Assembly: GCA_003251535.1 (NCBI GenBank)
Contig: QKFD01000118.1
Span: forward strand, 1-64,000
Direction: 5' to 3'
Source of the DNA: Chromatiales bacterium
GTDB taxonomy: Bacteria; Pseudomonadota; Gammaproteobacteria; Thiohalomonadales; Thiohalomonadaceae
DNA: 64,000 nt
Of the stretch, positions 1 to 64,000 are shown one piece after another. Positions within the stretch are counted from its first letter, which is position 1. Every line of letters begins with the position of its first letter. A program made the position numbers and the translations under genes. The notes beneath the pieces were generated by a model that saw only the letters and a program-made list of their open reading frames with translations, searched no databases and was not told where the DNA came from.

Positions 1-297
1 CTTTCGCAAGCCGCCCAAGGGACGAGTCCACCGGACCTTGCGGGGGGAACGCGCTTCACTGTGCTGCTGCTCATCAACGCCCTCGCCCTGTTTGTCGCCT
101 GGTTGATGGGCAAGGTGGCAGAGCTGCGGAAACTGCACCACTGCTACCAAGCCAACACCGAGCGTAGCCGGCGCGTCTTGTCCTTCGTTTTTCTCGGTCT
201 GCGCGTCCTCAGTCGCGCCCCTTTGACTATCACGCCTGAGGAGTGGCTGCGGGCTCGACGCGATATCGCCGAGGCGCTCCGCGCTGGCGTTTCATGA
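1..297 (+). CDS. C-terminal part of an IS4-family transposase (partial, runs off the left edge)
   Basis: The frame is open from the first base to a TGA at 297. The visible tail has a hydrophobic stretch (LLLINALALFVAWL) followed by KLHHCYQANTERSRRVLS and FVFLGLRVL, a pattern I know from the C-terminal ends of IS4-family DDE transposases. The catalytic residues would lie left of the window, so activity cannot be judged. The first ATG/GTG in frame (GTG at 61) is probably internal. It may be a remnant rather than an intact element: I could not identify a terminal inverted repeat in the bases after the stop. The family call rests on remembered pattern, so confidence is moderate. Confidence 0.45.
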   Translation, partial: LSQAAQGTSPPDLAGGTRFTVLLLINALALFVAWLMGKVAELRKLHHCYQANTERSRRVLSFVFLGLRVLSRAPLTITPEEWLRARRDIAEALRAGVS

Positions 298-416
298 TGA
301 AATTCGTGGGGATCCCTCAGGGCCTGTTTCAACCGTTCTTGTGTGGTGCTCCACGGGGTGGTGGGCTTCGTTGCTCAGCGCCACCCTACACCAGAAAAAT
401 GTAGCGGTTTGGGACT

Positions 417-1385
417 TCAAATACCGCCGCCGCCCTGGCGCAGCAGCTGGTCAAAATATTCGATGGTCCGCAGCAGACCGGCGCGCAGTGGGATCACCGG
501 CTCCCAGCCGAGGGCCTGGCGGGCCAGGGTGATATCGGGCTGACGCTGGCGGGGGTCGTCGCTTGGCAGTGGGTTGAAGACCAGGCTGGAGCGAGAGTGG
601 GTGAGGGCGATCACCTCTTCCGCCAGTTGGCGGACGGTGAACTCCACTGGATTGCCGAGGTTGACTGGACCGGTGAAGTCGGCCGGGGTGGCCATCAGCC
701 GCGTGAACGCCTCGATCATCTCCTCGACGAAGCAGAATGAGCGGCTCTGCCGCCCCTCGCCATAGATGGTGATGGGCTCTCCCTTGAGGGCCTGGACGAT
801 GAAGTTGGAGACCACCCGGCCATCGTTGGGGTGCATCCGTGGACCGTAGGTGTTGAAGATGCGCGCCACCTTGATATCGAGCCCGTGTTGGCGGTGGTAG
901 TCGAAAAAGAGGGTCTCGGCGCAGCGTTTGCCCTCGTCGTAGCAGGAGCGAATACCGATGGGATTGACGTGCCCCCAGTAGCCCTCAGGCTGGGGGTGGA
1001 GTTCTGGGTCGCCATAGACCTCGCTGGTGGAGGCCTGCATGATGCGCGCCCGCAGCCGCTTGGCCAGACCCAGCATGTTGATGGCGCCGTGGACCGAGGT
1101 CTTGGTGGTCTGCACCGGGTCGTGCTGGTAGTGGATGGGCGACGCAGGGCAGGCGAGGTTGTAGATCTCATCCACCTCCACGTAGAGCGGGAAGGTGACA
1201 TCGTGGCGCATCAGTTCAAAGCGACGATGGTCGAGCAGGTGGGCAATGTTGCTGCGCGAGCCGGTAAAGAAGTTATCGACGCAGAGCACCTCATGCCCGT
1301 CGGCCAATAGCCGCTCACAGAGGTGGGAGCCGAGGAAACCGGCGCCGCCGGTGACCAGAATGCGTTTGCAGCTGCTCGTTCTCAT
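417..1385 (-). CDS. UDP-glucuronate decarboxylase (UDP-xylose synthase), SDR family
   Basis: This NAD-dependent extended short-chain dehydrogenase should convert UDP-glucuronate to UDP-xylose in the cytoplasm for surface polysaccharide. The 322 residues begin with a Rossmann motif GGAGFLG at 13-19. The segment [12 protein letters not shown] (76-87) and the TSEVYGDPE loop (120-128) are typical of UXS enzymes, and the catalytic pair is Y149/K153 in [18 protein letters not shown] follows. Full length for the soluble bacterial form. ATG at 1385 is preceded by GGGGAG. It lies 61 bp downstream of the pseB-like gene on the same strand, so the two probably share a transcript. A dTDP-glucose 4,6-dehydratase is the main alternative, but the signature fits UXS better. 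Confidence 0.85.
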
Positions 1386-1446
1386 CGCTCCCCTACACCT
1401 CGCTCCTCAGCCTTGCGGGCCGCTATTGTCTATGGCTGCGCCCAGT

Positions 1447-2460
1447 TTATGGGGTTGCGGGGGGCAGCAGCTGCTGTTCATCCAGTACACGGCGCAGCGT
1501 CTCTAGGGTGAGCCACTCGTCGTTGATATCGCTGGCGTAGCGGAACCCCTCGTCACACACCCGTCCGCAACGCAGTTGGGCCCACGCCTCCACCTGCTCC
1601 ACGGCGCGATCAGCCAGGATGACGTAGTGGTCCTCCAGCTGCACCGTGTGGCGGGCATCATCCTCACCGACTAGCACCTCGTGCAACTTCTCACCAGCGC
1701 GGATCCCCACCACCTCGGTAGCACTACCGGGGGCGATGGCGGCGGCCAGGTCCATGATGCTCATGCTGGGGATCTTAGGGACAAACACCTCCGCCCCCTC
1801 CATGCGGGCCAGGGAGGCGAGGACGAAATCGACCCCCTGCTGCATGGTGATCCAGAAACGGGTCATGCGCGGATCGGTAATGGGGAGCGGCCGCCCCTCC
1901 GCCACCCGCGCCAGGAAGAGCGGGATGACGCTGCCACGGCTGCCTAGCACATTGCCGTAGCGCACCGCGGAGAAGCGGGTACGGTGGGCCCCGGCGTATT
2001 GATTGGCGGCGACGAATAGCTTGTCGGAGCAGAGTTTGGTGGCGCCGTAGAGGTTGACCGGGTTGGCCGCCTTGTCGGTGGAGAGGGCCAGGACCCGCGC
2101 CACCCCTTTGTCGATGGCGGCGTCGATGACATTGGCCGCCCCCAGGATGTTGGTCTTGACCGCCTCCAGCGGGTTGTATTCGCAGGCGGGGACATGCTTC
2201 ATCGCCGCGGCGTGGACCACGTAGTCGATGCCGTCAAAGGCGCGGTAGAGGCGGTCACGGTCGCGCACGTCGCCGATGAACCAGCGTAGTTGGGGGTAGC
2301 GCTCCTTGGGAAACTGCTGCGCCATCTCATACTGCCGCTGCTCATCGCGGCTGAAGACCACCAGCCGCTGCACCTGGTAACGCGCCAGCACAGTACGCAC
2401 CAGACACTGGCCGAAGGAGCCACTGCCGCCGGTGATGAGGAGGGATTTGCCGTTCAGCAT
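1447..2460 (-). CDS. pseB: UDP-N-acetylglucosamine 4,6-dehydratase (inverting), PseB-like
   Basis: Predicted to carry out the first step of pseudaminic acid synthesis, turning UDP-GlcNAc into the 4-keto-6-deoxy-L-AltNAc sugar used for flagellin or surface glycans. The sequence shows GGSGSFG near the N terminus, MKHVPACEYNP, STDKAANPVNLYGATK with the catalytic D/K and YxxxK, and VRYGNVLGSRGSV, all typical of the PseB/FlaA1 group. I chose the ATG at 2460 (MLNGKSLLITGG) because AAGGGCAG precedes it; a longer reading from 2505 adds 15 unconserved residues. It heads a probable two-gene unit with the UXS gene. No other pse genes are in the window, so the pathway cannot be confirmed here; related FlaA1/CapD-type dehydratases remain possible. 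Confidence 0.8.
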   Translation of the reverse strand: MLNGKSLLITGGSGSFGQCLVRTVLARYQVQRLVVFSRDEQRQYEMAQQFPKERYPQLRWFIGDVRDRDRLYRAFDGIDYVVHAAAMKHVPACEYNPLEAVKTNILGAANVIDAAIDKGVARVLALSTDKAANPVNLYGATKLCSDKLFVAANQYAGAHRTRFSAVRYGNVLGSRGSVIPLFLARVAEGRPLPITDPRMTRFWITMQQGVDFVLASLARMEGAEVFVPKIPSMSIMDLAAAIAPGSATEVVGIRAGEKLHEVLVGEDDARHTVQLEDHYVILADRAVEQVEAWAQLRCGRVCDEGFRYASDINDEWLTLETLRRVLDEQQLLPPATP

Positions 2461-2571
2461 CGGATCGCTGCCCTTAGCCTGGTCTGGAGCGCGACTATAC
2501 CGCAAAAGACCCGGACGATCAGGGCATTACCCCACTTCTGCGGTCACCTGCCAACCCCTTTAACGGCGGCC

Positions 2572-3771
2572 TTAGAGCCGCTCTTGGACCACCGCGGCGA
2601 TCTCGGCATCAGTGAGTACGATGGGGTTACTCTTCATGCTGTTGTTGCGGGAGGCGGCAACGATGCGATCGATATCGGCGTGACCGATGCCATAGTGGCC
2701 GAGGCGCGGCAGCGCCAGGGTCTCGCTCCACTCCGCCAGCAACGCCAGCAGGGCATCAACGGCGGCGGCATCGCTGACCCATTCGCCGGCGCACAGCAGT
2801 CGCCCCACATTGGCGTACTTGGCCAGTGCCACCCCTTGGCCTTGGGGGCGGGCGCGCAGCGCCTGCACATTGGCGGCGGTGGCGGCGGCCACCACGCTAC
2901 CGCAGGCAACCCCGTGGGGTACGGGAAAGAGTGAACCGAGGGGCTGCGCCAAGCCATGTACCGAACCGAGACCGGCCTGGGCCAAGGTGATGCCGGAGAG
3001 CAGGGCGGCGTAGGCGATAGCGGCCCGCCCTTGGCACGCCGCCGCCCCCTCCCCGCCCCGCCAGGCGTCGAAAAAGCCGCTGCGAAAGGCACTGAGACCC
3101 GATAGCGCCAGGGCATCGGTGACCGGGCTGGCACGCAGCGAGAGGTAGGACTCCAGCAGCTGGGTAAAGGCGTCCATCCCCTGGGCGGCGATTAGGGCCG
3201 GCGGGCAGCTCGCCAGCAGCGTCGGATCGACCAGCGCAACCCGCGGCACCATGCTCTCGTGACGGAACGACTTCTTGTAGCCCTGTGCCCCGTGTAGGCT
3301 CAGCACCGCATTGCGGGTCGCCTCGCTGCCGGTACCCGCAGTGGTGGGGACGGCGATGAGGGGTAGCGAGGGACCCTGGTAGGGGATCCCGCGCCCCACA
3401 TCCTCTAGGTGGTCGAGGACCGAGTTACCAAACGGCAGGAGGGCCGCCACCGCCTTGGCGGCATCCAGCACGCTGCCACCGCCGATCCCTACCACCACCT
3501 CCACCCCCGCCGGTCGATGCTCCGTCACCAGTCGATCTACCAGCTGTGGAGAGGGCTCCTCAGCCACTGTGGCCACCTGCCACTCCACCCCTAGGTCGGT
3601 CAGGCCGCTGCACAGTCGCGGCCAGAGGGGCCCTGCGCGCAGTGAGCTTTGGCCGATCACCAGCAGGGCACGCCGGCCCTGCTCCTGTACCAGGGCCGGC
3701 AGCTCGGCCAATCGCCCCTCACCAAATAGGATGCGTGGGATGCTGCCGAAGTAGAACGGGGATAGATCCAT
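2572..3771 (-). CDS. Iron-containing alcohol dehydrogenase family protein
   Basis: A group III metal-dependent alcohol dehydrogenase of about 399 residues. GIGGGSVLDAAKA is the NAD-binding glycine-rich segment, followed by PTTAGTGSEATRNAV and GMDAFTQLLESY. The metal ligands D (GMD), H (SVHGLAQPLG) and H (PVPHGVACG) are present. The usual histidine four residues after the aspartate is glutamine here (DAFTQ instead of DALTH), which is seen in a subgroup and may change the metal or the substrate. I preferred the ATG at 3771 (MDLSPFYFG), where the conserved part begins, over the upstream start at 3810. The substrate is unknown. It is the only gene of its unit; a plus-strand promoter lies just upstream. 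Confidence 0.85.
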   Translation of the reverse strand: MDLSPFYFGSIPRILFGEGRLAELPALVQEQGRRALLVIGQSSLRAGPLWPRLCSGLTDLGVEWQVATVAEEPSPQLVDRLVTEHRPAGVEVVVGIGGGSVLDAAKAVAALLPFGNSVLDHLEDVGRGIPYQGPSLPLIAVPTTAGTGSEATRNAVLSLHGAQGYKKSFRHESMVPRVALVDPTLLASCPPALIAAQGMDAFTQLLESYLSLRASPVTDALALSGLSAFRSGFFDAWRGGEGAAACQGRAAIAYAALLSGITLAQAGLGSVHGLAQPLGSLFPVPHGVACGSVVAAATAANVQALRARPQGQGVALAKYANVGRLLCAGEWVSDAAAVDALLALLAEWSETLALPRLGHYGIGHADIDRIVAASRNNSMKSNPIVLTDAEIAAVVQERL

Positions 3772-3827
3772 GGGTTGGGCTCCGCGGGGTCGCCAGCCGC
3801 GCCCCCGCACTTTGGCAATACCCGACC

Positions 3828-3855
3828 TTGACTATCAGGTATTGCGGCCTAAAGT
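3828..3855 (+). promoter_or_regulatory. Sigma-70-type promoter candidate for the small ORF at 3896
   Basis: TTGACT (3828-3833) and TAAAGT (3850-3855) are separated by 16 bp. This places a start near 3862, about 35 bases before the ATG at 3896, which has its own ribosome binding site. Confidence 0.45.
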
Positions 3856-3895
3856 TGAAGACAACACCCTTTGCGCGGCTCTGGAGGCCGGAAAG

Positions 3896-4120
3896 ATGAT
3901 TGCCGTGTTGCGTGACCACTTCCACACCGCAGGGACGGTCGCAGCTCAACGCTCCAGCACGGGACGTGCGCCCCTCCCGCTCCACGGCTCCGCTGCCGAA
4001 TATGTCGGCAGCGCCACCCTGGAGGGCCCCTATCGCCGACTCAGCCTCGCCCTACTGCTGTCAGGGGCGGTGCTGGCACTCAATGTTCTGCTGGTGGTCA
4101 CCGGCCACCCCGCCAACTGA
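3896..4120 (+). CDS. Small single-span membrane protein of unknown function
   Basis: A 74-residue ORF starting MIAVLRDHFHTAGTV. The ATG is preceded by GGAGG at 8-nt spacing, and a promoter-like pair lies upstream, which is why I take this start rather than the first ATG of the longer frame at 3770. The last third, LALLLSGAVLALNVLLVV, is one clear transmembrane helix, leaving a short polar tail. I recognise no family. It stands alone between the divergent alcohol dehydrogenase and the convergent transporter gene. It could also be a chance ORF; the support is the binding site, the promoter and the helix. Confidence 0.45.
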   Translation: MIAVLRDHFHTAGTVAAQRSSTGRAPLPLHGSAAEYVGSATLEGPYRRLSLALLLSGAVLALNVLLVVTGHPAN

Positions 4121-4153
4121 AGAGAGGCGGACCTTCTCGCGGGCGGGGCGACT

Positions 4154-4271
4154 GTAGCACCCCCAGTGCTGGGACGCCCAGTCTGGGCCGCCGGCGGTGG
4201 CTGAGGGTCCTCTCCCCCTCAAGCCGACCACTACAGCCGCCGCCATCCCCTAGCCTATCTGGGGGTGCTAC
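4154..4271. repeat. 118-bp segment bounded by 13-bp perfect inverted repeats
   Basis: GTAGCACCCCCAG at 4154-4166 is the exact reverse complement of 4259-4271. Inside it, CTACAG (4231-4236) is complementary to CTGTAG (4152-4157), and GCCCAG/CTGGGC forms a small palindrome. It sits between the converging small ORF and the SLC13 gene, so it may act as a long terminator hairpin, or it may be a small MITE-like sequence. I see no T-run. Confidence 0.4.
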
Positions 4272-4280
4272 CGTGCCATC

Positions 4281-5696
4281 TCACACCATCCCCAGCAGTC
4301 GCCACCAGAGTAGATCCAGCGGCAGCAGCAGTAGCAGGGTCACCGCTCCCAGCGCCAAGGCCAGCCGCACACCGGCGGCCACCGGTACCCCACCGAGGGC
4401 TAGGGCCACCACCAGGGGGGCCGACTGGTAGGGGAGCAGCAGGGTCGAAAAACCGAGCACCTGGCTCATCAGCACCGCCTCCAGCGATAGCCCCGAGGCA
4501 CTGGCCATATCGCTGGCCAAGGGGGTCATCACCGCAGGTACCCCGGGCAGCGTAGTCCCTAGACCGACAATGGCCGAGACCGCCACCAGGCTGATCAGAT
4601 TCTGCATCGCCTGCCCCGGCTGCAACGGCAGCACCGCCAAGAGCCCGCGGGCCACCAACGCCCCCAACCCCGACTGGGCCACCAGGGCCCCAATCCCCAT
4701 GATCCCCGCCACGTAGAAGAGCGAGGCGTAGTTGATCTCATTGAAGGCCCGCTCTGGCAGTAGACCGATGCGCGGCAGCAGCACCAGTAGCGCCGCCGCC
4801 ATGGCCACCGCCGCCGGCGACAGGTGGTGGAGAAAGTCGGTCATCCAGAGCCCCAGCGCCGATAACAGAATCCACAATAGCCGCCGCTCATCCGCAGAGA
4901 GGGGACGCCGTGCGGGGGCGATAGGGGGCGGATCGGCGCGATCAGGATAGAGGCGCACAATCAGCACGATGATCACCAGCGCCTTGAGCAGGCCGAGGAT
5001 CGGGAAGTGGAGCAGCAGGTAGTGGCCGTAGCTGGGGGTCCAGCCGTAGAGGGTCTCCGCCGCGCCGGAGAGTACCAGGTTGGGGACATTGGCCGGCAAG
5101 ACGGCAAAGGTGGGGAGATGGGTCCCAAAGGCCGCTGCCAGCACCACCCCGGTGTAGCCGTTGCGCCCGGGGCTGAAGCCGTAGCGCTGCGCCAGTGCCA
5201 CCGCCAAGGGGATCAACAGCACCGCCCGTCCCACCGAGGAGGGCATCAGGAACCCTAGCACGATACCGATGGCCACCACCCCGGCGATGAGGCGCGGATA
5301 GTGCGCGCCTGCCAGCTCTCCGGCCCGCTGGGCCAACCGCTCCCCCAGGCCACTGCTGCGCACTGCCACCCCCAGCACCAACCCGCCAAAGATGAGCCAG
5401 AAGGCGTTGGCGGCGAAGCCACCAAAGATCACCTGGGGTGGGGCGATCCCGGTAAAGGTGGCGAGGGTGAAAAAGAGCAGGGCGGTGAGGTGACCCGGGA
5501 TAATACCGGTGGCAAACAGCCCGATGCTCACCAGCACCAACGCCGCCGGGAGGGCAGCGGAGGCGGGCAACCCGGCGGGAGGGGCCAGCAGCAGGCCCAG
5601 CGCCAGCAGCAGGCTGCCAATGACCACCCCATGGGAGAGGGTGAAGCGCCAACGCGGCTGGCCGGCATTGGGAGTGAAGGGATCAGGTGCGGACAT
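4281..5696 (-). CDS. SLC13/DASS-family anion:sodium symporter
   Basis: A 471-residue inner-membrane transporter with about 11-12 hydrophobic helices. The pattern IFGGFAANAFWLIFGGLVLGVAV, then GFLMPSSVGRAVLLIPLAVALA in the first half, and GLGTTLPGVPAVMTPLASDMA in the second, fits the two-repeat fold of the divalent anion symporters (sulfate, dicarboxylate, phosphate). The second-half sequence lacks the most typical SNTAT motif, so the substrate should not be named. ATG at 5696. The LysR gene directly upstream on the same strand, 138 bp away, is a plausible regulator. Both could be in one transcript. Confidence 0.75.
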   Translation of the reverse strand: MSAPDPFTPNAGQPRWRFTLSHGVVIGSLLLALGLLLAPPAGLPASAALPAALVLVSIGLFATGIIPGHLTALLFFTLATFTGIAPPQVIFGGFAANAFWLIFGGLVLGVAVRSSGLGERLAQRAGELAGAHYPRLIAGVVAIGIVLGFLMPSSVGRAVLLIPLAVALAQRYGFSPGRNGYTGVVLAAAFGTHLPTFAVLPANVPNLVLSGAAETLYGWTPSYGHYLLLHFPILGLLKALVIIVLIVRLYPDRADPPPIAPARRPLSADERRLLWILLSALGLWMTDFLHHLSPAAVAMAAALLVLLPRIGLLPERAFNEINYASLFYVAGIMGIGALVAQSGLGALVARGLLAVLPLQPGQAMQNLISLVAVSAIVGLGTTLPGVPAVMTPLASDMASASGLSLEAVLMSQVLGFSTLLLPYQSAPLVVALALGGVPVAAGVRLALALGAVTLLLLLPLDLLWWRLLGMV

Positions 5697-5834
5697 CGGC
5701 TCGCCTCGGCTTGCAAATCACCGGGCAATTTTCGGTCGCCAATGGCCTACGGATCCAATCAGAAAAATGGGAGAGGATCATCGTTGGCGGCGAACGGCGC
5801 CCTCCCCGCCACCACACCCGCGCTACAACACCGG

Positions 5835-6749
5835 CTAACCGAGCGCCCGTCCCGCCACCGGCGCCTCCCAGAGCACCTCTTTGAGTGCGCCGATGAGTGG
5901 GTCCTGCTCGCGCGCCTGCTGATAGACAAACAGCAGCTGTGCCTGTTGGGCAAAGTTGGGCCAGATCACCACCTCGCCCCGACTCTCCGCCGCCCGCGCC
6001 CGCTCCTCGGGCAGTAACCCGAGCCCAACGCCAGCGGCGATAAGGGTGCGCACTGCCCCCGGATGGTCCGCCATGATGACCTTATCCGGCACCCCGCCCC
6101 GCTCCCGAAACAGCGCCTCACCGGCGCGGTGGCAGAAGGCGGTGGGGGCCGATCGGATCCACGGTAGCGCGGCGATCTCCGCCCATGAGGCAGTCACCAC
6201 CCGCTCCCGCCAGGCGGCCGGGGCGGCGATGCGGAAGGTGATCGGCTTCAGGGTCACGGCCGCCAGCGGTGGACTGACGGCCTCTCCCACCACATAACCG
6301 GCATCGAGCTGACCGGCCCTCACCGCCGCCAGGGTGGCGCTGGAGCGGGCGTGTTGGAGGTGCAGCTCCACGCAGGGGTAGCGCTGTTCCAAGCGGTGGA
6401 CGAAGCGACCGAGATCCAGACTATCGAGGTCACCGATGGCCCCCACCCGTACCCGACCACGCAACTCCCCCTGCATCCGGGCAGCGGTGGCCAGCAGCGT
6501 CTGGTGGGCCGCCAGCACCTGCTGCGCCTGCTGCAATAGCCGCTCACCGGCGGCGGTGAGGAGCATCCCCTTGGCAGTCCGCTCAAATAACGTGACCGCC
6601 AGCCCCGTCTCCAGCCCCTTCACCTGGGCGCTGACCGCCGACTGGCTGAGGTGGAGCAGTTCGGCGGCGCGGGTCAGGTGGCCGGTGGTCGCTACAGTGA
6701 CAAAGACGCGCAGGGTGTGGAGATCGGTGCCATCCATTGGGGGGTCCAT
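5835..6749 (-). CDS. LysR-type transcriptional regulator
   Basis: A 304-residue LTTR. The N-terminal winged helix-turn-helix reads LRVFVTVATTGHLTRAA then LHLSQSAVSAQVKGLE, the classic pattern, followed by a linker helix and a periplasmic-binding-protein-like effector domain (GRVRVGAIGD, LDAGYVVG, GVGLGLLPE). Start choice is uncertain: ATG at 6749 (MDPP) and ATG at 6737 (MDGTDLHTL) are both possible and neither has a strong Shine-Dalgarno; a TTG at 6788 is least likely. The adjacent downstream SLC13 transporter is the likeliest target. The effector is unknown. The 268 bases upstream (6750-7017) hold no gene I can support. Confidence 0.85.
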   Translation of the reverse strand: MDPPMDGTDLHTLRVFVTVATTGHLTRAAELLHLSQSAVSAQVKGLETGLAVTLFERTAKGMLLTAAGERLLQQAQQVLAAHQTLLATAARMQGELRGRVRVGAIGDLDSLDLGRFVHRLEQRYPCVELHLQHARSSATLAAVRAGQLDAGYVVGEAVSPPLAAVTLKPITFRIAAPAAWRERVVTASWAEIAALPWIRSAPTAFCHRAGEALFRERGGVPDKVIMADHPGAVRTLIAAGVGLGLLPEERARAAESRGEVVIWPNFAQQAQLLFVYQQAREQDPLIGALKEVLWEAPVAGRALG

Positions 6750-7017
6750 TGCAATATCGACAGAGAGATCAGGGGGCCGCGGAGGCAAAGCAGTCGATCA
6801 CCCGGGGCCATAACTGCAATGAAATAGCTGGTTATTACGCCTATCCGAGAGATCGCTGCCCACCATCGACTGCCGCCCCCTGTTGTACCAAATCCACCCC
6901 CCTCGTTGAAACAGAGGTCTCCAACGAGAGCGCCCCTCACGCCCGCCTAACCGTATATTTTGCCCCTCACTGAGCGCCGCCCGACCTCTCAACGTCGATG
7001 GCTGCATCGCCTAGGGC

Positions 7018-7953
7018 CTACGGCTGCTGGTGGTAGTAGTCGTACCCTTCCAACATATCGCGGGTGAAACTCCACGCCTCGTTGTAGGAGAGGCCGCTCT
7101 CGTCCGGAATGATGATCCTGACGTAGAGCTGGGCGGGATCGACCGCCTTCAGCGCCCCTAGGCGCCGCTCCAGAGTCGCCCTCTCTACGACCTGGAAATC
7201 CGCCTTGCCCGGCTCTCGCAGGCTGATACGGTTGCTCCCCGCCACCTTCTCATAACGTACCTCCACCACCGTCTTGCCGGCGGTGGTACGGGCCGGCCGC
7301 ACCAGTTTGTCGTACTTCACCTTGAGGTCGTCATACTCCCCCTGGAGTGCCGCCATCTGAACCGCCCGCTCCCCCTCCGCCACCCGCATCGTCGCCAGCG
7401 CCTCCTGGGCGGTGCGCGCAGTGCTGCGGCTCTGCTCCAGCTCGGCCCGGGTGGCAGCGAGCTGACTCTCCTGTTCGGTACTCACCCGTTGCAAGGTGGC
7501 CAAGTTGTCTCCCAACCGTTGCAGCTGCGCATCCAATAGCTCCCCCTGCCGCCGGGCGGTTTGCAGCTCCCCGCTCAGCTGCGCCTTTGCGCTGTCGAGT
7601 TGCGAGATGTGCAGGTCGCGCTCGGCGATGAGTTGCGCCTTGCTCCGCCCCTCCTCTTCCGACCGCAATAGCTCCATGCGGCTGTGGGTGAGCTGCTCCT
7701 CCAAGCGGGCCAGCCGCTCCTCCAGCGACTCATTCACCTCCGAGGTGGCGCGGGCGAGATCGGAGGCGGCCCGCTCCGCATCCATGGTGGAGCGCAGATC
7801 GGCGATCAGCTCCCAGTTGCGCAACACCAACACGGTGCTGGCGATCATGAAGATCATCACCACCACCATCATCATGTCGGTGAAGGAGGGCCAAAAGCTG
7901 TCAGAGGCAGAGCCGGAGTCGCTCGCCTCCCGTAGATCAACGAAACCCTCCAT
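7018..7953 (-). CDS. ExbD/MotB-like inner-membrane protein with long coiled coil
   Basis: A 311-residue protein with one N-terminal helix. The motif SFWPSFTDMMMVVVMIFMI at about 19-37 puts an aspartate (D26) at the start of the helix, the position of the proton-carrying Asp in ExbD/TolR/MotB. Residues 55-225 are a long, Glu/Ala/Gln/Leu-rich coiled coil. The last 90 residues (VVEVRYEKVAGSN, then LYVRIIIPDESGLSYNEAW) look like the small ExbD-type periplasmic fold; there is no OmpA-type peptidoglycan-binding domain. It begins 3 bp after the MotA/ExbB-like gene, so the two form a translationally linked pair. It is neither a normal flagellar stator nor a normal Ton system. The partner engaged by the coil is unknown. 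Confidence 0.65.
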   Translation of the reverse strand: MEGFVDLREASDSGSASDSFWPSFTDMMMVVVMIFMIASTVLVLRNWELIADLRSTMDAERAASDLARATSEVNESLEERLARLEEQLTHSRMELLRSEEEGRSKAQLIAERDLHISQLDSAKAQLSGELQTARRQGELLDAQLQRLGDNLATLQRVSTEQESQLAATRAELEQSRSTARTAQEALATMRVAEGERAVQMAALQGEYDDLKVKYDKLVRPARTTAGKTVVEVRYEKVAGSNRISLREPGKADFQVVERATLERRLGALKAVDPAQLYVRIIIPDESGLSYNEAWSFTRDMLEGYDYYHQQP

Positions 7954-7956
7954 CGC

Positions 7957-8880
7957 TCACCCCTCCTCCGGCAGGCGGAAGCCATCCCGCAGTAACCGGC
8001 GGATGGCGCTGATATCCTCCGCCACCGGGCCAAATTGCCGCTCCGCCCCCGCCACCACCTCCCGCAGGGCGCGGGTGGTGTCCAGCAGCTCGCGCTGGGC
8101 CGCCTGCATCGCCTCGCTCACCTGGCGCAGATTGCGCGCCAAACCGGCCACGTCGTGTAGCAGATGGTCGGCGGTGTGACTGTACTTTGGCATCAGGTAG
8201 AGGGCGGTCACCTGTTCCACCCCGGAGAGCAGGTGGGTCTTGGCATCCAGCACCTTGAGGTAGAAGTAACCGAACACGAAGTAGCAGACGATGGCGGTCA
8301 AGGTGGTATTGAGGGCGGTGGACATGCCGTGGATCACCAGCTGCATGTTGGCCAGCTCCTGCCCCGCCTCCAGTAGATTGGCCGCCCCGAGCAGGGCAAT
8401 GGAGAGCGAGACGATGGTGCCAAAGACCCCCGTCAGGATGAGCACGCTATTGATGAACTTGAGCAGCCCAATGCGGGTGCTCTCTTTTGCCACCAGGGTC
8501 GCCGCGAGGGCGTTGTGATTAATGGGGGCGTTCTGCTTGGCCAGTGTCTGCACCGTATGCAGCCGCCGCTGGATGAGGGAGCGAGGATCTACGTTCTCCA
8601 GGGTGCTGTAGAGATCGCCGTCGAGGGCCTTGATGAAGCGGCCCAGCGCCCGCTCCTCCCGCATGTAGCGCACGAGGTTGACGACGACATCCCCCATCCC
8701 CAGCAGAAACAGCGCGACGATGGCGCCGTTGATGATGTAGCCGGTGGTGGTGAGCTGATCGGTGAAGTAAAAGCGGAGGATGAACGGCATGGCGTAGGCC
8801 AGCCCCACCCCTAGTAGCAGCAACGCCACGACTAGGCGCAGCAGCACCCCGCGGCTGAAATCGGTCTTAAAGTCGATCAT
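7957..8880 (-). CDS. MotA/TolQ/ExbB-type proton channel protein
   Basis: A 307-residue membrane protein with four hydrophobic helices: about 12-35, 47-70, and the pair containing VLILTGVFGTIVSLSIAL and GMSTALNTTLTAIVCYFVFG. The last two match the MotA/TolQ/ExbB core that lines the ion path. A cytoplasmic loop of about 70 residues separates helices 2 and 3, and the C-terminal 90 residues are helical and soluble. ATG at 8880 has GGGGAG just upstream; a TTG at 8892 is an alternative. It is the first gene of a pair with the ExbD-like gene. Such channel pairs power energy-transducing machines (flagellar stators, TonB systems, Zorya-like systems); which machine this one drives is not shown by the neighbours. 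Confidence 0.75.
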   Translation of the reverse strand: MIDFKTDFSRGVLLRLVVALLLLGVGLAYAMPFILRFYFTDQLTTTGYIINGAIVALFLLGMGDVVVNLVRYMREERALGRFIKALDGDLYSTLENVDPRSLIQRRLHTVQTLAKQNAPINHNALAATLVAKESTRIGLLKFINSVLILTGVFGTIVSLSIALLGAANLLEAGQELANMQLVIHGMSTALNTTLTAIVCYFVFGYFYLKVLDAKTHLLSGVEQVTALYLMPKYSHTADHLLHDVAGLARNLRQVSEAMQAAQRELLDTTRALREVVAGAERQFGPVAEDISAIRRLLRDGFRLPEEG

Positions 8881-9121
8881 ATGGCTCCCCAACGGTGCGG
8901 TTGTACGCCGTGCGCCACCCTACCGCGGCTGCTTGTCATGGTGTGTGTTATCGGCTGGCGACGGTGACCGGGTAGTTGCGCGACCGGCCCGCTAGACGCC
9001 CCGGCCATCATAGGCGAGGCGGGTTGACGCCACCAACGCCGTTGGACAGCACACAACCCCAGGTTGCACTGGTGGGGAGAGAATTTTTGTTGTGGTGGGC
9101 CCCCCACCCGGATTGAAGGCA

Positions 9122-9152
9122 GGGCGCACGGTGGCCGGGCCAGCGTGCGCCC
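9122..9152 (-). terminator. Hairpin after the transglutaminase-like gene
   Basis: GGGCGCACG (9122-9130) pairs with CGTGCGCCC (9144-9152), 9 bp, with further G/C pairing inside the loop. It starts 7 bases beyond the stop of the gene at 9159. No T-run follows on the minus strand, so termination is inferred from position and stem only. Confidence 0.45.
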
Positions 9153-9158
9153 AGACCG

Positions 9159-9737
9159 TCACCCCATGGTCAACGCACTGGGCAGCGCGGCCAACACCTC
9201 GGCCAGGCTCTCTCCCCCTTGCAATACCCGCAGCAGGGCGGGATCCGGCTCCACCAGATTGACGCCGTAGGTCACCTCACCGGGACCACTGGCGGGATAG
9301 AGCAGGGCATCGCTCTCCACGGCAAAGGCGGGTAGTGGATAACCGCCCCGCGCATCGAGCCGCCGCCAGCCATAGCCGGGGAGCCAGACGGTCACTAAGC
9401 CGTGGAGGAAAAACCGCCCCCTCTCCGTCGCCAACCGCTGGTAGTCGAGACCAGCGGGATGACCGGCGGCCCGCAGCAGTGCGGCCAACAGATGACTCTT
9501 GGCGTAACAGAGGCCATGCCCCTGCTGGAGTACCTCGCTGGCCCGCCACGGTACTGTGCTGGCGGCGCTATCACAGGAGTGGGCTACGCTGTCGCGCACC
9601 CAGTGGAACAGCCGTGCGGCGTGGGCAACTGGCGTCATCCCCTCGCGCCGTAGGGCAGCGGCCTGGGCCTGGATCGCCGGGTGGTGACAGTCGATGGCCA
9701 CACCGGCGGTGAGGTAGGCGTTGAGTGACTCATCCAT
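9159..9737 (-). CDS. Transglutaminase-like cysteine peptidase domain protein
   Basis: A 192-residue cytosolic protein with the papain-like transglutaminase fold. The triad is visible: C77 in QQGHGLCYAKSHLL, H112 in RFFLHGLVTVWLP and D128 in GWRRLDARG. There is no signal peptide. In bacteria this fold serves as a peptidase or amidase more often than as a crosslinker. I start at the ATG at 9737, preceded by GGGAGGGG; the longer frame from 9821 is unsupported. The start overlaps the end of the 49-residue ORF by 8 bases, so the two are probably translationally coupled and regulated together by the leader RNA upstream. The substrate is unknown; the small neighbour peptide is an obvious candidate to test. 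Confidence 0.75.
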   Translation of the reverse strand: MDESLNAYLTAGVAIDCHHPAIQAQAAALRREGMTPVAHAARLFHWVRDSVAHSCDSAASTVPWRASEVLQQGHGLCYAKSHLLAALLRAAGHPAGLDYQRLATERGRFFLHGLVTVWLPGYGWRRLDARGGYPLPAFAVESDALLYPASGPGEVTYGVNLVEPDPALLRVLQGGESLAEVLAALPSALTMG

Positions 9738-9879
9738 CGCACCCCTCCCGCGTACAGAGTTCCGCGACGTGCGACCACCAGCGACCGACAGCGCTACCCA
9801 GGGAGGAGATCTGCTGGCCACCGCGGGCGGTGGAGGTGAAGTGGGCGATGGCGGCGTGGTGGGGACGAATGCGTTTCAT
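9730..9879 (-). CDS. 49-residue ORF coupled to the transglutaminase-like gene
   Basis: This short ORF (MKRIRPHHAAIAHFTS at the start, ending LCTREGCDG) has a near-perfect Shine-Dalgarno, AAGGAGG, 6 nt before its ATG. Its stop overlaps the start of the peptidase gene by 8 bases, and a strong terminator hairpin sits 32 bases before it. That arrangement is hard to explain by chance. The peptide is basic at the N terminus, has a GG at 20-21, a WW pair at 34-35 and two cysteines near the C terminus. I recognise no family. It could be a peptide substrate or precursor processed by the peptidase, a regulatory peptide, or a small structural partner. Confidence 0.55.
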   Translation of the reverse strand: MKRIRPHHAAIAHFTSTARGGQQISSLGSAVGRWWSHVAELCTREGCDG

Positions 9880-10076
9880 AGTGGGCCTCCTTAGGCCAGA
9901 TCGACAGGACAAAAAAAAGCCGCTGATGGGGTCTCCATCAGCGGCCTGGTGTGACATCTTCCGTTTAGGCAGGGTCTAGCGCTTGCGCCTACTCCTGCCC
10001 ACACACACCCAGGCCGCTGAGGGGCATTTACCCAGCGGTCGGCGAGTCATCACAACGGGTGCGTGGTTATTCATGG
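9880..10076 (-). promoter_or_regulatory. Structured leader RNA with competing antiterminator and terminator
   Basis: Read on the minus strand, four segments can pair in alternative ways. Segment 1 (10033-10038, CCGCTG) can pair with segment 2 (within 10014-10019). Segment 2 extended (10009-10020) is perfectly complementary over 12 bases to segment 3 (9938-9949). Segment 3 is also the 5' arm of the intrinsic terminator (9935-9945 with 9919-9929). A separate hairpin (9994-9999 with 9968-9973, with an inner GCGC/GCGC stem) lies between segments 2 and 3. This is the 1:2, 2:3, 3:4 architecture of an attenuator or riboswitch. No known class was recognised. A 32-codon ORF (10074-9976) overlaps segments 1 and 2 but would start almost at the predicted 5' end. 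Confidence 0.55.
9911..9945 (-). terminator. Intrinsic terminator in the leader of the small-ORF/peptidase unit
   Basis: GCCGCTGATGG (minus strand, 9945-9935) pairs perfectly with CCATCAGCGGC (9929-9919) around a 5-base loop, and eight A bases at 9911-9918 give a U8 tract on the minus-strand transcript. It ends 31 bases before the ATG at 9879, so it lies inside the leader rather than behind a gene. Confidence 0.85.
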
Positions 10077-10082
10077 GGTCCG

Positions 10083-10111
10083 ATTGTGCCGCCTCCCCCG
10101 GAAGAGGTCAA
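10083..10111 (-). promoter_or_regulatory. Sigma-70-type promoter for the leader/small-ORF/peptidase unit
   Basis: On the minus strand TTGACC (10111-10106) and CACAAT (10088-10083) are exactly 17 bp apart. Transcription would start near 10076, giving a leader of about 197 bases before the ATG at 9879. The rest of the intergenic stretch up to 10342 shows no gene. Confidence 0.5.
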
Positions 10112-10342
10112 CGCCCCTGCGCTACGAGGCCTCACCCTGTCACAACTGCCAGTTACCACAGGAGTGAAACCCCAGGTATGATGCCCGCCCCTCACCTGGG
10201 GTCGGCCGCCATCGCCGCCCGCCCGACTGGAATAAAAAGGTGCTCCAACCGCCGAACAGCGATGGGTTGCGAGACATGCCGATAGTGCAGCTGGGGTAAC
10301 AGACGGAATATCAACGGGGCATACCAATCAACAGGGCGGGCC

Positions 10343-10954
10343 ATGCGACGGGGACCAATGAACTGGAGGGCACCGCTCTCCCACATCCGGGAGCAGGCCA
10401 CGCAGCTGCGCCAGGCCGCTATCCAGCCGATCACCGATCTCACCACTGCCTGGCATGACTACCGCAGCGGCCGCCGGCCGGTCTCCCGGGTACTCGCCGC
10501 CGCCTTTGCCTTCCTTGCTGAGCTGGTCACCCTGGTCGCACTGCTGGCCTTTGTGCGGACGCTGTTCGCCATCCTCATAGTGAGCCGGCGGGAGGTGCAT
10601 AGCATCCAGTACCAAGGGCTGACGGTCACCACCTGGGATCCACAATCGGCCCTCGCCTCGGTGCTGCTGGGGGCACTGATGTTGCCGATTGCGGTAATTG
10701 TGCTCTATGTCTTGCTCGGCTTTGTCTACAACCTCTACTACGAACTGGGTTCCAAACTGCTACCACCGGTGGGCCGGCCGGTGTTGCTGCCGCTCTTTGT
10801 CTTCTTGCTTGCCTATGGTGCTGGGCAGGAGAGCGAGCGCCTTGGCATCTGGGCGGGACACGCCTACCTCTACGTGGCAGAGACGGTGCAGCAGGCCCAT
10901 CGCCACGATGTGGTGCGTGTCCCTGCCCCCTCCCCCTTTCCCGACCCTTTCTAA
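10343..10954 (+). CDS. Membrane protein of unknown function, three to four helices
   Basis: A 203-residue protein. After a basic amphipathic N-terminal 45 residues come hydrophobic segments at about 50-77 (VLAAAFAFLAELVTLVALLA), 103-130 (LASVLLGALMLPIAVIVLYV) and 143-158 (VLLPLFVFLLAYG). The C-terminal tail ends in a proline-rich stretch PAPSPFPDPF. I recognise no family. The start is either ATG 10343 or ATG 10358 (MNWRAPLSH); neither has an obvious Shine-Dalgarno. It is convergent with the selO gene, 12 bp away, and divergent from the leader RNA promoter. Nothing in the neighbourhood suggests a job. Confidence 0.6.
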   Translation: MRRGPMNWRAPLSHIREQATQLRQAAIQPITDLTTAWHDYRSGRRPVSRVLAAAFAFLAELVTLVALLAFVRTLFAILIVSRREVHSIQYQGLTVTTWDPQSALASVLLGALMLPIAVIVLYVLLGFVYNLYYELGSKLLPPVGRPVLLPLFVFLLAYGAGQESERLGIWAGHAYLYVAETVQQAHRHDVVRVPAPSPFPDPF

Positions 10955-10966
10955 GCCATCGCCGCC

Positions 10967-12451
10967 TCAAGAGGAGCAGCTGATCACCAGGCGTCGCCCC
11001 CACTCCGGTGGCGGGGCGGCGTAGCGCTCGGCCCCCACCTGCTCGGTGAATGGATCCCGGAGTAGCTGGGCCAGCCGCTTGAGTTCGCTAAAGTCGTGCC
11101 GCTCCGCCTGTTCAATGGCCAGCTGGGCGAGATAGTTGCGCAGCACATAGCGGGGATTGACCCGCTGCATCTGCGCCGCCCGTGCCGCCCCGTCTCTCCC
11201 TTCGGACTGTAAACGGGCGGCATAGCGCTGGGCCCAGGCGTCGAAGCCGGCCCCATCGCGGAACCAGGCCCGTAGGGTGGCGTTGGCGGCCCCTGCGGTG
11301 GGATCGAAGGTGGCGAGGTCGCGGAACAGGCCGCTGTAGTCCACCCCCTCTGCCGCCAGCAGCTCAAGTAGCTCCACCGCCAACCCCGCATCCCCCTCTC
11401 GCTGCTCCTGGAGGCCCAGCTTGGCCCCCATGCCACGACCGTAGGCGCGGCTAAAGTGGTGGTCGTACTCCCCCAAAATGGCGTTGGCCTGCTCCGCCGC
11501 CGCCTCCGGTTCCCCCTCCAGGAGCGGGAGTAGCGCCTGGGCAAAACGACTCAGGTTCCATAGACCGATATAGGGCTGGCGCTGGAAGGCATAGCGCCCG
11601 CTGTGATCGGAGTGGTTGCAGATGAAGCCGGGATCAAAGGCGTCGAGAAAGCCAAAGGGGCCGTAGTCGAGGGTGAGGCCGAGCAGAGACATATTGTCGG
11701 TATTCATCACCCCATGGGCAAAACCGACCAGCTGCCACTGCGCCATCAGATGCGCGGTACGCTCCACCACCTCCCGCAGGAGCCCGCTATAGCGTTCAGC
11801 GGTCCCTAACAGATGGGGGAAGTGGTGACCGATGGCGTAGTCGGCCAACCGCTCCAGGGCGCTGAAATCGGCCTGGTAGTAGAACAGCTCGAACGAGCCG
11901 AAGCGCAGGTGGCTTGGGGCCACCCGCAGCAGCATTGCCCCCCGCTCCATGCGCTCCCGCGCCACCTTTTCATCACTGGCGATGAGGCAGAGGGCACGGG
12001 TGGTGGGGATACCGAGGCCATACATCGCCTCGCCACAGAGATATTCGCGGATGGAGGAGCGCAGCACGGCGCGCCCATCCCCCATGCGCGAGTAAGGGGT
12101 CTCCCCCGCCCCCTTGAGGTGGAGGTCCCAGCGCTCACCCCGCCCATTGACCACCTCTCCCAGCAGCAGCGCCCGCCCATCCCCCAGCTGCGGGACGTAG
12201 TGGCCAAACTGGTGACCGGAGTAGGCCATGGCGACCGGATCGCTGCCGGGCAACGGCCGTTCGCCACCCAAGTAGGCGACAAATTCCGGCCGTTCCGCCT
12301 CGCGCGGGTCGAGATCCAGCAGCTCCGCCACCTCGGCATTGAAGCAGGCGAGGCGCGGGTGTTTGAGTGGTAGTGGGGCCACCCGGCGGTGGAAGGCCTC
12401 TGGCAGCCGGGCGTAGCTATTATCAAATTGGAGCGATTCTAAGGTGCGCAT
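10967..12451 (-). CDS. selO: SelO/YdiU-family protein AMPylase
   Basis: A 494-residue pseudokinase of the SelO (YdiU) family, which transfers AMP from ATP to Ser/Thr/Tyr residues of proteins involved in redox homeostasis. The sequence has the family hallmarks: FDNSYARLPEAFHRRVAP at the N terminus, AMAYSGHQFGHYVPQLGDGRA, LHLKGAGETPYSRMGDGRAVLRSS, GFAHGVMNTDNMSLLG with the metal-binding DN-type loop, and a C-terminal SCSS, the place where eukaryotic homologues have selenocysteine. Full length. ATG at 12451. It is a single-gene unit here; the gene upstream (a GGDEF protein, 160 bp away) is on the same strand but unrelated. Confidence 0.92.
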   Translation of the reverse strand: MRTLESLQFDNSYARLPEAFHRRVAPLPLKHPRLACFNAEVAELLDLDPREAERPEFVAYLGGERPLPGSDPVAMAYSGHQFGHYVPQLGDGRALLLGEVVNGRGERWDLHLKGAGETPYSRMGDGRAVLRSSIREYLCGEAMYGLGIPTTRALCLIASDEKVARERMERGAMLLRVAPSHLRFGSFELFYYQADFSALERLADYAIGHHFPHLLGTAERYSGLLREVVERTAHLMAQWQLVGFAHGVMNTDNMSLLGLTLDYGPFGFLDAFDPGFICNHSDHSGRYAFQRQPYIGLWNLSRFAQALLPLLEGEPEAAAEQANAILGEYDHHFSRAYGRGMGAKLGLQEQREGDAGLAVELLELLAAEGVDYSGLFRDLATFDPTAGAANATLRAWFRDGAGFDAWAQRYAARLQSEGRDGAARAAQMQRVNPRYVLRNYLAQLAIEQAERHDFSELKRLAQLLRDPFTEQVGAERYAAPPPEWGRRLVISCSS

Positions 12452-12610
12452 CTGCTGGAGATGGGGTGTCTGGCCGCCGCTTCAAGCGGGGGGCCCACCG
12501 GAACTACAACTCCAGCGGGAGGCCCCGCCCTCTTTCACCTACCGGCGAGCCGCCCCGCTGGGGCTTGACCCTAAACAAGCCATGGCCTCCCGACTAGGGG
12601 AGTTGCGGGT

Positions 12611-13555
12611 CTAGAGCGCCACCACCCGGTTGCGCCCCTCGCGTTTGGCGCGGTAGAGCGCCTGATCGGCCGCCTCGATCCAGGCGCGGTGATCCCGGAT
12701 CGCGGGGTCGTGCAGGGCCAAACCGATGCTCACGGTAAAGGTGATGACCCCTTCAGCGGAGGGGATACGCAGCGCCTCCACCGAACTCCGCAGCCGCTCG
12801 GCAAAGATGATGGCCCCCTCTAGGTCGGTATCCGCCAGCACCACGCCAAACTCCTCGCCACCATAACGGCCGGCGATGTCGGACTCCCGCTTCACCGCCT
12901 TGAGCAGGCCGGCCAAGCGCCGGATCACCTCATCACCCACTGGGTGACCGTAGGTGTCGTTAATGCGCTTGAAGTGGTCGATGTCAAATAGCGCCAGTGT
13001 GGAGGCCTGACCGCTGCGCTGCTCGCGGCGGTGCTCCTGCTTCAACAGCTCCTCCCAGGCACGACGGTTGAGTAGTCCGGTGAGGCCATCGGTACGACCC
13101 AGCCGATCCAGCTCGGCGTTGGCCTGCTCCAGGGCCAGCTCATCCATGGCCGACTCCGTGGTGTCATAGAGCATCAGACAGACCTGCTCTACCTGGCCGT
13201 TGGCCGAGGCGAGGGGGAACAGCGTGAGATTCTGGTACATCCCCTCAGAGGGGCCGGTGAAGGGGCGGTAACTGCCGAAGGGGAAGGGAAAGGGGCGCTG
13301 ACGCCAGCTGGAGAAGGCGCGGTTATCGAGCAGGAAGACCTGCTCCACCTGCTCCCGCAGCCAGGCCAGGTCCACCTGGGGAAACAGCTCAAACAGGGTG
13401 CGGTCCCGCGCCGCTACCGGGCCGATCCCGCTATGGTTCTCCATGAAACCGTTCCAGAGCTTTACCCGAAAACGGCGATCCAATACCACCAGCCCCACAT
13501 CCACATGCTGGAGGATCCCGAGCAGCCAGTGGAGATCGGCAACCTGCTCGTCCAT
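12611..13555 (-). CDS. PAS-GGDEF diguanylate cyclase
   Basis: A 314-residue cytosolic enzyme predicted to make cyclic di-GMP from two GTP. Residues about 8-130 form a PAS-like sensor (VGLVVLDRRFRVKLWNGFME), and about 150-314 form the GGDEF domain: DGLTGLLNRRAWEELL, FDIDHFKRINDTYGHPVGD, RYGGEEFGVVL, VSIGLAL. The active loop GGEEF is intact, and an RxxD inhibitory site (RESD) sits five residues before it, so product inhibition is likely. The start ATG overlaps the last base of the REC-CheC gene stop (TAATG), so the two are translationally coupled and probably act in one signalling path. Confidence 0.9.
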   Translation of the reverse strand: MDEQVADLHWLLGILQHVDVGLVVLDRRFRVKLWNGFMENHSGIGPVAARDRTLFELFPQVDLAWLREQVEQVFLLDNRAFSSWRQRPFPFPFGSYRPFTGPSEGMYQNLTLFPLASANGQVEQVCLMLYDTTESAMDELALEQANAELDRLGRTDGLTGLLNRRAWEELLKQEHRREQRSGQASTLALFDIDHFKRINDTYGHPVGDEVIRRLAGLLKAVKRESDIAGRYGGEEFGVVLADTDLEGAIIFAERLRSSVEALRIPSAEGVITFTVSIGLALHDPAIRDHRAWIEAADQALYRAKREGRNRVVAL

Positions 13556-14532
13556 TACCCCTCCTCACTAAATCCAAACTGCTGCCGCAGGCGCGCCACC
13601 GCACGGCTGGTCAACAGCAGCAGCTGCTCACAGCGCAGGTTCTCGCCAACGGTATAGCTGACCTCGATCACTAGTAGCGCGCTCCCCCCCTCGGCTAGGC
13701 CGGGAAAGTGGGCACTTCCCCCCTTCACTAGGGTGGGACGCCCCTGGCTAAATTGGAGATCGAGCTGCTCTGCCAGCCCCTTGAGGAAGGCGCCAAACAG
13801 GATATTTATCAGATCGAAAGTGGCGCCGAAACCATCTCCACCCGCCTCGCTACCGGTGAGGGCGACCACCTCGGCCAAACGGTTGCGCTCCACCAACAGC
13901 AGCGTCTCCCCCGCCAGACCACCACCGGCAAACCCCTGGCAGAGCAGCAGATCCCCCGTACTCACCGCGGCCACCAGCAATGTGCTCAGATCGGCCGGTT
14001 CGGCAAACCGCACCCGGGGGATGGAGAGCTCAATACGCTGGCTCACCGCCCGCGCCAGTAGATCGGCCGCCCGCCCCATGGCCACGTTGGCCAACTCTTG
14101 GCAGAGATCGCGGAAGTCGTGCTGTTCCAGCGCCGACTGGCTGGTGACCGGTGGGGCGGTGAGGAGACCGAGCAGGCCGTAGCTCTCCAACACCGGCAGC
14201 AGCTCGGTGGCGTCGATGGGCTTTTTGATGAAGGCCACCGCCCCCAGGGCCAATACCCGTGTGCGGCTCTCCGGCTGGATATCACCGGAGACGACGATGG
14301 GTAGGGTGGGCAGGTCGCGGGCGCGGATCGCCTCCAACACCTGGAAGCCATCCATCTCTGGCATGGTAAGGTCGAGAAATAGGATGTCCCCCCGCCCCGC
14401 TTCGATGGCAGCCAGCGCCTCACGGCCATTGGCCGCCAGTGTGACGGTGACATCCCAACCGGTGGGGAGGGCACGGGCGATCTGCTTGCGGGCAAAGCTG
14501 GAGTCGTCGCAGATGACGATGGGGGTAGCCAT
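13555..14532 (-). CDS. Response regulator with C-terminal CheC/CheX-like domain
   Basis: A 325-residue two-domain protein. The receiver (about 3-120) has the acidic pair CDD, phosphoacceptor D in ILFLDLTMPEMDGFQ, S/T in IVVSGD and K in FIKKPID. After a linker, residues 140-320 resemble the CheC/CheX phosphatase fold: ELANVAMGRAADLLARAV fits the E/N...G helix motif, and a second related helix reads FDLINILFGAFLKGLAEQL. CheC-like domains dephosphorylate CheY-type receivers, so this protein could turn off its own or a partner's receiver. It is coupled to the diguanylate cyclase downstream, suggesting that receiver output feeds into c-di-GMP. No histidine kinase is adjacent. Confidence 0.8.
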   Translation of the reverse strand: MATPIVICDDSSFARKQIARALPTGWDVTVTLAANGREALAAIEAGRGDILFLDLTMPEMDGFQVLEAIRARDLPTLPIVVSGDIQPESRTRVLALGAVAFIKKPIDATELLPVLESYGLLGLLTAPPVTSQSALEQHDFRDLCQELANVAMGRAADLLARAVSQRIELSIPRVRFAEPADLSTLLVAAVSTGDLLLCQGFAGGGLAGETLLLVERNRLAEVVALTGSEAGGDGFGATFDLINILFGAFLKGLAEQLDLQFSQGRPTLVKGGSAHFPGLAEGGSALLVIEVSYTVGENLRCEQLLLLTSRAVARLRQQFGFSEEG

Positions 14533-14698
14533 GCGGGGGCGCTAATCAAGCTTTAGGAGCGCGCCACTCTACCACCAAATGGTCTGGCCCTGTTTGCTTC
14601 GGCGCCCACGAGGTTCACAATGGTGGCAAGATTGCCCTAAGCGGCGGAGATCCATCTCTGCTCCCCCCAGAATCACCTTTTATAGATAAGCAAATCTG

Positions 14699-17392
14699 AT
14701 GGTAGCCCGAATTGTAGCGCTCGCTCTCCTGCTTGCTGCTACCTCCCCGGTATCCGCCCTCGGTCAGCTGGAGCCCGTCACGCTTCAGCTCAAATGGAGC
14801 CACCAGTTCCAGTTTGCCGGCTACTACGCCGCCCTGGAGCAGGGCTACTACCGCGAGGCGGGGCTGGATGTGCGTATCCGCGAGGCGCTACCGGGGGAGG
14901 ACCCGGTGGCGTTGGTCACCAGTGGCGAGGCGCAGTATGGCGTCGGTAGCAGCGACCTGCTGTTGGCCCGCGCCCGCGGCGAGCCGGTGGTGGTGCTGGC
15001 GGTCATCTTCCAACACTCCCCTCTCGCCATCATGACCCGCGCCGATCGCGGTATTGCCGATCTGCGCCAACTCTCTGGCCAACCCGTGATGCTGGAGCTG
15101 GAGGCCTCCAGCCTCAACGCCATGCTCCATCGCGTGGGCGTCTATGACTTCTCCCATGTCGCCCATAGCTACGATACCCGCGACCTGATCGACGGCCGGG
15201 TGGCGGCGATGTCGGTCTATGTCAGTGACGAGCCGTTCGTCCTGGAGAGCGCCGGGATCCCTTACCACCTATTCCAACCGGCCGACTACAACATCGACTT
15301 CTACGGCGACAACCTCTTCACCGTAGAGCGCGAGCTGGCCACCCACCCGGAGCGGGTGCGCACCTTCCGTGCCGCAAGCCTCAAGGGGTGGCGCTACGCC
15401 ATGGACCACCCGGAGGAGATCGCCCGCATCATCACCGAGCGCTACCGCAGCAACCATAGCCTGGAGCACCTGCTATTTGAGGCGGAGCAGATGCGCAAGC
15501 TACTACGCAGCGGTCTGGTGGAGCCGGGGTATATGCATGAGGGGCGCTGGCGCCACATCGCCAACACCTACCATGAGTTGGGACTACTACCGGCCGAGGT
15601 GGACCTCTCGACCTTTCTCTACGACCCCAATCCACAGGTGGATCTCACCTGGATCTATCTCGGCGCCACCCTGGCGCTGTTGGTTGGGCTGCTAGGGGGG
15701 GGGATCGGCCTCCATATCGCCCGTCTCAATCGCCGCTTGCGGGCCAGCGAGATGCGCTATCGGGCGGTCTACGACAGCGCCCCGCTCGCCTTTGTGGTGT
15801 GGGATGCGGAGCGCCGCATCATTGACTGGAACCGCCAGGCCGAGCGTATCTTCGGCTGGCGCCGGGAGGAGGTGCTGGGGCGCGATTTTGTAGCGGTGAT
15901 GGTGCCGGAGACAGAGCGGGCGCAGGTCCTGGCGATGAGCGCACGGCTGTTGGCAGGAGAGCCAGAGGAGATGGGCCGCAACCGCAATCTCACCCGCGAT
16001 GGTCAGCTGCTGGTGTGCGAATGGATGAACGCGGCGGTGAGTGATGAGCAGGGGGTGCGCACGGTGGTATCACTCGCCGCCGACATCACCGAGCGGGAGC
16101 GGATCGAACGGGCCCTGCGCCAGAGCGAGCAGCGCTTCCGCCTATTGGCAGAGAACGCCTATGACGTCATCTGGACCATGGATCTGGAGGGCCGCCTCAC
16201 CTATGTCAGCCCCTCGGTGGAACGGATGCGCGGCTTCACACCGCAAGAGTTGGCCGGGCGACCGCTAGAGGCGGTACTCACCGCCGAGTCGGCCACCCAG
16301 GCGCGTACCGGCCTCCAATATCTGTTGGCCCACGGCGATGTCCCGCGCCACCACTGGGAGCTGGAGCAGCCCTGCAAGGATGGCAGCACCATCTGGAGCG
16401 ATATCATCGTCAACCCCCTGCGGGACGACCACGGCCAGATCACCGGCCTCCTCGGCATCACCCGCGATGTCACCGAACAGCGACGCACCCGCGAGGCGCT
16501 CAAGACCCGCGGCGTGGCCATTGAGGCCGCTGCCGAATCGGTGGTGATCACCACCCCGGAGGGGGTGATCGAGTATGTCAATCCCGCCTTCTCCCGTCTC
16601 ACCGGCTACGGTGCGGAAGAGGTGCTGGGCAAGACCCCCAAGGTGTTGAAGAGCGGCCTCCAGGGGCCGGAGTTCTACCGTCGCCTGTGGAGCACGATCC
16701 GCAACGGCGAGGTGTGGCGCGGCGAGCTGGTCAACCGTCGGCGGGATGGCTCGCTCTATACCGAGTCGATGGCCATCGCCCCGGTGAAGGACGACAAGGG
16801 GGGGATCCACCGCTTCGTTGCCATCAAACACGATGTCAGCGAGCGCAAGGATCTGGAGGCACGGCTGGAGCGGCTGGCCCACTTCGATCCCCTCACGGCC
16901 CTACCCAACCGCGCCCTGTTCCTGGATCGCTTAGAGCGCTGTCTGGCGGATGCCCGCCGCTACGGCGATAGTGTCGGGCTGTTGTTCATCGATCTAGACG
17001 GCTTTAAGGCGGTCAATGACAGCCTCGGCCACAGCGAGGGGGATAAGCTACTGCGTCAGGTGGCGGAGCGGCTGCGCGGCTGCCTGCGGGAGGCCGACAC
17101 GGTGGCCCGCCTCGGGGGTGATGAGTTTACCGTTATCACCCGCCTCGGTAGCGGCGAGGATGCCGAGGTAGTGGCGCGCAAGGTGCTGGATGCCCTCGCC
17201 CCCAACTTCGATCTAGGCAACCGCCCCTGGCGTATTGGCGCCTCCATCGGTATCAGCCTCTGCCCGGAGGATGCCTGTGACGCCACCGAGCTGATGCAGC
17301 ACGCCGATAACGCCATGTATCAGGTGAAGCGCGATGGCAAAAACAGCTACGCATTTTTCCAACCGCTGCCCAGTAAATGCCCAGTGGAGTGA
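14699..17392 (+). CDS. THI5-like sensor, three PAS domains and GGDEF diguanylate cyclase
   Basis: An 897-residue membrane sensor. A signal peptide (MVARIVALALLLAATSPVSA) leads into a THI5/NMT1-type periplasmic binding domain at about 25-300: LQLKWSHQFQFAGYYAALEQGYY and VLAVIFQHSPLAIM are typical. A transmembrane helix lies at about 318-340, then three PAS domains (about 350-475, 478-600, 603-725) and a GGDEF domain (about 730-890) with intact GGDEF after an RxxD (READ) site. It should make c-di-GMP in response to a small periplasmic ligand, possibly a pyrimidine-like or thiamine-related molecule, though the ligand is not deducible. Start ATG 14699 gives the signal peptide directly. The next gene starts 6 bp after the stop. 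Confidence 0.9.
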   Translation: MVARIVALALLLAATSPVSALGQLEPVTLQLKWSHQFQFAGYYAALEQGYYREAGLDVRIREALPGEDPVALVTSGEAQYGVGSSDLLLARARGEPVVVLAVIFQHSPLAIMTRADRGIADLRQLSGQPVMLELEASSLNAMLHRVGVYDFSHVAHSYDTRDLIDGRVAAMSVYVSDEPFVLESAGIPYHLFQPADYNIDFYGDNLFTVERELATHPERVRTFRAASLKGWRYAMDHPEEIARIITERYRSNHSLEHLLFEAEQMRKLLRSGLVEPGYMHEGRWRHIANTYHELGLLPAEVDLSTFLYDPNPQVDLTWIYLGATLALLVGLLGGGIGLHIARLNRRLRASEMRYRAVYDSAPLAFVVWDAERRIIDWNRQAERIFGWRREEVLGRDFVAVMVPETERAQVLAMSARLLAGEPEEMGRNRNLTRDGQLLVCEWMNAAVSDEQGVRTVVSLAADITERERIERALRQSEQRFRLLAENAYDVIWTMDLEGRLTYVSPSVERMRGFTPQELAGRPLEAVLTAESATQARTGLQYLLAHGDVPRHHWELEQPCKDGSTIWSDIIVNPLRDDHGQITGLLGITRDVTEQRRTREALKTRGVAIEAAAESVVITTPEGVIEYVNPAFSRLTGYGAEEVLGKTPKVLKSGLQGPEFYRRLWSTIRNGEVWRGELVNRRRDGSLYTESMAIAPVKDDKGGIHRFVAIKHDVSERKDLEARLERLAHFDPLTALPNRALFLDRLERCLADARRYGDSVGLLFIDLDGFKAVNDSLGHSEGDKLLRQVAERLRGCLREADTVARLGGDEFTVITRLGSGEDAEVVARKVLDALAPNFDLGNRPWRIGASIGISLCPEDACDATELMQHADNAMYQVKRDGKNSYAFFQPLPSKCPVE

Positions 17393-17398
17393 CAGCTG

Positions 17399-17932
17399 AT
17401 GCAGCGTATTGATTACCGCCGGGTCTTCCATGAGGTCTACGCCCCCGCCACTACGGGGCCGCACCAAGTACGGCTACCCCCGCTCAGCCTCCTCAGCCTC
17501 CCCGGCGCCCCCCTCGACAGCCCGCAGTTTGCCGCCGCCGCCACCACCCTGCGTGCCTGTGACCGCGCCCTCCGCCACCATATTGCCCACGGACCGATGG
17601 CGATCCGCTTCGCCCCCATGCCGCTGGAGCTACATCACGATGGGGAGAGGGGTTACTGGTTGTGCCTGATGCAGCCACCGGTGGTGACCCCCGAGCGACT
17701 CACCGCCAGCTGCCCCGCCACTCCCCCTCAGTTGCGGCCGTTACCGGAGGCGTGGGCATTCCAGCAGCGTTTTGACACCCCCGTACCACTGGCCACCGCC
17801 CTCCACCAGCTCACGGCGGCGGCCCAGGCCGAGGGGCTCCAACCGCTACCGGGCTATCAACTGATCCTGTTCAACGTGCAGGGGCAGGGAGAGGGCAGGC
17901 GCCGCACCCTGCTGCGCCTGCGACTGAGCTAA
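17399..17932 (+). CDS. GyrI-like small-molecule-binding domain protein (tentative)
   Basis: A 177-residue cytosolic protein starting 6 bp after the THI5-GGDEF gene, so probably cotranscribed. The N-terminal part (IDYRRVFHEVYAP, then VRLPPLSLLSLPGAP and FAAAATTLRA) resembles the start of GyrI-like/SOUL-fold proteins, which bind small ligands. The middle (LELHHDGERGYWLCLMQPP) and the C-terminal part (FQQRFDTPVPLATALHQLT, YQLILFNVQGQGEGRRRTLLRLRLS) continue plausibly, but I have no clear motif there. The assignment is by pattern only. If right, a cytoplasmic ligand binder next to a ligand-sensing cyclase would be a reasonable pairing. Confidence 0.45.
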   Translation: MQRIDYRRVFHEVYAPATTGPHQVRLPPLSLLSLPGAPLDSPQFAAAATTLRACDRALRHHIAHGPMAIRFAPMPLELHHDGERGYWLCLMQPPVVTPERLTASCPATPPQLRPLPEAWAFQQRFDTPVPLATALHQLTAAAQAEGLQPLPGYQLILFNVQGQGEGRRRTLLRLRLS

Positions 17933-17986
17933 TCGCTCGATGTGGCGGGGACCACCGGATCCCGCCTGGAGCGGCCGACTAGCCGA

Positions 17987-18298
17987 CTAGAGGTAGTGAC
18001 AGAGGTAATGCACCGTCTCCAGCACTTCGATATCAAAACTGCTGTTGGCCGGCACGGAGAACTCCTCGCCACCGGAGAACTCCTGCCACTGCTCTACCCC
18101 CGGTAGCCGCACCCGGCAGCGCCCCGCCACCAGCTCCATCCGCTCCGGTGCGCCGGTACCGAAGGTGAGGGCGGCAGGGAAGATGACCCCCACCGACTTG
18201 CGGCTACCGTCTGGCGTCAAGAGGGTGTAACTGACACACTTGCCGTCGAAATAGACGTTGGCCTGGCTGACAACACTGACATTATCGATCTGACTCAC
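17987..18298 (-). CDS. ppnP: Pyrimidine/purine nucleoside phosphorylase (PpnP, DUF1255)
   Basis: A 103-residue cupin-fold enzyme that phosphorolyses various nucleosides to the free base and ribose 1-phosphate. The N-terminal [21 protein letters not shown] and the central [25 protein letters not shown] are close to the E. coli YaiE/PpnP pattern; the C terminus [24 protein letters not shown] completes the domain. Normal length. The start is GTG at 18298, with AAGGAG at 6-nt spacing. It is monocistronic, convergent with the GyrI-like gene. Confidence 0.92.
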
Positions 18299-18533
18299 AG
18301 TGGCTCCTTAGGGCCGGGGGACGAAACGCGCCAGCTTAGCAGAAGCGCAGCCCGCCACCGCCAGTGGCCCAGGACAAGGCCCCAAATAATCTCACCCTGC
18401 TCAGTCTCCAATAAGGGAGGCTGGCTAAGCTGGTGTACCATTCCACCCGACACAACCCATCCCACAGGCCGGAACCATTTTCCCCCAGCAGGGTCCGTGA
18501 AGCTAAATGTGAGAAGGGAGAGAGGCGAGCACT

Positions 18534-19226
18534 ATGGCAACGAAAACCTGGTTCAAGAAACTGTGGCGTGAATGGCGCGGCTTTGTGGTCTTTGCCATCA
18601 GCCTGCTCTTCTTCCGCAGCGCCATTGCGGACTGGTTCTTGGTCCCCAGCGGCTCCATGGAGCCCACCATCCTGATTGGCGACCACGTATTGACCAACCG
18701 GCTCGCCTACGACGCCAAACTCCCCTTCACCAACATCAGCCTGGCCCACCTGGATGACCCCCAGCGGGGCGATATTGTGGTGTTCGACTCGCCGCGGGAC
18801 GGTACCCGCCTGATCAAGCGGCTCATCGGACTGCCTGGAGATGTGATAGAGCTGCGCGCCAACCACCTCATCGTCAATGGCGAACAGGCCAGCTATACCC
18901 CCCTCTCCGCCGAACAGGTCGCCGAACTGGGTGAGCACCTCGCCCCCAATCAGCTCGCCTTTGAGGAGCAGTTAGGGGGGCTCAGTCACCCGGTATTTGT
19001 CAGCGATCACCGTGCCAATACCTACGCCAGTTTCGGCCCGGTGCAGGTGCCGGCGGAACACTACCTGATGCTAGGCGACAACCGCGACAACAGCGGCGAC
19101 TCGCGGGTTTTCGGCTTCGTCTCCCGCCATCTGCTTATCGGGCGCTCTGACACGGTGCTGGCCTCCCTGGATGCCGACCACTACTACCTACCGCGGGGCG
19201 ATCGCTTCCTCCACCACATGCCCTAG
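18534..19226 (+). CDS. lepB: Signal peptidase I
   Basis: A 230-residue inner-membrane serine protease that removes signal peptides. One N-terminal helix (about 17-36) is followed by box B, PSGSMEPTILIGD, with the nucleophile S41, box D, DGTRLIKRLIGLPGD, with the general base K95, and box E, MLGDNRDNSGDSR. It has one membrane span at the N terminus rather than the two of E. coli LepB, a common shorter form. ATG 18534 is chosen from an upstream AGAGAGG. No lepA or rnc is adjacent, unlike the classic arrangement; the gene downstream is an ABM-type protein that starts 26 bp after the stop. Confidence 0.92.
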   Translation: MATKTWFKKLWREWRGFVVFAISLLFFRSAIADWFLVPSGSMEPTILIGDHVLTNRLAYDAKLPFTNISLAHLDDPQRGDIVVFDSPRDGTRLIKRLIGLPGDVIELRANHLIVNGEQASYTPLSAEQVAELGEHLAPNQLAFEEQLGGLSHPVFVSDHRANTYASFGPVQVPAEHYLMLGDNRDNSGDSRVFGFVSRHLLIGRSDTVLASLDADHYYLPRGDRFLHHMP

Positions 19227-19252
19227 GCCCACACCTTAAAGGGAGAGCTGCC

Positions 19253-19546
19253 CTGTTCGTCGTCATTTTTCGGGCCACGCTGCGCGCGCTGGATAGCGAA
19301 TACAACACCACCGCTCAGCGGATGCGCGAGCTGGCCCTGGGTCAGTTTGGCTGTCTGGAGTTCCACTCCATCACGGAGGGTGATCAGGAGATCTCCCTCT
19401 CCTACTGGCCGGATGAGGCAAGCATCCGCGCCTGGCGTGAACACCCAGAGCACCGCTTGGCCCAACGGTTGGCGGGAGAGCGCTGGTATAAGGGCTATTC
19501 CGTACAGATAGCGGAGATCGCCCACGCCTATCAGAGCCTCCCGTAA
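19253..19546 (+). CDS. ABM-superfamily (dimeric alpha/beta barrel) protein with probable CTG start
   Basis: A 97-residue small protein of the antibiotic-biosynthesis-monooxygenase fold. The conserved part, FVVIFRATLRALDSEYN, MRELALGQFGCLEF, EISLSYWPDEASIRAWREHPEH and WYKGYSVQIAE, starts well before the first ATG (19322). The frame upstream has no ATG, GTG or TTG close by, but a CTG at 19253 sits just after AAGGGAGAG, so I take CTG as the start. Family members act as small oxygenases or have no known activity; the function here is unknown. It overlaps the 3' end of the convergent DUF3592-like gene by 16 bp. Confidence 0.65.
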   Translation: MFVVIFRATLRALDSEYNTTAQRMRELALGQFGCLEFHSITEGDQEISLSYWPDEASIRAWREHPEHRLAQRLAGERWYKGYSVQIAEIAHAYQSLP

Positions 19547-20628
19547 CCCCCTCGCCGCGGGCTGGGCCACCACCACCAGAAGGCGACGAGGGTCCAGATA
19601 AGGGGGAGAGGGGCAAACAGATAGGCCCCCCCAAAACCACGCACCAGCAGGACGCGCCGGGGATCCGCTGGATCGACCCAACACTCGCGCCGCTCCCCGG
19701 GGGGATAGCGCGTCAACTGGGCCTGCCCCGCACTCAGGGTCTCACTGAAGTGGCTGGCGGAGGCGAAACCGAGTGCCTGCTGCCGTGCCCCATCGAGGGT
19801 GTAGTTGAGGGAGAAGAGCGGCACCACCCGGCTGCTGGTCGAGTTCGTGCGGGTCGAGCCGCTACCGCTCCGGGCGTGGTAGAGATAGCCATCGACGATA
19901 TCGCACTGGGTCGCCCGATAGAGATACAGGGTGCGCCAATCCTCCCAAGCCATGGCGAGGAGGAGTCCCACCATGGTGATGCCAATGAGCAGGCCAAGCG
20001 CCGCGCCGAGGCGACCCCCACGTGGGCCACCCCCAGCGGAGTGGCGCCCCAAACCCCGCACCAACCCCAGCAGCAGGGGGCCTCCCAACAGCAGGGCCAG
20101 CACCACCACACCGGCCTTCGTCAGCTGTAGACCGCCCGCCAATGCCACCCCTTCGGCCTTGGCTGCCACAACGGCACGACCAGCACTAAAGCTGGCTATC
20201 CCCATCGGCGGCGTCTGGATCAATAGCCGAAACGTGGCGTGGGAGGAGGCGTCAGGGCGGGCTATCAGCTGGACCCGACAGGTGAGATCAAAGCCCTGGG
20301 CAAAGGGACCAGCCACCACCAACTCCCGCCGCTCAACATCCAGGAGTGCCTGGCACCCCGCCGGCGGTGGTTGCGCCAGAAGCAGATCGGTCGGCAGGGT
20401 GAAGACCGCCCGCGAGTAGTCGGTGGTTGGGCCGTCATTGCGGATCCGGAAACTGGCGGAGAAGGGCTCGCCTGCCACAATGGTGGACGGCAGCTCCAAC
20501 AGCGCCGAGCGGGCAAAGGCGGGGTCATCGGCAGGGGGTGTAGTCTGCGGCGGCTCCGCCCTGGCGCTCCCGACCGCTAGCCAGAATAGCGCCAGCGGTA
20601 CAAGCCACCGCCAGAGGGAGAGACGCAT
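19531..20628 (-). CDS. Membrane protein with signal peptide and DUF3592-like C-terminal half
   Basis: A 365-residue protein. A signal peptide (LWRWLVPLALFWLAVGSARA) precedes an exported Ig-like segment (about 40-150: FSASFRIRNDGPTTDYSRAVFTLP). Hydrophobic segments at about 175-195 and 210-228 follow, then a domain with YRATQCDIVDGYLYHARSGSGS, YTLDGARQQALGFA and YPPGERRECWVDPADPRRVLL, which is the DUF3592 signature (C-x-V-DP and a final helix, LFAPLPLIWTLVAFWWWW). The role is unknown. The start is ATG 20628; a TTG at 20634 is possible. It begins 9 bp after the stop of the retropepsin-like gene and overlaps the convergent ABM gene by 16 bp. Confidence 0.6.
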   Translation of the reverse strand: MRLSLWRWLVPLALFWLAVGSARAEPPQTTPPADDPAFARSALLELPSTIVAGEPFSASFRIRNDGPTTDYSRAVFTLPTDLLLAQPPPAGCQALLDVERRELVVAGPFAQGFDLTCRVQLIARPDASSHATFRLLIQTPPMGIASFSAGRAVVAAKAEGVALAGGLQLTKAGVVVLALLLGGPLLLGLVRGLGRHSAGGGPRGGRLGAALGLLIGITMVGLLLAMAWEDWRTLYLYRATQCDIVDGYLYHARSGSGSTRTNSTSSRVVPLFSLNYTLDGARQQALGFASASHFSETLSAGQAQLTRYPPGERRECWVDPADPRRVLLVRGFGGAYLFAPLPLIWTLVAFWWWWPSPRRGGYGRL

Positions 20629-20637
20629 CGCCAATAC

Positions 20638-21309
20638 TTAAAATTTGGTCCGCAGTACCATCGCCTGGCCGTCATGCCGCATATCCAGGCGGCCGAGAAA
20701 TGACATGCCGAGCAGGGTCATGGCGGGGAAATCGCCCTCCAGAACAGAGGCCTCGACATTGTGCAGTGAGACATCCCCCACCTTGACCGTATCGAGATTG
20801 ACCATCCAAGCCCGCTCCATCCGCGAGGCAGTCTGCACCCCGATGGGTTTGCCCTTGTAGCGATAGTCCACCCCGAGCTGGCGGGCAACGGTGGAGTTCA
20901 TGGCGATGGTGGTCGCCCCGGTATCGACCAGAAACTCCACCGGCATCCCGTTGATGCTGCCATGGGTGCGGTACATGCCACTGGTATCGGGATAGAGGCG
21001 CACCTCCGCCTGCTCCGGGGTGGTGAAACCTCCGCCCAAAGAGCCGCTTGCCCCCAGCTCCAGACGACGACTCTTTCCATCGACCTCGACCACCGCCGCC
21101 TTGCTGTCGGCAGAGAGGAGTTTGACCCCCTCGGGAGAGGTCTGCCCCTGCTTCAGGGTGCGCCGCTTGCCGTCGATGACCACCACGGCCATCCCTGGGA
21201 GCAGCGCCTTGGCCTCCACCTCAATGGCCTGGGCCGTTGGCGATGTGGGTAGCAGTGTCAGCGCCAACAGGACACTTACTATGGGAGGCAGGCTGCTTCG
21301 TCTACTCAT
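20638..21309 (-). CDS. Retropepsin-like aspartic protease, exported (TIGR02281 type)
   Basis: A 223-residue protein with an N-terminal signal or anchor sequence (VSVLLALTLLPTSPTAQA). The catalytic motif is FLVDTGATTIAMN at about 126-138, preceded by DTSGMYRTHGSINGMPVEF, and the downstream TLLGMSFLGRLDM supplies the second hydrophobic-hydrophobic-Gly of a single-domain retropepsin that works as a dimer. It is probably periplasmic. Substrate unknown. The ATG at 21309 overlaps the pgpA stop by 4 bp (ATGA-type), so the two are coupled. Confidence 0.8.
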   Translation of the reverse strand: MSRRSSLPPIVSVLLALTLLPTSPTAQAIEVEAKALLPGMAVVVIDGKRRTLKQGQTSPEGVKLLSADSKAAVVEVDGKSRRLELGASGSLGGGFTTPEQAEVRLYPDTSGMYRTHGSINGMPVEFLVDTGATTIAMNSTVARQLGVDYRYKGKPIGVQTASRMERAWMVNLDTVKVGDVSLHNVEASVLEGDFPAMTLLGMSFLGRLDMRHDGQAMVLRTKF

Positions 21310-21794
21310 AGGAAGATACCTTTGTCAATAAGAAATGCCACGGTTTGCAGCAATAACACACCGTAAACTCCCGCCAGCAGGTCATCCAGCATGATACCGA
21401 CGCCTCCGCCGACCCTGCGGTCAACCCAACCGATGGGCCACGGTTTGACGATATCGAACAGACGGAAGACCACAAACCCAGCCAATACCCAAGGCCAGGT
21501 GGCCGGCAGCCCAACCATGGTCAGTAGGTAGCCGGCAAACTCATCGATGACGATGGCGCCGTGGTCATGTACCCCCAGGGCACGGGAGGCGCGACCACAG
21601 AGCCACGCCCCCACCACCGTGACCACAACCAAGGCCACGGCATACCAGAGAGGGCCGAGGGGGGCGAGCAGGAGATAGAGCGGCACGGCGGCCGCAGTTC
21701 CAGCGGTACCAGGGGCGTAGCGAGAGAGCCCCGAACCGAGTCCAAAGGCTAGAAAGTGGCCGGGATCGGCAATGAGATCACGCGGTTCTGTCAC
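21306..21794 (-). CDS. pgpA: Phosphatidylglycerophosphatase A
   Basis: A 162-residue inner-membrane phosphatase that converts phosphatidylglycerophosphate to phosphatidylglycerol. The family pattern is clear: HFLAFGLGSGLSRYAPGTAGT at the N terminus, DHGAIVIDEFAGYLLTM with the acidic residues of the active site, FRLFDIVKPWPIGWVDRR, and a final GIMLDDLLAGVYG. About four helices. Start GTG at 21794. In many proteobacteria pgpA follows thiL; here it lies divergent from lexA and upstream of the retropepsin-like gene, with which it overlaps. Confidence 0.92.
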   Translation of the reverse strand: MTEPRDLIADPGHFLAFGLGSGLSRYAPGTAGTAAAVPLYLLLAPLGPLWYAVALVVVTVVGAWLCGRASRALGVHDHGAIVIDEFAGYLLTMVGLPATWPWVLAGFVVFRLFDIVKPWPIGWVDRRVGGGVGIMLDDLLAGVYGVLLLQTVAFLIDKGIFL

Positions 21795-21888
21795 AGGTCC
21801 GACTCAAAATGGGAGAAGTAGGGGATTTACCCCGATTACACCTGGCTGTCTACTGAAAAAGCAGTAGAACATACATGTTGGGCGTCGC

Positions 21889-21916
21889 TATAATGCGCGC
21901 CTGTATGTCCATACAG
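21889..21916 (+). promoter_or_regulatory. lexA promoter -10 and SOS box
   Basis: TATAAT at 21889-21894 is followed by CTGTATGTCCATACAG at 21901-21916, a full CTG-N10-CAG palindrome of the E. coli type placed over the expected transcription start. LexA binding here would give autoregulation. A weaker AT-rich palindrome (TACTGAAAAAGCAGTA) lies about 40 bp upstream but lacks the right spacing. Confidence 0.88.
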
Positions 21917-21929
21917 AGAATATATATCC

Positions 21930-22532
21930 ATGGAACTCACCGCGCGCCAAACCGAGATCCTCCGCCTCATCCGCGATCGGATCGAAGAGAATGGGATGCC
22001 CCCAACCCGCGCCGAAATCGCCACGGAGTTCGGCTTCAGTTCACCCAACGCCGCAGAGAGCCATCTGCGGGCGCTGGCCCGCAAGGGGGCCATTGAGCTA
22101 ATCCCCGGCTCCTCCCGCGGTATCCGCCTCAAAGAGGTTCCAGGTGGCCTGCCTGTGGTAGGGCGGGTGGCGGCCGGCCACCCTATCCTGGCCACAGAGC
22201 ATATCGAAACCAGCTACCGTATCGACCCCCAGCTGTTCCGCCCCCGAGCCGACTATCTGTTGCGGGTCAAGGGGATGAGTATGCAGGGGGCCGGTATCTT
22301 AGATGGTGATCTGCTAGTGGTCCATCGCACACCGGAGGCGCGGGATGGCCAGATCGTAGTCGCCCGGTTAGGCGATGAGGTGACGGTCAAACGGCTCAAA
22401 CGCAAGGGGCGGCAGATCCTACTGCTGCCGGAGAATCCCGCCTTCGAGGCCATCAAGGTGAGCGCCAGCCAAGATAACTTTGCCATCGAGGGGATCGGCG
22501 TAGGGATCCTGCGCAACGGCGAACTCAACTGA
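21930..22532 (+). CDS. lexA: LexA repressor
   Basis: A 200-residue SOS repressor. Residues 1-65 form the winged helix ([28 protein letters not shown] in parts) that reads CTG-N10-CAG boxes. The self-cleavage site is A82-G83 in RVAAGHP, with catalytic S117 in KGMSMQGAG and K154 in VTVKRLKR. RecA filaments trigger the cleavage. The SOS box 13 bp before the ATG shows autoregulation. No recA, sulA or other SOS gene follows directly; the downstream sequence has a hairpin and then the convergent corA. Confidence 0.96.
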
Positions 22533-22552
22533 TCCCCCCACCCCACTAGACA

Positions 22553-22594
22553 CACCACCCTACGGAATCTTTCGCGCTGCACCGTAGGGTGGTG
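22553..22594 (+). terminator. Long hairpin after lexA
   Basis: CACCACCCTACGG (22553-22565) pairs perfectly over 13 bp with CCGTAGGGTGGTG (22582-22594). It begins 20 bases after the lexA stop, between convergent lexA and corA. No clear T-run follows, so it may be a bidirectional stop or a repeated-palindrome-type element. Confidence 0.5.
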
Positions 22595-22679
22595 GTGGGA
22601 CGCACCTAGTATCACGCCCCTCCTCCCCCGGCCAGCCGCCACGGGCTGGCACGCTACCAGGGGTTACCCACCTCCAGTG

Positions 22680-23627
22680 CTACAACCACCCTTTGCGCTT
22701 GAAATACCAGTAAGGGGCGAAGCCGGCGAGGAACATCAGCGCCAGGGCGGCGGGATAGCCAAAGCGCCAGCTCAACTCGGGCATGTGCTGGAAGTTCATG
22801 CCGTAGATGCTGGCCACCAAGGTGGGCGGCAGGAAGACCACGGCGGCGATGGAGAAGATCTTGATGATCTGGTTCTGCTGGATGTTGATGAAGCCTTGGG
22901 CGGCATCCATCAGGAAGTTGACCTTCTCAAACAAAAAGCTGTTGTGCGGTAAGAGCGAGTCGATGTCATGCAGGATCTCCCGCACCCGCTCGGCATTCTC
23001 CGGGGAGAGCCGACCGCGCCGCAGGAGGAAGGTGAGGGCGCGCTGGGAGTCCATCAGACAGAGCCGCACCTTACCGTTGAGGTCCTCGTGCCGTCCCAAC
23101 TCATCGATGGCGAACTCTAGATCGGAACTCTCCTCCTCCAGCACCAGGCGACTCGCCTGCTCCAGCCCCTCATAAACCCGTTCCAAGGTATCGGCCAGGG
23201 TCTCCACCTTGGTCTCGAACAGGGTGATGAGGATGGAGAGCGGGTCACTGGCCAGGCCGGTCTGCCGCCGCGCCCGCAGCCGCATCAGGCGGAAGGCCGG
23301 GATGTCTCGATCCCGCAGGGTAATGAGCCGCTCACCGCTCAGGGTAAAGGCGACGGTGGTGTTCTTGGGGCGTCCCTCCACCTCGTGCAGGAAGAAGGAG
23401 TGGATATGCAGCCCAGCCTCATCCTCGAAGGAGCGGGCCGATGCCTCGATCTCCTCCACCTCATCCTCATCCGGCAGGTGCTGGCGGTAGAGCGCCTCCA
23501 CGGTATGGCGCTCCTCGTCACTCGGGGCCACCAGGTCAACCCAAGCGGCATCGGTCAAACGCGGCTGCGCCTCTGCCGGCGGCAGGGGCGAGAGGCGATC
23601 GGCACAGATGGTAAAGGCGTACAACAT
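22680..23627 (-). CDS. corA: CorA-family magnesium/cobalt transporter
   Basis: A 315-residue channel-forming transporter. The large N-terminal cytoplasmic funnel (1-250) is followed by two C-terminal helices; the first ends with the signature YGMNFQHMPEL, which forms the selectivity loop, and the protein ends YWYFKRKGWL. The acidic stretch DEDEVEEIEASARSFEDEAG near residue 52 is common in CorA. Length and layout are those of the E. coli type. ATG 23627 has no strong Shine-Dalgarno. It is monocistronic; the 269 bp upstream hold no other gene. Confidence 0.92.
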   Translation of the reverse strand: MLYAFTICADRLSPLPPAEAQPRLTDAAWVDLVAPSDEERHTVEALYRQHLPDEDEVEEIEASARSFEDEAGLHIHSFFLHEVEGRPKNTTVAFTLSGERLITLRDRDIPAFRLMRLRARRQTGLASDPLSILITLFETKVETLADTLERVYEGLEQASRLVLEEESSDLEFAIDELGRHEDLNGKVRLCLMDSQRALTFLLRRGRLSPENAERVREILHDIDSLLPHNSFLFEKVNFLMDAAQGFINIQQNQIIKIFSIAAVVFLPPTLVASIYGMNFQHMPELSWRFGYPAALALMFLAGFAPYWYFKRKGWL

Positions 23628-23896
23628 AAGGGGATTTCCGCGGCTCGGAGGGGCGCGGGCGCCATGTTAATCCCATTGCGTTACCGCTGAAAGGGCATCC
23701 CCCACAATTCCCCAGCGGGATGGCCCAGGGCGATCCTGGCGGGCTACCCGCACGCCATTGCTGACCCCTTCAAGCGCCCCCTCGCGGTGGTTGGGGCGAG
23801 CCGATTTCGGCTGGCGGCGATGCACCCAGCTGGTCGGCAAGGAGCACCCTTGGCCCCCCTTCAAGGGGTGGCCAGGACAGACCACATCCCAGGTCC

Positions 23897-24505
23897 CTAC
23901 TTCACCTGCGCCACAAACTCCGCCAGTTGCCCAAGCACCGTTGCGGTGGCCTGGTTGAGGGCGGCGACCCCGCCAGCGGGATCCCGGCTGGGGGCCGGTG
24001 CCTCGGCCTCCAAGATGCGGGTGGCCACCACCCGGCCAGAGGCGGCGTCCGAGAGCTGCACCCGCAGCGCCACCACCCCTGCGCTCGCCTCTTGGGTGAA
24101 GCGCTGGTGGAAGGAGAGCACGGTGGTGTCGAGGTAGTAATCGGCATAGCTGGCGGTACTACCGGCCCCCAACACGGTCAACCGGGGCGCGCTCTCCAGT
24201 GCCCGCACGATGAGCGGCTCCAGCATCCGCGCTGGGGTGTCGGCCCACTCGTTGTTGGCGAAGTGGTCGAGCCGATAGGGGGCCTCGGTGTAGATCATGT
24301 GCGCCGTGGCATAGCCCGAGCGGGCCCGAGGTTGGGCCACCGCCACCACCCGTACAGGGCCGTTGGCCTCCGCCGTCGTGACCGGCAGCTCCGGTGCCAA
24401 CACAAACTGCTGCGGCGCCGCCTCCGTCATCCGACCCACCGCGGTACAACCAGAGAGCAACACCAGCGCGCTCAGTAGTAGCGCCCTTAATCCACGTCTC
24501 ATCAT
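23897..24505 (-). CDS. ABC-type transport auxiliary lipoprotein (PqiC/YmbA-like)
   Basis: A 202-residue predicted outer-membrane lipoprotein: lipobox LLSGC at about 17-21, no Asp after the Cys. The body (FVLAPELPV, RVVAVAQPRARSGYATAHMIYTEAPYRLDHFANNEWADTPARML in parts) matches DUF330/ABC_trans_aux, proteins that accompany MCE transporters as the outer-membrane partner. It is the last gene of the mla-like operon, overlapping the MlaD-like gene by 4 bp, so it probably takes the place of MlaA/MlaC in this lipid-trafficking system. Confidence 0.82.
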   Translation of the reverse strand: MMRRGLRALLLSALVLLSGCTAVGRMTEAAPQQFVLAPELPVTTAEANGPVRVVAVAQPRARSGYATAHMIYTEAPYRLDHFANNEWADTPARMLEPLIVRALESAPRLTVLGAGSTASYADYYLDTTVLSFHQRFTQEASAGVVALRVQLSDAASGRVVATRILEAEAPAPSRDPAGGVAALNQATATVLGQLAEFVAQVK

Positions 24506-25452
24506 CTCTCTCCCGGTCCTGGGCGCGCCTCGCGCCCACCGAATACCAGTGCCCCAGGATCCCGCTCCACCTGGCGAGCCGCCCGTTCCAAGGTCTGGAT
24601 CAACCCCTCCAATTCACCCAGGGCGCGGTCCATGCGTACCAGGGTGCCACGGGAGAAGTGCTGCATCCCGCTATCGATCCCCCCAGCCATGCTCTCCACG
24701 GCCCCGGCGGCCTGACTCACCTCGTTCAGACTGGCACGGGTTGACTCCAGCGCCGCCAATGCGGTGCGGGTCAACTCCGGCAACCGCTGGGTGGCATCCA
24801 CGGTGTGTTGGGAGGCGGTGGCAAGATTGTCGAGGGTGGTGGTGATGGCGCCGCTACCATTGGCCAGGGTGGCGGTGATCTGCTCCACATGGGCCAAGGT
24901 ATCGGCCACCCGATCACGATTCTCGACCCCCAGTAGGGAGTCCACCTTCTCCACCGAGGCGGAGATCTGTGCCAATAGGGAGTCGAAGCGCGCCAATAGG
25001 TCAGGCAGGGCGTTCTCCAACCGATTGAAGAGCGAGGGGCCAGTGGCGATCTCAGGATAGGGCTCCGCTGGATTCCCCTGTAGTGGCGGTGAGGCGAGGC
25101 TCCCCCCCTTCAGCTCGATGTAGGTGAGGCCGGTGATAAAGCCACGTGAGGCGATCACCGCCACCGTATCCTGCTTCACCGGCACCCCCTCCGTGATATC
25201 GAGCAGCAGCCGCACCCGCTCCGGATTATCGGGATCGAGGCTGATACTCCGCACTTGACCCACATCGACCCCGCGATATTTGACCGGGGCATTGGGGTTG
25301 AGCCCCGCCACCGACTCACGGGTGTAGGCGATGAAGGTCTGGAAGTTGCCCGCCTGCCCCTTGGTCACCAACCAGAGGGTGGTGAGGATGATGGCGACCC
25401 CCATCACCAGTACAAACAGCCCCACCAGAACGTAGTTCACCTTCGGATTCAT
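24502..25452 (-). CDS. MlaD-family MCE-domain protein
   Basis: A 316-residue inner-membrane-anchored lipid-binding protein. One N-terminal helix (about 7-29, YVLVGLFVLVMGVAIILTT) is followed by a single MCE domain (about 38-115: TRESVAGLNPNAPVKYRGVDVGQV, then SRGFITGLTYIELKGG). A long helical C-terminal region (about 130-300) rich in Leu, Ala and Thr could form a hexameric needle or coil like that of longer MCE proteins. E. coli MlaD is shorter (about 180), so this belongs to the longer, YebT/PqiB-leaning or Pseudomonas-type class. It overlaps the ATPase gene by 4 bp (ATGA). Confidence 0.88.
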   Translation of the reverse strand: MNPKVNYVLVGLFVLVMGVAIILTTLWLVTKGQAGNFQTFIAYTRESVAGLNPNAPVKYRGVDVGQVRSISLDPDNPERVRLLLDITEGVPVKQDTVAVIASRGFITGLTYIELKGGSLASPPLQGNPAEPYPEIATGPSLFNRLENALPDLLARFDSLLAQISASVEKVDSLLGVENRDRVADTLAHVEQITATLANGSGAITTTLDNLATASQHTVDATQRLPELTRTALAALESTRASLNEVSQAAGAVESMAGGIDSGMQHFSRGTLVRMDRALGELEGLIQTLERAARQVERDPGALVFGGREARPGPGER

Positions 25453-26216
25453 GCTGATTCCTTTGCCTCTCGCCCACGCAGCCTGGAGAAGTAGTCTCGT
25501 ACCAGTGGGTGGGATGATTCGGTCAGTTGCGGAATGGGACCCTCCGCCAATACCCGTTTCTCCCCCAGAAAGACCACCCGGTCGGCCACCCGCCAGAGGG
25601 AGTCGAGATCGTGGCTGATCATCATGACGGTCAGACCGAGGGAGTCCCGCAGCTGGAGGATGAGGCGATCAAGCCCCTCTGCACTGAGCGGATCGAGCCC
25701 GGCGGTCGGCTCATCCAGGAATAGGAGATCGGGATCAAGGGCCAGCGCCCGGGCGACCGCCGCCCGCTTCAACATGCCACCGGAGAGCTGCCGCGGAAAT
25801 TTATTGCCGGCATCTGGCGGCAACCCTACCAGGGCGATCTTGGTGCGGGCGATCTCCTCGATGAGATCGGCCGGGAGATCGGTGTGCTCCTTGAGCGGGG
25901 TCGCCACATTTTGGGCCACCGTGAGGCTGCCAAATAGTGCCCCCTGCTGGAACATCACCCCAAAGCGGTTGCGCAGCCGATCGGCGGCCCGCTCGCCGAT
26001 CCCCACCAGCTCCTCGCCGAACAGGCGGATGGATCCCCCCTGCGGCTCCCGCAGCATGATCACCTCCCGCAACAGTACCGTCTTGCCGGTGCCGCTGCCC
26101 CCCACCACGGCCACCACCTCGCGCGGCGCCACCTGGAAACTGACCGTATCGTGCACACAGTAGCCACCATCGAAGCAGCTCTTCAGGTCACGCACCTCGA
26201 TCACTGCGCCCGCCAT
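25449..26216 (-). CDS. MlaF-like ABC transporter ATPase
   Basis: A 255-residue nucleotide-binding subunit. Walker A is GGSGTGKT (about 38-45), the signature QLSGGMLKRAAVARAL, Walker B DLLFLDEPTAGLDP, and the H-loop MISHDLDSL. The FMFQQGALFGSLTV-type Q-loop segment (VMFQQGALFGSLTVAQNVATP) is characteristic of MlaF-like ATPases. With the permease and MCE protein it powers phospholipid movement between inner and outer membrane; the direction cannot be inferred. It lies 3 bp after the permease gene and overlaps the MlaD-like gene. Confidence 0.93.
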   Translation of the reverse strand: MAGAVIEVRDLKSCFDGGYCVHDTVSFQVAPREVVAVVGGSGTGKTVLLREVIMLREPQGGSIRLFGEELVGIGERAADRLRNRFGVMFQQGALFGSLTVAQNVATPLKEHTDLPADLIEEIARTKIALVGLPPDAGNKFPRQLSGGMLKRAAVARALALDPDLLFLDEPTAGLDPLSAEGLDRLILQLRDSLGLTVMMISHDLDSLWRVADRVVFLGEKRVLAEGPIPQLTESSHPLVRDYFSRLRGREAKESA

Positions 26217-26219
26217 CGC

Positions 26220-27326
26220 CTAGATCCCCACCGTACTGAAGAGGATCGAGAAGCCGGCATTGGCGACAATCACCAGGAAAATGGCCTGCACCACGCTTAT
26301 CGTGGTCTGTTGCCCGACACTCTCCGCCCCACCACTCACCCGGAACCCTTGGAAGCAGCCCACCAGGGCGACAATGGCGGCAAAGAAGGGGGCCTTGCCG
26401 ATGCCGACGAGAAAGGAGGTGGCGGTGACATTGACCGGCATCCGGGCGATGAAGTCGTTGAAATCCACCCCCAGGAGCAGAAAGGCCATCACCATCCCCC
26501 CGAGGATCCCAGCGATATCGGCCAACATGGTGAGTAGCGGCAGGGCGATCACCAAGCCAAACATCTTTGGCAGCACCAGCAGCTCCATGGGTGAGATCCC
26601 CATGGTGCGCATCGCATCCACCTCTTCGGTCACCATCATGGTGCCGATCTCTGCGGTATAGGCGGAACCGGTGCGGCCTGCGACGATGATGGCCGTCATC
26701 ATCGGCCCCAACTCCCGCAGCATGGTGAGGGCCACCAGATCCACCACAAAGATATTGGCGCCGTAGGATTTGAGCTGCACCCCGCCCTGATAGGCAATAA
26801 CAATCCCGATGAGGAACGAGAGCAAGGCGACAATGGGGATGGCATTCACCCCGGCCGCCTGTACCACGCCCCAGAGGATGCGCCAGCGGATCCGACGCGG
26901 CCGCAGCCAGGTGCGCAGTAGTGCCACCACCGCCTCCCCGAGGAAGGCCAACAGCTCTATCCCCTGCTCCACATGGCCCATGGTGCGCCGCCCTAACCGC
27001 TCCAACAGCCCCTGGGCAGGTTGGGGTGGCTCGGGTTCCGGCTCGGGGACCTGGGCCACCAGATCGACCAGTGCCTGCTGATGAGGGGCGAGCCCGCTGA
27101 GGCTCAGCGCCACCCCTTGCCGTGCACAGTGGCGAGAGAGCTGCACTAGCAGGAGCGCCCCCGCGGTATCAATGGCCTCTATGGCGCTCGCATCAATGGC
27201 CAGCGCCTCCCGCCCCTTGGGTAGCGCCGCTACTCCACCCGTCACCGCTTTGATGCAGTGGATGGTCCACTCCCCGGCCAGGGCAAAGGAGCCATCAGGA
27301 CGGGTTGTTATGGCTGCGGGCGACAT
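26220..27326 (-). CDS. MlaE-family permease with N-terminal STAS domain
   Basis: A 368-residue protein. Residues about 10-95 form a STAS-like domain (WTIHCIKAVTGGVAALP, LAIDASAIEAIDTAGALLLVQL), equal to the separate MlaB of E. coli, fused here to the permease. The MlaE part (about 120-368) has five to six helices with IGIVIAYQGGVQLKSYGA, ELGPMMTAIIVAGRTGSAYTAEIG and TEEVDAMRTMG, the strongest MlaE signatures. It is the first gene of the operon permease-ATPase-MCE-lipoprotein. No mlaC or mlaA is adjacent. Confidence 0.92.
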   Translation of the reverse strand: MSPAAITTRPDGSFALAGEWTIHCIKAVTGGVAALPKGREALAIDASAIEAIDTAGALLLVQLSRHCARQGVALSLSGLAPHQQALVDLVAQVPEPEPEPPQPAQGLLERLGRRTMGHVEQGIELLAFLGEAVVALLRTWLRPRRIRWRILWGVVQAAGVNAIPIVALLSFLIGIVIAYQGGVQLKSYGANIFVVDLVALTMLRELGPMMTAIIVAGRTGSAYTAEIGTMMVTEEVDAMRTMGISPMELLVLPKMFGLVIALPLLTMLADIAGILGGMVMAFLLLGVDFNDFIARMPVNVTATSFLVGIGKAPFFAAIVALVGCFQGFRVSGGAESVGQQTTISVVQAIFLVIVANAGFSILFSTVGI

Positions 27327-27581
27327 GGGAAGGTCGGGCTCGCAAAGGGGATGAGGCAGGGGGCCACGGCGGGTCCTAGGGTGGAAAGGGACCTAAAAAT
27401 ATCGGAAAAAGGGCGTGCTATCCAGCCAACCAAATGGTTCTTCTCCCCTCCCGACCCCCAATTGGGCGTTAGTCATGGCCATTAGCGGCACGCCTGAGGT
27501 GGAAGATGACCCGTAGGAGGAGCGGAGGAGCGTTGAATTGAACAGCTTGAGGGAAATAGGGAGAGGTGAGGCGATTGAGGA

Positions 27582-27609
27582 GGGTTGGGGGAGTTACAGC
27601 CCCCAACCC
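27582..27609 (-). terminator. Hairpin after the hemerythrin-like gene
   Basis: GGGTTGGGGG (27582-27591) pairs with CCCCCAACCC (27600-27609), 10 bp, loop of 8. It begins 11 bases after the stop of the gene at 27621 and has no T-run. The 255 bases from 27327 to 27581 show no gene. Confidence 0.5.
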
Positions 27610-27620
27610 CGGTGTACGCA

Positions 27621-28076
27621 TCAGGCGTGGGTCGCCGTGGTACTGGGCGCGTCGGTCAACGAACGGCAGAGTGGGTAGAGCTCCTCCGTCTCATCCTGGA
27701 TCCGCTCCAGGATGAAACCAAACATCTGCTTGGTGTCTTTAACAAATTCGCCATGGGCATGGGTGTCGATGTGCAATGCCCCTTTGCGGCACCAGCGGTG
27801 CATGTAGGAGGAGAAGAGCCGCTTCAGCTCCTTGGAGGAGTTGAGTGACCGCAGGGCGGCACTATTGACGCTCTTGTCTTTGTGGACCAGCAAGTTGGAG
27901 TAGAGGCTCCGATCTTCCAGGTCCATGTGTTCACGAAAGCGGTCGGCAAAACGCTGGAACAGCTCACAGGTCACGCCGGAGTCACACATGCCGCGGTCGT
28001 CGATCAGCACCGTCAGCACTTGGCACAGCTCAGTGAGTTCATGATTCTGCTTGTTGAGTTCAGAAAACGGCATCAT
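27621..28076 (-). CDS. Hemerythrin-like HHE-domain protein (tentative)
   Basis: A 151-residue all-helical protein. H12 in NKQNHELTEL, and FREHMDLEDRSLYSNLLVH with an HxxxED pair near residues 50-54, fit the first two helices of a hemerythrin-type di-iron bundle; HIDTHAHGEFVKDTKQMF and ERIQDETEELYPL resemble helices 3 and 4. The fourth-helix histidine expected before the terminal Glu is not obvious, so metal binding may be altered. Such proteins sense or buffer oxygen or nitric oxide. The start is MM (28076 or 28073) with GGGGAAG upstream. A roughly 230-bp upstream region is visibly AT-rich and probably holds its promoter. Monocistronic. Confidence 0.6.
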   Translation of the reverse strand: MMPFSELNKQNHELTELCQVLTVLIDDRGMCDSGVTCELFQRFADRFREHMDLEDRSLYSNLLVHKDKSVNSAALRSLNSSKELKRLFSSYMHRWCRKGALHIDTHAHGEFVKDTKQMFGFILERIQDETEELYPLCRSLTDAPSTTATHA

Positions 28077-28312
28077 GGCTTCTTCCCCTTCGGTTCCTCT
28101 GCGTGGTGGCAGTGGCTGCGCTCTTGTCGACCCTAGGGGGCAATCCCCATAGGGAGTGGCGTTTTGGACTTGTCCTAATCCTTGGGGTGAGAAGGGCTAT
28201 ATGTCAAGCCCAATGAGATATATAAGGAATTGAGTTTATTAGCATTTACTCAAGTAGCTAGCTAAAACAAGCCCCGCCTGAACGGTACGCCGCGGACCCA
28301 GCGCCGCCGCTG

Positions 28313-29116
28313 TTAGGGAATCTCTTGGCTAGGGTTACCAATCCAAGCCCGCCACGGCCCTAGCAGGTCGCCAGTGGCGGCACAGGCGGAACGGCCAGCC
28401 AGTGTGAGCTGGAACAGCGGCTCCCCCTCCATGGTGGTGGCCTGGCCCCCTGCCTCCTGGAAGATGAGGATCCCCGCGGCATAGTCCCACAGCCGCTGGC
28501 GGCCGTGGAGGTAGAGCTGGCCGCGCCCAGCGGCCAACCAAACCCACTCCAGGGCCACCGAGCCGAGGCTGCGCAGGGAGCGGCAGGGGGGCGAGAGGGC
28601 GAGGCGACTGGCCAGCGCCGGGGCGAGCCGCTTGAAGTCCACCAGGGCGATGGCCTGCTCCAGCTCGGTAGCCGCGTGGCGACCGTCGAGGGGCCGCCCA
28701 TTGAGCCACGCCCCCACACCCCGTTCAGCGGCGAAACACTCGCCGCGACAGGGATCGTAGACAATGCCAAGCCGCACCTCCCCCGCCTCAATGAGGGCGA
28801 GGGAGACACTGAACAGAGGGATGCCAGCCACAAAATTGCTCGTACCGTCCAGTGGATCGAGGCACCAAAACCGCTGCCCCGCCAGCAGCGCGGTCTGCTC
28901 GTCGGCTGTCATCTCCTCACCCAGCAGAGGAATGTCGGGCCAGTGGCTTGCCAGCGCCTGGGCGATACGCTGTTGGATCAGCTCATCCGCCTCAGAGACG
29001 GCGGAGCCATCTGCCTTGAGCCGCTCTTGGACATGGCCAAAACGGGGCATCAGCACTACTTGGGCAGCAGAGGTAACAATGGCGGTGAGACGGGAGAGAT
29101 CGGGGGCGCTGGACAT
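28313..29116 (-). CDS. Inositol monophosphatase-family phosphatase
   Basis: A 267-residue Mg-dependent phosphatase of the IMPase/CysQ superfamily. The metal site is visible in order: GEEMT (E of the first motif), DPLDGTSNFVAG (DxxDGT) and WDYAAG near the C terminus. It may act on inositol monophosphate, PAP or a sugar phosphate; the motif set does not decide. I start at ATG 29116 (MSSAPDLSRLTAIV); the frame extends much further upstream but overlaps the divergent gene and is unsupported. Monocistronic, divergent from the gene at 29168. Confidence 0.88.
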   Translation of the reverse strand: MSSAPDLSRLTAIVTSAAQVVLMPRFGHVQERLKADGSAVSEADELIQQRIAQALASHWPDIPLLGEEMTADEQTALLAGQRFWCLDPLDGTSNFVAGIPLFSVSLALIEAGEVRLGIVYDPCRGECFAAERGVGAWLNGRPLDGRHAATELEQAIALVDFKRLAPALASRLALSPPCRSLRSLGSVALEWVWLAAGRGQLYLHGRQRLWDYAAGILIFQEAGGQATTMEGEPLFQLTLAGRSACAATGDLLGPWRAWIGNPSQEIP

Positions 29117-29167
29117 AGGCGGTAACGGGGTATTAGGGACCGGCTTCAGTATAATCGCCCCACACCC

Positions 29168-29743
29168 ATGCCCCCCACCACCATGGCCTCTATCCTCTAT
29201 CTCACCCCACGCGACTGGCGCGCCCCGCCCCCCAACACCGTTGCCCTCCTGGAGGCGCTGGTAGAGGCGGAGGTAGCCGGTGCCCCCCTCCCCTTTGAGG
29301 GCCGCCTCCACCGCCGACCAGGTGAACGCTTCCTCCAGACCATCACCTTTCTTGGTTGTTCGCCGGTGGTAGCCCTGGGAGAACCGGGGGCGACAGGTGA
29401 GGAGTTCTGTCACCTGGAGCTGGAGTCCCACTCCACGCCGCACCTCGTCACCAGCCAGCTGACCCGCGCCCCCCGTTGCCGCTGTGGCCACCGCTTCGAA
29501 CCATGGCAGCCACTGGCCAGCGCCTGGCAGGGGGATCCCCTCAACCACCACACCGGCTGTCCCCAGTGCGGCCATGAGGCCAACGGTGCCGATCTCAACT
29601 GGCGGCAGAGCGCCGGTGCCGGTCGGCTATTTCTCAAGGTGTGGGGGGTGTTCGAGGGAGAGGCAGTGCCGGGAGATGAGCTGCTCGACCTACTGGCCGC
29701 CATTAGCGGCGATCGCTGGGGCCACTTCTACTACCGCAGCTGA
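29168..29743 (+). CDS. Conserved-looking protein of unknown function with zinc-ribbon-like cysteines
   Basis: A 191-residue ORF. Its middle carries CRCGHRFEPW and, about 25 residues later, GCPQCGHEANG, a CxC plus CxxC arrangement that would bind one zinc. The first part (YLTPRDWRAPPPNTVALLEALVEAE) and the last (LFLKVWGVFEGEAVPGDELLDLLAAI) look like a compact fold, with no signal peptide or membrane helix. I recognise no family. TATAAT at 29150-29155 suggests a promoter with a very short leader. The start is ATG 29168 or 29183 (MASILYL). It is convergent with flgL; a 13-bp hairpin separates them. Confidence 0.65.
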   Translation: MPPTTMASILYLTPRDWRAPPPNTVALLEALVEAEVAGAPLPFEGRLHRRPGERFLQTITFLGCSPVVALGEPGATGEEFCHLELESHSTPHLVTSQLTRAPRCRCGHRFEPWQPLASAWQGDPLNHHTGCPQCGHEANGADLNWRQSAGAGRLFLKVWGVFEGEAVPGDELLDLLAAISGDRWGHFYYRS

Positions 29744-29774
29744 GCCGGCGCCCCCCTGCCAGGGGGGCGCCGGC
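29744..29774. terminator. Bidirectional GC-rich hairpin between the unknown gene and flgL
   Basis: GCCGGCGCCCCCC (29744-29756) pairs perfectly with GGGGGGCGCCGGC (29762-29774), loop TGCCA. It starts at the stop of the plus-strand gene and lies 24 bases beyond the flgL stop on the other strand. It is a very stable 13-bp stem without T-runs. Confidence 0.6.
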
Positions 29775-29798
29775 CTGGATGGCGCTGGCTAAACAAAC

Positions 29799-31271
29799 TC
29801 AGATGTAGTTAAACAGCGACAGGTTTTGCACCTTGGAGTAGGACTGTTGGGCCGCCTGTAGGCCCACCATTTGTATGCTGAAGCGGCTGATCGCCTCGGC
29901 GTAGTCGAGATCCCCCAACTCGGAGATCATCGCCTCGGTTTGGAGAGAGATGGCATCATCCAGCCCCTTTTGGCCATCGATGGCGTTGAGCCGGGCACCG
30001 ATCTCGGCACGCACGTCGAGCAGGTTGGTCATACCCTGGTCGATATCGACCAGCGACTTGGCCACATTCTGCTGGAAAGCGGTCTTGTCGGCCGCGGTGG
30101 TACCGGAGTGCTCAAGGGTGTAGATCAGATTGTCCACCGTCTCGAACAGCGACTGGTTGGTGCTCGGCGCAATGGTGAAGGTATCACCCGGTACCGGCTG
30201 CCCCTGGATGGCAGTCTGGATACCCCGGAAGGTCAGACTCTGATCGGGGTAGACCAGGGTGCCACTGACAGTGAACCCGCTGGGCACCCCATTGACGGTG
30301 TAGTTGACCCCCAGGGAGGGGTCCTCCGGGTCAACCCAGCTATCGATGGTGACGGTGTAGTCCTCCGCCACCCAGGCCGAGCTGTCGAGCACCGAACCCA
30401 CCTCAATGGAGGCGAGATTACTGCGGGTGGCGTCGATCACATATTCGCCGTCACCTGGCACTAGATTGGCGGTAATGCCCTGAAAGGTGATCGAAGCGGC
30501 GGTGGCACCACTCTGGATCAGACCACCCGACTCATCGTAGATGTTGTAGGTGCCACCGCTGATCTGTAACCGATACTCGCCAGCCACAAAGGTGGCGGGA
30601 TCGGTGATGGTGGCAGAGGTGACCTGACCGAGGGCCCCCACATAGCTATAGGCCATCAGGTTGGTGGCGTTGCCCGCCCCCATATCCACCTGGAAGGTAC
30701 CATTGCCGTTTTTGATCAGCTCGAATACCGCACTTCCCGGATCACTCACCGCCACCTGCCGGCTATCGCCGATCTGGGCGAAGCGCTGCATCTGGTCGCC
30801 GTAGTAGACGATATTGCCGCTGGAGTCGCGCACAAACGGCTTGGTCTGGGTCATGGTGCCGGCGAAGAGGTATTCACCGTTGCCATCGGTGGTGTTGGAG
30901 AGATCCACCAGCTCATCCAGCAGTTCGCGCATCTCTTTAGCGATGTAGGCCCGCTGCTCCTGGCCGTTGGAGTCGTTGGCCGCCTGGATGGCTAGCTCCC
31001 GAATCCGTTGCAGCTGATCACCCGCACTCGCCAGCACACTCTCCTCGGTTTGCAGCCGCAGTCGCCCCTGATCGGCATTGGTGGTGTACTGCTCGGTGCG
31101 GTCCAAGGTACGGCGCAGTTGGAGGATCTGCTCGGAGGCCACTGGATCCTCCGAAGGGGTCAAGATGCGCCGCCCAGTGGCGAGCTGGAGCTGAGTGTGA
31201 GAGACATCACTCTGCTGGTTGAGCATCGCGTTGACCGCGAGCCGATGGATCTGCATGGATGAGATGCGCAT
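29799..31271 (-). CDS. flgL: Flagellar hook-associated protein 3
   Basis: A 490-residue hook-filament junction protein. The N-terminal helix (SMQIHRLAVNAMLNQQSDVSHTQLQLATGRRILTPSEDPVAS in parts) is the flagellin-like D0/D1 part typical of FlgL, and the C-terminal LDYAEAISRFSIQMVGLQAAQQSYSKVQ closes the fold. The middle is longer than in E. coli FlgL (317), with extra Ig-like surface domains between about 200 and 400. It starts 2 bp after flgK. It forms the last ring of the hook-filament junction before flagellin. Confidence 0.92.
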   Translation of the reverse strand: MRISSMQIHRLAVNAMLNQQSDVSHTQLQLATGRRILTPSEDPVASEQILQLRRTLDRTEQYTTNADQGRLRLQTEESVLASAGDQLQRIRELAIQAANDSNGQEQRAYIAKEMRELLDELVDLSNTTDGNGEYLFAGTMTQTKPFVRDSSGNIVYYGDQMQRFAQIGDSRQVAVSDPGSAVFELIKNGNGTFQVDMGAGNATNLMAYSYVGALGQVTSATITDPATFVAGEYRLQISGGTYNIYDESGGLIQSGATAASITFQGITANLVPGDGEYVIDATRSNLASIEVGSVLDSSAWVAEDYTVTIDSWVDPEDPSLGVNYTVNGVPSGFTVSGTLVYPDQSLTFRGIQTAIQGQPVPGDTFTIAPSTNQSLFETVDNLIYTLEHSGTTAADKTAFQQNVAKSLVDIDQGMTNLLDVRAEIGARLNAIDGQKGLDDAISLQTEAMISELGDLDYAEAISRFSIQMVGLQAAQQSYSKVQNLSLFNYI

Positions 31272-31273
31272 GG

Positions 31274-33298
31274 CTAACTCCCGACCGCGCCGAGCAGGGT
31301 CTGAAACAGGGTATCGGCGACACTGATCATCTTGGTACTGGCCATATAGGCCTGCTGATATTTGAGCAGGTCCGCCGCCTCTTCATCGAGGTTGACGCCG
31401 GAGACCTCGGAGCGCGCCGCCACCGCCTGCTCATAGAGGGTGTTGGCCACCTCATAGTCCATCTCCGCGGCGTGGGTGCGGGTGCCCACCTCTGCCACAA
31501 TCTCGGCAAACACCGTCTGGTAGTCAGCGGTCCCCTTGAGCATGGTGTTGTCGATCTGCAACTGTGCCAGCGCCAGGGCGTTCTGGTTGTCGCCAAAGCC
31601 ATTGGCGTTGTAACTCACCTGGATATCATCGCCATCCTCCGGCCGCCCACTCAGGCTGAAGTTGATATCGAAGCGGTTACCGGCGGCGTCCTCCAGGGTG
31701 ATCACCTGCGGGGTGCCATCGTTGAGGTCGGGGTCATAGGGTAACGGCGAGCCGGCCACCACGGTGTAGCCCGCGGGGGCGTTCAGGGTGACATTGAACT
31801 GCCCACCGGCGCTATCGAACTCCAGGGCGAGATCGAGATTGGGTAGATCGGTCGCCAAGGTGGGCGGTAGATCGTAACCGCTGCTCTCACTGATATTGAA
31901 GTTACCCACCTCCAGCGAGCCGAGGTTGCTGCTGAGGGTCTCCCCTCGCACCGGCGAGGCGGCGGCGACCCGGGTGGGGTCATCGATGACCACCCCCATA
32001 CGCATGGAGGCGTAGTAGGTGGGGCGCATGTAGAAGCTGTCGCCATCGGCCACCGCACCGTTGACGTCGAAGTAGAAGGGTGAGGGGGCAGTGGGGTCAT
32101 TGGGATCGGTGACGACAAAGCGATCGGCCACTGTGGCATCGGGGGTCACCGTCATCACCTGGCCATCGGAGACCCGTGTCACCTGTGGCGCACCACCCAC
32201 CCACTCCAAACGGAAGTCGTCAGCGGTCAGAGAGGAGGCACTGGTGATGGTGAGATTGACCGTGGTGCTGAGATTGGAGTTGGCACTGGAGGCCTGGGTC
32301 GGGATATCGGTGTAGATAGAAGGATCGAAGAAGTCGCCCCCCAGGTTGTTATTGAGGTCCATCCCCAGGTGGTGCTGCTCATTGAAGGTGAGGGCCACCG
32401 CCGCCCCAATCTGCCCGAGGGCGTTGCGGGTGGAGTCGAGCACATCGTTTTGAAACTCTATCAAGCCCCCTAAATTCCCCCCCGTGATCAGATCGGTGAC
32501 ATAGGCAGGGCTCTGCCCCATGCGGATCTCCAGCTGCTCCGGCTTCTCGCTGTTCTTGGTGACCGCCATGGTGGTAGTGGTCACCCCCACCACCAGCGCC
32601 TGCCCAGTGCCGACGAAGACATTCATCATGCCGTCGTCCTGCTCCAGGGCGGTGATGGAGACCTTGGCAGAGAGCTGCTCCAGTAGCAGGTCCCGCTTAT
32701 CCAATAGATCGTTGGGCGGCTGTCCCCCCATGGCCCCCGTGGCGTCGGCGATCTGCTGGTTCAGCTTGGCGATGGACTCCGCCATGCTGTTGATCTCCCC
32801 CACCGTCACTTCCATCTCCCGATTGACTCGGGACTGCATATCGGTCAGACGCTGGTCGAGGGCCTGGAAGCGGGAGGAGAGGGTCTCACCGGAGGCGATC
32901 AAGGCGCTGCGGGCGGCGGTAGAGGTGGGGTCGTTGGCCACATCTTGCACCGCGGCAAAAAACTCCTCCATGGTCGGCGCCAATCCGGCATCGGCGTCCG
33001 CCAGCAGGTTGTCTATCTCGGAGGCAAAATCGTAGTAGGTGCTGAGCTGCTCGCTATTGGAGGAGTGGAAGCGGACCTGTTGGGTAAGAAACTCATCGTA
33101 AGCACGAGTGACACTGATGGTGTTCACCCCCTGCCCCATCGCCCCAGCGCCGGTGAGCATCGGCCAACGAGTGGCCAGTTCGGTGCGCTGCCGACTGTAG
33201 CCATCGGTGTAGACGTTGGAGATGTTGTGGCTGACGGTCGAGAGCGCACGCTGAAACGCCAGCAGGCCGCTTGTTCCTATGTTCAGAAGGTCTGGCAT
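31274..33298 (-). CDS. flgK: Flagellar hook-associated protein 1
   Basis: A 674-residue hook-filament junction protein. The start LLNIGTSGLLAFQRALSTVSHNISNVYTDGYSRQR (in parts) is the conserved FlgK N terminus, and the end LLKYQQAYMASTKMISVADTLFQTLL the conserved C-terminal helix. The middle has an insertion with strand-rich sequence (about 340-560), making the protein longer than E. coli FlgK (547). A weak sigma-54-type promoter lies about 50 bp upstream. flgL follows at once, so flgK and flgL are cotranscribed. Confidence 0.94.
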   Translation of the reverse strand: MPDLLNIGTSGLLAFQRALSTVSHNISNVYTDGYSRQRTELATRWPMLTGAGAMGQGVNTISVTRAYDEFLTQQVRFHSSNSEQLSTYYDFASEIDNLLADADAGLAPTMEEFFAAVQDVANDPTSTAARSALIASGETLSSRFQALDQRLTDMQSRVNREMEVTVGEINSMAESIAKLNQQIADATGAMGGQPPNDLLDKRDLLLEQLSAKVSITALEQDDGMMNVFVGTGQALVVGVTTTTMAVTKNSEKPEQLEIRMGQSPAYVTDLITGGNLGGLIEFQNDVLDSTRNALGQIGAAVALTFNEQHHLGMDLNNNLGGDFFDPSIYTDIPTQASSANSNLSTTVNLTITSASSLTADDFRLEWVGGAPQVTRVSDGQVMTVTPDATVADRFVVTDPNDPTAPSPFYFDVNGAVADGDSFYMRPTYYASMRMGVVIDDPTRVAAASPVRGETLSSNLGSLEVGNFNISESSGYDLPPTLATDLPNLDLALEFDSAGGQFNVTLNAPAGYTVVAGSPLPYDPDLNDGTPQVITLEDAAGNRFDINFSLSGRPEDGDDIQVSYNANGFGDNQNALALAQLQIDNTMLKGTADYQTVFAEIVAEVGTRTHAAEMDYEVANTLYEQAVAARSEVSGVNLDEEAADLLKYQQAYMASTKMISVADTLFQTLLGAVGS

Positions 33299-33349
33299 CG
33301 TCTTGGTCCTGGTTGGCCGTCGCGGGGGTGGTGACTCGTGCCGGATCTA

Positions 33350-33365
33350 TACAACCCCCGTGCCA
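33350..33365 (-). promoter_or_regulatory. Possible sigma-54 promoter upstream of flgK
   Basis: On the minus strand TGGCACGGGGGTTGTA (33365-33350) has the -24 GG with right spacing but GT instead of GC at -12. It would start transcription about 40 bases before the flgK ATG. Weaker than the two sites at flgB and flgG. Confidence 0.35.
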
Positions 33366-33381
33366 GCGGCACCCGCCGCCC

Positions 33382-34392
33382 TCAAGTTAGCGTCCGGGCG
33401 GTGTCCGACTTGAGGCCAGCGGCCGAGGTGAGAAGCTCTCCCCCCATGATGCGGTGGATCTTGCGCGTGTAAGCGGGATCGGTGGCGTAGCCAGCATCGT
33501 GCAGCGCTTTGATGAAGGCCTTGGGATCATCGGTCTGCTGCAGCGCCTCGCGGTAGCGAGGATTGGTGGAGAGGAACTCCACATAGTCGTCGAAGCTCTC
33601 GGCGTAGGAGTCATAGGCCCGGAAGGCCGACTGCTCCCTCACCGCCACCCCGGCGCGGTACTCCAGGGTCTGTTTGGCCACCCGCTCCCCGCTCCAGCGG
33701 GTGTCGGCCTTGATGTTGAATAGGTTATGGCTGCTGCGTCCGGTGCCATCACGGATCACCGCGCGCCCCCAACCGGTCTCTAGGGCCGCCTGCGCTACCA
33801 GGGCACGGGGATCGACCCCCAACCGCTGTGCTGCCTGCTCGGCATAGGGCCAGACAGTGGCCACAAAGGTTTCCGGTGAATCGAACCGCTCCGGATCATC
33901 CCCCGGCGCGGTATAGCTCCCCTGCCCTGTGGCGGTCACGCTGTCGGTGCGGGTGGCTGGATTTGCCGCTTGCTGATGCAGCTCTCCCACCCGCTCCAAC
34001 AGACGGAAGGCAGTATCGCCCCGCTCCGGCACCGGGAAGGCGCGACTAGCGGCCTCCAGCGGCAAGCTGCCGCCCTCCGGCGGCAAGGCGGTGCCGCCTG
34101 CCTGCTGTTGACGCAGCTGGCGCACCATCATCTCCGCCAACCCGATCCCGCCATGCTCCGAGAGGGCGAGGGAGAGCTGTTGGTCATACATGGAGATGAA
34201 GGAGTCGCCGGTGTCGCTATCAAAGGCCCCCTCGGCCAGCCGCGCCTCCCGCATCCCTTGCAACATCATATTGATGAAGATCGCCTCAAACTGCCGCGCC
34301 ACCTTCTCCAGCGCCTTGTCCGGATCCTGTTGTGCCTGGTTGCGCAGGGCCGCCAAGGCTCGGAAATCGGTATAGTTGCTGACGTCGCGCAC
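33382..34392 (-). CDS. flgJ: Flagellar rod assembly protein / peptidoglycan hydrolase FlgJ
   Basis: A 336-residue two-domain periplasmic protein. The N-terminal rod-scaffold part (LEKVARQFEAIFINMMLQGMREA, MYDQQLSLALSEHGGIGLAEMMVRQL) is followed by a C-terminal glucosaminidase domain (about 175-325): ALVAQAALETGWGRAVI with the catalytic Glu, SSHNLFNIKADTRW and a closing KIHRIMGGE. It cuts peptidoglycan so the rod can cross the cell wall. ATG 34392 lies 15 bp after the PKD-lipoprotein stop, so that gene sits inside the flg transcript between flgI and flgJ. Confidence 0.93.
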   Translation of the reverse strand: MRDVSNYTDFRALAALRNQAQQDPDKALEKVARQFEAIFINMMLQGMREARLAEGAFDSDTGDSFISMYDQQLSLALSEHGGIGLAEMMVRQLRQQQAGGTALPPEGGSLPLEAASRAFPVPERGDTAFRLLERVGELHQQAANPATRTDSVTATGQGSYTAPGDDPERFDSPETFVATVWPYAEQAAQRLGVDPRALVAQAALETGWGRAVIRDGTGRSSHNLFNIKADTRWSGERVAKQTLEYRAGVAVREQSAFRAYDSYAESFDDYVEFLSTNPRYREALQQTDDPKAFIKALHDAGYATDPAYTRKIHRIMGGELLTSAAGLKSDTARTLT

Positions 34393-34407
34393 GGCCCTCT
34401 CCTCCGA

Positions 34408-35397
34408 CTAGTTGCCGGTGCTTGCCACCACCACTGGATCCTCCGCCAGCAGGGTGCGGTGGGCAACGGCGGTGCGACCGTACTCGTCGGTCACGGTCAA
34501 GGTCACAACGTAGGCGCCGGCGGTGAGGATGGCCATGGTGGTCAATCGACCGGTGGCCGCCTGCACCTCGGTCCCCCCGGAATCGGTGAGACTCCAGGCG
34601 TAGCTGTTGATCTGGATACTATTGTTCTGGGAGGCACTACCATCCAGCTCTATATCGAACGGCACCGTACCGTGGCTGGGGGTGAGGGAGAAGCTGGCCT
34701 GCAACATGCCGGTATAGGCCACGGTGACACTCCGTTGGGCGGTATCGCTGTTACCGGCGCTGTCGGCCACCTCCAGGGTTACGGTGTAGGTCCCTTCACT
34801 GGCGAAGACAACCGTGGCGGTCACCCCAGCAGCGGCCTCCACGATGGCGCCACTACTATCGGTGATGGTCCAGCTATAGCTAATGACACTCGCCCCATCC
34901 GAGGCCACCGAACCGGAGGCATCCAACACGACGGATAGTGGCTCAGCACCATCACTCACCGCGATCACCGCCTGCACTGGCGAAGGCGTCGCGCTGCTAC
35001 GCTCGGTCACCTCAATGGTCTGACTACCGGTACCAAACCGCGCCTTATCGTCAGAGGCGGTGAGCGTAATGGTGTAGGTCCCCGGGGAGATGAAGGCCAT
35101 AGTGGTGATAATCCCGGAGGCGGTCTGCACCTCGTTACCACTCTCATCCACCGCGCTCCAGGCATAGCTGGAGACGGGGCGACCGGTGTGGGAGACCGTA
35201 TCGCTGGCGTCCAGATTGATGGTCAGCGGGGCATACCCACTGGCCGGAGTCATGGCAAAGGCGACGGTGATATTACCCTCGGTCGGGGTGGGATCAGTGG
35301 TAGTGGTGCTATCCGTAGAGCCCGATGGACCACCACAACCCACCACGAAGGCAGCGGTTAGGGTGGAGAGCAGGAGTCGAGCAATGGTGTGCCACAT
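34408..35397 (-). CDS. PKD-repeat lipoprotein inserted in the flagellar operon
   Basis: A 329-residue predicted lipoprotein: signal peptide LLLSTLTAAFVVGCGG with the lipidated Cys near 21, then a Ser/Thr/Asp/Pro-rich linker, then three PKD/Ig-like repeats (about 47-138, 140-228, 230-322). Each repeat has the same core: PLTINLDAS or PLSVVLDAS or FDIELDGSAS, a central SYAWS / SYSWTIT / SYAWSLTD, and GTYTITLTASD / GTYTVTLEVAD / GAYVVTLTVTD. It is not a normal flg gene. ATG 35397 has GAGG at 7-nt spacing. The position between flgI and flgJ suggests a surface or periplasmic accessory of the P/L-ring region or a later insertion. Confidence 0.8.
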   Translation of the reverse strand: MWHTIARLLLSTLTAAFVVGCGGPSGSTDSTTTTDPTPTEGNITVAFAMTPASGYAPLTINLDASDTVSHTGRPVSSYAWSAVDESGNEVQTASGIITTMAFISPGTYTITLTASDDKARFGTGSQTIEVTERSSATPSPVQAVIAVSDGAEPLSVVLDASGSVASDGASVISYSWTITDSSGAIVEAAAGVTATVVFASEGTYTVTLEVADSAGNSDTAQRSVTVAYTGMLQASFSLTPSHGTVPFDIELDGSASQNNSIQINSYAWSLTDSGGTEVQAATGRLTTMAILTAGAYVVTLTVTDEYGRTAVAHRTLLAEDPVVVASTGN

Positions 35398-35544
35398 GGC
35401 GAAACCTCACGTATGCAGTTGGGGTGATGCACCCCGCAATGGGCTTGTTATGCCCCCATGGGCTGCGGCGGGCGGGTATCCGCTACCCTTTAAGTTGAGT
35501 TTTATGGGGGCAGGGTGGCCATGCCCCCGTACCCCTGCTTCAGA

Positions 35545-36657
35545 TTAGATGATGACCAACTCCGCCCGCAGCGCCCCCGCCTCGCGCAGCGCCTCAAGAA
35601 TAGCCACCAGATCCCCCGGGGCTGCCCCCACCTCATTGACGGCACGCACGATGTCATCCAGCTCCACACCAGGGCTGAAGAGGAACATACGGTTCTTCTC
35701 CTCCTGCACCTGGATGTTGGAGGTGGGCGCCACTACCGTCTGTCCGCCAGAGAAGGGGGCTGGTTGGCTGATGGTGGGATCGGCGGTAATTGTCACGGTG
35801 AGGTTGCCATGGCTCACAGCAGCGGGCATCACCCGCACATGCTGGCTGATCACTACGGTACCGGTACGGGAGTTGATGATTACCTTGGCCGGCGCCTCAC
35901 CCGGCTGCACCTGAAGATTCTCCAGCGTGGCGACGAAGGAGACCCGCTGACCCGTATCACGCGGGGCATTGACCCGTACAGAGGTGGCATCCAACGGCTG
36001 CGCTGTACCGGCACCGAGGGTGGTGTTGATGCTCTCTGCCAGACGGCTGGCGGTGGTGAAGTCAGGCGCATGTAGATTGAGTACCAGCGAGTCCCCCAGG
36101 GCAAAGGGGTTACCCACCGCCCGCTCCACCGTAGCGCCATTGGCGATACGACCCGCGCTCGGCACATTCACCGTCACCTTGGAGCCATCCGCCGTAGAGG
36201 CGCCAAACCCACCGACGACGATGCTCCCCTGGGCGATGGCATAGACCTGTCCATCCGCCCCCTTCAGAGGGCTCATGAGTAGGGTGCCCCCCCGCAAGCT
36301 TTTGGCATTACCCATGGAGGAGACGGTGACATCCAGGGTCTGCCCCGGCTTGGCAAAGGGTGGCAGCGAGGAGGTGATCATCACCGCCGCCGCGTTCTTC
36401 AGCTGAGGGTTGACGCTATCCGGCACCACCACCCCAAGGCGGTTCAGCATACTTTTCAGGCTCTGTACCGTGAACGGTGTCTGGCTGGTCTGGTCACCGG
36501 AGCCATCGAGACCGACCACAATGCCGTAGCCCACCAGCTGGTTCTCCCGCACCCCGGCGATAGAGGCGAGGTCCTTGACCCGCTCAGCCTGAACCCAGCC
36601 CCCGCCCAATAACATCAGGGGGATCGCCACCACAGATAACCATCGGCGCAGTTGCAT
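35545..36657 (-). CDS. flgI: Flagellar P-ring protein
   Basis: A 370-residue periplasmic protein that forms the P ring around the rod at the peptidoglycan layer. The signal peptide ([19 protein letters not shown]) is followed by [31 protein letters not shown], the strongest FlgI signature, then [11 protein letters not shown] and, at the C-terminus, [39 protein letters not shown] in parts. Normal length. It is 15 bp downstream of flgH. The 147-bp gap to the PKD gene holds a GGGGGCA/TGCCCCC inverted repeat. Confidence 0.95.
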
Positions 36658-36672
36658 GGCACCACGCTCCCG

Positions 36673-37389
36673 TTAGAAGGGCCAAACGGCGTAGAAGAAG
36701 CGGGCCAACCACCCAATGGCATTGGAGTCTGCCACAGCCCCCGTGCCGGAGTAGCTGATGCGGGCATCCCCCAAACGGGTGGAGAGTACGGAGTTGTCAG
36801 GACGGATATCGGCCGGCCGCACGATGCCGGCAACACGGATGAACTCATCCCCCTGATTGAGGGTGAGCTGCTTCTCGCCCCGCACCAGCATATTGCCGTT
36901 GGGTAGCACCTCTACCACCGTCACCGTGATATTCCCTGACAAGCTGTTGCTCTGATTGGCTTTACCCTCACCACTGAAATCAGAGGAGGAGTCTAGCCCC
37001 ATCCCCAGGTTCCATTGACCGGCGGCCAATGGATAACCAGTGGCAGGATCGATGGAGACCGGCTGACCCAGGATAGTCGGGTTACCCAGATTCACACTGT
37101 TGCTCTTGGCCAAGGTGGTATCTGCGCTCTTGCTGGCCTGAGTCTTCTCCACCAACTCAATGGTGAGGAGATCCCCCACCCGATAGGCCTTCTGGTCCTC
37201 GAAGAGGGACATCGAACTGCCAGCTTGGTAGATGGCGCCGTTCTGGGGCTGGGGTGTTTGTGCCACGGGCGGATAGACCGGGGCATAGGCGGGGTCCCGC
37301 TCTGGTGAGGTGGCGCAACCGGCCAGCAAGCTGAACATGGTGGCCGCCAGCAGGGCGCGGAGGAGACCGATATCAGATAGCGGAGACAT
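36673..37389 (-). CDS. flgH: Flagellar L-ring lipoprotein
   Basis: A 238-residue outer-membrane lipoprotein forming the L ring. The lipobox is LLAGC at about 21-25. GSSMSLFEDQKAYRVGDLLTIELVEKTQASKSADT (in parts) and the C-terminal LVRGEKQLTLNQGDEFIRVAGIVRPADI plus DARISYSGTGAV and FFYAVWPF are the diagnostic FlgH blocks. It lies 18 bp after flgG and 15 bp before flgI. Confidence 0.95.
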   Translation of the reverse strand: MSPLSDIGLLRALLAATMFSLLAGCATSPERDPAYAPVYPPVAQTPQPQNGAIYQAGSSMSLFEDQKAYRVGDLLTIELVEKTQASKSADTTLAKSNSVNLGNPTILGQPVSIDPATGYPLAAGQWNLGMGLDSSSDFSGEGKANQSNSLSGNITVTVVEVLPNGNMLVRGEKQLTLNQGDEFIRVAGIVRPADIRPDNSVLSTRLGDARISYSGTGAVADSNAIGWLARFFYAVWPF

Positions 37390-37407
37390 GGCTCATTCTC
37401 CTGCGGT

Positions 37408-38193
37408 TTACAGATTGTTGTTGATGTACGAGAGCATCTGGTCCGTGGTGGCGATGGCCTTAGAGTTCATCTCATAGGCACGCTGGGTTTCGATCATGTT
37501 GACCAGCTCCTCCACCACATTGACGTTGGAGCTTTCGATAGAGCCTTGGATGAGATTACCCAACCCACTCAAACTCGCTGTCCCAACTTGCGCGGCACCG
37601 CTGGCCGTGGTCTCCAGAAACATATTCTCGCCGATGGGTTGTAGACCAGCAGGGTTGACGAAATCGGCCAGCTGGACCGTTCCCACTTGGGTTGCCGTAC
37701 CACTGGCTGGCACGACAGTGACAGTGCCATCGCGGCCGATGGTGATGCTCTGAGCATCGGAGGGGACGGTGATACCGGGTTGCAGCAGGTAACCACTGGC
37801 GGTGACGATCTGCCCCGTGGAGTCGAGATGGAAGTTGCCGTCACGGGTATAGGCGATGGTGCCATCAGGCCGTTGGATCTGGAAAAACCCCCGTCCCTCA
37901 ATCGCAACATCAAGGGCATTGTCGGTCATCACAAAGTTGCCTTGGGTATGGAGCTTCTCCGTGGCGACGGTACGCACCCCAGTGCCGACCATGAGCCCCG
38001 ACGGCAAGGTCGTATCTTGACTCGACTGCGCCCCCGGCTGACGCACGGTCTGGTAGAGCAGGTCCTCAAAGATGGCCCGATCGCGCTTGAAACCGTTGGT
38101 ACTGACGTTGGCCAGGTTATTGGAGATCACATTCATGCGCGTCTGCTGCGCTTCCAGGCCAGTCTTGGCGATCCAGAGGGATGAAGCAGTCAT
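37408..38193 (-). CDS. flgG: Flagellar distal rod protein
   Basis: A 261-residue rod protein. The N terminus [37 protein letters not shown] (in parts) and C terminus [27 protein letters not shown] are standard. GTLTVV-type strands make up the middle. A perfect sigma-54-type promoter at 38256-38271 lies 60 bp upstream, so flgG appears to head a second transcription unit (flgGHI-PKD-flgJ). Confidence 0.95.
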
Positions 38194-38255
38194 GTCGGCG
38201 CTCCTGAAAGATCAGATCGTTGGCGTCCCGTTATTGACGCCTTTGCTGTAAAGGG

Positions 38256-38271
38256 TGCAACGCTTGTGCCA
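38256..38271 (-). promoter_or_regulatory. Sigma-54 promoter for flgG and following genes
   Basis: On the minus strand TGGCACAAGCGTTGCA (38271-38256) matches the consensus TGGCAC-N5-TTGCA at every fixed position. It lies in the 264-bp gap between flgF and flgG, and transcription would start about 50 bases before the flgG ATG. The rest of this gap shows nothing else. Confidence 0.8.
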
Positions 38272-38457
38272 GCCATTACCATACGGCAACAACGGCGCAG
38301 ACGGCCGCCCCACTGGTCGATGGGGTGGTATCAGGGATGGGGGAGTTCAAGCAGAGGGGGCTGAAACGGCCGAGGTCTCGGCAAGCAACCGCGTAGGTAA
38401 CGCGGGATCTAGTGGCTGGAGGGTCTTCCGGTGCCGGTGGGCGGCAATCCCTTGCCG

Positions 38458-39201
38458 CTAACCACCAAGAGACATAATGCGCGTGGCGTAGGCATCGTTC
38501 TCTTCAGCGCTCTTCATCATCTTCACTTGCAGCTCATATTGGCGCTGGAGCGAGATCATCTCTACCAGAGAGCCGACGGCACTCACATTACTGCTCTCCA
38601 ATGCGCCGGAGACCACGTGGACATCGGCATCGGCGGGGGCATTCACGCCAGATTTCTGGCGGAACAGGCCATCGGTTCCCTTTTCCAGATCCGTCAACGC
38701 CGGCTTCACTAACTTAATACGATCTACCTGCACCAGGGTGTTGGGGTCCTCCCCCACTGGGCGGATGGAGATGGTGCCGTCGATACCAATCTCCAGTTTC
38801 TCAAACGGCGGGAGGGCGATGGGACCGTTGTTACCGATGAGCATCTGGCCCGCCCCATTGGTCAGGATACCTCCTGGAGCCACCTGGAGATCGCCCGCTC
38901 GGGTATAGGCCTCGCTGCCATCGGCAGACTGCACCGCAAAAAAACCGTCGCCATGGATAGCGAGATCCAGGTCCCGCCCAGTTTGTTGAATGGCGCCCGG
39001 CTCGAAGTCGATCCCCGGCCGCTCCGCCATGGCGTAGACCCGGCTCGGATAACCGGGCCCAAACACCGGCATAGCACGGAATGCCTCGAAATCGGCCTTG
39101 AAACCAGTGGTGGAGGTGTTGGCCAGATTGTGGGTGTTGGCAGCCTGCGCGATCAGGGTCTGCTTCGCGCCGTTCATTGCCAGATAGAGCATTCGATCCA
39201 C
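38458..39201 (-). CDS. flgF: Flagellar proximal rod protein FlgF
   Basis: A 247-residue rod protein. MLYLAMNGAKQTLIAQAANTHNLANTSTTGFKAD (in parts) is the conserved FlgF start, with the RDLDLAIHGDGFFAVQ block and the C-terminal SLVEMISLQRQYELQVKMMKSAEENDAYATRIMSLGG (in parts). Normal length. It is followed by the unusually large gap of 264 bp before flgG, which holds a promoter. Confidence 0.94.
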   Translation of the reverse strand: MDRMLYLAMNGAKQTLIAQAANTHNLANTSTTGFKADFEAFRAMPVFGPGYPSRVYAMAERPGIDFEPGAIQQTGRDLDLAIHGDGFFAVQSADGSEAYTRAGDLQVAPGGILTNGAGQMLIGNNGPIALPPFEKLEIGIDGTISIRPVGEDPNTLVQVDRIKLVKPALTDLEKGTDGLFRQKSGVNAPADADVHVVSGALESSNVSAVGSLVEMISLQRQYELQVKMMKSAEENDAYATRIMSLGG

Positions 39202-39258
39202 GGTTCACTCCCCCTGCGCGGTGGAAGAGGTGACACCTCCACCGCCGCCTCACCGCCC

Positions 39259-40605
39259 TTAGCGGATATTGATGATGGTCTGGGTGATCTGATCCTCGGT
39301 GGAGATCATCTTAGCATTGGCCTGGAAATCACGCTGCGCCACGATCATATTCACCAGCTGCTTGGAGAGATCGACATTGGAGGCCTCCAGGGCGCCCGAT
39401 TGGATCTGACCGAAGGTACCAGAACCCGCCTGCCCGTAGACAACATCCCCGGATTCGAAGGTCTGCACCCAGTTGTTGTCACCCACGGGAGAGAGCCCCT
39501 GTGGATTGACAAAGTTGGCGACGGCCACCGCCCCCAGCTGCTGCGATTGGCCATTGGTATAGCGCGCAAACACCACGCCAGTCTCATCGATATCGATGGA
39601 GGAGAGCCGCCCTGTGGTGTAACCATCCTGCACCAGCGAGTTGACCCCCGAGTTGCCGGCATACTGGGTGGAGGCACGCTCCAGTTGATCCAAGCCAAAG
39701 GGCGCCAAGTCAAAGCTAAGCCCCATGGTCAGGGCCCCATTGGAGGGGTCAAAGCCGGAACCGTTCCAACCACCGAAGAAGTCGAGGGTATTATCTGGGT
39801 TGGTGGAGATGCTGCCCTGGGTGATATCCAGCTGACCGTCGGCGGTGAATATCAAATCCTGTGGGCCATCGAACCAGAGATTACCGTCAGAGTCCACCAG
39901 CTCAGAGTAGACCTCCCAGGTGTTATCCGCCGTCTTGGCAAAATAGAGGGTAGCGGAGTGGTCACCCCCAAGAGAGTCATACACCGTCACGGAGGTGGAG
40001 AAGTTATACATATCCGGCGTTGGCAGTGCGGGCGTCGGCACAGCATTGGGATCCACGGCCGCCCCCATCGTAATAGTCCCCCAATCGGCGAGATTAACCG
40101 GGATCGTCTCATCGGCATCAAGATTGAGGTTCAGCTCCACAAAATCCGTCTCTTTAGCGGCGATGGAGTCGGTGGAGAGGCGTAGATCACTGGGTGAGAA
40201 GTTGGTCACCGAGCCGTTGTCATTGACCTGATAGGACTGTAGACGCTGCCCCATGCTGTTGACCACATAGCCTTCACGATCGACCCCATAGGCACCGGCA
40301 CGGGTGTACTTGTAGCCGGTGTCATCGCGGATGATGAAAAAGCCTTCGCCGTTGATGGCGAGGTCGAGATTATTCTCGGTGAACTCCACATTGCCCTGGG
40401 TAAACTGCTGCGCTACCGCCGCCAGGCGCACGCCGCTGCCGATGGCGGTGGAGGTGGAGCCGGCAAAGGAGCTGGCGAAGATATCAGCAAACTCAGCCCG
40501 CGATTTCTTGAAACCGTTGGTACTGGAGTTGGCGATGTTGTTGCCGGTCACGCTCAAATTGGCCTGCGCCGCGTTGAGGCCGGAGAGGGAGGTCTGGAAT
40601 GCCAT
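39259..40605 (-). CDS. flgE: Flagellar hook protein
   Basis: A 448-residue hook subunit. MAFQTSLSGLNAAQANLSVTGNNIANSSTNGFKKSRAEFADIFASSF (in parts) and the C-terminal GALEASNVDLSKQLVNMIVAQRDFQANAKMISTEDQITQTIINIR (in parts) are diagnostic. It is a little longer than E. coli FlgE (402), through the outer domains. flgD lies 24 bp upstream. Confidence 0.95.
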   Translation of the reverse strand: MAFQTSLSGLNAAQANLSVTGNNIANSSTNGFKKSRAEFADIFASSFAGSTSTAIGSGVRLAAVAQQFTQGNVEFTENNLDLAINGEGFFIIRDDTGYKYTRAGAYGVDREGYVVNSMGQRLQSYQVNDNGSVTNFSPSDLRLSTDSIAAKETDFVELNLNLDADETIPVNLADWGTITMGAAVDPNAVPTPALPTPDMYNFSTSVTVYDSLGGDHSATLYFAKTADNTWEVYSELVDSDGNLWFDGPQDLIFTADGQLDITQGSISTNPDNTLDFFGGWNGSGFDPSNGALTMGLSFDLAPFGLDQLERASTQYAGNSGVNSLVQDGYTTGRLSSIDIDETGVVFARYTNGQSQQLGAVAVANFVNPQGLSPVGDNNWVQTFESGDVVYGQAGSGTFGQIQSGALEASNVDLSKQLVNMIVAQRDFQANAKMISTEDQITQTIINIR

Positions 40606-40629
40606 GGGAGTATCTCCTTATGACCGCGA

Positions 40630-41301
40630 TTACATGATCTGTTTGACTTCACTCATACTGACCGGCCCCATCCCCAACAGATTGAGCGTGGGCGTCTGGC
40701 CGAGGCTGGTGATGCTGACCGACTGCACCACCGACGCCATCTGTGTATCTAACTGCACATTCTTGCCATCGTATTGAGCGATGGCCTCAATGCTGTAAAG
40801 CCCCTCGTCCATCCGCTCGCCAGCGTTGTTTTCACCATCCCACAGGAAGTAGGCATCCCCCGCCGCCTGCTGCCCCAGATCCACCTCTCGCACTAGCGCC
40901 CCTGAGGCGTCATATACCTTCACGGTGAGACCGGAGGTGGAGGCAGGCACCTCAATCAATCCCCCCATACTCCCCTCCTCCGCCGGTAACCAGCCGCTAT
41001 CTCCTGGCACCAATACCGTACGTCCAACTAGAGTTGAGGCCTGGAGCGCCTGATTGCTCTGAAGCGAACTGACCATATTGTCGATGCTGCTCTGTAGCTC
41101 CTGGATCCCGCTGGCAGTGGAGAAGCTCGCCATCTGGGCGATGAACTCGCCGTTATCCTGGGGCGACAGTGGATCCTGGTACTTCAGCTGCGCCAGCATC
41201 AGGGTCATGAAATCCTCTTGACCCAGCTCATTGCTCGCCGCAGTGGTAGTCTGCTGGATGCCGTATTTGGAGTAGAACGAGTCGTCGATGGTGTTACTCA
41301 T
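40630..41301 (-). CDS. flgD: Flagellar hook-capping scaffold protein
   Basis: A 223-residue protein that caps the growing hook. LGQEDFMTLMLAQLKYQDPLSPQDNGEFIAQMASFSTASGIQEL (in parts) is the conserved N-terminal block; the C-terminal part (VKVYDASGALVREVDLGQQAAGDAYFLWDGENNAG in parts) is the Tudor/FnIII-like pair. It lies between flgC and flgE in the standard order. Confidence 0.94.
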   Translation of the reverse strand: MSNTIDDSFYSKYGIQQTTTAASNELGQEDFMTLMLAQLKYQDPLSPQDNGEFIAQMASFSTASGIQELQSSIDNMVSSLQSNQALQASTLVGRTVLVPGDSGWLPAEEGSMGGLIEVPASTSGLTVKVYDASGALVREVDLGQQAAGDAYFLWDGENNAGERMDEGLYSIEAIAQYDGKNVQLDTQMASVVQSVSITSLGQTPTLNLLGMGPVSMSEVKQIM

Positions 41302-41329
41302 GGCAGTTATCTCCCTCGTCCGATCCTAA

Positions 41330-41755
41330 TCATTGCCCCATGGTGAGGGTCTTCAGCATCAGCTGCTTGGCCGTATTAACCACTTCGACGTTGGTCTGGT
41401 AGGAGCGCGAGGCGGAGATCATATTGGCCATCTCCTCCACCACGTTGACATTGGGCAAGAACACATAGCCTCGCGCATCGGCCATCGGGTGGTCCGGGTT
41501 GTACTCCTGCCGCAGCGGCGCCTGGCTCTCCACAATGCCGCGCACTGCCACCCCCACGCTGCTCTCTGCGACCCCTGAGGCGCTCGCCTCCTCGTTCAAC
41601 ACCGCAGCAAATACTGGCTCCCGGGCACGGTAGGTCTGATCAATACTGCTGCTCGCACTCTCCGCGTTGGCCAGGTTGGAGGCAACGGTGTTGAGGCGCA
41701 GGGTCTGGGCCGAGAGCGCCGACCCTGCGATGTCAAAAATGCTGAAGCTGCTCAT
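41330..41755 (-). CDS. flgC: Flagellar proximal rod protein FlgC
   Basis: A 141-residue rod protein. FDIAGSALSAQTLRLNTVASNLANAES and the C-terminal FLPNVNVVEEMANMISASRSYQTNVEVVNTAKQLML (in parts) are standard FlgC blocks, including the MADARGYVFLPNVN segment. It starts 3 bp after flgB. Confidence 0.95.
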   Translation of the reverse strand: MSSFSIFDIAGSALSAQTLRLNTVASNLANAESASSSIDQTYRAREPVFAAVLNEEASASGVAESSVGVAVRGIVESQAPLRQEYNPDHPMADARGYVFLPNVNVVEEMANMISASRSYQTNVEVVNTAKQLMLKTLTMGQ

Positions 41756-41758
41756 GGT

Positions 41759-42178
41759 TTACTCTCCCCGGATGGCACTGCGCAGCGTGCGGATAGTGCC
41801 ATCGATAAACTGGAGACTGGCCTGATACTGGAGGGCATTCTCAGTGAACTTGGACTTTTCCATATTGGGATCCACCGTATTGCCATCCAGCGAAGGGGCC
41901 TGGGGATTGCGATAGAGCAGTTCACCATTGGCCCCGTCATCACCACTCAAATGGCGCGCATCGGTCAGCTGGAGCCGGCTGGGATCAGGAAGGGTGGTTC
42001 CGCTCTCCTGATGGCGACTCTGATACTCGGCAAGCGCCGCCTTGAAATCGAGGTCCTGCGCCTTATAGCCGGGGGTATCGGCATTGGCGAGATTGGAACT
42101 CAGCACCTCCATCCGCCGCTCCCGTAGATTGAGAGCCTGCTCATACAGCCCCAAGGCAGAGTCAAGTTTGAGTGGCAT
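41759..42178 (-). CDS. flgB: Flagellar proximal rod protein FlgB
   Basis: A 139-residue rod protein, first gene of the flg cluster. LYEQALNLRERRMEVLSSNLANADTPGYKAQDLDFKAAL (in parts) is the family block and YQASLQFIDGTIRTLRSAIRGE the end. I chose the ATG at 42178 (MPLKLDSALG) because GGAGG lies 6 nt before it; the longer frame from 42199 is unsupported. A sigma-54-type promoter lies about 45 bp upstream. Confidence 0.94.
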   Translation of the reverse strand: MPLKLDSALGLYEQALNLRERRMEVLSSNLANADTPGYKAQDLDFKAALAEYQSRHQESGTTLPDPSRLQLTDARHLSGDDGANGELLYRNPQAPSLDGNTVDPNMEKSKFTENALQYQASLQFIDGTIRTLRSAIRGE

Positions 42179-42224
42179 GGGCCACCTCCAAATGGGCAAT
42201 TCGGCCTACTTGGCCATAGCTCAA

Positions 42225-42240
42225 GCAAACCCTGTGCCTT
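42225..42240 (-). promoter_or_regulatory. Sigma-54 promoter for the flgB operon
   Basis: On the minus strand AAGGCACAGGGTTTGC (42240-42225) carries GGCAC and TTGC with the exact 10-base spacing between the -24 GG and -12 GC. Transcription would start near 42213, about 35 bases before the flgB ATG. The remaining sequence to 42540 shows no gene. Confidence 0.75.
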
Positions 42241-42540
42241 CTAACCATCTACTTGCCAATTCAAGCGATTACGCAATCCAACCGACTCACATTGCCACCG
42301 CGACGGCAGCGATTTGCCGCTTCCTTGCCACCCCTAGCGGGACAACACGACCACCCTTGCCGCCTCCGGTGTCAAATTATCGGCAAGAAAAATAGAGAAC
42401 CAATAGAGAGCCCAGAGACCTGGGGTAGCCCTTCCCTCCACAAGGTGCCAAGTGGGTAGAAACGCGCCCCCGCCGAGCTATTGCGGAACCCTCAGCCCCG
42501 ATGCATCATTAGCGGCCTACCACCCAACGGTAGTCATCAT

Positions 42541-42616
<76 letters not shown>

Positions 42617-42641
42617 ATTACCCTTCCGGGGCAATTCGCAG

Positions 42642-42686
42642 AAGGCCGGAACACCGAGAGAAATCAAGGGTTCCGGCCTTTTTTGC
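42642..42686 (+). repeat. Left direct repeat (att-like), overlapping the tRNA terminator
   Basis: A 45-bp sequence repeated at 51303-51347 with 3 mismatches; the first 20 bases are identical. It holds the hairpin GGCCGGAAC / GTTCCGGCC followed by T6, an intrinsic terminator that probably ends tRNA-Ala transcription. Confidence 0.8.
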
Positions 42687-42721
42687 GTCCGGAGTAGTCC
42701 GGGAAATTCCGTTGACAGCCG

Positions 42722-42751
42722 AAGTTTTTGGGGGCAGGTTTGGGGGCAGAA
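42722..42751 (+). repeat. Left inner repeat (probable integrase arm site)
   Basis: A 30-bp sequence containing two copies of TTTGGGGGCAG-like units. It is repeated at 51186-51215 with one mismatch, in the same orientation. Its place 36 bp inside the end repeat suggests an arm site for integrase or an excisionase site. Confidence 0.6.
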
Positions 42752-42790
42752 CCCCACCCCGTGGGGGCAAACCAGGAAGGAAGCCCCGCC

Positions 42791-44038
42791 ATGTGCCCCA
42801 AGCGAGTAGAACCCCTCACCGATACCGCCGCCCGTAATGCCAAGACGACCACCAAGCCGATCAAGCTGTTCGACGGCGGCGGGTTGTACCTGGAAGTCTC
42901 CCCCACCGGTTCAAAGCTCTGGCGCCTCAAGTACCGGCACTTGGGGGCAGAGCGGCGCATCTCGTTGGGGGCATACCCGAATGTCGGCTTGAAGGAGGCC
43001 CGGGCGAAACGTGACGAGGCCAAGGCGCTGGTGGCCGCGGGGCAAGACCCGTCCGACGCCAAGCGCCAGGAGAAGGTGAGGGCGGCGGCGCTGGCGGCCG
43101 ACTCCTTCGAGGCAGTGGCCCGTGAGTGGTTCGACCGGCACCTATCCACCAAGGCGGCGGGTCACCGGGACAAGATCATCAAGCGGATGGAGCGGGACGT
43201 ATTCCCCTACCTGGGCCGCCGCCCCGTGAGCGCCATCACCGCCCCGGAGATCCTGGCCGTGGTGCGGCGCATCGAAAGCCGGGGCACCCTGGAGACCGCC
43301 CACCGGGCACAGCAGAACATCGGCCAGATCATCCGGTACGCGATCGCCACCGGCCGCGCCGAGAGCGATCCGACGCCCTCCCTACGGGGCGCACTCCCCC
43401 CGACCAAGGGTGGCCACATGGCCGCGCCGGCAGATGATCCGAAAGCCGTGGGTGGGATGCTCCGCGCCTTCGATGCCTTCAAAGGCGGGCCAGTGGTCCG
43501 GGTGGCGCTGCTCCTGCTCCCCTATCTCTTCTGTCGCCCTGGCGAGCTGCGCACCATGCGATGGGAGCAGATCGACTTCCAGGCCGCCGAGTGGCGCTAC
43601 ACCACCAGCAAGACCAACTCCGATCATGTGGTCCCCCTCAGTCACCAAGCTGTCGCCCTCCTGCGCGACCTGGAGCCCCTGACCGGGCATCTGCCGGGGG
43701 GATGGGTCTTCCCCGGCGGGCGCTCTCCCCTGCGCCCGATGAGCGAGGCCGCCATCAATGCCGCCTATCGCCGCCTGGGCATCGACACGAAGACCGAACT
43801 GACCGGCCACGGCTGGCGGGCAGTCGCCCGGACCATGCTGCATGAGCGGCTGAAGTTCCCCGTGGAAGTCATTGAGCACCAGCTCGCCCACGCCGTTCCC
43901 GATGCCCTGGGCCGTGCCTACAACCGGACCCGCTTCCTTGAGGAGCGGAAGGCGATGATGCAGGCCTGGGCCGATTATCTGGACCGGCAGAAGGCGGGGG
44001 CGACGGTGGTGGAGTTGTCGAAGGTGCGGAAGGGGTGA
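42791..44038 (+). CDS. Tyrosine recombinase (P4-type integrase, DUF4102)
   Basis: A 415-residue site-specific integrase. The N-terminal DUF4102 arm-binding domain (FDGGGLYLEVSPTGSKLWRLKY, LGAYPNVGLKEARAKRDEA in parts) is followed by a core-binding domain and the catalytic domain: R249 in RPGELR, K274 in TTSKTN, H340 and R343 in HGWR, H367 in QLAH and Y377 in AYNRT. All six catalytic positions are present, so it should be active. I chose ATG 42791, preceded by AGGAAGGA, over the frame start at 42728. It points away from the tRNA, with the presumed att site at its 5' side. Confidence 0.93.
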   Translation: MCPKRVEPLTDTAARNAKTTTKPIKLFDGGGLYLEVSPTGSKLWRLKYRHLGAERRISLGAYPNVGLKEARAKRDEAKALVAAGQDPSDAKRQEKVRAAALAADSFEAVAREWFDRHLSTKAAGHRDKIIKRMERDVFPYLGRRPVSAITAPEILAVVRRIESRGTLETAHRAQQNIGQIIRYAIATGRAESDPTPSLRGALPPTKGGHMAAPADDPKAVGGMLRAFDAFKGGPVVRVALLLLPYLFCRPGELRTMRWEQIDFQAAEWRYTTSKTNSDHVVPLSHQAVALLRDLEPLTGHLPGGWVFPGGRSPLRPMSEAAINAAYRRLGIDTKTELTGHGWRAVARTMLHERLKFPVEVIEHQLAHAVPDALGRAYNRTRFLEERKAMMQAWADYLDRQKAGATVVELSKVRKG

Positions 44039-44643
44039 AAAAACAAACCAAGCGCAAAGAATTTGCCATGAAAACGAATCGACTTATCTACATGGGCGGG
44101 GTTCTCGTTGAATTACGTGACGATTTGGTTTGCAAGTTGTTAGAGCCACATTTCAACCCTGTAAGCCGCGAAGAAATATCAGAGCTGGTTCGCTCCGCAC
44201 CGACCAACCCGGACGGCACCCGTGATTGGTCTGCGGTATCAGCCGCATACCGTAGGGACCTCGTTTATCAAGCGAGCAGGAATAGAGCGCGGGCGAACTA
44301 CTTGAATGCGATCATTTCGGACATGGCGACGCGGGGCCTGCCATTGCCTTCAGAATACTCGCGTTGGTTAGCCGTTTACCTGCATAACTCTGAACCGACA
44401 TTCATTCCGAAGGCGAAAGGTCGCCCGAAAAATGATTCGCTGGATATGTGGGACAAGATATTTTCTCTTGCTCATGAGCTGGCCAAATGCAAAAAGAACG
44501 GAATAACCGGCATTGAACCAGCGCTACACGAAGCTGCAACCCACTTATTCATGAGCTTCGAAAGCACGAAGGCGCTTTACTATTCGCCTGAATACCAGGA
44601 GCTTGAGAAAGTGGGCGCATTCAAAGATGTTGATTTGCTTTAG
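44035..44643 (+). CDS. Unknown protein, AT-richer island cargo
   Basis: A 202-residue cytosolic protein with no recognised family. Segments such as LLEPHFNPVSREEISELVRSAP, WSAVSAAYRRDLVYQASRNRARANY and DKIFSLAHELAKCKKNGITGIEPALHEAA suggest an all-helical fold. Its base composition is clearly richer in A/T than the integrase before and the genes after it, which suggests a separate origin inside the island. The GTG at 44035 overlaps the integrase stop (GTGA); ATG 44068 (MKTNRLIYMGG) is the other start. Position right after the integrase is a common cargo slot. Function unknown. Confidence 0.6.
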   Translation: MKKQTKRKEFAMKTNRLIYMGGVLVELRDDLVCKLLEPHFNPVSREEISELVRSAPTNPDGTRDWSAVSAAYRRDLVYQASRNRARANYLNAIISDMATRGLPLPSEYSRWLAVYLHNSEPTFIPKAKGRPKNDSLDMWDKIFSLAHELAKCKKNGITGIEPALHEAATHLFMSFESTKALYYSPEYQELEKVGAFKDVDLL

Positions 44644-44719
44644 TTATTTTAAGGAAAAACTTATTTAGAAAGAACAGCCGGACATAGATTTATATATTCG
44701 CAGTCGTCCATCAATAACC

Positions 44720-44742
44720 GGGCGGCTCCATTGAAGCCGCCC
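44720..44742 (+). terminator. Hairpin in the leader of the alpA-like gene
   Basis: GGGCGGCT (44720-44727) pairs with AGCCGCCC (44735-44742) around a 7-base loop. It ends 17 bases before the ATG at 44760, in an AT-rich leader. It has no T-run, so it may affect translation or end the upstream transcript. Confidence 0.4.
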
Positions 44743-44759
44743 CCAACTGAGAGGCGGCT

Positions 44760-45140
44760 ATGCAAATCCAGCAATACCCCGCAGTACCCCTTCACGCTGC
44801 AAACATCCAATCCGATCCCAAGGCGCTTATCGATCTGCCCATCGTCTCGGGCTTGGTCGGAATGAAGCGGTCGAAGCTGTACGACCTCATCAACCCGGAA
44901 TCCCCAAACCATGACCATGAGTTCCCGAAGCCCATCAAACTTGGGCCGCTTACTCGATGGGTGCGTGGTGAGGTTGACGCATGGATTGCGTCCCAAATCG
45001 CCAAGCGTGATGCCGCACTGAGCGCCGAGCGGGAAAGCCGTGGCACGCACCAGGCAGAGGGAGTACCCGCAGCACCGCAGCCGCCGCGCCGTGGCCGGGG
45101 GCGTCCGCGCAAGCACCCGCGCCCTGTGGTTGGCGTCTGA
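44760..45140 (+). CDS. AlpA-family DNA-binding regulator with AT-hook-like tail
   Basis: A 126-residue protein. The core, IDLPIVSGLVGMKRSKLYDLI followed by FPKPIKLGPLTRWVRGEVDAWI, is the MerR-like winged helix of AlpA/Cox-type regulators, which control integrase genes or act as excisionase in P4-like islands. The C-terminal part is proline- and arginine-rich with RRGRGRPRKHPR, an AT-hook-like element that binds the minor groove. AT-hook addition is unusual for the short AlpA family. ATG 44760 has GAGAGG upstream. Confidence 0.85.
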   Translation: MQIQQYPAVPLHAANIQSDPKALIDLPIVSGLVGMKRSKLYDLINPESPNHDHEFPKPIKLGPLTRWVRGEVDAWIASQIAKRDAALSAERESRGTHQAEGVPAAPQPPRRGRGRPRKHPRPVVGV

Positions 45141-45158
45141 AGCGGGAGGCGCGGGGAA

Positions 45159-45353
45159 ATGAGCCACAAACAAAAGCGCCCGACACGGGAGGCAACCGGG
45201 CCGGGCGCGATGAAGAAACATTGCGAACTGCTCGGCCAACTCTACAGCAACGCCAGCGCCACCGGCAAACCCACCGTTCTCACTCCCGCCGATCCGATTG
45301 GCGACGATGTTCGCTCCGTGAGCAGGCCGAAGGCGGGAGGTGCGCATGGGTAA
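45159..45353 (+). CDS. Small island ORF of unknown function
   Basis: A 64-residue ORF (MSHKQKRPTREATGPGAMKK at the start) preceded by GGGAGGCGCGGGGAA, with its end overlapping the next ORF by 8 bases. Basic N terminus, no recognised domain. Its position between AlpA and the HTH-like ORF and the tight overlap support it as real. Confidence 0.5.
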   Translation: MSHKQKRPTREATGPGAMKKHCELLGQLYSNASATGKPTVLTPADPIGDDVRSVSRPKAGGAHG

Positions 45354-45585
45354 CAGCAGCTCCGCGCAACGCGCCCGCCTCCTGGCTGAACTTCGCAACC
45401 GGACCGAAGGTATCACCATGCTCGAAGCCCACAAACTCGGCATCCTTCGCGTCGGCGCACGCATTTTTGAGCTGCGCAGGCGAGGCTTTAGGATTGCCAC
45501 CCATTGGTGCGTCGATCACGACAGCGAAGGCCGGCCGCATCGAGTCGCCCGTTACATACTGCTGGCAGGGGGGCCGCAAGAATGA
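45346..45585 (+). CDS. Phage-type helix-turn-helix small protein
   Basis: A 79-residue protein. RARLLAELRNRTEGITMLEAHKLGILRVGARIFELRRRGFRIATHW (in parts) is the winged helix-turn-helix found in many phage and satellite genomes (helix-turn-helix domain, short form); the end HRVARYILLAGG forms the wing. I start at ATG 45346 (MGNSSSAQ), with GGGAGG at 4-8 nt. The stop overlaps the next ATG (ATGA). Role probably regulatory. Confidence 0.7.
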   Translation: MGNSSSAQRARLLAELRNRTEGITMLEAHKLGILRVGARIFELRRRGFRIATHWCVDHDSEGRPHRVARYILLAGGPQE

Positions 45586-46160
45586 GCGCCCCCGCCTATG
45601 CCGAAGTGCGTGCCGTCGCCTGCGGGCGGTGGCCTGAAATCCTCTCCGCCCTTGGCGTGCCTGCTGAGACGCTGCGCAATCGCTTCGGCCCCTGCCCGGG
45701 TTGCGGCGGGAAAGACCGCTTCCGATTCGATGACCGGGACGGTAGAGGCACTTGGATCTGTGGCGGCGGTGGAGATCTGCAATCGGGCGACGGCTTCGAC
45801 CTGCTCGCCCACGTCCACGGCTGGAGTAAGGGCGAATCGCTGCGCCAAGTGGCCGACCGCCTTGGAGTGAAGGGCACCGATGATCGGGCCGCTCGCCGTG
45901 ATCGTCGCCAGCAGGCACAAGCCCATCGGCGCAGCTACTTGGAGAGCGCCTTCTATTCCGAGCTGCTGATCATCGTGATCGGGATCTCCTCCCGCCTCTC
46001 CGACCGCGAGAAGGCCGCAGACCGCGCCTACATGGCTGCACACCCGGAGTTCCGGCCGATGCCGGATGAACCGTTTGATCGCGAGATCGAAGCGGTTCAG
46101 CGCCTCTTGAAGCTGATCCCGCTCCTCTACCAGAACCAGGGGGCGAGCCATGCAGCATGA
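45582..46160 (+). CDS. Primase-type zinc-finger protein
   Basis: A 192-residue protein. The N-terminal 85 residues match the zinc-binding domain of P4-alpha-type and DnaG primases: RFGPCPGCGGKDRFRFDD, a CxxC knuckle, then GTWICGGG, and GDGFDLLAHVHGWSKGESLRQVADRLG. There is no TOPRIM or AEP catalytic part; the rest (about 100-192) is helical and unknown. It may be a primase accessory split from a catalytic partner, with the RepA-like ATPase gene (overlapping at 46150) as the likely partner. Start ATG 45582 overlaps the previous stop. Confidence 0.8.
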   Translation: MSAPAYAEVRAVACGRWPEILSALGVPAETLRNRFGPCPGCGGKDRFRFDDRDGRGTWICGGGGDLQSGDGFDLLAHVHGWSKGESLRQVADRLGVKGTDDRAARRDRRQQAQAHRRSYLESAFYSELLIIVIGISSRLSDREKAADRAYMAAHPEFRPMPDEPFDREIEAVQRLLKLIPLLYQNQGASHAA

Positions 46161-47547
46161 AACCTCCTTCGAGCGGAAGATCCGCAAGGCCGACGAGACG
46201 AAAGATCGGATCTTGGCGGAGATCGACGCTATGCCGCTCCCCGCCCACTCGAAGCCCGTGCAGCGTGGCCCGCGTGACGGCGATGTCGAGGCCGCCACCC
46301 CGATCCGAGAGGGCGATGGCGAAGAGCCGCCAGCGCCGAAGCTCATCCCCGTGGACTTGTCCGATCTGTCGATCGCCACACCGCCCCGGTATGTGCTGGA
46401 GCCAGTGATCCCCCGCGGTCACGTCACGCTGCTGGGCGGGCATGGCGGGACCGGGAAGTCCACGGCTGGGCTCATTGCTTTTGCCCATGTGGCTTGTGGT
46501 AAGCCGCTGTGGGGGCTTCCTGCCGTCCAGGGGAAATGCCTCTTTGTTTCACTGGAGGACAGCGGAAGCCTGTGCCGCTGGCGGCTGCGGCGCATTGTGG
46601 ACGCCTACCGGCTCGACATGCGGACGGTCATGGAGAACCTGCGCATTGTGGACGGCAGCGAATCGGATGCCGCTCTCGCCTTCGAGCACGCCGATCATGG
46701 GGTGCGCCGACTCATGCCGACGAACTCCATGCAGGAGCTGCGCGAGCTGTCCAAGGGATGCAGCATGGTGGTGATCGACAACGCGAGCGACGGCTACGAC
46801 GCCAACGAGAATGACCGCCGCATGGTGCGTTCCTTCTTCCGGCTCCTGGCGCAGATCGCCCGCGATCTGGATCTGGCCGTGGTGCTCCTCGCCCACATCG
46901 ACAAATCGGCGGCCCGACTCGGCAGTGGCGGGAACACCTACTCGGGTTCCACTGCATGGCACAACTCCGCCCGCTCCCGGCTTGCCCTCATCGAGACCGA
47001 CCGAGGGATCGAACTTCGCCACGAGAAGAACAACCTGGGCAAGAAGATCGGCCCTATCTCGCTGACCAGAGATCCCCATGGGGTGCTGGTGCTCGCCCAT
47101 GCCGCCGAGGAGCCGTCCACGGAGGCAGACACCAAGGAGGCGGACGCCCAAGCCGTCTTGAGTGCCATCCGGGCGGCAATATCGGCAGGGGCGGACGTGC
47201 CCACCGCCCGCACCGGGCCGGCCAACACGGCTCAGGTGCTCAGAACCTTTCCCGAACTGCCGAAGGAGCTGCGCAGCAATCCGGGCAAGGATCGCTTCTG
47301 GGATGCCATCGCTCGGCTGCACCGGGAGGGCTTAATCAAGCGGGAGACCTACACCGACCGTCATCGGAACCAACGCGAAAGGTGGGTGCTGCCCACCGGC
47401 TGCGTTCGTTCGTTAATCCCCCCCATACCCCCCCTGCGAACTAACGCACGCACTGGGGTGCGCGTTAGTCCTCAGGGGATGAGTGAGTTATCGGGAACCA
47501 ACGAAACCAACGAAACCGACGCAGAACCGGAGGACGGGACCCTATGA
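46150..47547 (+). CDS. RepA-like AAA ATPase (replicative helicase type)
   Basis: A 465-residue P-loop ATPase of the RecA/RepA type (AAA_25). Walker A is LLGGHGGTGKSTAGLI at about 95-110, followed by GKCLFVSLEDSG, and the Walker B-like strand SMVVIDNASDGYDANEND with downstream LAVVLLAHIDKSA and SGSTAWHNSARSRLAL. These are the usual motifs of the hexameric RepA helicase of RSF1010-type plasmids and satellites. The C-terminal 110 residues hold a winged helix-like segment (WDAIARLHREGLIKRETYTD). It should unwind DNA at the element's origin. No origin repeat was recognised. Confidence 0.88.
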   Translation: MQHETSFERKIRKADETKDRILAEIDAMPLPAHSKPVQRGPRDGDVEAATPIREGDGEEPPAPKLIPVDLSDLSIATPPRYVLEPVIPRGHVTLLGGHGGTGKSTAGLIAFAHVACGKPLWGLPAVQGKCLFVSLEDSGSLCRWRLRRIVDAYRLDMRTVMENLRIVDGSESDAALAFEHADHGVRRLMPTNSMQELRELSKGCSMVVIDNASDGYDANENDRRMVRSFFRLLAQIARDLDLAVVLLAHIDKSAARLGSGGNTYSGSTAWHNSARSRLALIETDRGIELRHEKNNLGKKIGPISLTRDPHGVLVLAHAAEEPSTEADTKEADAQAVLSAIRAAISAGADVPTARTGPANTAQVLRTFPELPKELRSNPGKDRFWDAIARLHREGLIKRETYTDRHRNQRERWVLPTGCVRSLIPPIPPLRTNARTGVRVSPQGMSELSGTNETNETDAEPEDGTL

Positions 47548-47885
47548 TCCGCTCCCTCCTGGACCGCGCCAGAGCCGCCGGCGTCCGCCTGTGGGTGGAA
47601 GGCGGCAAGCTCCGCTACCGCACCAGTGCCGGCCCCCTGGCTGCCGACCTGCGGGAACAGCTCACCGCCCACCGTGAAGAGCTGATCCACCACCTGAGCA
47701 CCGAGGCCACCACGGCAAACGTTCATCGCCCTGTAGTCCGCTTCCGGCTCATCCAGGGGCAGGGCCGAGGTACCGCAATCTCTGCGGAGGGCGAGACCCT
47801 GCCCGAGCTGCTGGCAGGCCTGCGCGACCGCTACCGAAACCGGCTCGCGTCCGTCTTCCATGGCGATCGGGAGATTCACCGATGA
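47544..47885 (+). CDS. TubC N-terminal docking-domain-like small protein
   Basis: A 113-residue ORF. Residues 1-50 (LLDRARAAGVRLWVEGGKLRYRT, then GPLAADLREQLTAHREELIHHL) match the TubC_N docking domain, a helix-strand-helix known from NRPS/PKS assembly lines. Here it stands alone in a mobile element with no megasynthase nearby. The last 55 residues (VVRFRLIQGQGRGTAISAEGETLPELLAGLRDRY) form a separate unknown part. Its ATG overlaps the ATPase stop and its stop overlaps the next ATG, so it is in the operon core. The fold could be used as a protein-docking module between replication proteins. Confidence 0.7.
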   Translation: MIRSLLDRARAAGVRLWVEGGKLRYRTSAGPLAADLREQLTAHREELIHHLSTEATTANVHRPVVRFRLIQGQGRGTAISAEGETLPELLAGLRDRYRNRLASVFHGDREIHR

Positions 47886-48124
47886 CCGCCGACGAGGAGA
47901 AACAGATCCGCCACTGGCTGAGGCGCATCGGCGAAACAAACCCGGAAGCGGTGGCCGAGGTGCTGAATCGCTGCCGCGAGAACGGCAATGCGCGGCTGTG
48001 GTGTCTGACGCAGGCCGCCACGGCCGCCGAGGTAGGCATCCCCGCCGCGAACCGTGCGCGCCAGGTCCTACGCGGTCTCTCTCGCCGGGTCCCACTGCCG
48101 CGCCATGCGAACGACGACGCCTGA
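47882..48124 (+). CDS. Small helical island protein of unknown function
   Basis: An 80-residue ORF (MTADEEKQIRHWLRRIGETN at the start) with ATGA overlap to the previous gene. The sequence AVAEVLNRCRENGNARLWCLTQAAT looks helical. No family recognised. Tight coupling supports it as real. Confidence 0.55.
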   Translation: MTADEEKQIRHWLRRIGETNPEAVAEVLNRCRENGNARLWCLTQAATAAEVGIPAANRARQVLRGLSRRVPLPRHANDDA

Positions 48125-48146
48125 TGAGCAGGATGAAAGACGAACG

Positions 48147-48563
48147 ATGACGAAGCGAGACGGGAAGGGCCGCTTTCAGCGGGGCACATCGGGCAATCCG
48201 AAAGGGAGACCGCCGGAAGCGGAACGCATTCGGCAGCTGTTGGAGCCGCGACGGGAGGAGTTGATCGCCAAGGCGGTGGATCTCGCACTGAGCGGAGACA
48301 CAACCGCCCTGAGGCTCTGTGTGGACCGTCTGGCGCCCGCACTGAAGCCGGAGGGTAGGACGGTCACCATTCCCGCTCTGGAAGCCGCCGTGACGCTCAC
48401 AGAGCGCGCCAATGCGATCATGCAGGCCATCGCCGCGGGTGCGGTGCCTGTGGAGGTGGGAGAACGTCTATTGGCCGCCCTGGGGCACGTCGCCAAAGTG
48501 GTGGAGATCGATGAACTGGCCGCCCGGGTGGCGGCGCTCGAGCAACGAGAGGAAGACGAATGA
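48147..48563 (+). CDS. DUF5681-type protein
   Basis: A 138-residue protein. KRDGKGRFQRGTSGNPKGRP at the N terminus is the DUF5681 signature (KGqsGNPkGRP), usually found next to phage terminase genes. The helical rest (LLEPRREELIAKAVDLALSGDTTALRLCVDRLAP in parts) is standard. No terminase follows. ATG 48147 has a weak AGGATGAAAG upstream; the longer frame from 48054 overlaps the previous gene. It may be a leftover of a packaging module or serve regulation in satellites. Confidence 0.8.
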   Translation: MTKRDGKGRFQRGTSGNPKGRPPEAERIRQLLEPRREELIAKAVDLALSGDTTALRLCVDRLAPALKPEGRTVTIPALEAAVTLTERANAIMQAIAAGAVPVEVGERLLAALGHVAKVVEIDELAARVAALEQREEDE

Positions 48564-48805
48564 GCATCAAGGCACGAGTGAAGAAGCTGGAGTTGGCCGC
48601 GGCTGCCGGAGGTGGGGGCGGCCCCACGGGTGCGCATGGGTTGGGGCTTGCCTCGCTGCTGAATCAGTCAACGACCGCGAGCAGCCAGACCACCGAACAG
48701 CTGCGACGTTACGTCGAAGAGTGTTGGCGCCAAGGGCGCGGCGCTGGGCTGTCGGGACTGCTGTACGACCATCTCACACAGGATCAGAAAGGGGGCGCCG
48801 CATAG
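48560..48805 (+). CDS. Small phage-like protein of unknown function
   Basis: An 81-residue ORF (MSIKARVKKLELAAAAGGGG at the start) coupled to DUF5681 by an ATGA overlap. The N terminus is basic and coiled; YVEECWRQGRGAGLSGLLYDHLT near the end is helical. No known domain. It is the last gene before the antisense RNA region. Confidence 0.5.
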   Translation: MSIKARVKKLELAAAAGGGGGPTGAHGLGLASLLNQSTTASSQTTEQLRRYVEECWRQGRGAGLSGLLYDHLTQDQKGGAA

Positions 48806-48870
48806 GGGACTGCCTCTTGCAGCGCAGCCCACAGCGCCCTACCATTGGCTCCGTTGCCCTACATGGCAGC

Positions 48871-48883
48871 CGGGATTGGCGTC
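48871..48883 (+). promoter_or_regulatory. seqA-like target site of the P4-type antisense RNA
   Basis: CGGGATTGGCGT (48871-48882) is complementary, with a single bulged A, to ACGCCAACCCG at 49004-49014 inside the C4-like RNA. The 10-base core GATTGGCGTC is repeated at 49033-49042 (seqC-like). In P4 these pairings cause early termination of the immune transcript. Confidence 0.55.
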
Positions 48884-48902
48884 CCGACGGCAAGGCGGAC
48901 AC

Positions 48903-48925
48903 AACCGCCACCGAGCGGTTTTTTT
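48903..48925 (+). terminator. Intrinsic terminator between seqA and the C4-like RNA
   Basis: AACCGC (48903-48908) pairs with GCGGTT (48915-48920), and seven T bases run from 48919 to 48925. It lies about 20 bases after seqA, the place where a P4-type immunity switch ends transcription. Confidence 0.75.
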
Positions 48926-48939
48926 GTGCCCGCAGCATG

Positions 48940-49030
48940 GCAAGCCTACGTCTATGGGCTGGCCGTGTGGGGAGCCTTCGGGCTCGCCGGTACTTGTCCC
49001 GGTACGCCAACCCGCACGGTTCCGCCCGCC
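48940..49030 (+). ncRNA. C4/CI-type antisense immunity RNA (P4-like)
   Basis: A compact structured RNA. An outer 9-bp stem pairs CCGTGTGGG (48963-48971) with CCCGCACGG (49011-49019). Inside is GAGCC-TTCG-GGCTC (48972-48985), a UUCG-capped hairpin, and then a second stem around GTAC/GTAC. The unpaired strand ACGCCAACCC (seqB) matches upstream seqA and downstream seqC. This is the layout of the C4 RNA of phages P1/P7 and the CI RNA of P4. Ends are approximate; processing sites cannot be seen. Confidence 0.7.
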
Positions 49031-49032
49031 CT

Positions 49033-49042
49033 GATTGGCGTC
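49033..49042 (+). promoter_or_regulatory. seqC-like second copy of the antisense target
   Basis: GATTGGCGTC repeats the core of seqA (48874-48883). Its TTGGCGT can pair with ACGCCAA of the C4-like RNA. Placement downstream of the RNA matches seqC in P4. Confidence 0.5.
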
Positions 49043-49081
49043 GGGGTGGCGGTTCACAGACCGCAGACAAGGACCACAGCC

Positions 49082-49405
49082 ATGCACGATCACACCGAAG
49101 ATCCGTCCGCTCCGTCACTTCCCCTCAACGCATTCCCCCGCACATTCCCCGCCGTCGGCCTTTGGGTTGATGGCTACAACCTCGCCCAGCTCCGCGAAGC
49201 CGTCACCGCCGCCGCTGGCATCGCCCGCCTTGGCGCTGAATTGGAGGAGCTGGCAATAGACGCGACCGGCGAGAGAGGCCGAGACCTGCGCGCAGTCGTC
49301 GAACGCGGCCGCTTCCCCCTGTTCAACGCCCTGGAGGCGCTGGCGTTCCACGCTGGCGAGCTGGCGGAGAAGATCGCAGAGCGCGATGAAAGGGGTGCGA
49401 AATGA
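49082..49405 (+). CDS. Small island protein of unknown function
   Basis: A 107-residue protein. I use ATG 49082 (MHDHTEDPSAPS) because AAGGA precedes it and because the frame further upstream runs through the structured RNA. The body (AVGLWVDGYNLAQLREAVTAAAGIARLGAELEELA in parts) is helical, with LFNALEALAFHAGELAEKIAE at the end. No family recognised. Stop overlaps the next ATG. Confidence 0.55.
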   Translation: MHDHTEDPSAPSLPLNAFPRTFPAVGLWVDGYNLAQLREAVTAAAGIARLGAELEELAIDATGERGRDLRAVVERGRFPLFNALEALAFHAGELAEKIAERDERGAK

Positions 49406-50241
49406 GCCGCTTCGCCCTGCTCCCCGTCGATGCCATCAGCGATCGCCGCCTGACGCTGGTACAGCTGCGGGTGTTCGCTGCCCTGTGCGTGTTCGCCGGC
49501 CGCGATGGTCGCTGCTGGCCCACCCGTCCCCAGCTCGCCGAGATGGCCGGCGTACCCGAGGCCAAGGTGACCGCAGCCACCACCGCCCTGGCTGCTCTCG
49601 GCTGGCTGGAGAAGACCCCCGGCGCTGGCCGCTCCCGGTCCAGTTACCGGGTTCTCGGTAGGCCAGAGGTACCCGAATCGGTGGCCTCTCATTGGGAAGC
49701 CGCAGAGGTACCCAATTCAGAGACCTCAGAGGCCGCCAAACTGGAGACCGCAGCGACCCCCGAACTGGGGAGGGCAGAGGTGCCCAATTCGGGGACCCAT
49801 AACATCCCAATAAACACCCAAGAAAAACCCCACAACCCCGCATCCGCGTGCGAGGCGCCGAACGGCGTGGTGGTGGACCTCGAAGAACTGAACCCCGAAG
49901 AGCAGGCCGCAGCCGGTCGCCTGCTCGCCGGCATCGAAGAGCACGACAGCGCGGCCCTTGTCGGCGAGCTGAAGGCGCAGATGGCACGGGGCGGGGTGCG
50001 CAACCCGGTTGCCTACCTGCGCCGGATGGTGGACGCCTACCGCCGCGGGAACTTCATGGCCGAGGCGACGCTGTGGAACCGGGCCGAGGAGGCGAAGCGG
50101 GCGGAGCTTGAGGCGGTCAACCGGGTAAACGAAGCCAGGGCGTTGTGGGAGCTGCGGAATGCTCCCGCTGCGCCGGCGGTCGGCCCCCTGGCGAAGCGGC
50201 TGGAGGCCATCCAGGCACGGGCAGAGGGGAGGGCGCACTGA
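49402..50241 (+). CDS. HTH replication/regulation protein with VPxSxT-type repeats
   Basis: A 279-residue protein. Residues about 1-85 are a winged helix (LTLVQLRVFAALCVFA, WPTRPQLAEMAGVPEAKVTAATTALAALGWLEK in parts), as in phage replication protein O and plasmid RepA-like initiators. From 87 to about 135 a low-complexity stretch repeats short units such as EVPESVA, EVPNSET and EVPNSGT. The C-terminal half (LNPEEQAAAGRLLAGI, AYLRRMVDAYRRGNF) is helical and resembles the end of replication initiator proteins. ATG 49402. The stop overlaps the next ATG. Confidence 0.7.
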   Translation: MSRFALLPVDAISDRRLTLVQLRVFAALCVFAGRDGRCWPTRPQLAEMAGVPEAKVTAATTALAALGWLEKTPGAGRSRSSYRVLGRPEVPESVASHWEAAEVPNSETSEAAKLETAATPELGRAEVPNSGTHNIPINTQEKPHNPASACEAPNGVVVDLEELNPEEQAAAGRLLAGIEEHDSAALVGELKAQMARGGVRNPVAYLRRMVDAYRRGNFMAEATLWNRAEEAKRAELEAVNRVNEARALWELRNAPAAPAVGPLAKRLEAIQARAEGRAH

Positions 50242-51071
50242 TGGCCTTCCCGCTTATCCTCCTGGCCGGCTGTATCGGCCTGCTCCAGTACCACGGCATT
50301 CAGTTCTGGACGGAGCGGGTAGACCCTGCCACGGGTTGGGCATGGTCCCTCCTGCTCGAAGCCGCCGCTCTGTGGCTCTGGTACAGCCGCCGCCGTGGCC
50401 TGTGGGTTCTCGGTCTGGTGGCCACCTCGTTGACCCTGGCCGGTCCGCTGCACCATGTCGCCTCCCCGCTGTTCCGGGACATGGCCGCAGCCGACACCGT
50501 GGCGAGCGCAGCACCGGCCTCAGTCGCCACCCTTGAGGCAGCCATCGCCACAGACGAGGAGGCGCTACGGGGCTTCCTGGCGGCGGCAGAGAAGCGGTCA
50601 GGCTGGCAATCCAGCATCGAGCGCACCCAAGCCGCCCTGGATGCCAAGCGGACCGATCTGCGGAAGCTCCTGGCGCAGCAGCAGCAGGCGCACCAGGTCG
50701 CGGCGCTGGCGTGGCAGCAGGAGGCGATCATCACCATGCAGGCGGTCGCCTTGGTGCTGTTCCAACTGGTGGCCGTGCTGGCAACCCGGACACTCTCCGC
50801 CGCACGGGTGGAGCGTGGGATTGTCATCGAGCAGGCGCCCCCGCTGCCGCACCAGGCGACACCGAAGCGCAGCCAGGAGCCGCCATCCCTGCCGCACCTG
50901 CGGGACCGGCTGTCGGCGCACCTGGAGGCCGAAGGGCTGCGGGTGGGGCGCTTCGCGGAGCAATGCGGTCTGGACCGCCGCGAGGTGTCGGCCGTGCTCA
51001 ACTGGCGGGAGGAGCGCAGGGCCGCATCAAGGCGGGTGGTGGAGCGGTTGGCGGCGGCGCTGCCGGGGTAG
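50241..51071 (+). CDS. Membrane protein with coiled coil and C-terminal HTH-like end
   Basis: A 276-residue protein. Helices at about 3-20, 35-48 and 53-73 are followed by a periplasmic or cytosolic coiled coil (about 95-150), another helix (about 163-182), and a C-terminal 60 residues with LRVGRFAEQCGLDRREVSAVLNWREER, which looks like a helix-turn-helix. No known family. Last gene of the island, at the place where cargo or host-control genes often sit. ATG 50241 overlaps the previous stop (TGATG-type). Confidence 0.6.
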   Translation: MAFPLILLAGCIGLLQYHGIQFWTERVDPATGWAWSLLLEAAALWLWYSRRRGLWVLGLVATSLTLAGPLHHVASPLFRDMAAADTVASAAPASVATLEAAIATDEEALRGFLAAAEKRSGWQSSIERTQAALDAKRTDLRKLLAQQQQAHQVAALAWQQEAIITMQAVALVLFQLVAVLATRTLSAARVERGIVIEQAPPLPHQATPKRSQEPPSLPHLRDRLSAHLEAEGLRVGRFAEQCGLDRREVSAVLNWREERRAASRRVVERLAAALPG

Positions 51072-51185
51072 TGATGGCTCCCTGCGCTGCGGTGCCGCCG
51101 GCAGTCTCGAAGGTTCGCGTTTCAAATGCGAACCAAGGCAGGGGGCAAACCGAGCGACGGAAGATCGTCACCAGGGGGGCAGCGA

Positions 51186-51215
51186 AAGTTTTTGGGGGCA
51201 GTTTTGGGGGCAGAA
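51186..51215 (+). repeat. Right inner repeat (probable integrase arm site)
   Basis: A 30-bp copy of 42722-42751 with one mismatch, same orientation, 87 bp inside the right end repeat. Between 51072 and 51185 I see no gene. Confidence 0.6.
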
Positions 51216-51302
51216 AACGAAACGCCCATAAATTAATTTGACGATATTCAATATGTTATAAATTCTGTTCCGTTGTCCTCAGCCCTTCCAGTACCATAGA
51301 GA

Positions 51303-51347
51303 AAGGCCGGAACACCGAGAGAGATCGAGGGTTCCGGCCTTTTTCGC
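51303..51347 (+). repeat. Right direct repeat (att-like)
   Basis: A copy of 42642-42686 with 3 mismatches, including the same 9-bp hairpin and a T5 run. It marks the right end of the element. The 248 bases from 51348 to 51595 show no gene. Confidence 0.8.
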
Positions 51348-51595
51348 ATACAGGGCGGGCCCTGGGATTATCGGCACGAATACAGAACGATGAGCGCGTT
51401 AGGGCACCGGTAGGTGGTTTCAGCAAAATCAGGGGGCTGCTAGCGTGGACTCTCTTCGGTAGGCCCCGCAGGGAGAGAGGGTCCCTACGGTTCGACAAGT
51501 GGCCGCCATTCACTTACGATAGCCAAGGTTATTGACGGGGCCGACGGCGGGCCGCTGCCGACTCCTCCCCCTCCTCGGTCCGCTGAGGTAACCCC

Positions 51596-51907
51596 ATGGC
51601 CAATCTCTCCCCCCACCCAGTCCTGCTGGGCGCCCTTACCACCCTTCTCGCCATGCTGCTGCTCGCCGCAGCCCGCCCGGTAGCTGCGCCCTTACCACCG
51701 GTAGCGGTAGTGGTGGCCGATAGTGATGCCGATGGGGTACCCGATCTCTATGATGCGTGCCCCGGCAGCGCCAATATTGGCACCCCTGATCAGGATGGGG
51801 ATGGGGTAGTGGATCGCTGTGATCTGGATGCCGATGGCGACGGTCGCCTCGACCGCTTTGCCAGCATCGAGACGCCGCTTACGCCGGGCAGAGTAGCCCT
51901 GCGCTGA
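51596..51907 (+). CDS. Small exported thrombospondin type 3 repeat protein
   Basis: A 103-residue protein. A signal peptide or anchor (LLGALTTLLAMLLLAAARPVAA) is followed by two or three calcium-binding TSP3-type units, DSDADGVPDLYDACPG, DQDGDGVVDRCDLDADGDGRLD, with acidic residues at every second position. Two cysteines could form a disulfide. It is likely periplasmic or surface-exposed and binds several Ca ions. ATG 51596 has GAGGT upstream. It overlaps the 3' end of the convergent bfd by 29 bp. The role is unknown; similar repeats often belong to large adhesins or OmpA-like proteins. Confidence 0.65.
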   Translation: MANLSPHPVLLGALTTLLAMLLLAAARPVAAPLPPVAVVVADSDADGVPDLYDACPGSANIGTPDQDGDGVVDRCDLDADGDGRLDRFASIETPLTPGRVALR

Positions 51908-52088
51908 GCAGAGGGGCAGACTCTTCAGCCAACGCCTCTTTGAGCACTGAACGGGCGCACTTGCCGCACTTGCCGCACTGGGAGGCCACCCCCAAGCGGC
52001 GGTTCAGCTCACCCATGGTGCGGGCACCAGCCTCAACCTCGCGGCGGATATGGGAGTCGGTAACACCTCGGCAGACGCAGACGTACAT
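51879..52088 (-). CDS. bfd: Bacterioferritin-associated ferredoxin
   Basis: A 69-residue [2Fe-2S] protein that delivers electrons to bacterioferritin to release iron. The ligands are seen: MYVCVCRGVTDSHI and, near residues 38-43, CGKCGKC. A Fur-box-like site lies about 45 bp upstream, which fits induction by iron starvation. No bfr gene is adjacent; the upstream gene on the same strand is an LbtU-type porin. Confidence 0.92.
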   Translation of the reverse strand: MYVCVCRGVTDSHIRREVEAGARTMGELNRRLGVASQCGKCGKCARSVLKEALAEESAPLLSAGLLCPA

Positions 52089-52127
52089 GGCATCGCTCCA
52101 GGATTTGATCGTGGTTCGATGTTATCT

Positions 52128-52146
52128 GCTAATGAGAATCTATGTC
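52128..52146 (-). promoter_or_regulatory. Fur-box-like site upstream of bfd
   Basis: GCTAATGAGAATCTATGTC matches 14 of 19 positions of the Fur consensus GATAATGATAATCATTATC, with the AATGAnAATC half strongest. Its place before bfd, in the only AT-rich gap of this region, supports it. Confidence 0.5.
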
Positions 52147-52172
52147 AATTACATCTTTGCGTCTGGCAGTGA

Positions 52173-53633
52173 TTAAAACTGGGTGGCCAACTGCAAGGTG
52201 AGGCGTTGTGCCGCACTACCGCTACCCACCACCTCGCTGGCGTAGTCGCTACTGTCGTAGTCGCGGTCACGGGCGTACTCCAAGGTGAGGGCCGAGTTGC
52301 GGAACAGGGCGGCGGAGAGGCTTGCCAGTGCCCGCGACTGCGGCAGCCCGAGGGCCAGTGCCTCCCGAGTCTGCTGGTGGCCGATGGCGAAGGTGGTCTC
52401 CAGCCCTGCCACTTGGAAGCTATAACCCGCCTCCAGGCTCCAGGCCACCGGCTGCGCCCCACTGCCATTGAAGGCGAGATTATCGGGGTGGAAGGCCTCG
52501 GTGGCGGCCACGTACTCCGCCAGTAGGGTGAATGGCCCGTGGATCACCGAGCCGTGGAGTGCCCCACCGGCAGCGCGCTGCTCCATCTGGTCTGGGTGGA
52601 CAATGGCCTCTTGCAGACGGCGACTCTCGGAGAGGGAGTGGAGGTAGTCCACCCCCACATCCACCTGGGTATCGAGCCCCAACCAGAGGTAGCCTAGGTT
52701 GAGGCCAAAGTCCCGCATACCCGTCTCATCATGTAGATGGGTCTCGCCATTGAACAGATAGGCGGCACCGTAGAAACCCGCCTCCTCAAAACCCAGCTGG
52801 AGCCCTACAGGTCGCACCTCCCCCAGGGCCAGGGTGAGGGGATCACTGATCATGAAGGTCTGGTAGATGCCAAATGGCAGATAGGCCCGACCGGCCCGCA
52901 GGTGAAAGGGGCTCTCATAGGTGTTATACACCGCCAGATAGAGCTCATCTAAGTCCTGGGTCGCCTCGCCATTGGGGGGATCCTCGTAGAGGAAGGTGAC
53001 CTGCCCATGGAACCAATCGCTAAAGGGGGCCTGGACACCAAGGGCGGCGGTGGCGAGCATGATGTCGGAGCTGTCACCACCACGGTAGGGGTCACGCCAG
53101 CGTGCCTCTAACTCCAGCAGCACCCTCGCCTCGATGGCAGGGGTGTACTCGTCAAACACCATCTCGTCACCCTCCGGCAGGGTGACGACCCCATCATCCA
53201 ACTCCGCTAACTGCTCGACCGCCTCACTGGGTGGATCCAGGGCGAGGAGTTCGGCCTCTGGCAGTAGTGCCCCCTCTGCCGCTGGCGCCTCCTCTGCCAA
53301 ATCGGCCATGGGATCGCTCAATGGCTCTAACACCGCCACCGCTTCTGCCATCGCGCCGGATGACTCCTGCTCAATGAGTTCGGCCTCGGCCTCCGCCTCC
53401 CGCTCAGACGGCGCCGGCAACAGGGCCTCAAGGGCAGCGGCGTCCAATAGATCTAGCATCGCCTGGCGCGGTGGCGCATCCGTCCACCCTTCGGCCCATG
53501 CCACCGCTAACAGCCCATCGGCGGTTGCTGCCGGCATCCACGCCACCACCAGCGGCGCATCGTGCTTGGCGGCAACCGCTGGCGCGACCGAGAGCAGGGC
53601 GATGGCGAAGAGGGTGAGGAGGGGGCGTTTCAT
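52173..53633 (-). CDS. LbtU-family siderophore porin
   Basis: A 486-residue outer-membrane beta-barrel protein. A signal peptide (MKRPLLTLFAIALLSVAPAVA) is followed by an acidic Ala/Glu/Leu-rich region (about 60-165), then the porin: DLDELYLAVYNTYESPFHLRAGRAYLPFGIYQTFMISDPLTLALGEVRPVG (in parts) is the LbtU hallmark, and it ends with the aromatic LQLATQF. LbtU imports a siderophore in Legionella without TonB. Start ATG 53633; the frame from 53723 adds unsupported residues. Neighbour bfd also points to iron. No Fur box was found immediately upstream. Confidence 0.8.
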   Translation of the reverse strand: MKRPLLTLFAIALLSVAPAVAAKHDAPLVVAWMPAATADGLLAVAWAEGWTDAPPRQAMLDLLDAAALEALLPAPSEREAEAEAELIEQESSGAMAEAVAVLEPLSDPMADLAEEAPAAEGALLPEAELLALDPPSEAVEQLAELDDGVVTLPEGDEMVFDEYTPAIEARVLLELEARWRDPYRGGDSSDIMLATAALGVQAPFSDWFHGQVTFLYEDPPNGEATQDLDELYLAVYNTYESPFHLRAGRAYLPFGIYQTFMISDPLTLALGEVRPVGLQLGFEEAGFYGAAYLFNGETHLHDETGMRDFGLNLGYLWLGLDTQVDVGVDYLHSLSESRRLQEAIVHPDQMEQRAAGGALHGSVIHGPFTLLAEYVAATEAFHPDNLAFNGSGAQPVAWSLEAGYSFQVAGLETTFAIGHQQTREALALGLPQSRALASLSAALFRNSALTLEYARDRDYDSSDYASEVVGSGSAAQRLTLQLATQF

Positions 53634-53822
53634 AGCAGCAACCTGAAGTGGGAGCGGTGTACCAAGGTAGAAGAGCCAGCCATTTTGTGCCCCCACCCCC
53701 CGCGCCGTAAATGGTGGCCGCAAAAAAAGTGGCCAGCGGCGGGAGCGTGTGCCCTAGCCAGCGGCCCGCCGGGAGAGCGGCAGGCCACGCTATACTGGCG
53801 CCCTCCGGCCTAAGGTGAAACC

Positions 53823-54386
53823 ATGGATCTCCGCGAACAACTGGTCAATTACTACCGCCTGCTGCGCCACCACGGCTGCAACGACTCCCACAGCGGTAAC
53901 CTCTCGGTGCGAGATGGCGAGCGTATCTTCGTTACCCCCACTGGCGCCTGCGCCGACACCCTCACCCCGGAGGAGCTGGTGGTCTGCACACTCGATGCCC
54001 CCGGCGCGGGTGCCTCGCTGGATACCCCGCTCCACCTGGCGGTCTATCGGCAAAATCCTGCGGCACGGGCGGTGATCCATAGCCACGGTCCCCACGCCAT
54101 CGCCATCACCCTCAACGGCCGCGACTTTCGCCCTCCTGACTTTGAGGGCCAGCTCTACTTTCCCACGGTGCCCGTGGTCACCATCCCATTCGATCGCTAT
54201 GTGGCCGACTCCCCGGCACTAGTGGCGGCGCTGCTGGCGCGCCACCCGGTGGCAGTGGTGCGGGGGCATGGCGTCTATGCCTGGGGGAGCGATCTCAACC
54301 AAGCCTACAAGTGGAGCTGCTCGTTAGAGCTATCCGCCAAGACCGCCCTACTCGCCCACCTCGCCGGTACCTGGCTACCGGAGTGA
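53823..54386 (+). CDS. Class II aldolase/adducin family protein
   Basis: A 187-residue zinc aldolase of the fuculose-1-phosphate aldolase type. SHSGNLSVRDGERIFVTPTG, VIHSHGPHAIAIT and VVRGHGVYAWG give the zinc-binding histidines (HSH and H of GHG). The catalytic Glu in the family's SxExxLH motif is an Asp here (SLDTPLHLAVYR). Reaction substrate unknown. It starts a plus-strand group with thiD (18 bp gap), thiE and hemL, though a functional link to thiamine is not known. Confidence 0.85.
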   Translation: MDLREQLVNYYRLLRHHGCNDSHSGNLSVRDGERIFVTPTGACADTLTPEELVVCTLDAPGAGASLDTPLHLAVYRQNPAARAVIHSHGPHAIAITLNGRDFRPPDFEGQLYFPTVPVVTIPFDRYVADSPALVAALLARHPVAVVRGHGVYAWGSDLNQAYKWSCSLELSAKTALLAHLAGTWLPE

Positions 54387-54404
54387 CCTGAGGAGTCCCA
54401 GCCA

Positions 54405-55211
54405 ATGCCCACTGCCCCTCTCCCTGTCGTCATGGTCTTCGCTGGCCTTGACCCCACTGGCGGCGCCGGCCTCGCCGCCGATATCGAGGCGATCGCCAGC
54501 ATGGGGGCACAGGCGGCGCCGGTGGCCACCGCCCTCACGGTGCAGGATAGTCGCCATGTGGTCCGCTTTGAGTCGGTGGCAGCCGAATTGATCCTCGAAC
54601 AGGCGCGGGCGGTGTTGGCCGACCTGCCGGTGGCGGCATTCAAGATCGGGGTGATTGGCAGCATCGCCAATGCCCATGCCCTCCAGACCCTGCTGGCGGC
54701 CTACCCCGAGGTGCCAGTGGTGCTGGATCCAGTGCTGGCCGGAGGCGGGGGCGGCACCTTGGCGGAGGGAGAGATGGCAGCCGCCGTCCGCGAGCTGCTG
54801 CTACCGCTGACTACGGTCGCCACACCCAACAGCGAGGAGGCACGCCAGCTCGCCCCGGAGGCGAGTGATCTGGATGGGTGTGCCCGCGCCCTGCTGGCCA
54901 GCGGTTGTGAGTTGTTGCTGATCACCGGCGCCCACGAGCAGACGGCCGCCGTGGAGAATCGCCTCTATGGTAATCAGCGCCTGCTGGAGACCTTCAGCTG
55001 GGAGCGTCTCCCCTTCTCTTACCATGGCTCCGGCTGCACCCTCGCCAGCGCCATTGCCGGCCTGTTGGCCCAGGGACTAGAGCCCTTCACGGCCATCCAT
55101 GAGGCCCAGGAGTACACCTTTGAGAGCCTGCGCCACGCCCATCGCCCCGGCATGGGGCAGCACCTGCCCAACCGCTTCTTTTGGGCGCGGGGCGATGAGG
55201 AGGAGGGGTGA
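54405..55211 (+). CDS. thiD: Hydroxymethylpyrimidine / phosphomethylpyrimidine kinase
   Basis: A 268-residue ribokinase-fold enzyme that phosphorylates HMP and HMP-P in thiamine synthesis. GLDPTGGAGLAADIEAIASMGAQAAPVATALTVQDS (in parts) is the ThiD start, VLDPVLAGGGGG the middle, and YHGSGCTLASAIAG the catalytic Cys loop. The end overlaps thiE by 4 bp (GTGA). No TPP riboswitch was seen upstream. Confidence 0.93.
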   Translation: MPTAPLPVVMVFAGLDPTGGAGLAADIEAIASMGAQAAPVATALTVQDSRHVVRFESVAAELILEQARAVLADLPVAAFKIGVIGSIANAHALQTLLAAYPEVPVVLDPVLAGGGGGTLAEGEMAAAVRELLLPLTTVATPNSEEARQLAPEASDLDGCARALLASGCELLLITGAHEQTAAVENRLYGNQRLLETFSWERLPFSYHGSGCTLASAIAGLLAQGLEPFTAIHEAQEYTFESLRHAHRPGMGQHLPNRFFWARGDEEEG

Positions 55212-55843
55212 GTCGCACAAGGCAGTGGCAGCGCGGACCCTACGCCATCACCGATAGTCGCCTAGGCGAGCGGCTGCTGGATGCGGTGGCACAGGCCATT
55301 GCCGGCGGGGCCGTAGTGGTGCAATACCGTGACAAAGGGGGGGATACCGCACGCCGTCAGCACGAGGCGACACAGCTGCTTGCCCTCTGTCGGCACCGTG
55401 GGGTCCCCCTCATCATCAATGACGACCTGGCACTGGCGGTAGCGGTGGGGGCCGATGGGATCCATCTAGGGCGGGAGGATGTCGATCTGGCCGCGGCGCG
55501 GCGCCAGCTGGGCCCCGATGCCATCATCGGCATCTCCTGCTACGACTCCCTCGCCCGAGCCCAGGCGGCAGCGATCGCTGGGGCCGACTATGTGGCCTTC
55601 GGCAGCTTCTTCCCCTCCTCAACCAAACCGCAGGCGGTACGCGCCCCCATCACCCTCTTGAGGGAGGCGCGGCAGCAGCTCACGGTGCCACTGGTTGCCA
55701 TTGGTGGAATCACCCCGGAGAATGGCGCCGCCTTGGTAGCCGCCGGGGCCGATCTGTTGGCCGTAGTGAGCGGCATCTTTGCCGCCCCCGACATCACCGC
55801 GGCGGCGCGCCATTACGCGATGCTCTATAGCCCGCCACCGTAA
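55208..55843 (+). CDS. thiE: Thiamine-phosphate synthase
   Basis: A 211-residue TIM-barrel enzyme joining HMP-PP and HET-P. VVQYRDKGGD, IINDDLALAVAVGADGIHLG and VAFGSFFPSSTKPQA are diagnostic. GTG start at 55208 overlaps the thiD stop, indicating coupled synthesis of the two thiamine enzymes. Confidence 0.94.
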   Translation: MSRTRQWQRGPYAITDSRLGERLLDAVAQAIAGGAVVVQYRDKGGDTARRQHEATQLLALCRHRGVPLIINDDLALAVAVGADGIHLGREDVDLAAARRQLGPDAIIGISCYDSLARAQAAAIAGADYVAFGSFFPSSTKPQAVRAPITLLREARQQLTVPLVAIGGITPENGAALVAAGADLLAVVSGIFAAPDITAAARHYAMLYSPPP

Positions 55844-55903
55844 CGGCCGCTCAGAGGCCACCGGCGGCGCCCCATTCACCTCATCTAGCCGGAGAGCCCC
55901 CCA

Positions 55904-57187
55904 ATGCCCAACGCCCACGACCTCTTCACCGCCGCCCAGCAGCACATCCCCGGTGGCGTCAACTCGCCGGTCCGCGCCTTCCGCGGCGTCGGTGGCGAAC
56001 CCATCTTCATCAAACGGGGCGAGGGGGCCTACCTCTGGTCAGAGAGCGACCAGCGCTATATCGACTATGTGGGCTCCTGGGGCCCGATGGTGGCCGGCCA
56101 CGCCCACCCCGCTGTGCTGGCGGCGGTACAGGCCGCCGCGGCCAATGGCCTCTCCTTCGGCACCCCCACGGTGCTAGAGACCGAGATGGCCGATCTGCTC
56201 TGTCAGCTGGTCCCCTCCATGGATATGGTGCGGATGGTCAGCTCCGGCACCGAGGCCACCATGAGCGCCATCCGCCTCGCCCGCGGCTTCACCGGCCGCG
56301 ACAAGATCATCAAGTTCGAGGGGTGCTACCACGGCCACTCCGACTCGCTGCTGGTCAAGGCCGGTTCTGGCGCCCTTACCCTCGGCATTCCTAGCTCTCC
56401 AGGGGTACCAGCGGCCCTCGCAGAGCACACCCTCACCCTCCCCTACAACGACCTTGAGGCGGTGCGCGAGACCTTCGCCCAGGTGGGTGAGCAGGTGGCC
56501 TGTATCATCGTCGAGCCGGTGGCAGGCAATATGAACTGCATCCCGCCGCTGCCGGGTTTTCTGGAGGGGTTACGGGCGGTCTGCGACCAGTACAGCGCCC
56601 TGCTCATCTTCGATGAGGTGATGACCGGCTTCCGGGTCGCCCTAGGCGGTGCCCAAGCCCACTATGGTATCCGACCCGATCTCACCACCCTCGGCAAGGT
56701 GGTGGGCGGTGGGATGCCCGTGGGGGCATTTGGTGGCAAGCGGGAGGTGATGCAGCAGATCGCCCCCCTCGGGCCGGTCTACCAGGCCGGCACCCTCTCC
56801 GGCAATCCGGTGGCCATGGCCGCCGGCCTCGCCACCCTCTCCCTCATCCGCGAACCAGGCTTTTTCGACCAGTTGGCCCAGCAGGTGGACTACTTGGTAG
56901 CGGGGATCCTGGCAGAGGCACAGCGGGCCGGCATCCCCATGAGTGAGAACCATGTTGGCGGTATGTTCGGCCTCTTCTTCACCACTGAGGAGCGGATCAC
57001 CAGCTACCACCAAGCGGTCAACCAGTGCGATAGCGAGCGCTTCAAGCGCTTCTTCCACGGGATGTTGCAGGAGGGGGTCTACTTGGCTCCGTCGGCCTTT
57101 GAAGCGGGCTTTGTCTCCTCCGCCCACAGCCGTGCCGATCTGGATGCAACCATCGCCGCTGCGGGCAAGGTCCTCGCCACTCTATAG
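55904..57187 (+). CDS. hemL: Glutamate-1-semialdehyde 2,1-aminomutase
   Basis: A 427-residue PLP enzyme of the C5 route to 5-aminolevulinate. [22 protein letters not shown] is the N-terminal signature, [18 protein letters not shown] binds PLP phosphate, [11 protein letters not shown] follows, and [18 protein letters not shown] carries the Schiff-base Lys. Full length. It is 60 bp after thiE, the frequent gammaproteobacterial order thiD-thiE-hemL. A GC-rich hairpin follows. Confidence 0.96.
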
Positions 57188-57195
57188 AGTGCTGG

Positions 57196-57221
57196 CGCGG
57201 GGCGCTCCAGTGCGCCCCGCG
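57196..57221 (+). terminator. Hairpin after hemL
   Basis: CGCGGGGCGC (57196-57205) pairs with GCGCCCCGCG (57212-57221), loop of 6. It starts 8 bases after the hemL stop, between convergent genes. No T-run. Confidence 0.55.
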
Positions 57222-57229
57222 GGGCGGAA

Positions 57230-58099
57230 TCAGGTAGGCAGCTGTAGCTCTAGGGTGACCGTAGCGCCGGAGGTGATGGTGACAACGCCACTCGCCTCCA
57301 CCGCCTTCCCTTGCCGCGAGGCCTCCACACGCACGGCATAAGTACCGGCCGGCAACGGCTTCACCAGCGCCATACCATTGCGCACCTGGGTCCGCTCCCG
57401 ATCATCTAAATAGAGCACCACCGGTTTCTCATCGACGCCGGCGGTGTTCTCCACCTTGACCGTCAGGGTTCCAGGCCGCAACGCCTGCACCTGGTTATCC
57501 ATCTGCTTTTGCAGCTCCACCATGCTGCTCTTGAACTCCTGGATCCAGCTATCGGTCTCCGCCTGCACCTCAGTCCACACCGCGGCCCGAAACGCCTTCA
57601 GCTGCTCCAACAGCTCCACTGCCTGCTCCGTGGTAGGCGGTGTCGCCATGTTGGCGCGACAGATGGCCCAGTCGAGTTGAAAGGCGGAGAGCAGGCCCTG
57701 GAGGCGCAAGGTGGTGGAGATGAAGCGCATCCAGCTGCTGGAGAAACCACCAAAGCGATCCAGCGCCAGGGCCGCCCCGCCGAGGGCGATGATTACATAC
57801 CCCCACTGACTCCAGCGGTCATACTGCTGTAGCTGGGCGGCAACGATGGGGATGAGTCCCCCCAGGGTGAGGGTAACGATGGCAAATAGGCGGAGGATCT
57901 GTGAGATGCGCTTGGGCCCCTCTTTGCGCGCCAAGTACCACTGGATGATCTCGCTGACCTGGGCCTCCACCGTCTGGTAGAGGCGATCGGGGTCATACTC
58001 CTGTAGCGGCGCCCCCTCTCCCAACCGCAGATGGGCCGGGGGTAGATTATCTTTGATAGGGCGTGGGGCTTCGCCCCCTACTAACTGGACGTGTGACAT
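57230..58099 (-). CDS. SLATT-like two-helix membrane protein with C-terminal PEGA/Ig-like domain
   Basis: A 289-residue protein. After a soluble N terminus come two close helices (about 69-90 and 100-117) preceded by EIIQWYLARKEGPKRISQIL and followed by RFGGFSSSWMRFISTTLRLQGLLSAFQLDWA (in parts), the arrangement of SLATT domains, 2TM effectors of nucleotide-sensing defence systems. A helical segment (about 155-210) leads to a C-terminal beta-rich domain (LTVKVENTAGVDEKPVVLYLDD, AGTYAVRVEAS, VVTITSGATVTLEL) like PEGA or carboxypeptidase-regulatory folds. ATG 58099 has GGAGCGGGAGAG upstream. No sensor or nucleotidyltransferase gene is adjacent. The family call is tentative. Confidence 0.45.
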   Translation of the reverse strand: MSHVQLVGGEAPRPIKDNLPPAHLRLGEGAPLQEYDPDRLYQTVEAQVSEIIQWYLARKEGPKRISQILRLFAIVTLTLGGLIPIVAAQLQQYDRWSQWGYVIIALGGAALALDRFGGFSSSWMRFISTTLRLQGLLSAFQLDWAICRANMATPPTTEQAVELLEQLKAFRAAVWTEVQAETDSWIQEFKSSMVELQKQMDNQVQALRPGTLTVKVENTAGVDEKPVVLYLDDRERTQVRNGMALVKPLPAGTYAVRVEASRQGKAVEASGVVTITSGATVTLELQLPT

Positions 58100-58876
58100 G
58101 GCGATCTCTCCCGCTCCTTCGGCTCCTTGGCGGTGGTAGGCGGGCCGTTCGCGCCACCCCGTTCCTTTCCCAGCCGCCGATGGCCATAGCATCCACCAAG
58201 GGGTTCCTCAGCCGCAACAATTTATTCTGCTATGTGTCGTAGCCGGCGAATGAGGGGGCTTTACCAAAGGCTGGGGCGTTTTAACAAGGGGGGAGATAGC
58301 GCAATGGAACACGGAAATCTAACACTGTCACCCACCACCCACCGCCCTCCGGTGGCGCACGAAGGGGAAAGCAGATCGGTGACACGGCGTTGACCAGGAT
58401 GAAATCCACCCCTTTGCCAAGGGTTTCTAAATCGGGGTCAGGATCTCTATTTACTTTAGTTCAGCAGCCTACCGTACCGTAACGAGGTGGGGATGCCATT
58501 TTAAGATAGCGGGATCTAAATAGACCTATTTGCTACCCGATACTTGCAAATGGTGGCGCCCCTTTGCTGGCCCGCCGTGCCTGGCCTTGGGTGCCAAGGG
58601 AACGTGAACTCCGTCACAGTGACTCCCCACTCATCCAATCCCATTAACGATGTATGGACATTTGTCTATGCGCAGGGTGAAGGGGGTGAGCGACCTCCCT
58701 CTTTAGTGGGCTTCTAAATTCACCCCATTTTGGTCAAAATCGGCCCTTCAGCAGTGTGTCGAAAACACGCTCCCGATCAAATACCGGGAAGATGGCCGGG
58801 GGCCTATGTTCAGTTTATGGGTTCTAGGGGAGTCACCCCAACCCGATACAAAGCAATACCATCCAGGAGGAGATCC
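58100..58876. other. 777-bp non-coding stretch
   Basis: Between the SLATT-like gene and the rhodanese gene. It has AT-richer parts (around 58430-58540 and 58690-58740) that probably hold promoters for the two divergent genes, but I could not place a convincing -35/-10 pair. No ORF here has a ribosome binding site or recognisable protein, and no tRNA or repeat array was seen. Confidence 0.5.
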
Positions 58877-59674
58877 ATGACCCTGTTGCAACGACTGCTG
58901 TTTGCGTTCTGCCTGCTCGGTATCCTGGTGCCGGCAGCCCACGCCGCGGAGGCATTCCCCCACCGCGCCATCTATCTCGCGGTACCTTGGATAGAGACCG
59001 AGGATCTTTACCAGCGGCGCGACCAGTTCAACATCATCGATGTCCGCACCAGCTACGAGTTTGAGACCCTCCATATCAACGGCGCCCTGAATATTCCGGT
59101 CGAGGAGTATGGTTTTGTCGACGCCCTGAAAAAGGTGCGCCAAGAGGACGCGCGCCCCATCGCGGTCTACTGCAACGGCCACACCTGCAAGAAGTCCTAT
59201 GAGGCGGCGCAGAAGGCACTTGAGGGCGGGGTGGAGCAGGTCTATGCCTACGACGCCGGCATCTTTGAGTGGACCGTGGCCCACCCCAACGAGGCCACCC
59301 TGCTCGGCAAGAGCCCAGTGGACACGGCGCGCTTAATCCCCAAGGAGAAGTTCGAGGCCCATCTACTGCCACCAGCGGATTTCTTGGCACAGATGAAAAC
59401 CGGCGGCATCGTGTTGGATGTACGGGATGCCTCCCAGCGGGCGGATACCCTCTCCGTCTTCCCGATGTACCAGCGCAGTGTCTCCCTCGACAACGCACAG
59501 CTGAAGAGCTTTGTGGATCAGGCGAAGAAGGAGAACAAAACGCTCTATATCTTCGACGCGGTGGGGAAGCAGGTGGAGTGGTTGCAGTACTACCTAGAGG
59601 ATCAGGGGGTCGCCCACTACTACTTCCTTAAAGGGGGCGCCCGCGGCTACTTTGAGTACCTCCAGAAGCGCTGA
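58877..59674 (+). CDS. Exported double rhodanese-domain protein
   Basis: A 265-residue periplasmic protein. A signal peptide (LLFAFCLLGILVPAAHA) is followed by two rhodanese domains. The first (about 30-140) has FNIIDVRTSYEFETLHINGALNIP and an active-site Cys in VYCNGHTCKKSYEAA. The second (about 165-260) has VLDVRDASQRA but FDAVGKQV at the active loop, without Cys, so it is probably structural. It may carry sulfane sulfur or bind a redox partner. ATG 58877 follows AGGAGGAG; the frame upstream is unsupported. Confidence 0.85.
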   Translation: MTLLQRLLFAFCLLGILVPAAHAAEAFPHRAIYLAVPWIETEDLYQRRDQFNIIDVRTSYEFETLHINGALNIPVEEYGFVDALKKVRQEDARPIAVYCNGHTCKKSYEAAQKALEGGVEQVYAYDAGIFEWTVAHPNEATLLGKSPVDTARLIPKEKFEAHLLPPADFLAQMKTGGIVLDVRDASQRADTLSVFPMYQRSVSLDNAQLKSFVDQAKKENKTLYIFDAVGKQVEWLQYYLEDQGVAHYYFLKGGARGYFEYLQKR

Positions 59675-59766
59675 ATTTAGGCGCCCTTCGCCCACGACTC
59701 CCACAGCGGGATGACACCCAACGCGGGTCTCCCGCTGCCTACTCCCCCCAACAGGCAGCCCTCTCT

Positions 59767-60159
59767 CTAGGGTGAGACTCGGTGGCCGATCAACTCGATG
59801 GGGTAGCCATCCGGATCGGCCACAAAGGCGATGAGGGTGGTGCCAGCATTCATCGGTCCTGGCTCACGCAGCACCTTGCCCCCCTTGTGCCGGATCGCCT
59901 CGGTGGCCGCCTGGAGGTCATCCACCTCTAGGGCGATGTGGCCATAACCGCTCCCTAGGTCGTACTCCCCAACCCCCCAGTTGTAGGTCAGCTCGATGAC
60001 CGCCTCCCGCTCGGGATCGCCATAACCCACAAAGGCCAGGGTGAACTCCCCCTGGGGATAATCGGTACGGCGGAGCAGCTGCATACCGAGCACCTCGGTA
60101 TAGAAGGCAATGGAGCGATCGAGGTCACCCACTCGGATCATGGTGTGGAGGATGCGCAT
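59767..60159 (-). CDS. gloA: Lactoylglutathione lyase (glyoxalase I)
   Basis: A 130-residue metal-dependent enzyme that isomerises the methylglyoxal-glutathione hemithioacetal. [31 protein letters not shown] (in parts), [19 protein letters not shown] and [10 protein letters not shown] include the metal ligands H5, E near 56, H near 74 and E near 122. Length is typical of the short Ni-type enzyme. Monocistronic. Confidence 0.95.
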
Positions 60160-60283
60160 AGGCAGGGGCCCCTCTAGGGTCTGGGGAATTTAGAGCAGCA
60201 GAGAGGGGTAGAGAAAACCCCTCTCTAGGAGTGTAGGCACCCTTTGTAGGGACCAGTGGGAGAGCGTTGGGGTTTGTGGGGGA

Positions 60284-63200
60284 CTAGGCTACCGACGCAG
60301 GGGCCATGCCACTCGCCACCTCTCGTACCCGCGCCCGGGCAGAGGGTCCCACCCGCTTCAGCGCCTCCTGCCACGGTGCCGGCTGCCCCAACCAGTAGCC
60401 TTGGGCGAAATCGACGCCGATCTGGCGCAACGCCTCCACTGCGGCGCGGGAGTCAACATATTCGGCGATGGTCTGGATCCCCATCACCGCCCCCACCTGA
60501 TGGATAGCGGCCACCATGGCGCGGTCGATGCGGTCATTCACCATGTCACGCACAAAGGCGCCATCGATCTTGAGGAAATCGACCGGCAGGTTCTTCAGGT
60601 AACCGAATGAGGAGAGGCCGGAGCCGAAGTCATCCAGCGCAAAGCCACAACCGCGCCGACGCAGCTCGGCGATCAGGGCGCGGGCGTGATCCATGTTGCC
60701 GATGGCAGCGGTCTCAGTGATCTCAAACACCACCGACTCGTAAGCGGTACCGGTCTCGGCAAAGGTGCGGATAATGAAGTCGAGGAACTCTGGATCGGTG
60801 AGCGACTGGCCAGAGAGGTTGACGCCACAGACGATGGGCGCCCGTTCGCCGTTACCCTGCAACTCCGCCAGCTTCTCCAGAGTGGTGCGCACCACCCAGC
60901 GGTCGAGGGTGGACATGAGATGGTAACGCTCCGCCGCCGGAATGTAGGCCCCCGGCGGCACCACCTTACCCTCCATGCTCAGCATCCGCATCAGCACCTC
61001 AAAATGAGGCAGTGAGCCGTCATCTGGATCACACGGCACAATGGGTTGGAGATAGAGCAGGAAGCGCTCCTCCTCCAGGGCCTGGTTGATGCGCTGCACC
61101 CACTCCATCTCATTCTGATGGCGCTGGAGGGCACCGTCCTCGGGTCGATAGATCTGGATCCGGTTACGCCCCCCCTCCTTGGCCAGGAAGCAGGTGGAGT
61201 CGGCGGCACTCATGAGATCGGCGACCGTGATGCCGTTGCCCGATTCAAAGGGCACCACGCCGATGCTGACGCTGTTGTCGAAGCTCTTATCCTGCCACTG
61301 GAAGCGGAAATCGCGCACCGTCTCTTGGAGCCGCTCGGCGGTCTCCTCGGCATCGGCCAGGACACTCCCCTCCAGTAGCACGGCAAACTCATCGCCACCG
61401 ATGCGCGCCAGGCTGTCCTGCCGCCGCAGCTGCTGCCGCAGCCGATCGGTGATCTGTTTGAGCAGCTCATCACCGGCCCGATGGCCGCAGCTGTCGTTGA
61501 CCACCTTGAGCTGATCGAGATCGAGGAAGAAGAGGGCGTGGGGACGCCGATCCTCCTCGTCGGCCAAGAGCTTCTCCAACTGCGCCTCAAAGCCGTAGCG
61601 ATTGGAGAGACCGGTCAGCATGTCATGGGAGGCCTGGTGGGAGAGCTGCTTGGCCATGCTGAGCAGGGCGCTGATGTCGTGCATCACCAACACCGCACCG
61701 CTGATGCGACCCTCACTATCCCGCAGCGGGGCCACCGTGAGGTTGAGGGTTGACTCGCCCCCCTCGGCCCGTCGCAACACCCCCTGCTCCACCTGAGTAA
61801 TGCCGTTGCCATCTGCGATACAGGCAGCCACCAGATCGCCCAGGGGCTCGTCGGTGGTCTCATCGGTGAAGGTGAAGACCTCGCGGTAGAAGCGCCCCTC
61901 GGCTACCTCGGAATCGATACCGATCAGCCGTTCGGCAACAGGATTGAGATAGGTGATCCGTCCAGCGGCATCGGTGGTGATGACCCCATCACCGATCGAC
62001 TCCAGGGTGACCAATGCGCGCTGCTGGGAGCGGGCCAACGCCTCGGTCGCCTGGCGGAAGTCGGTGATATCACGCACCGTCCCCTCCATGCCAAGGGATT
62101 GACTACTACGATCCGTGAGCTGCTGGACATTCATCGAGACCCAGATGATCGCCTGATCACGCCGGCGGATCCGTACTTCGAAGTTGGAGACACTCCCCTC
62201 CCCCTTCTCTAGGGCCACCTCCAGCCGCCGATACTCAGTGGGATCGGCAAACAGCGCATGGAAGGCGAGACCGATGAGATCCGAAAGTGGGAAGCCCAAC
62301 AGGCGGTGGGCCGAGGGGGAGGCGCGCACCAGACGCCCATCGGCGGCACAGCGGAAATAGGTATCCTGCATGTTGTCGAGGATCCGCGCCAACTCCCGTT
62401 CGGAGCGGCGGATCCGCGCCTCCGCCTCGGTGCGGCGGGAGACATCTTGGATAACGCCCGCCATCCGCACCGCCCGGCCACGCCGGTCCCGCATCACCTC
62501 GCCCTCGTCATGTACGACGCGGACAGTCCCGTCGGGCCAGAGGATGCGGTAGTCCACCGAGAAGGGCATCTGCTGCCCTAGTGCCGCCTTGGTGGCCGCC
62601 TCGACCCGGCTTCGATCCGCTGGGTGAACCCGTTCCAGATAGCGCTGATAGGTGACATCAAAGGCCTCCGGCTCCACCCCAAACAGGCGATAGGTCTGGT
62701 CCGACCAGGTGATCTCATTCTTGGCAATAGACCACTCCCAGTGGCCGATGCCGGCGATGCGCTGGGCATTTACCAGGCGGGCCTCGCTGGCGCGTAGCGT
62801 CTCTTCCGTGCGCCGGTGCTCTGTTAGGGTCGTCTCCAGCTGCTGATTGAGTCGCTCGCTCTGTTCCTTCGCCTCGCGGCTGGCGCGGGCCAGCTGGTCG
62901 TTCTCCAGCCCCAGGGAGATGCTGCGCCGAATGGCGGCGTGCATGTAGTAGTCCAGCCCTAGCATGAGCGCCCAAAACAGGCCACCCAGCAGCGCCATCC
63001 CCAGATGAATCTCATCCTGTAGCCAGGCAAAGTAGCCGACCGTAGGCAGCAATGCGGTGCTGATAAGCACGATGGCCGGACCACGCACCGCGGCGTAGAA
63101 GGCGGTGGCGCCTGCGCCGACCCCGGCCAGGACCAACAGCATGAATGCCTGTAAGGGGATCGACTCGGTGGGTAGCAGCAGTGCCCCCCCGATGCCCCAG

Positions 63201-63505
63201 GCGAGCCCGGTCAGGCTCGCGCCCGCCAGGTGGAGCTGGCGCCACAAGGGACCCGCTTGGGAGAGGCTCGTGGCCTGTCTAAACAACAGCACCGCCACCA
63301 GGCGCAGGAGGTACAACCCACCGACAGCGCCGAGCCAGATCAGCAGCGAGGTCTGATCCACATGCTGGTGGAGCAGATAGCCGGTAATGGCCACCACCAC
63401 CAGCCCGCCCAACAGGGCAAGCGGCGCATTGCTATAGAGCAGCGCTACCTGGCGGGCCTGTAGCTCGTCGCCTGGGCCTTCATCCACCGTTTCGGGTCGA
63501 ATCAA
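60284..63505 (-). CDS. Membrane PAS-GGDEF-EAL c-di-GMP enzyme
   Basis: A 1073-residue protein. Residues 20-190 hold about six to seven helices, possibly a membrane sensor domain. A coil (200-240) leads to three PAS domains (about 240-365, 370-490, 495-620), a GGDEF domain with ARIGGDEFAVLL and RxxD before it, and an EAL domain with FEVLMRM (EVL instead of EAL), GVNLSGQSLTD and FALDDFGSGLSSFGYLKNLPVDFLKIDG (in parts). Both catalytic sites look usable, so it may make or degrade c-di-GMP. Monocistronic, ahead of argG's 3' end on the same strand. Confidence 0.92.
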   Translation of the reverse strand: MIRPETVDEGPGDELQARQVALLYSNAPLALLGGLVVVAITGYLLHQHVDQTSLLIWLGAVGGLYLLRLVAVLLFRQATSLSQAGPLWRQLHLAGASLTGLAWGIGGALLLPTESIPLQAFMLLVLAGVGAGATAFYAAVRGPAIVLISTALLPTVGYFAWLQDEIHLGMALLGGLFWALMLGLDYYMHAAIRRSISLGLENDQLARASREAKEQSERLNQQLETTLTEHRRTEETLRASEARLVNAQRIAGIGHWEWSIAKNEITWSDQTYRLFGVEPEAFDVTYQRYLERVHPADRSRVEAATKAALGQQMPFSVDYRILWPDGTVRVVHDEGEVMRDRRGRAVRMAGVIQDVSRRTEAEARIRRSERELARILDNMQDTYFRCAADGRLVRASPSAHRLLGFPLSDLIGLAFHALFADPTEYRRLEVALEKGEGSVSNFEVRIRRRDQAIIWVSMNVQQLTDRSSQSLGMEGTVRDITDFRQATEALARSQQRALVTLESIGDGVITTDAAGRITYLNPVAERLIGIDSEVAEGRFYREVFTFTDETTDEPLGDLVAACIADGNGITQVEQGVLRRAEGGESTLNLTVAPLRDSEGRISGAVLVMHDISALLSMAKQLSHQASHDMLTGLSNRYGFEAQLEKLLADEEDRRPHALFFLDLDQLKVVNDSCGHRAGDELLKQITDRLRQQLRRQDSLARIGGDEFAVLLEGSVLADAEETAERLQETVRDFRFQWQDKSFDNSVSIGVVPFESGNGITVADLMSAADSTCFLAKEGGRNRIQIYRPEDGALQRHQNEMEWVQRINQALEEERFLLYLQPIVPCDPDDGSLPHFEVLMRMLSMEGKVVPPGAYIPAAERYHLMSTLDRWVVRTTLEKLAELQGNGERAPIVCGVNLSGQSLTDPEFLDFIIRTFAETGTAYESVVFEITETAAIGNMDHARALIAELRRRGCGFALDDFGSGLSSFGYLKNLPVDFLKIDGAFVRDMVNDRIDRAMVAAIHQVGAVMGIQTIAEYVDSRAAVEALRQIGVDFAQGYWLGQPAPWQEALKRVGPSARARVREVASGMAPASVA

Positions 63506-63573
63506 ACCGCCTCCCCCTCAGCCAAGCGGCGGCCTCATTGCCACCGCCACGCACCCAGTCGTCTATCCATGCC

Positions 63574-64000
63574 TTAGCTGCGCCCCCGCTTGGCGGCGAT
63601 GCGCATCCGCAAGGCGTTTAGCTTGATGAAGCCCTCTGCATCCTTCTGGTTGTAGGCGCCGGCATCATCCTCAAAGGTGGCGATGTTCATGTCAAACAGG
63701 GAGTCGCTCTCCGACTTGCGCCCCACGACATGGACCGCCCCCTTGTAGAGCTTGAGCCGCACCACACCATTCACATGGACCTGAGAGGCATCGATCATGC
63801 CCTGTAGCATCTTCCGCTCCGGACTCCACCAGTAGCCGTTGTAGACCAGGCTGGCGTAACGGGGCATCAGCTCATCTTTGAGATGGGCCACCTCGCGGTC
63901 CAGGGTGAGCGACTCGATGGCGCGGTGGGCCTTGAGCATGATGGTACCGCCCGGGGTCTCATAGGCGCCACGCGACTTCATGCCCACATAGCGATTCTCC
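63574..64000 (-). CDS. argG: Argininosuccinate synthase, C-terminal part (partial)
   Basis: The frame is open to the right edge. The visible 142 residues, [26 protein letters not shown] (in parts), [20 protein letters not shown] and [24 protein letters not shown] (in parts), are the C-terminal domain of ArgG, which joins citrulline and aspartate. The protein starts beyond the window. No terminator is evident in the 68-bp gap to the next gene. Confidence 0.93.

Follow-up and report, generated by a model that had tools for sequence, protein, structure and literature searches.

The 64-kb stretch of DNA analysed here (64,000 nt, hereafter the window) carries on its minus strand an RNA leader ahead of a transglutaminase-like gene, and the locus raises the question of what kind of switch this leader is and what it senses. 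An earlier note on the locus had proposed an attenuator or riboswitch of no known class. Our analysis indicates that the leader is very probably a ribosome-mediated transcription attenuator, and that it belongs, as a divergent member, to a family that has apparently not been described before.

We inspected the signals of the leader, all of which lie on the minus strand. The promoter scan located a −35 hexamer TTGACC (10111-10106), a 17-nt spacer, and a −10 hexamer CACAAT (10088-10083), in agreement with the spacing given in the note; two promoter-like sites occur in 2 kb versus 0.4 expected. The intrinsic terminator (9911-9947) is formed by segments 3 and 4, with the predicted stem at 9947-9917, an energy of −23.9 kcal/mol, and the U8 tract noted earlier at 9918-9911. 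Segment 3 (CACACCAGGCCGCTGATGG, 9935-9953) has two alternative partners, segment 2 and, for its part from 9947 on, segment 4. Segment 2 (TCAGCGGCCTGGGTGTG, 10004-10020) is the 5′ strand of the antiterminator. The 12-base complementarity of 10020-10009 with 9949-9938 given in the note is real, and it extends further than stated there, forming the core of a helix of 16 bp in which one G is bulged (TCAGCGGCCTGGgTGTG / CACACCAGGCCGCTGA). The duplex of segments 2 and 3 has an energy of about −33.6 to −33.7 kcal/mol and a z score of −6.2. In the predicted fold, a central hairpin (9965-10000), which holds the stop codon of a leader ORF, separates these two segments, and the inner part of a hairpin between segments 1 and 2 (10014-10038; 10038-10031 with 10022-10014) sequesters segment 2. 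The latter hairpin includes the third segment (10038-10033) that had been suggested to block the antiterminator. The whole leader folds more strongly than its shuffles (z −3.5; core, z −4.2). As for a competing upstream pairing, the terminator in the window was the strongest both in a set of 23 (z −5.05) and in a set of 105 (z −4.66).

The earlier note had overlooked a short ORF within the leader. This ORF (MNNHAPVVMTRRPLGKCPSAAWVCVGRSRRKR, 9976-10074) has 32 codons, is shared by 37 relatives, and starts with an ATG 8 nt past the −10 hexamer without a Shine-Dalgarno sequence. Because of this short distance, the transcript is expected to begin at the ATG or a few bases away, and the ORF should be effectively leaderless. 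Segment 2 occupies codons 19-24, the 12 bases first recognized being exactly codons 19-22, and the stop codon is ca. 25 nt beyond it. The candidate stall codons are Arg11-Arg12 (CGC CGA, 10039-10044), as judged from their position and from the RR statistics in relatives. Hence, the putative control codons of the window are two adjacent Arg codons, whereas most relatives have a single Trp and no run of one codon. A Trp does occur in the window ORF, at codon 22 inside segment 2, and codons 16-21, where relatives have theirs, are free of it. Pfam/NCBIfam searches with the leader peptides gave no significant match.

Relatives of the leader were sought by several routes. A DNA similarity search in 144 genomes found one true relative (L013, in G001), which precedes an EamA/DMT transporter; nearly all remaining matches were chance similarities in coding sequence, three of which (L009, L017, and L027) were inspected by eye. 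Searches of phage and plasmid collections with the leader found none. The note had recommended orthologous transglutaminase genes as a route to conserved leaders, which proved largely unproductive, as ca. 20 of 24 orthologues lie in another context and most of them are without a leader. When the family was searched for the terminator core common to these leaders and then scanned for leaderless ORFs, six more loci emerged, mostly before the same transporter, including a second leader in the genome of the window (G000:C55). Finally, the class-wide pattern TTGACN{30,32}ATGN{112,138}AAGGCCGC was run on 369 genomes and gave 99 matches versus 30 for the reversed control pattern, some of the 99 being recurrent matches in coding sequence. 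Among 36 loci fetched after this search, 27 have a complete leader, and 26 of the 27 have the DMT transporter downstream. Two candidates were discarded: L088 (G010) is a gene-end terminator, and an Acinetobacter EamA homologue (30% identity) adjoins another gene upstream with too little space for such a leader.

In total, 38 loci from 21 families of the class Gammaproteobacteria share the architecture of promoter, leaderless ORF of 27-35 codons, and AGGCCGC...GCGGCC-U terminator. The gene 3′ of the leader encodes one EamA/DMT transporter subfamily in ca. 32 of the 38 loci, and mostly an argD-like aminotransferase and/or a transglutaminase in the others. The transporter matches TIGR00950 and PF00892, is exporter-like, and has the sequence MSVPAAY.GIILIWSTTPLAIKWS. 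At the transporter loci, the ribosome-binding site of the downstream gene often lies directly behind the U tract. In G005 and G053 (L029, L030, and L129), the leader is followed by a second, argD-like class III aminotransferase and directly thereafter by a transglutaminase-like gene; in G019 (L142), the argD-like gene stands alone behind the leader. Transporter leaders are also present in G005 and G318. The window leader itself has the transglutaminase-like gene downstream instead of a DMT transporter. The relatives retain 30-32 nt between TTGAC and ATG, a distance that the class-wide pattern itself imposed, so the leaderless spacing is an unbiased observation only in the five leaders that were detected independently of this pattern (the window, G001, G005, G053, and G318). 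In these five, the ATG is 6-8 nt past the −10 hexamer.

The membership of the window leader was assessed with a covariance model, R1, built from 28 transporter leaders with the window sequence excluded. The window leader was matched by R1 from end to end (36.6 bits, E 1.9e-7), and the second-best score in the 64 kb was 11.3 bits. The argD/transglutaminase leaders scored 53-68 bits, and AGGCCGC terminators outside leaders at most 29.8 bits, with partial matches mostly to the last 36 positions. The window leader is thus the weakest yet full-length member of the family by R1. We call it a divergent relative rather than a typical member because Trp is absent from its codons 16-21; this copy has Arg-Arg instead and the strongest helix between segments 2 and 3. 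A further complete leader, L200 (G253:C11), reached 67 bits and has no transporter directly downstream, and is possibly an orphaned copy.

We then asked of the relatives what is constrained at the RNA level. The note had named covariation of the pairing between segments 2 and 3 as a check, and in the relatives this pairing is indeed conserved and coevolves. In a swap test, segment 2 of each leader was paired with its own segment 3 or with those of other leaders. With the window left out, the 31 non-redundant leaders formed stronger pairs in the native combination of arms than in exchanged ones (p<5e-5), 25 of 31 beating the median, while the control region of nt 1-50 gave p=0.20. The variable 5-mer of segment 3 has its exact complement within nt 55-92 in 15 of the 31 leaders versus 5.2 expected by swapping. 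Taken alone, the 2:3 helix is weak in several relatives. The RNA of the leader ORF forms a hairpin of its own in which segment 2 is sequestered, with a mean z of −1.5 versus codon shuffles. The segment-2 motif is present in 37 of 38 leaders versus 17 in shuffles. Its occurrences are spread over the three reading frames (15/14/8), and the constraint on it therefore acts on the RNA.

The ORF is also constrained at the codon level. All 38 loci have the short ORF. TGG at nt 46-65 occurs 30, 12, and 1 times in frames 0, 1, and 2, and CG 83, 10, and 40 times (38 leaders). Trp is found within codons 16-21 in 29 of 38 leaders versus 7.8 in residue shuffles (maximum 16). Arg makes up 15% of leader residues, and RR within codons 9-18 occurs in 21 of 38 leaders versus 6.0 in shuffles. 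Segment 2 starts mostly at codons 22-24, which is 12-15 nt past the Trp codon. Ribosome footprints place the expected front edge of a Trp-stalled ribosome at about the start of segment 2. The leaders before argD-like and transglutaminase genes (G005, G019, G053, and the window) have no Trp at the usual position, and Arg codons occur in them at an equivalent distance. These four examples are suggestive of a stall codon that changes together with the downstream gene.

The genes behind the window leader were also inspected. The 49-residue ORF, which the note had placed after the leader, spans 9730-9879 (minus strand), has a Shine-Dalgarno sequence GGAGG at 9886-9890, contains Arg33-Trp34-Trp35, and ends with a stop that overlaps the next start codon (GATGGATGA). 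It has no significant family match in Pfam/NCBIfam, and it was rejected as the leader ORF for its position downstream of the terminator and overlapping the transglutaminase start. The presumed regulated gene (9159-9737, minus strand) encodes a transglutaminase-like protein of 192 aa (PF01841, E 4e-15), whose C77, H112, and D128 are invariant in six homologues. The G318 orthologue has a matching order upstream, with TATACT, 6 nt, the ATG of a 34-codon ORF, a terminator, and a 36-codon ORF that joins the transglutaminase gene by the overlap GATGGCTGA. This 36-codon ORF (in L130 2013-2345) contains RRLHEW, which resembles the leader motif. We conjecture that it and the 49-codon ORF with its RWW might each act as a second control ORF, working at the level of translation through coupling to the start of the transglutaminase gene. 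Elsewhere in the window, two adjoining 311-aa proteins (7018-8892, minus strand) resemble a MotA/ExbB-like and MotB-like motor pair, with only weak PADLOC matches (ZorA, E 0.001; ZorB, E 1e-6), and a 494-aa protein (10967-12451, minus strand) presumably resembles selenoprotein O / YdiU. A C4 antisense RNA (RF01695, 59.8 bits), an immunity RNA of phage P1/P7 type, is located at 48950-49033 on the plus strand and suggests a prophage.

For the switch we propose the following mechanism. Transcription would begin at the leader ATG or a few bases away, and the leader ORF would be translated as a leaderless message. When the leader is freely translated or untranslated, the 1:2 hairpin would form, or re-form behind the ribosome, and segment 2 would be sequestered. 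Segment 3 would then pair with segment 4, and RNA polymerase would terminate. A stall within the first half of the ORF would instead place the ribosome over segment 1 and leave segment 2 free, so that the 2:3 helix forms and no terminator arises. The stall site is predicted to be Arg11-Arg12 in the window and the single Trp at codons 17-20 in the transporter leaders. In the window, antitermination would allow transcription of the 49-codon ORF and the transglutaminase gene. In trpL, a ribosome at the leader stop masks segment 2. Here the stop lies ca. 25 nt beyond segment 2, a distance at which a ribosome on the stop codon would leave that segment unmasked, and termination under free translation would thus rely on re-forming of the 1:2 hairpin. 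The signal is most likely a limited supply of charged tRNA, namely tRNA for Trp at the transporter leaders and for Arg at the argD/transglutaminase leaders including that of the window.

A different signal is conceivable with the same RNA switch. The leader could encode an arrest peptide, whose nascent chain, with RRxxxW in the tunnel, stalls the ribosome in response to a ligand or drug exported by the DMT transporter. As the RNA switch is unchanged, this explanation rivals ours on the signal, not on attenuation itself. The placement of RR 4-5 residues ahead of Trp, the hydrophobic residue at −1, the single Trp instead of a run, and the exporter-like nature of the downstream protein are consistent with it, as are the RRLHEW of the 36-codon ORF in G318 and the RWW of the 49-codon ORF. 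However, residues other than R and W vary widely, and Trp is mostly absent from the argD/transglutaminase leaders and absent from two transporter leaders (G014 and G257). For an RRxxxW leader without a single-codon run, nascent-chain arrest fits about as well as tRNA limitation; as an account of the signal in general, we consider arrest a credible contender, short of probable. A broader version, which we regard as unlikely, takes the leaderless ORF as a general sensor of translation, since an ORF at the 5′ end of the transcript would have a special (70S-type) route of initiation. Arrest at RRxxxW would additionally report drugs or metabolites exported by the DMT transporter, and copies of the switch would have been transferred, with changes in the stall codons, to genes for argD-like and transglutaminase proteins. 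The result would be a family of arrest-peptide attenuators, rewired and spread over Gammaproteobacteria.

Attenuation by a translating ribosome has also to be weighed against explanations in which translation plays no part. The strong fold of the leader (z −3.5) and its mutually exclusive pairings would suit a metabolite- or protein-binding attenuator of riboswitch type. The 28 aligned leaders, however, have no aptamer-like core that is conserved in addition to the promoter, the ATG, segment 2, and the terminator; Rfam contains no matching family; and TGG and CGN are constrained in frame. What is conserved is a short ORF with a Trp codon in frame and a ribosome-spacing geometry, so of the alternative posed by the note the attenuator stands, with its conserved and coevolving antiterminator, and the riboswitch is very improbable. 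Just as improbable, in our judgement, is a terminated leader that acts as a small RNA in its own right, or that is simply ended by the terminator, with the downstream gene unregulated: a promoter and a strong terminator do bound a transcript of ca. 170 nt, but in ca. 32 loci the unit immediately precedes a member of one gene family, and its antiterminator coevolves. Lastly, short ORFs and helices abound in GC-rich DNA, and ORF, terminator, and complementarity might be unrelated. The relatives already refute this reading, whose residual probability is negligible. The promoter-ATG-terminator pattern matches once in the window versus 0.03 matches expected by chance, the class-wide search gave 99 real versus 30 control hits, the transporter stands behind nearly all leaders checked, and the window leader was recovered by an independent model.

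A ribosome-mediated attenuator thus remains the preferred reading, and it describes an apparently unannotated regulatory element that occurs in ca. 20 gammaproteobacterial families before a conserved uncharacterised transporter. Its conserved candidate stall codons (Trp and Arg) hint directly at the signals to which the transporter and the linked argD-like and transglutaminase genes react. Being built on leaderless ORFs, such an attenuator family would be unusual, and within it one switch appears to have been transferred to other genes with a change of control codons.

We compared the leader with known systems. Like Rfam leader and riboswitch families, it is a cis-regulatory 5′ RNA with a terminator; unlike them, it matches no Rfam 15 family above the curated threshold, and the literature searched, mostly outside subscription journals, holds no description of it, which bears out the note on the lack of a known class. 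The same literature gave no paper connecting EamA/DMT/DUF6 proteins with attenuation or a leader peptide, and no arginine leader peptide for argD. A genome-wide attenuator survey treats ABC-transporter leaders, and no DMT/RhaT-type case was found in its main text (PMC2965389). Drug-inducible leader-peptide attenuators of efflux genes are described in Gram-positives for bmrCD and mef/mel-msrD (PMC4191407, PMC4335068, PMC10314930). They have in common with our leaders a short ORF and a terminator before a transporter or resistance gene, but differ in pump types and peptides; ours combine Gammaproteobacteria, a DMT transporter, and RRxxxW, and are described here by computation. With attenuators of the trpL/hisL/pheL type, the leaders share a short ORF, the 1:2, 2:3, and 3:4 helices, an intrinsic terminator, and a candidate control codon 12-15 nt ahead of segment 2. 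In contrast to that type, the ORF here is leaderless, lacks a Shine-Dalgarno sequence, and extends past segment 2, one Trp with upstream Arg takes the place of a codon run, and the genes encode a DMT transporter, an argD-like enzyme, or a transglutaminase. TnaC, the leader ORF of a transporter-containing operon, has a single important Trp and works by arrest at the stop codon and Rho termination. Our leaders resemble it in the short ORF, the single Trp, and the transporter downstream, and are distinguished from it by an intrinsic terminator and an internal Trp.
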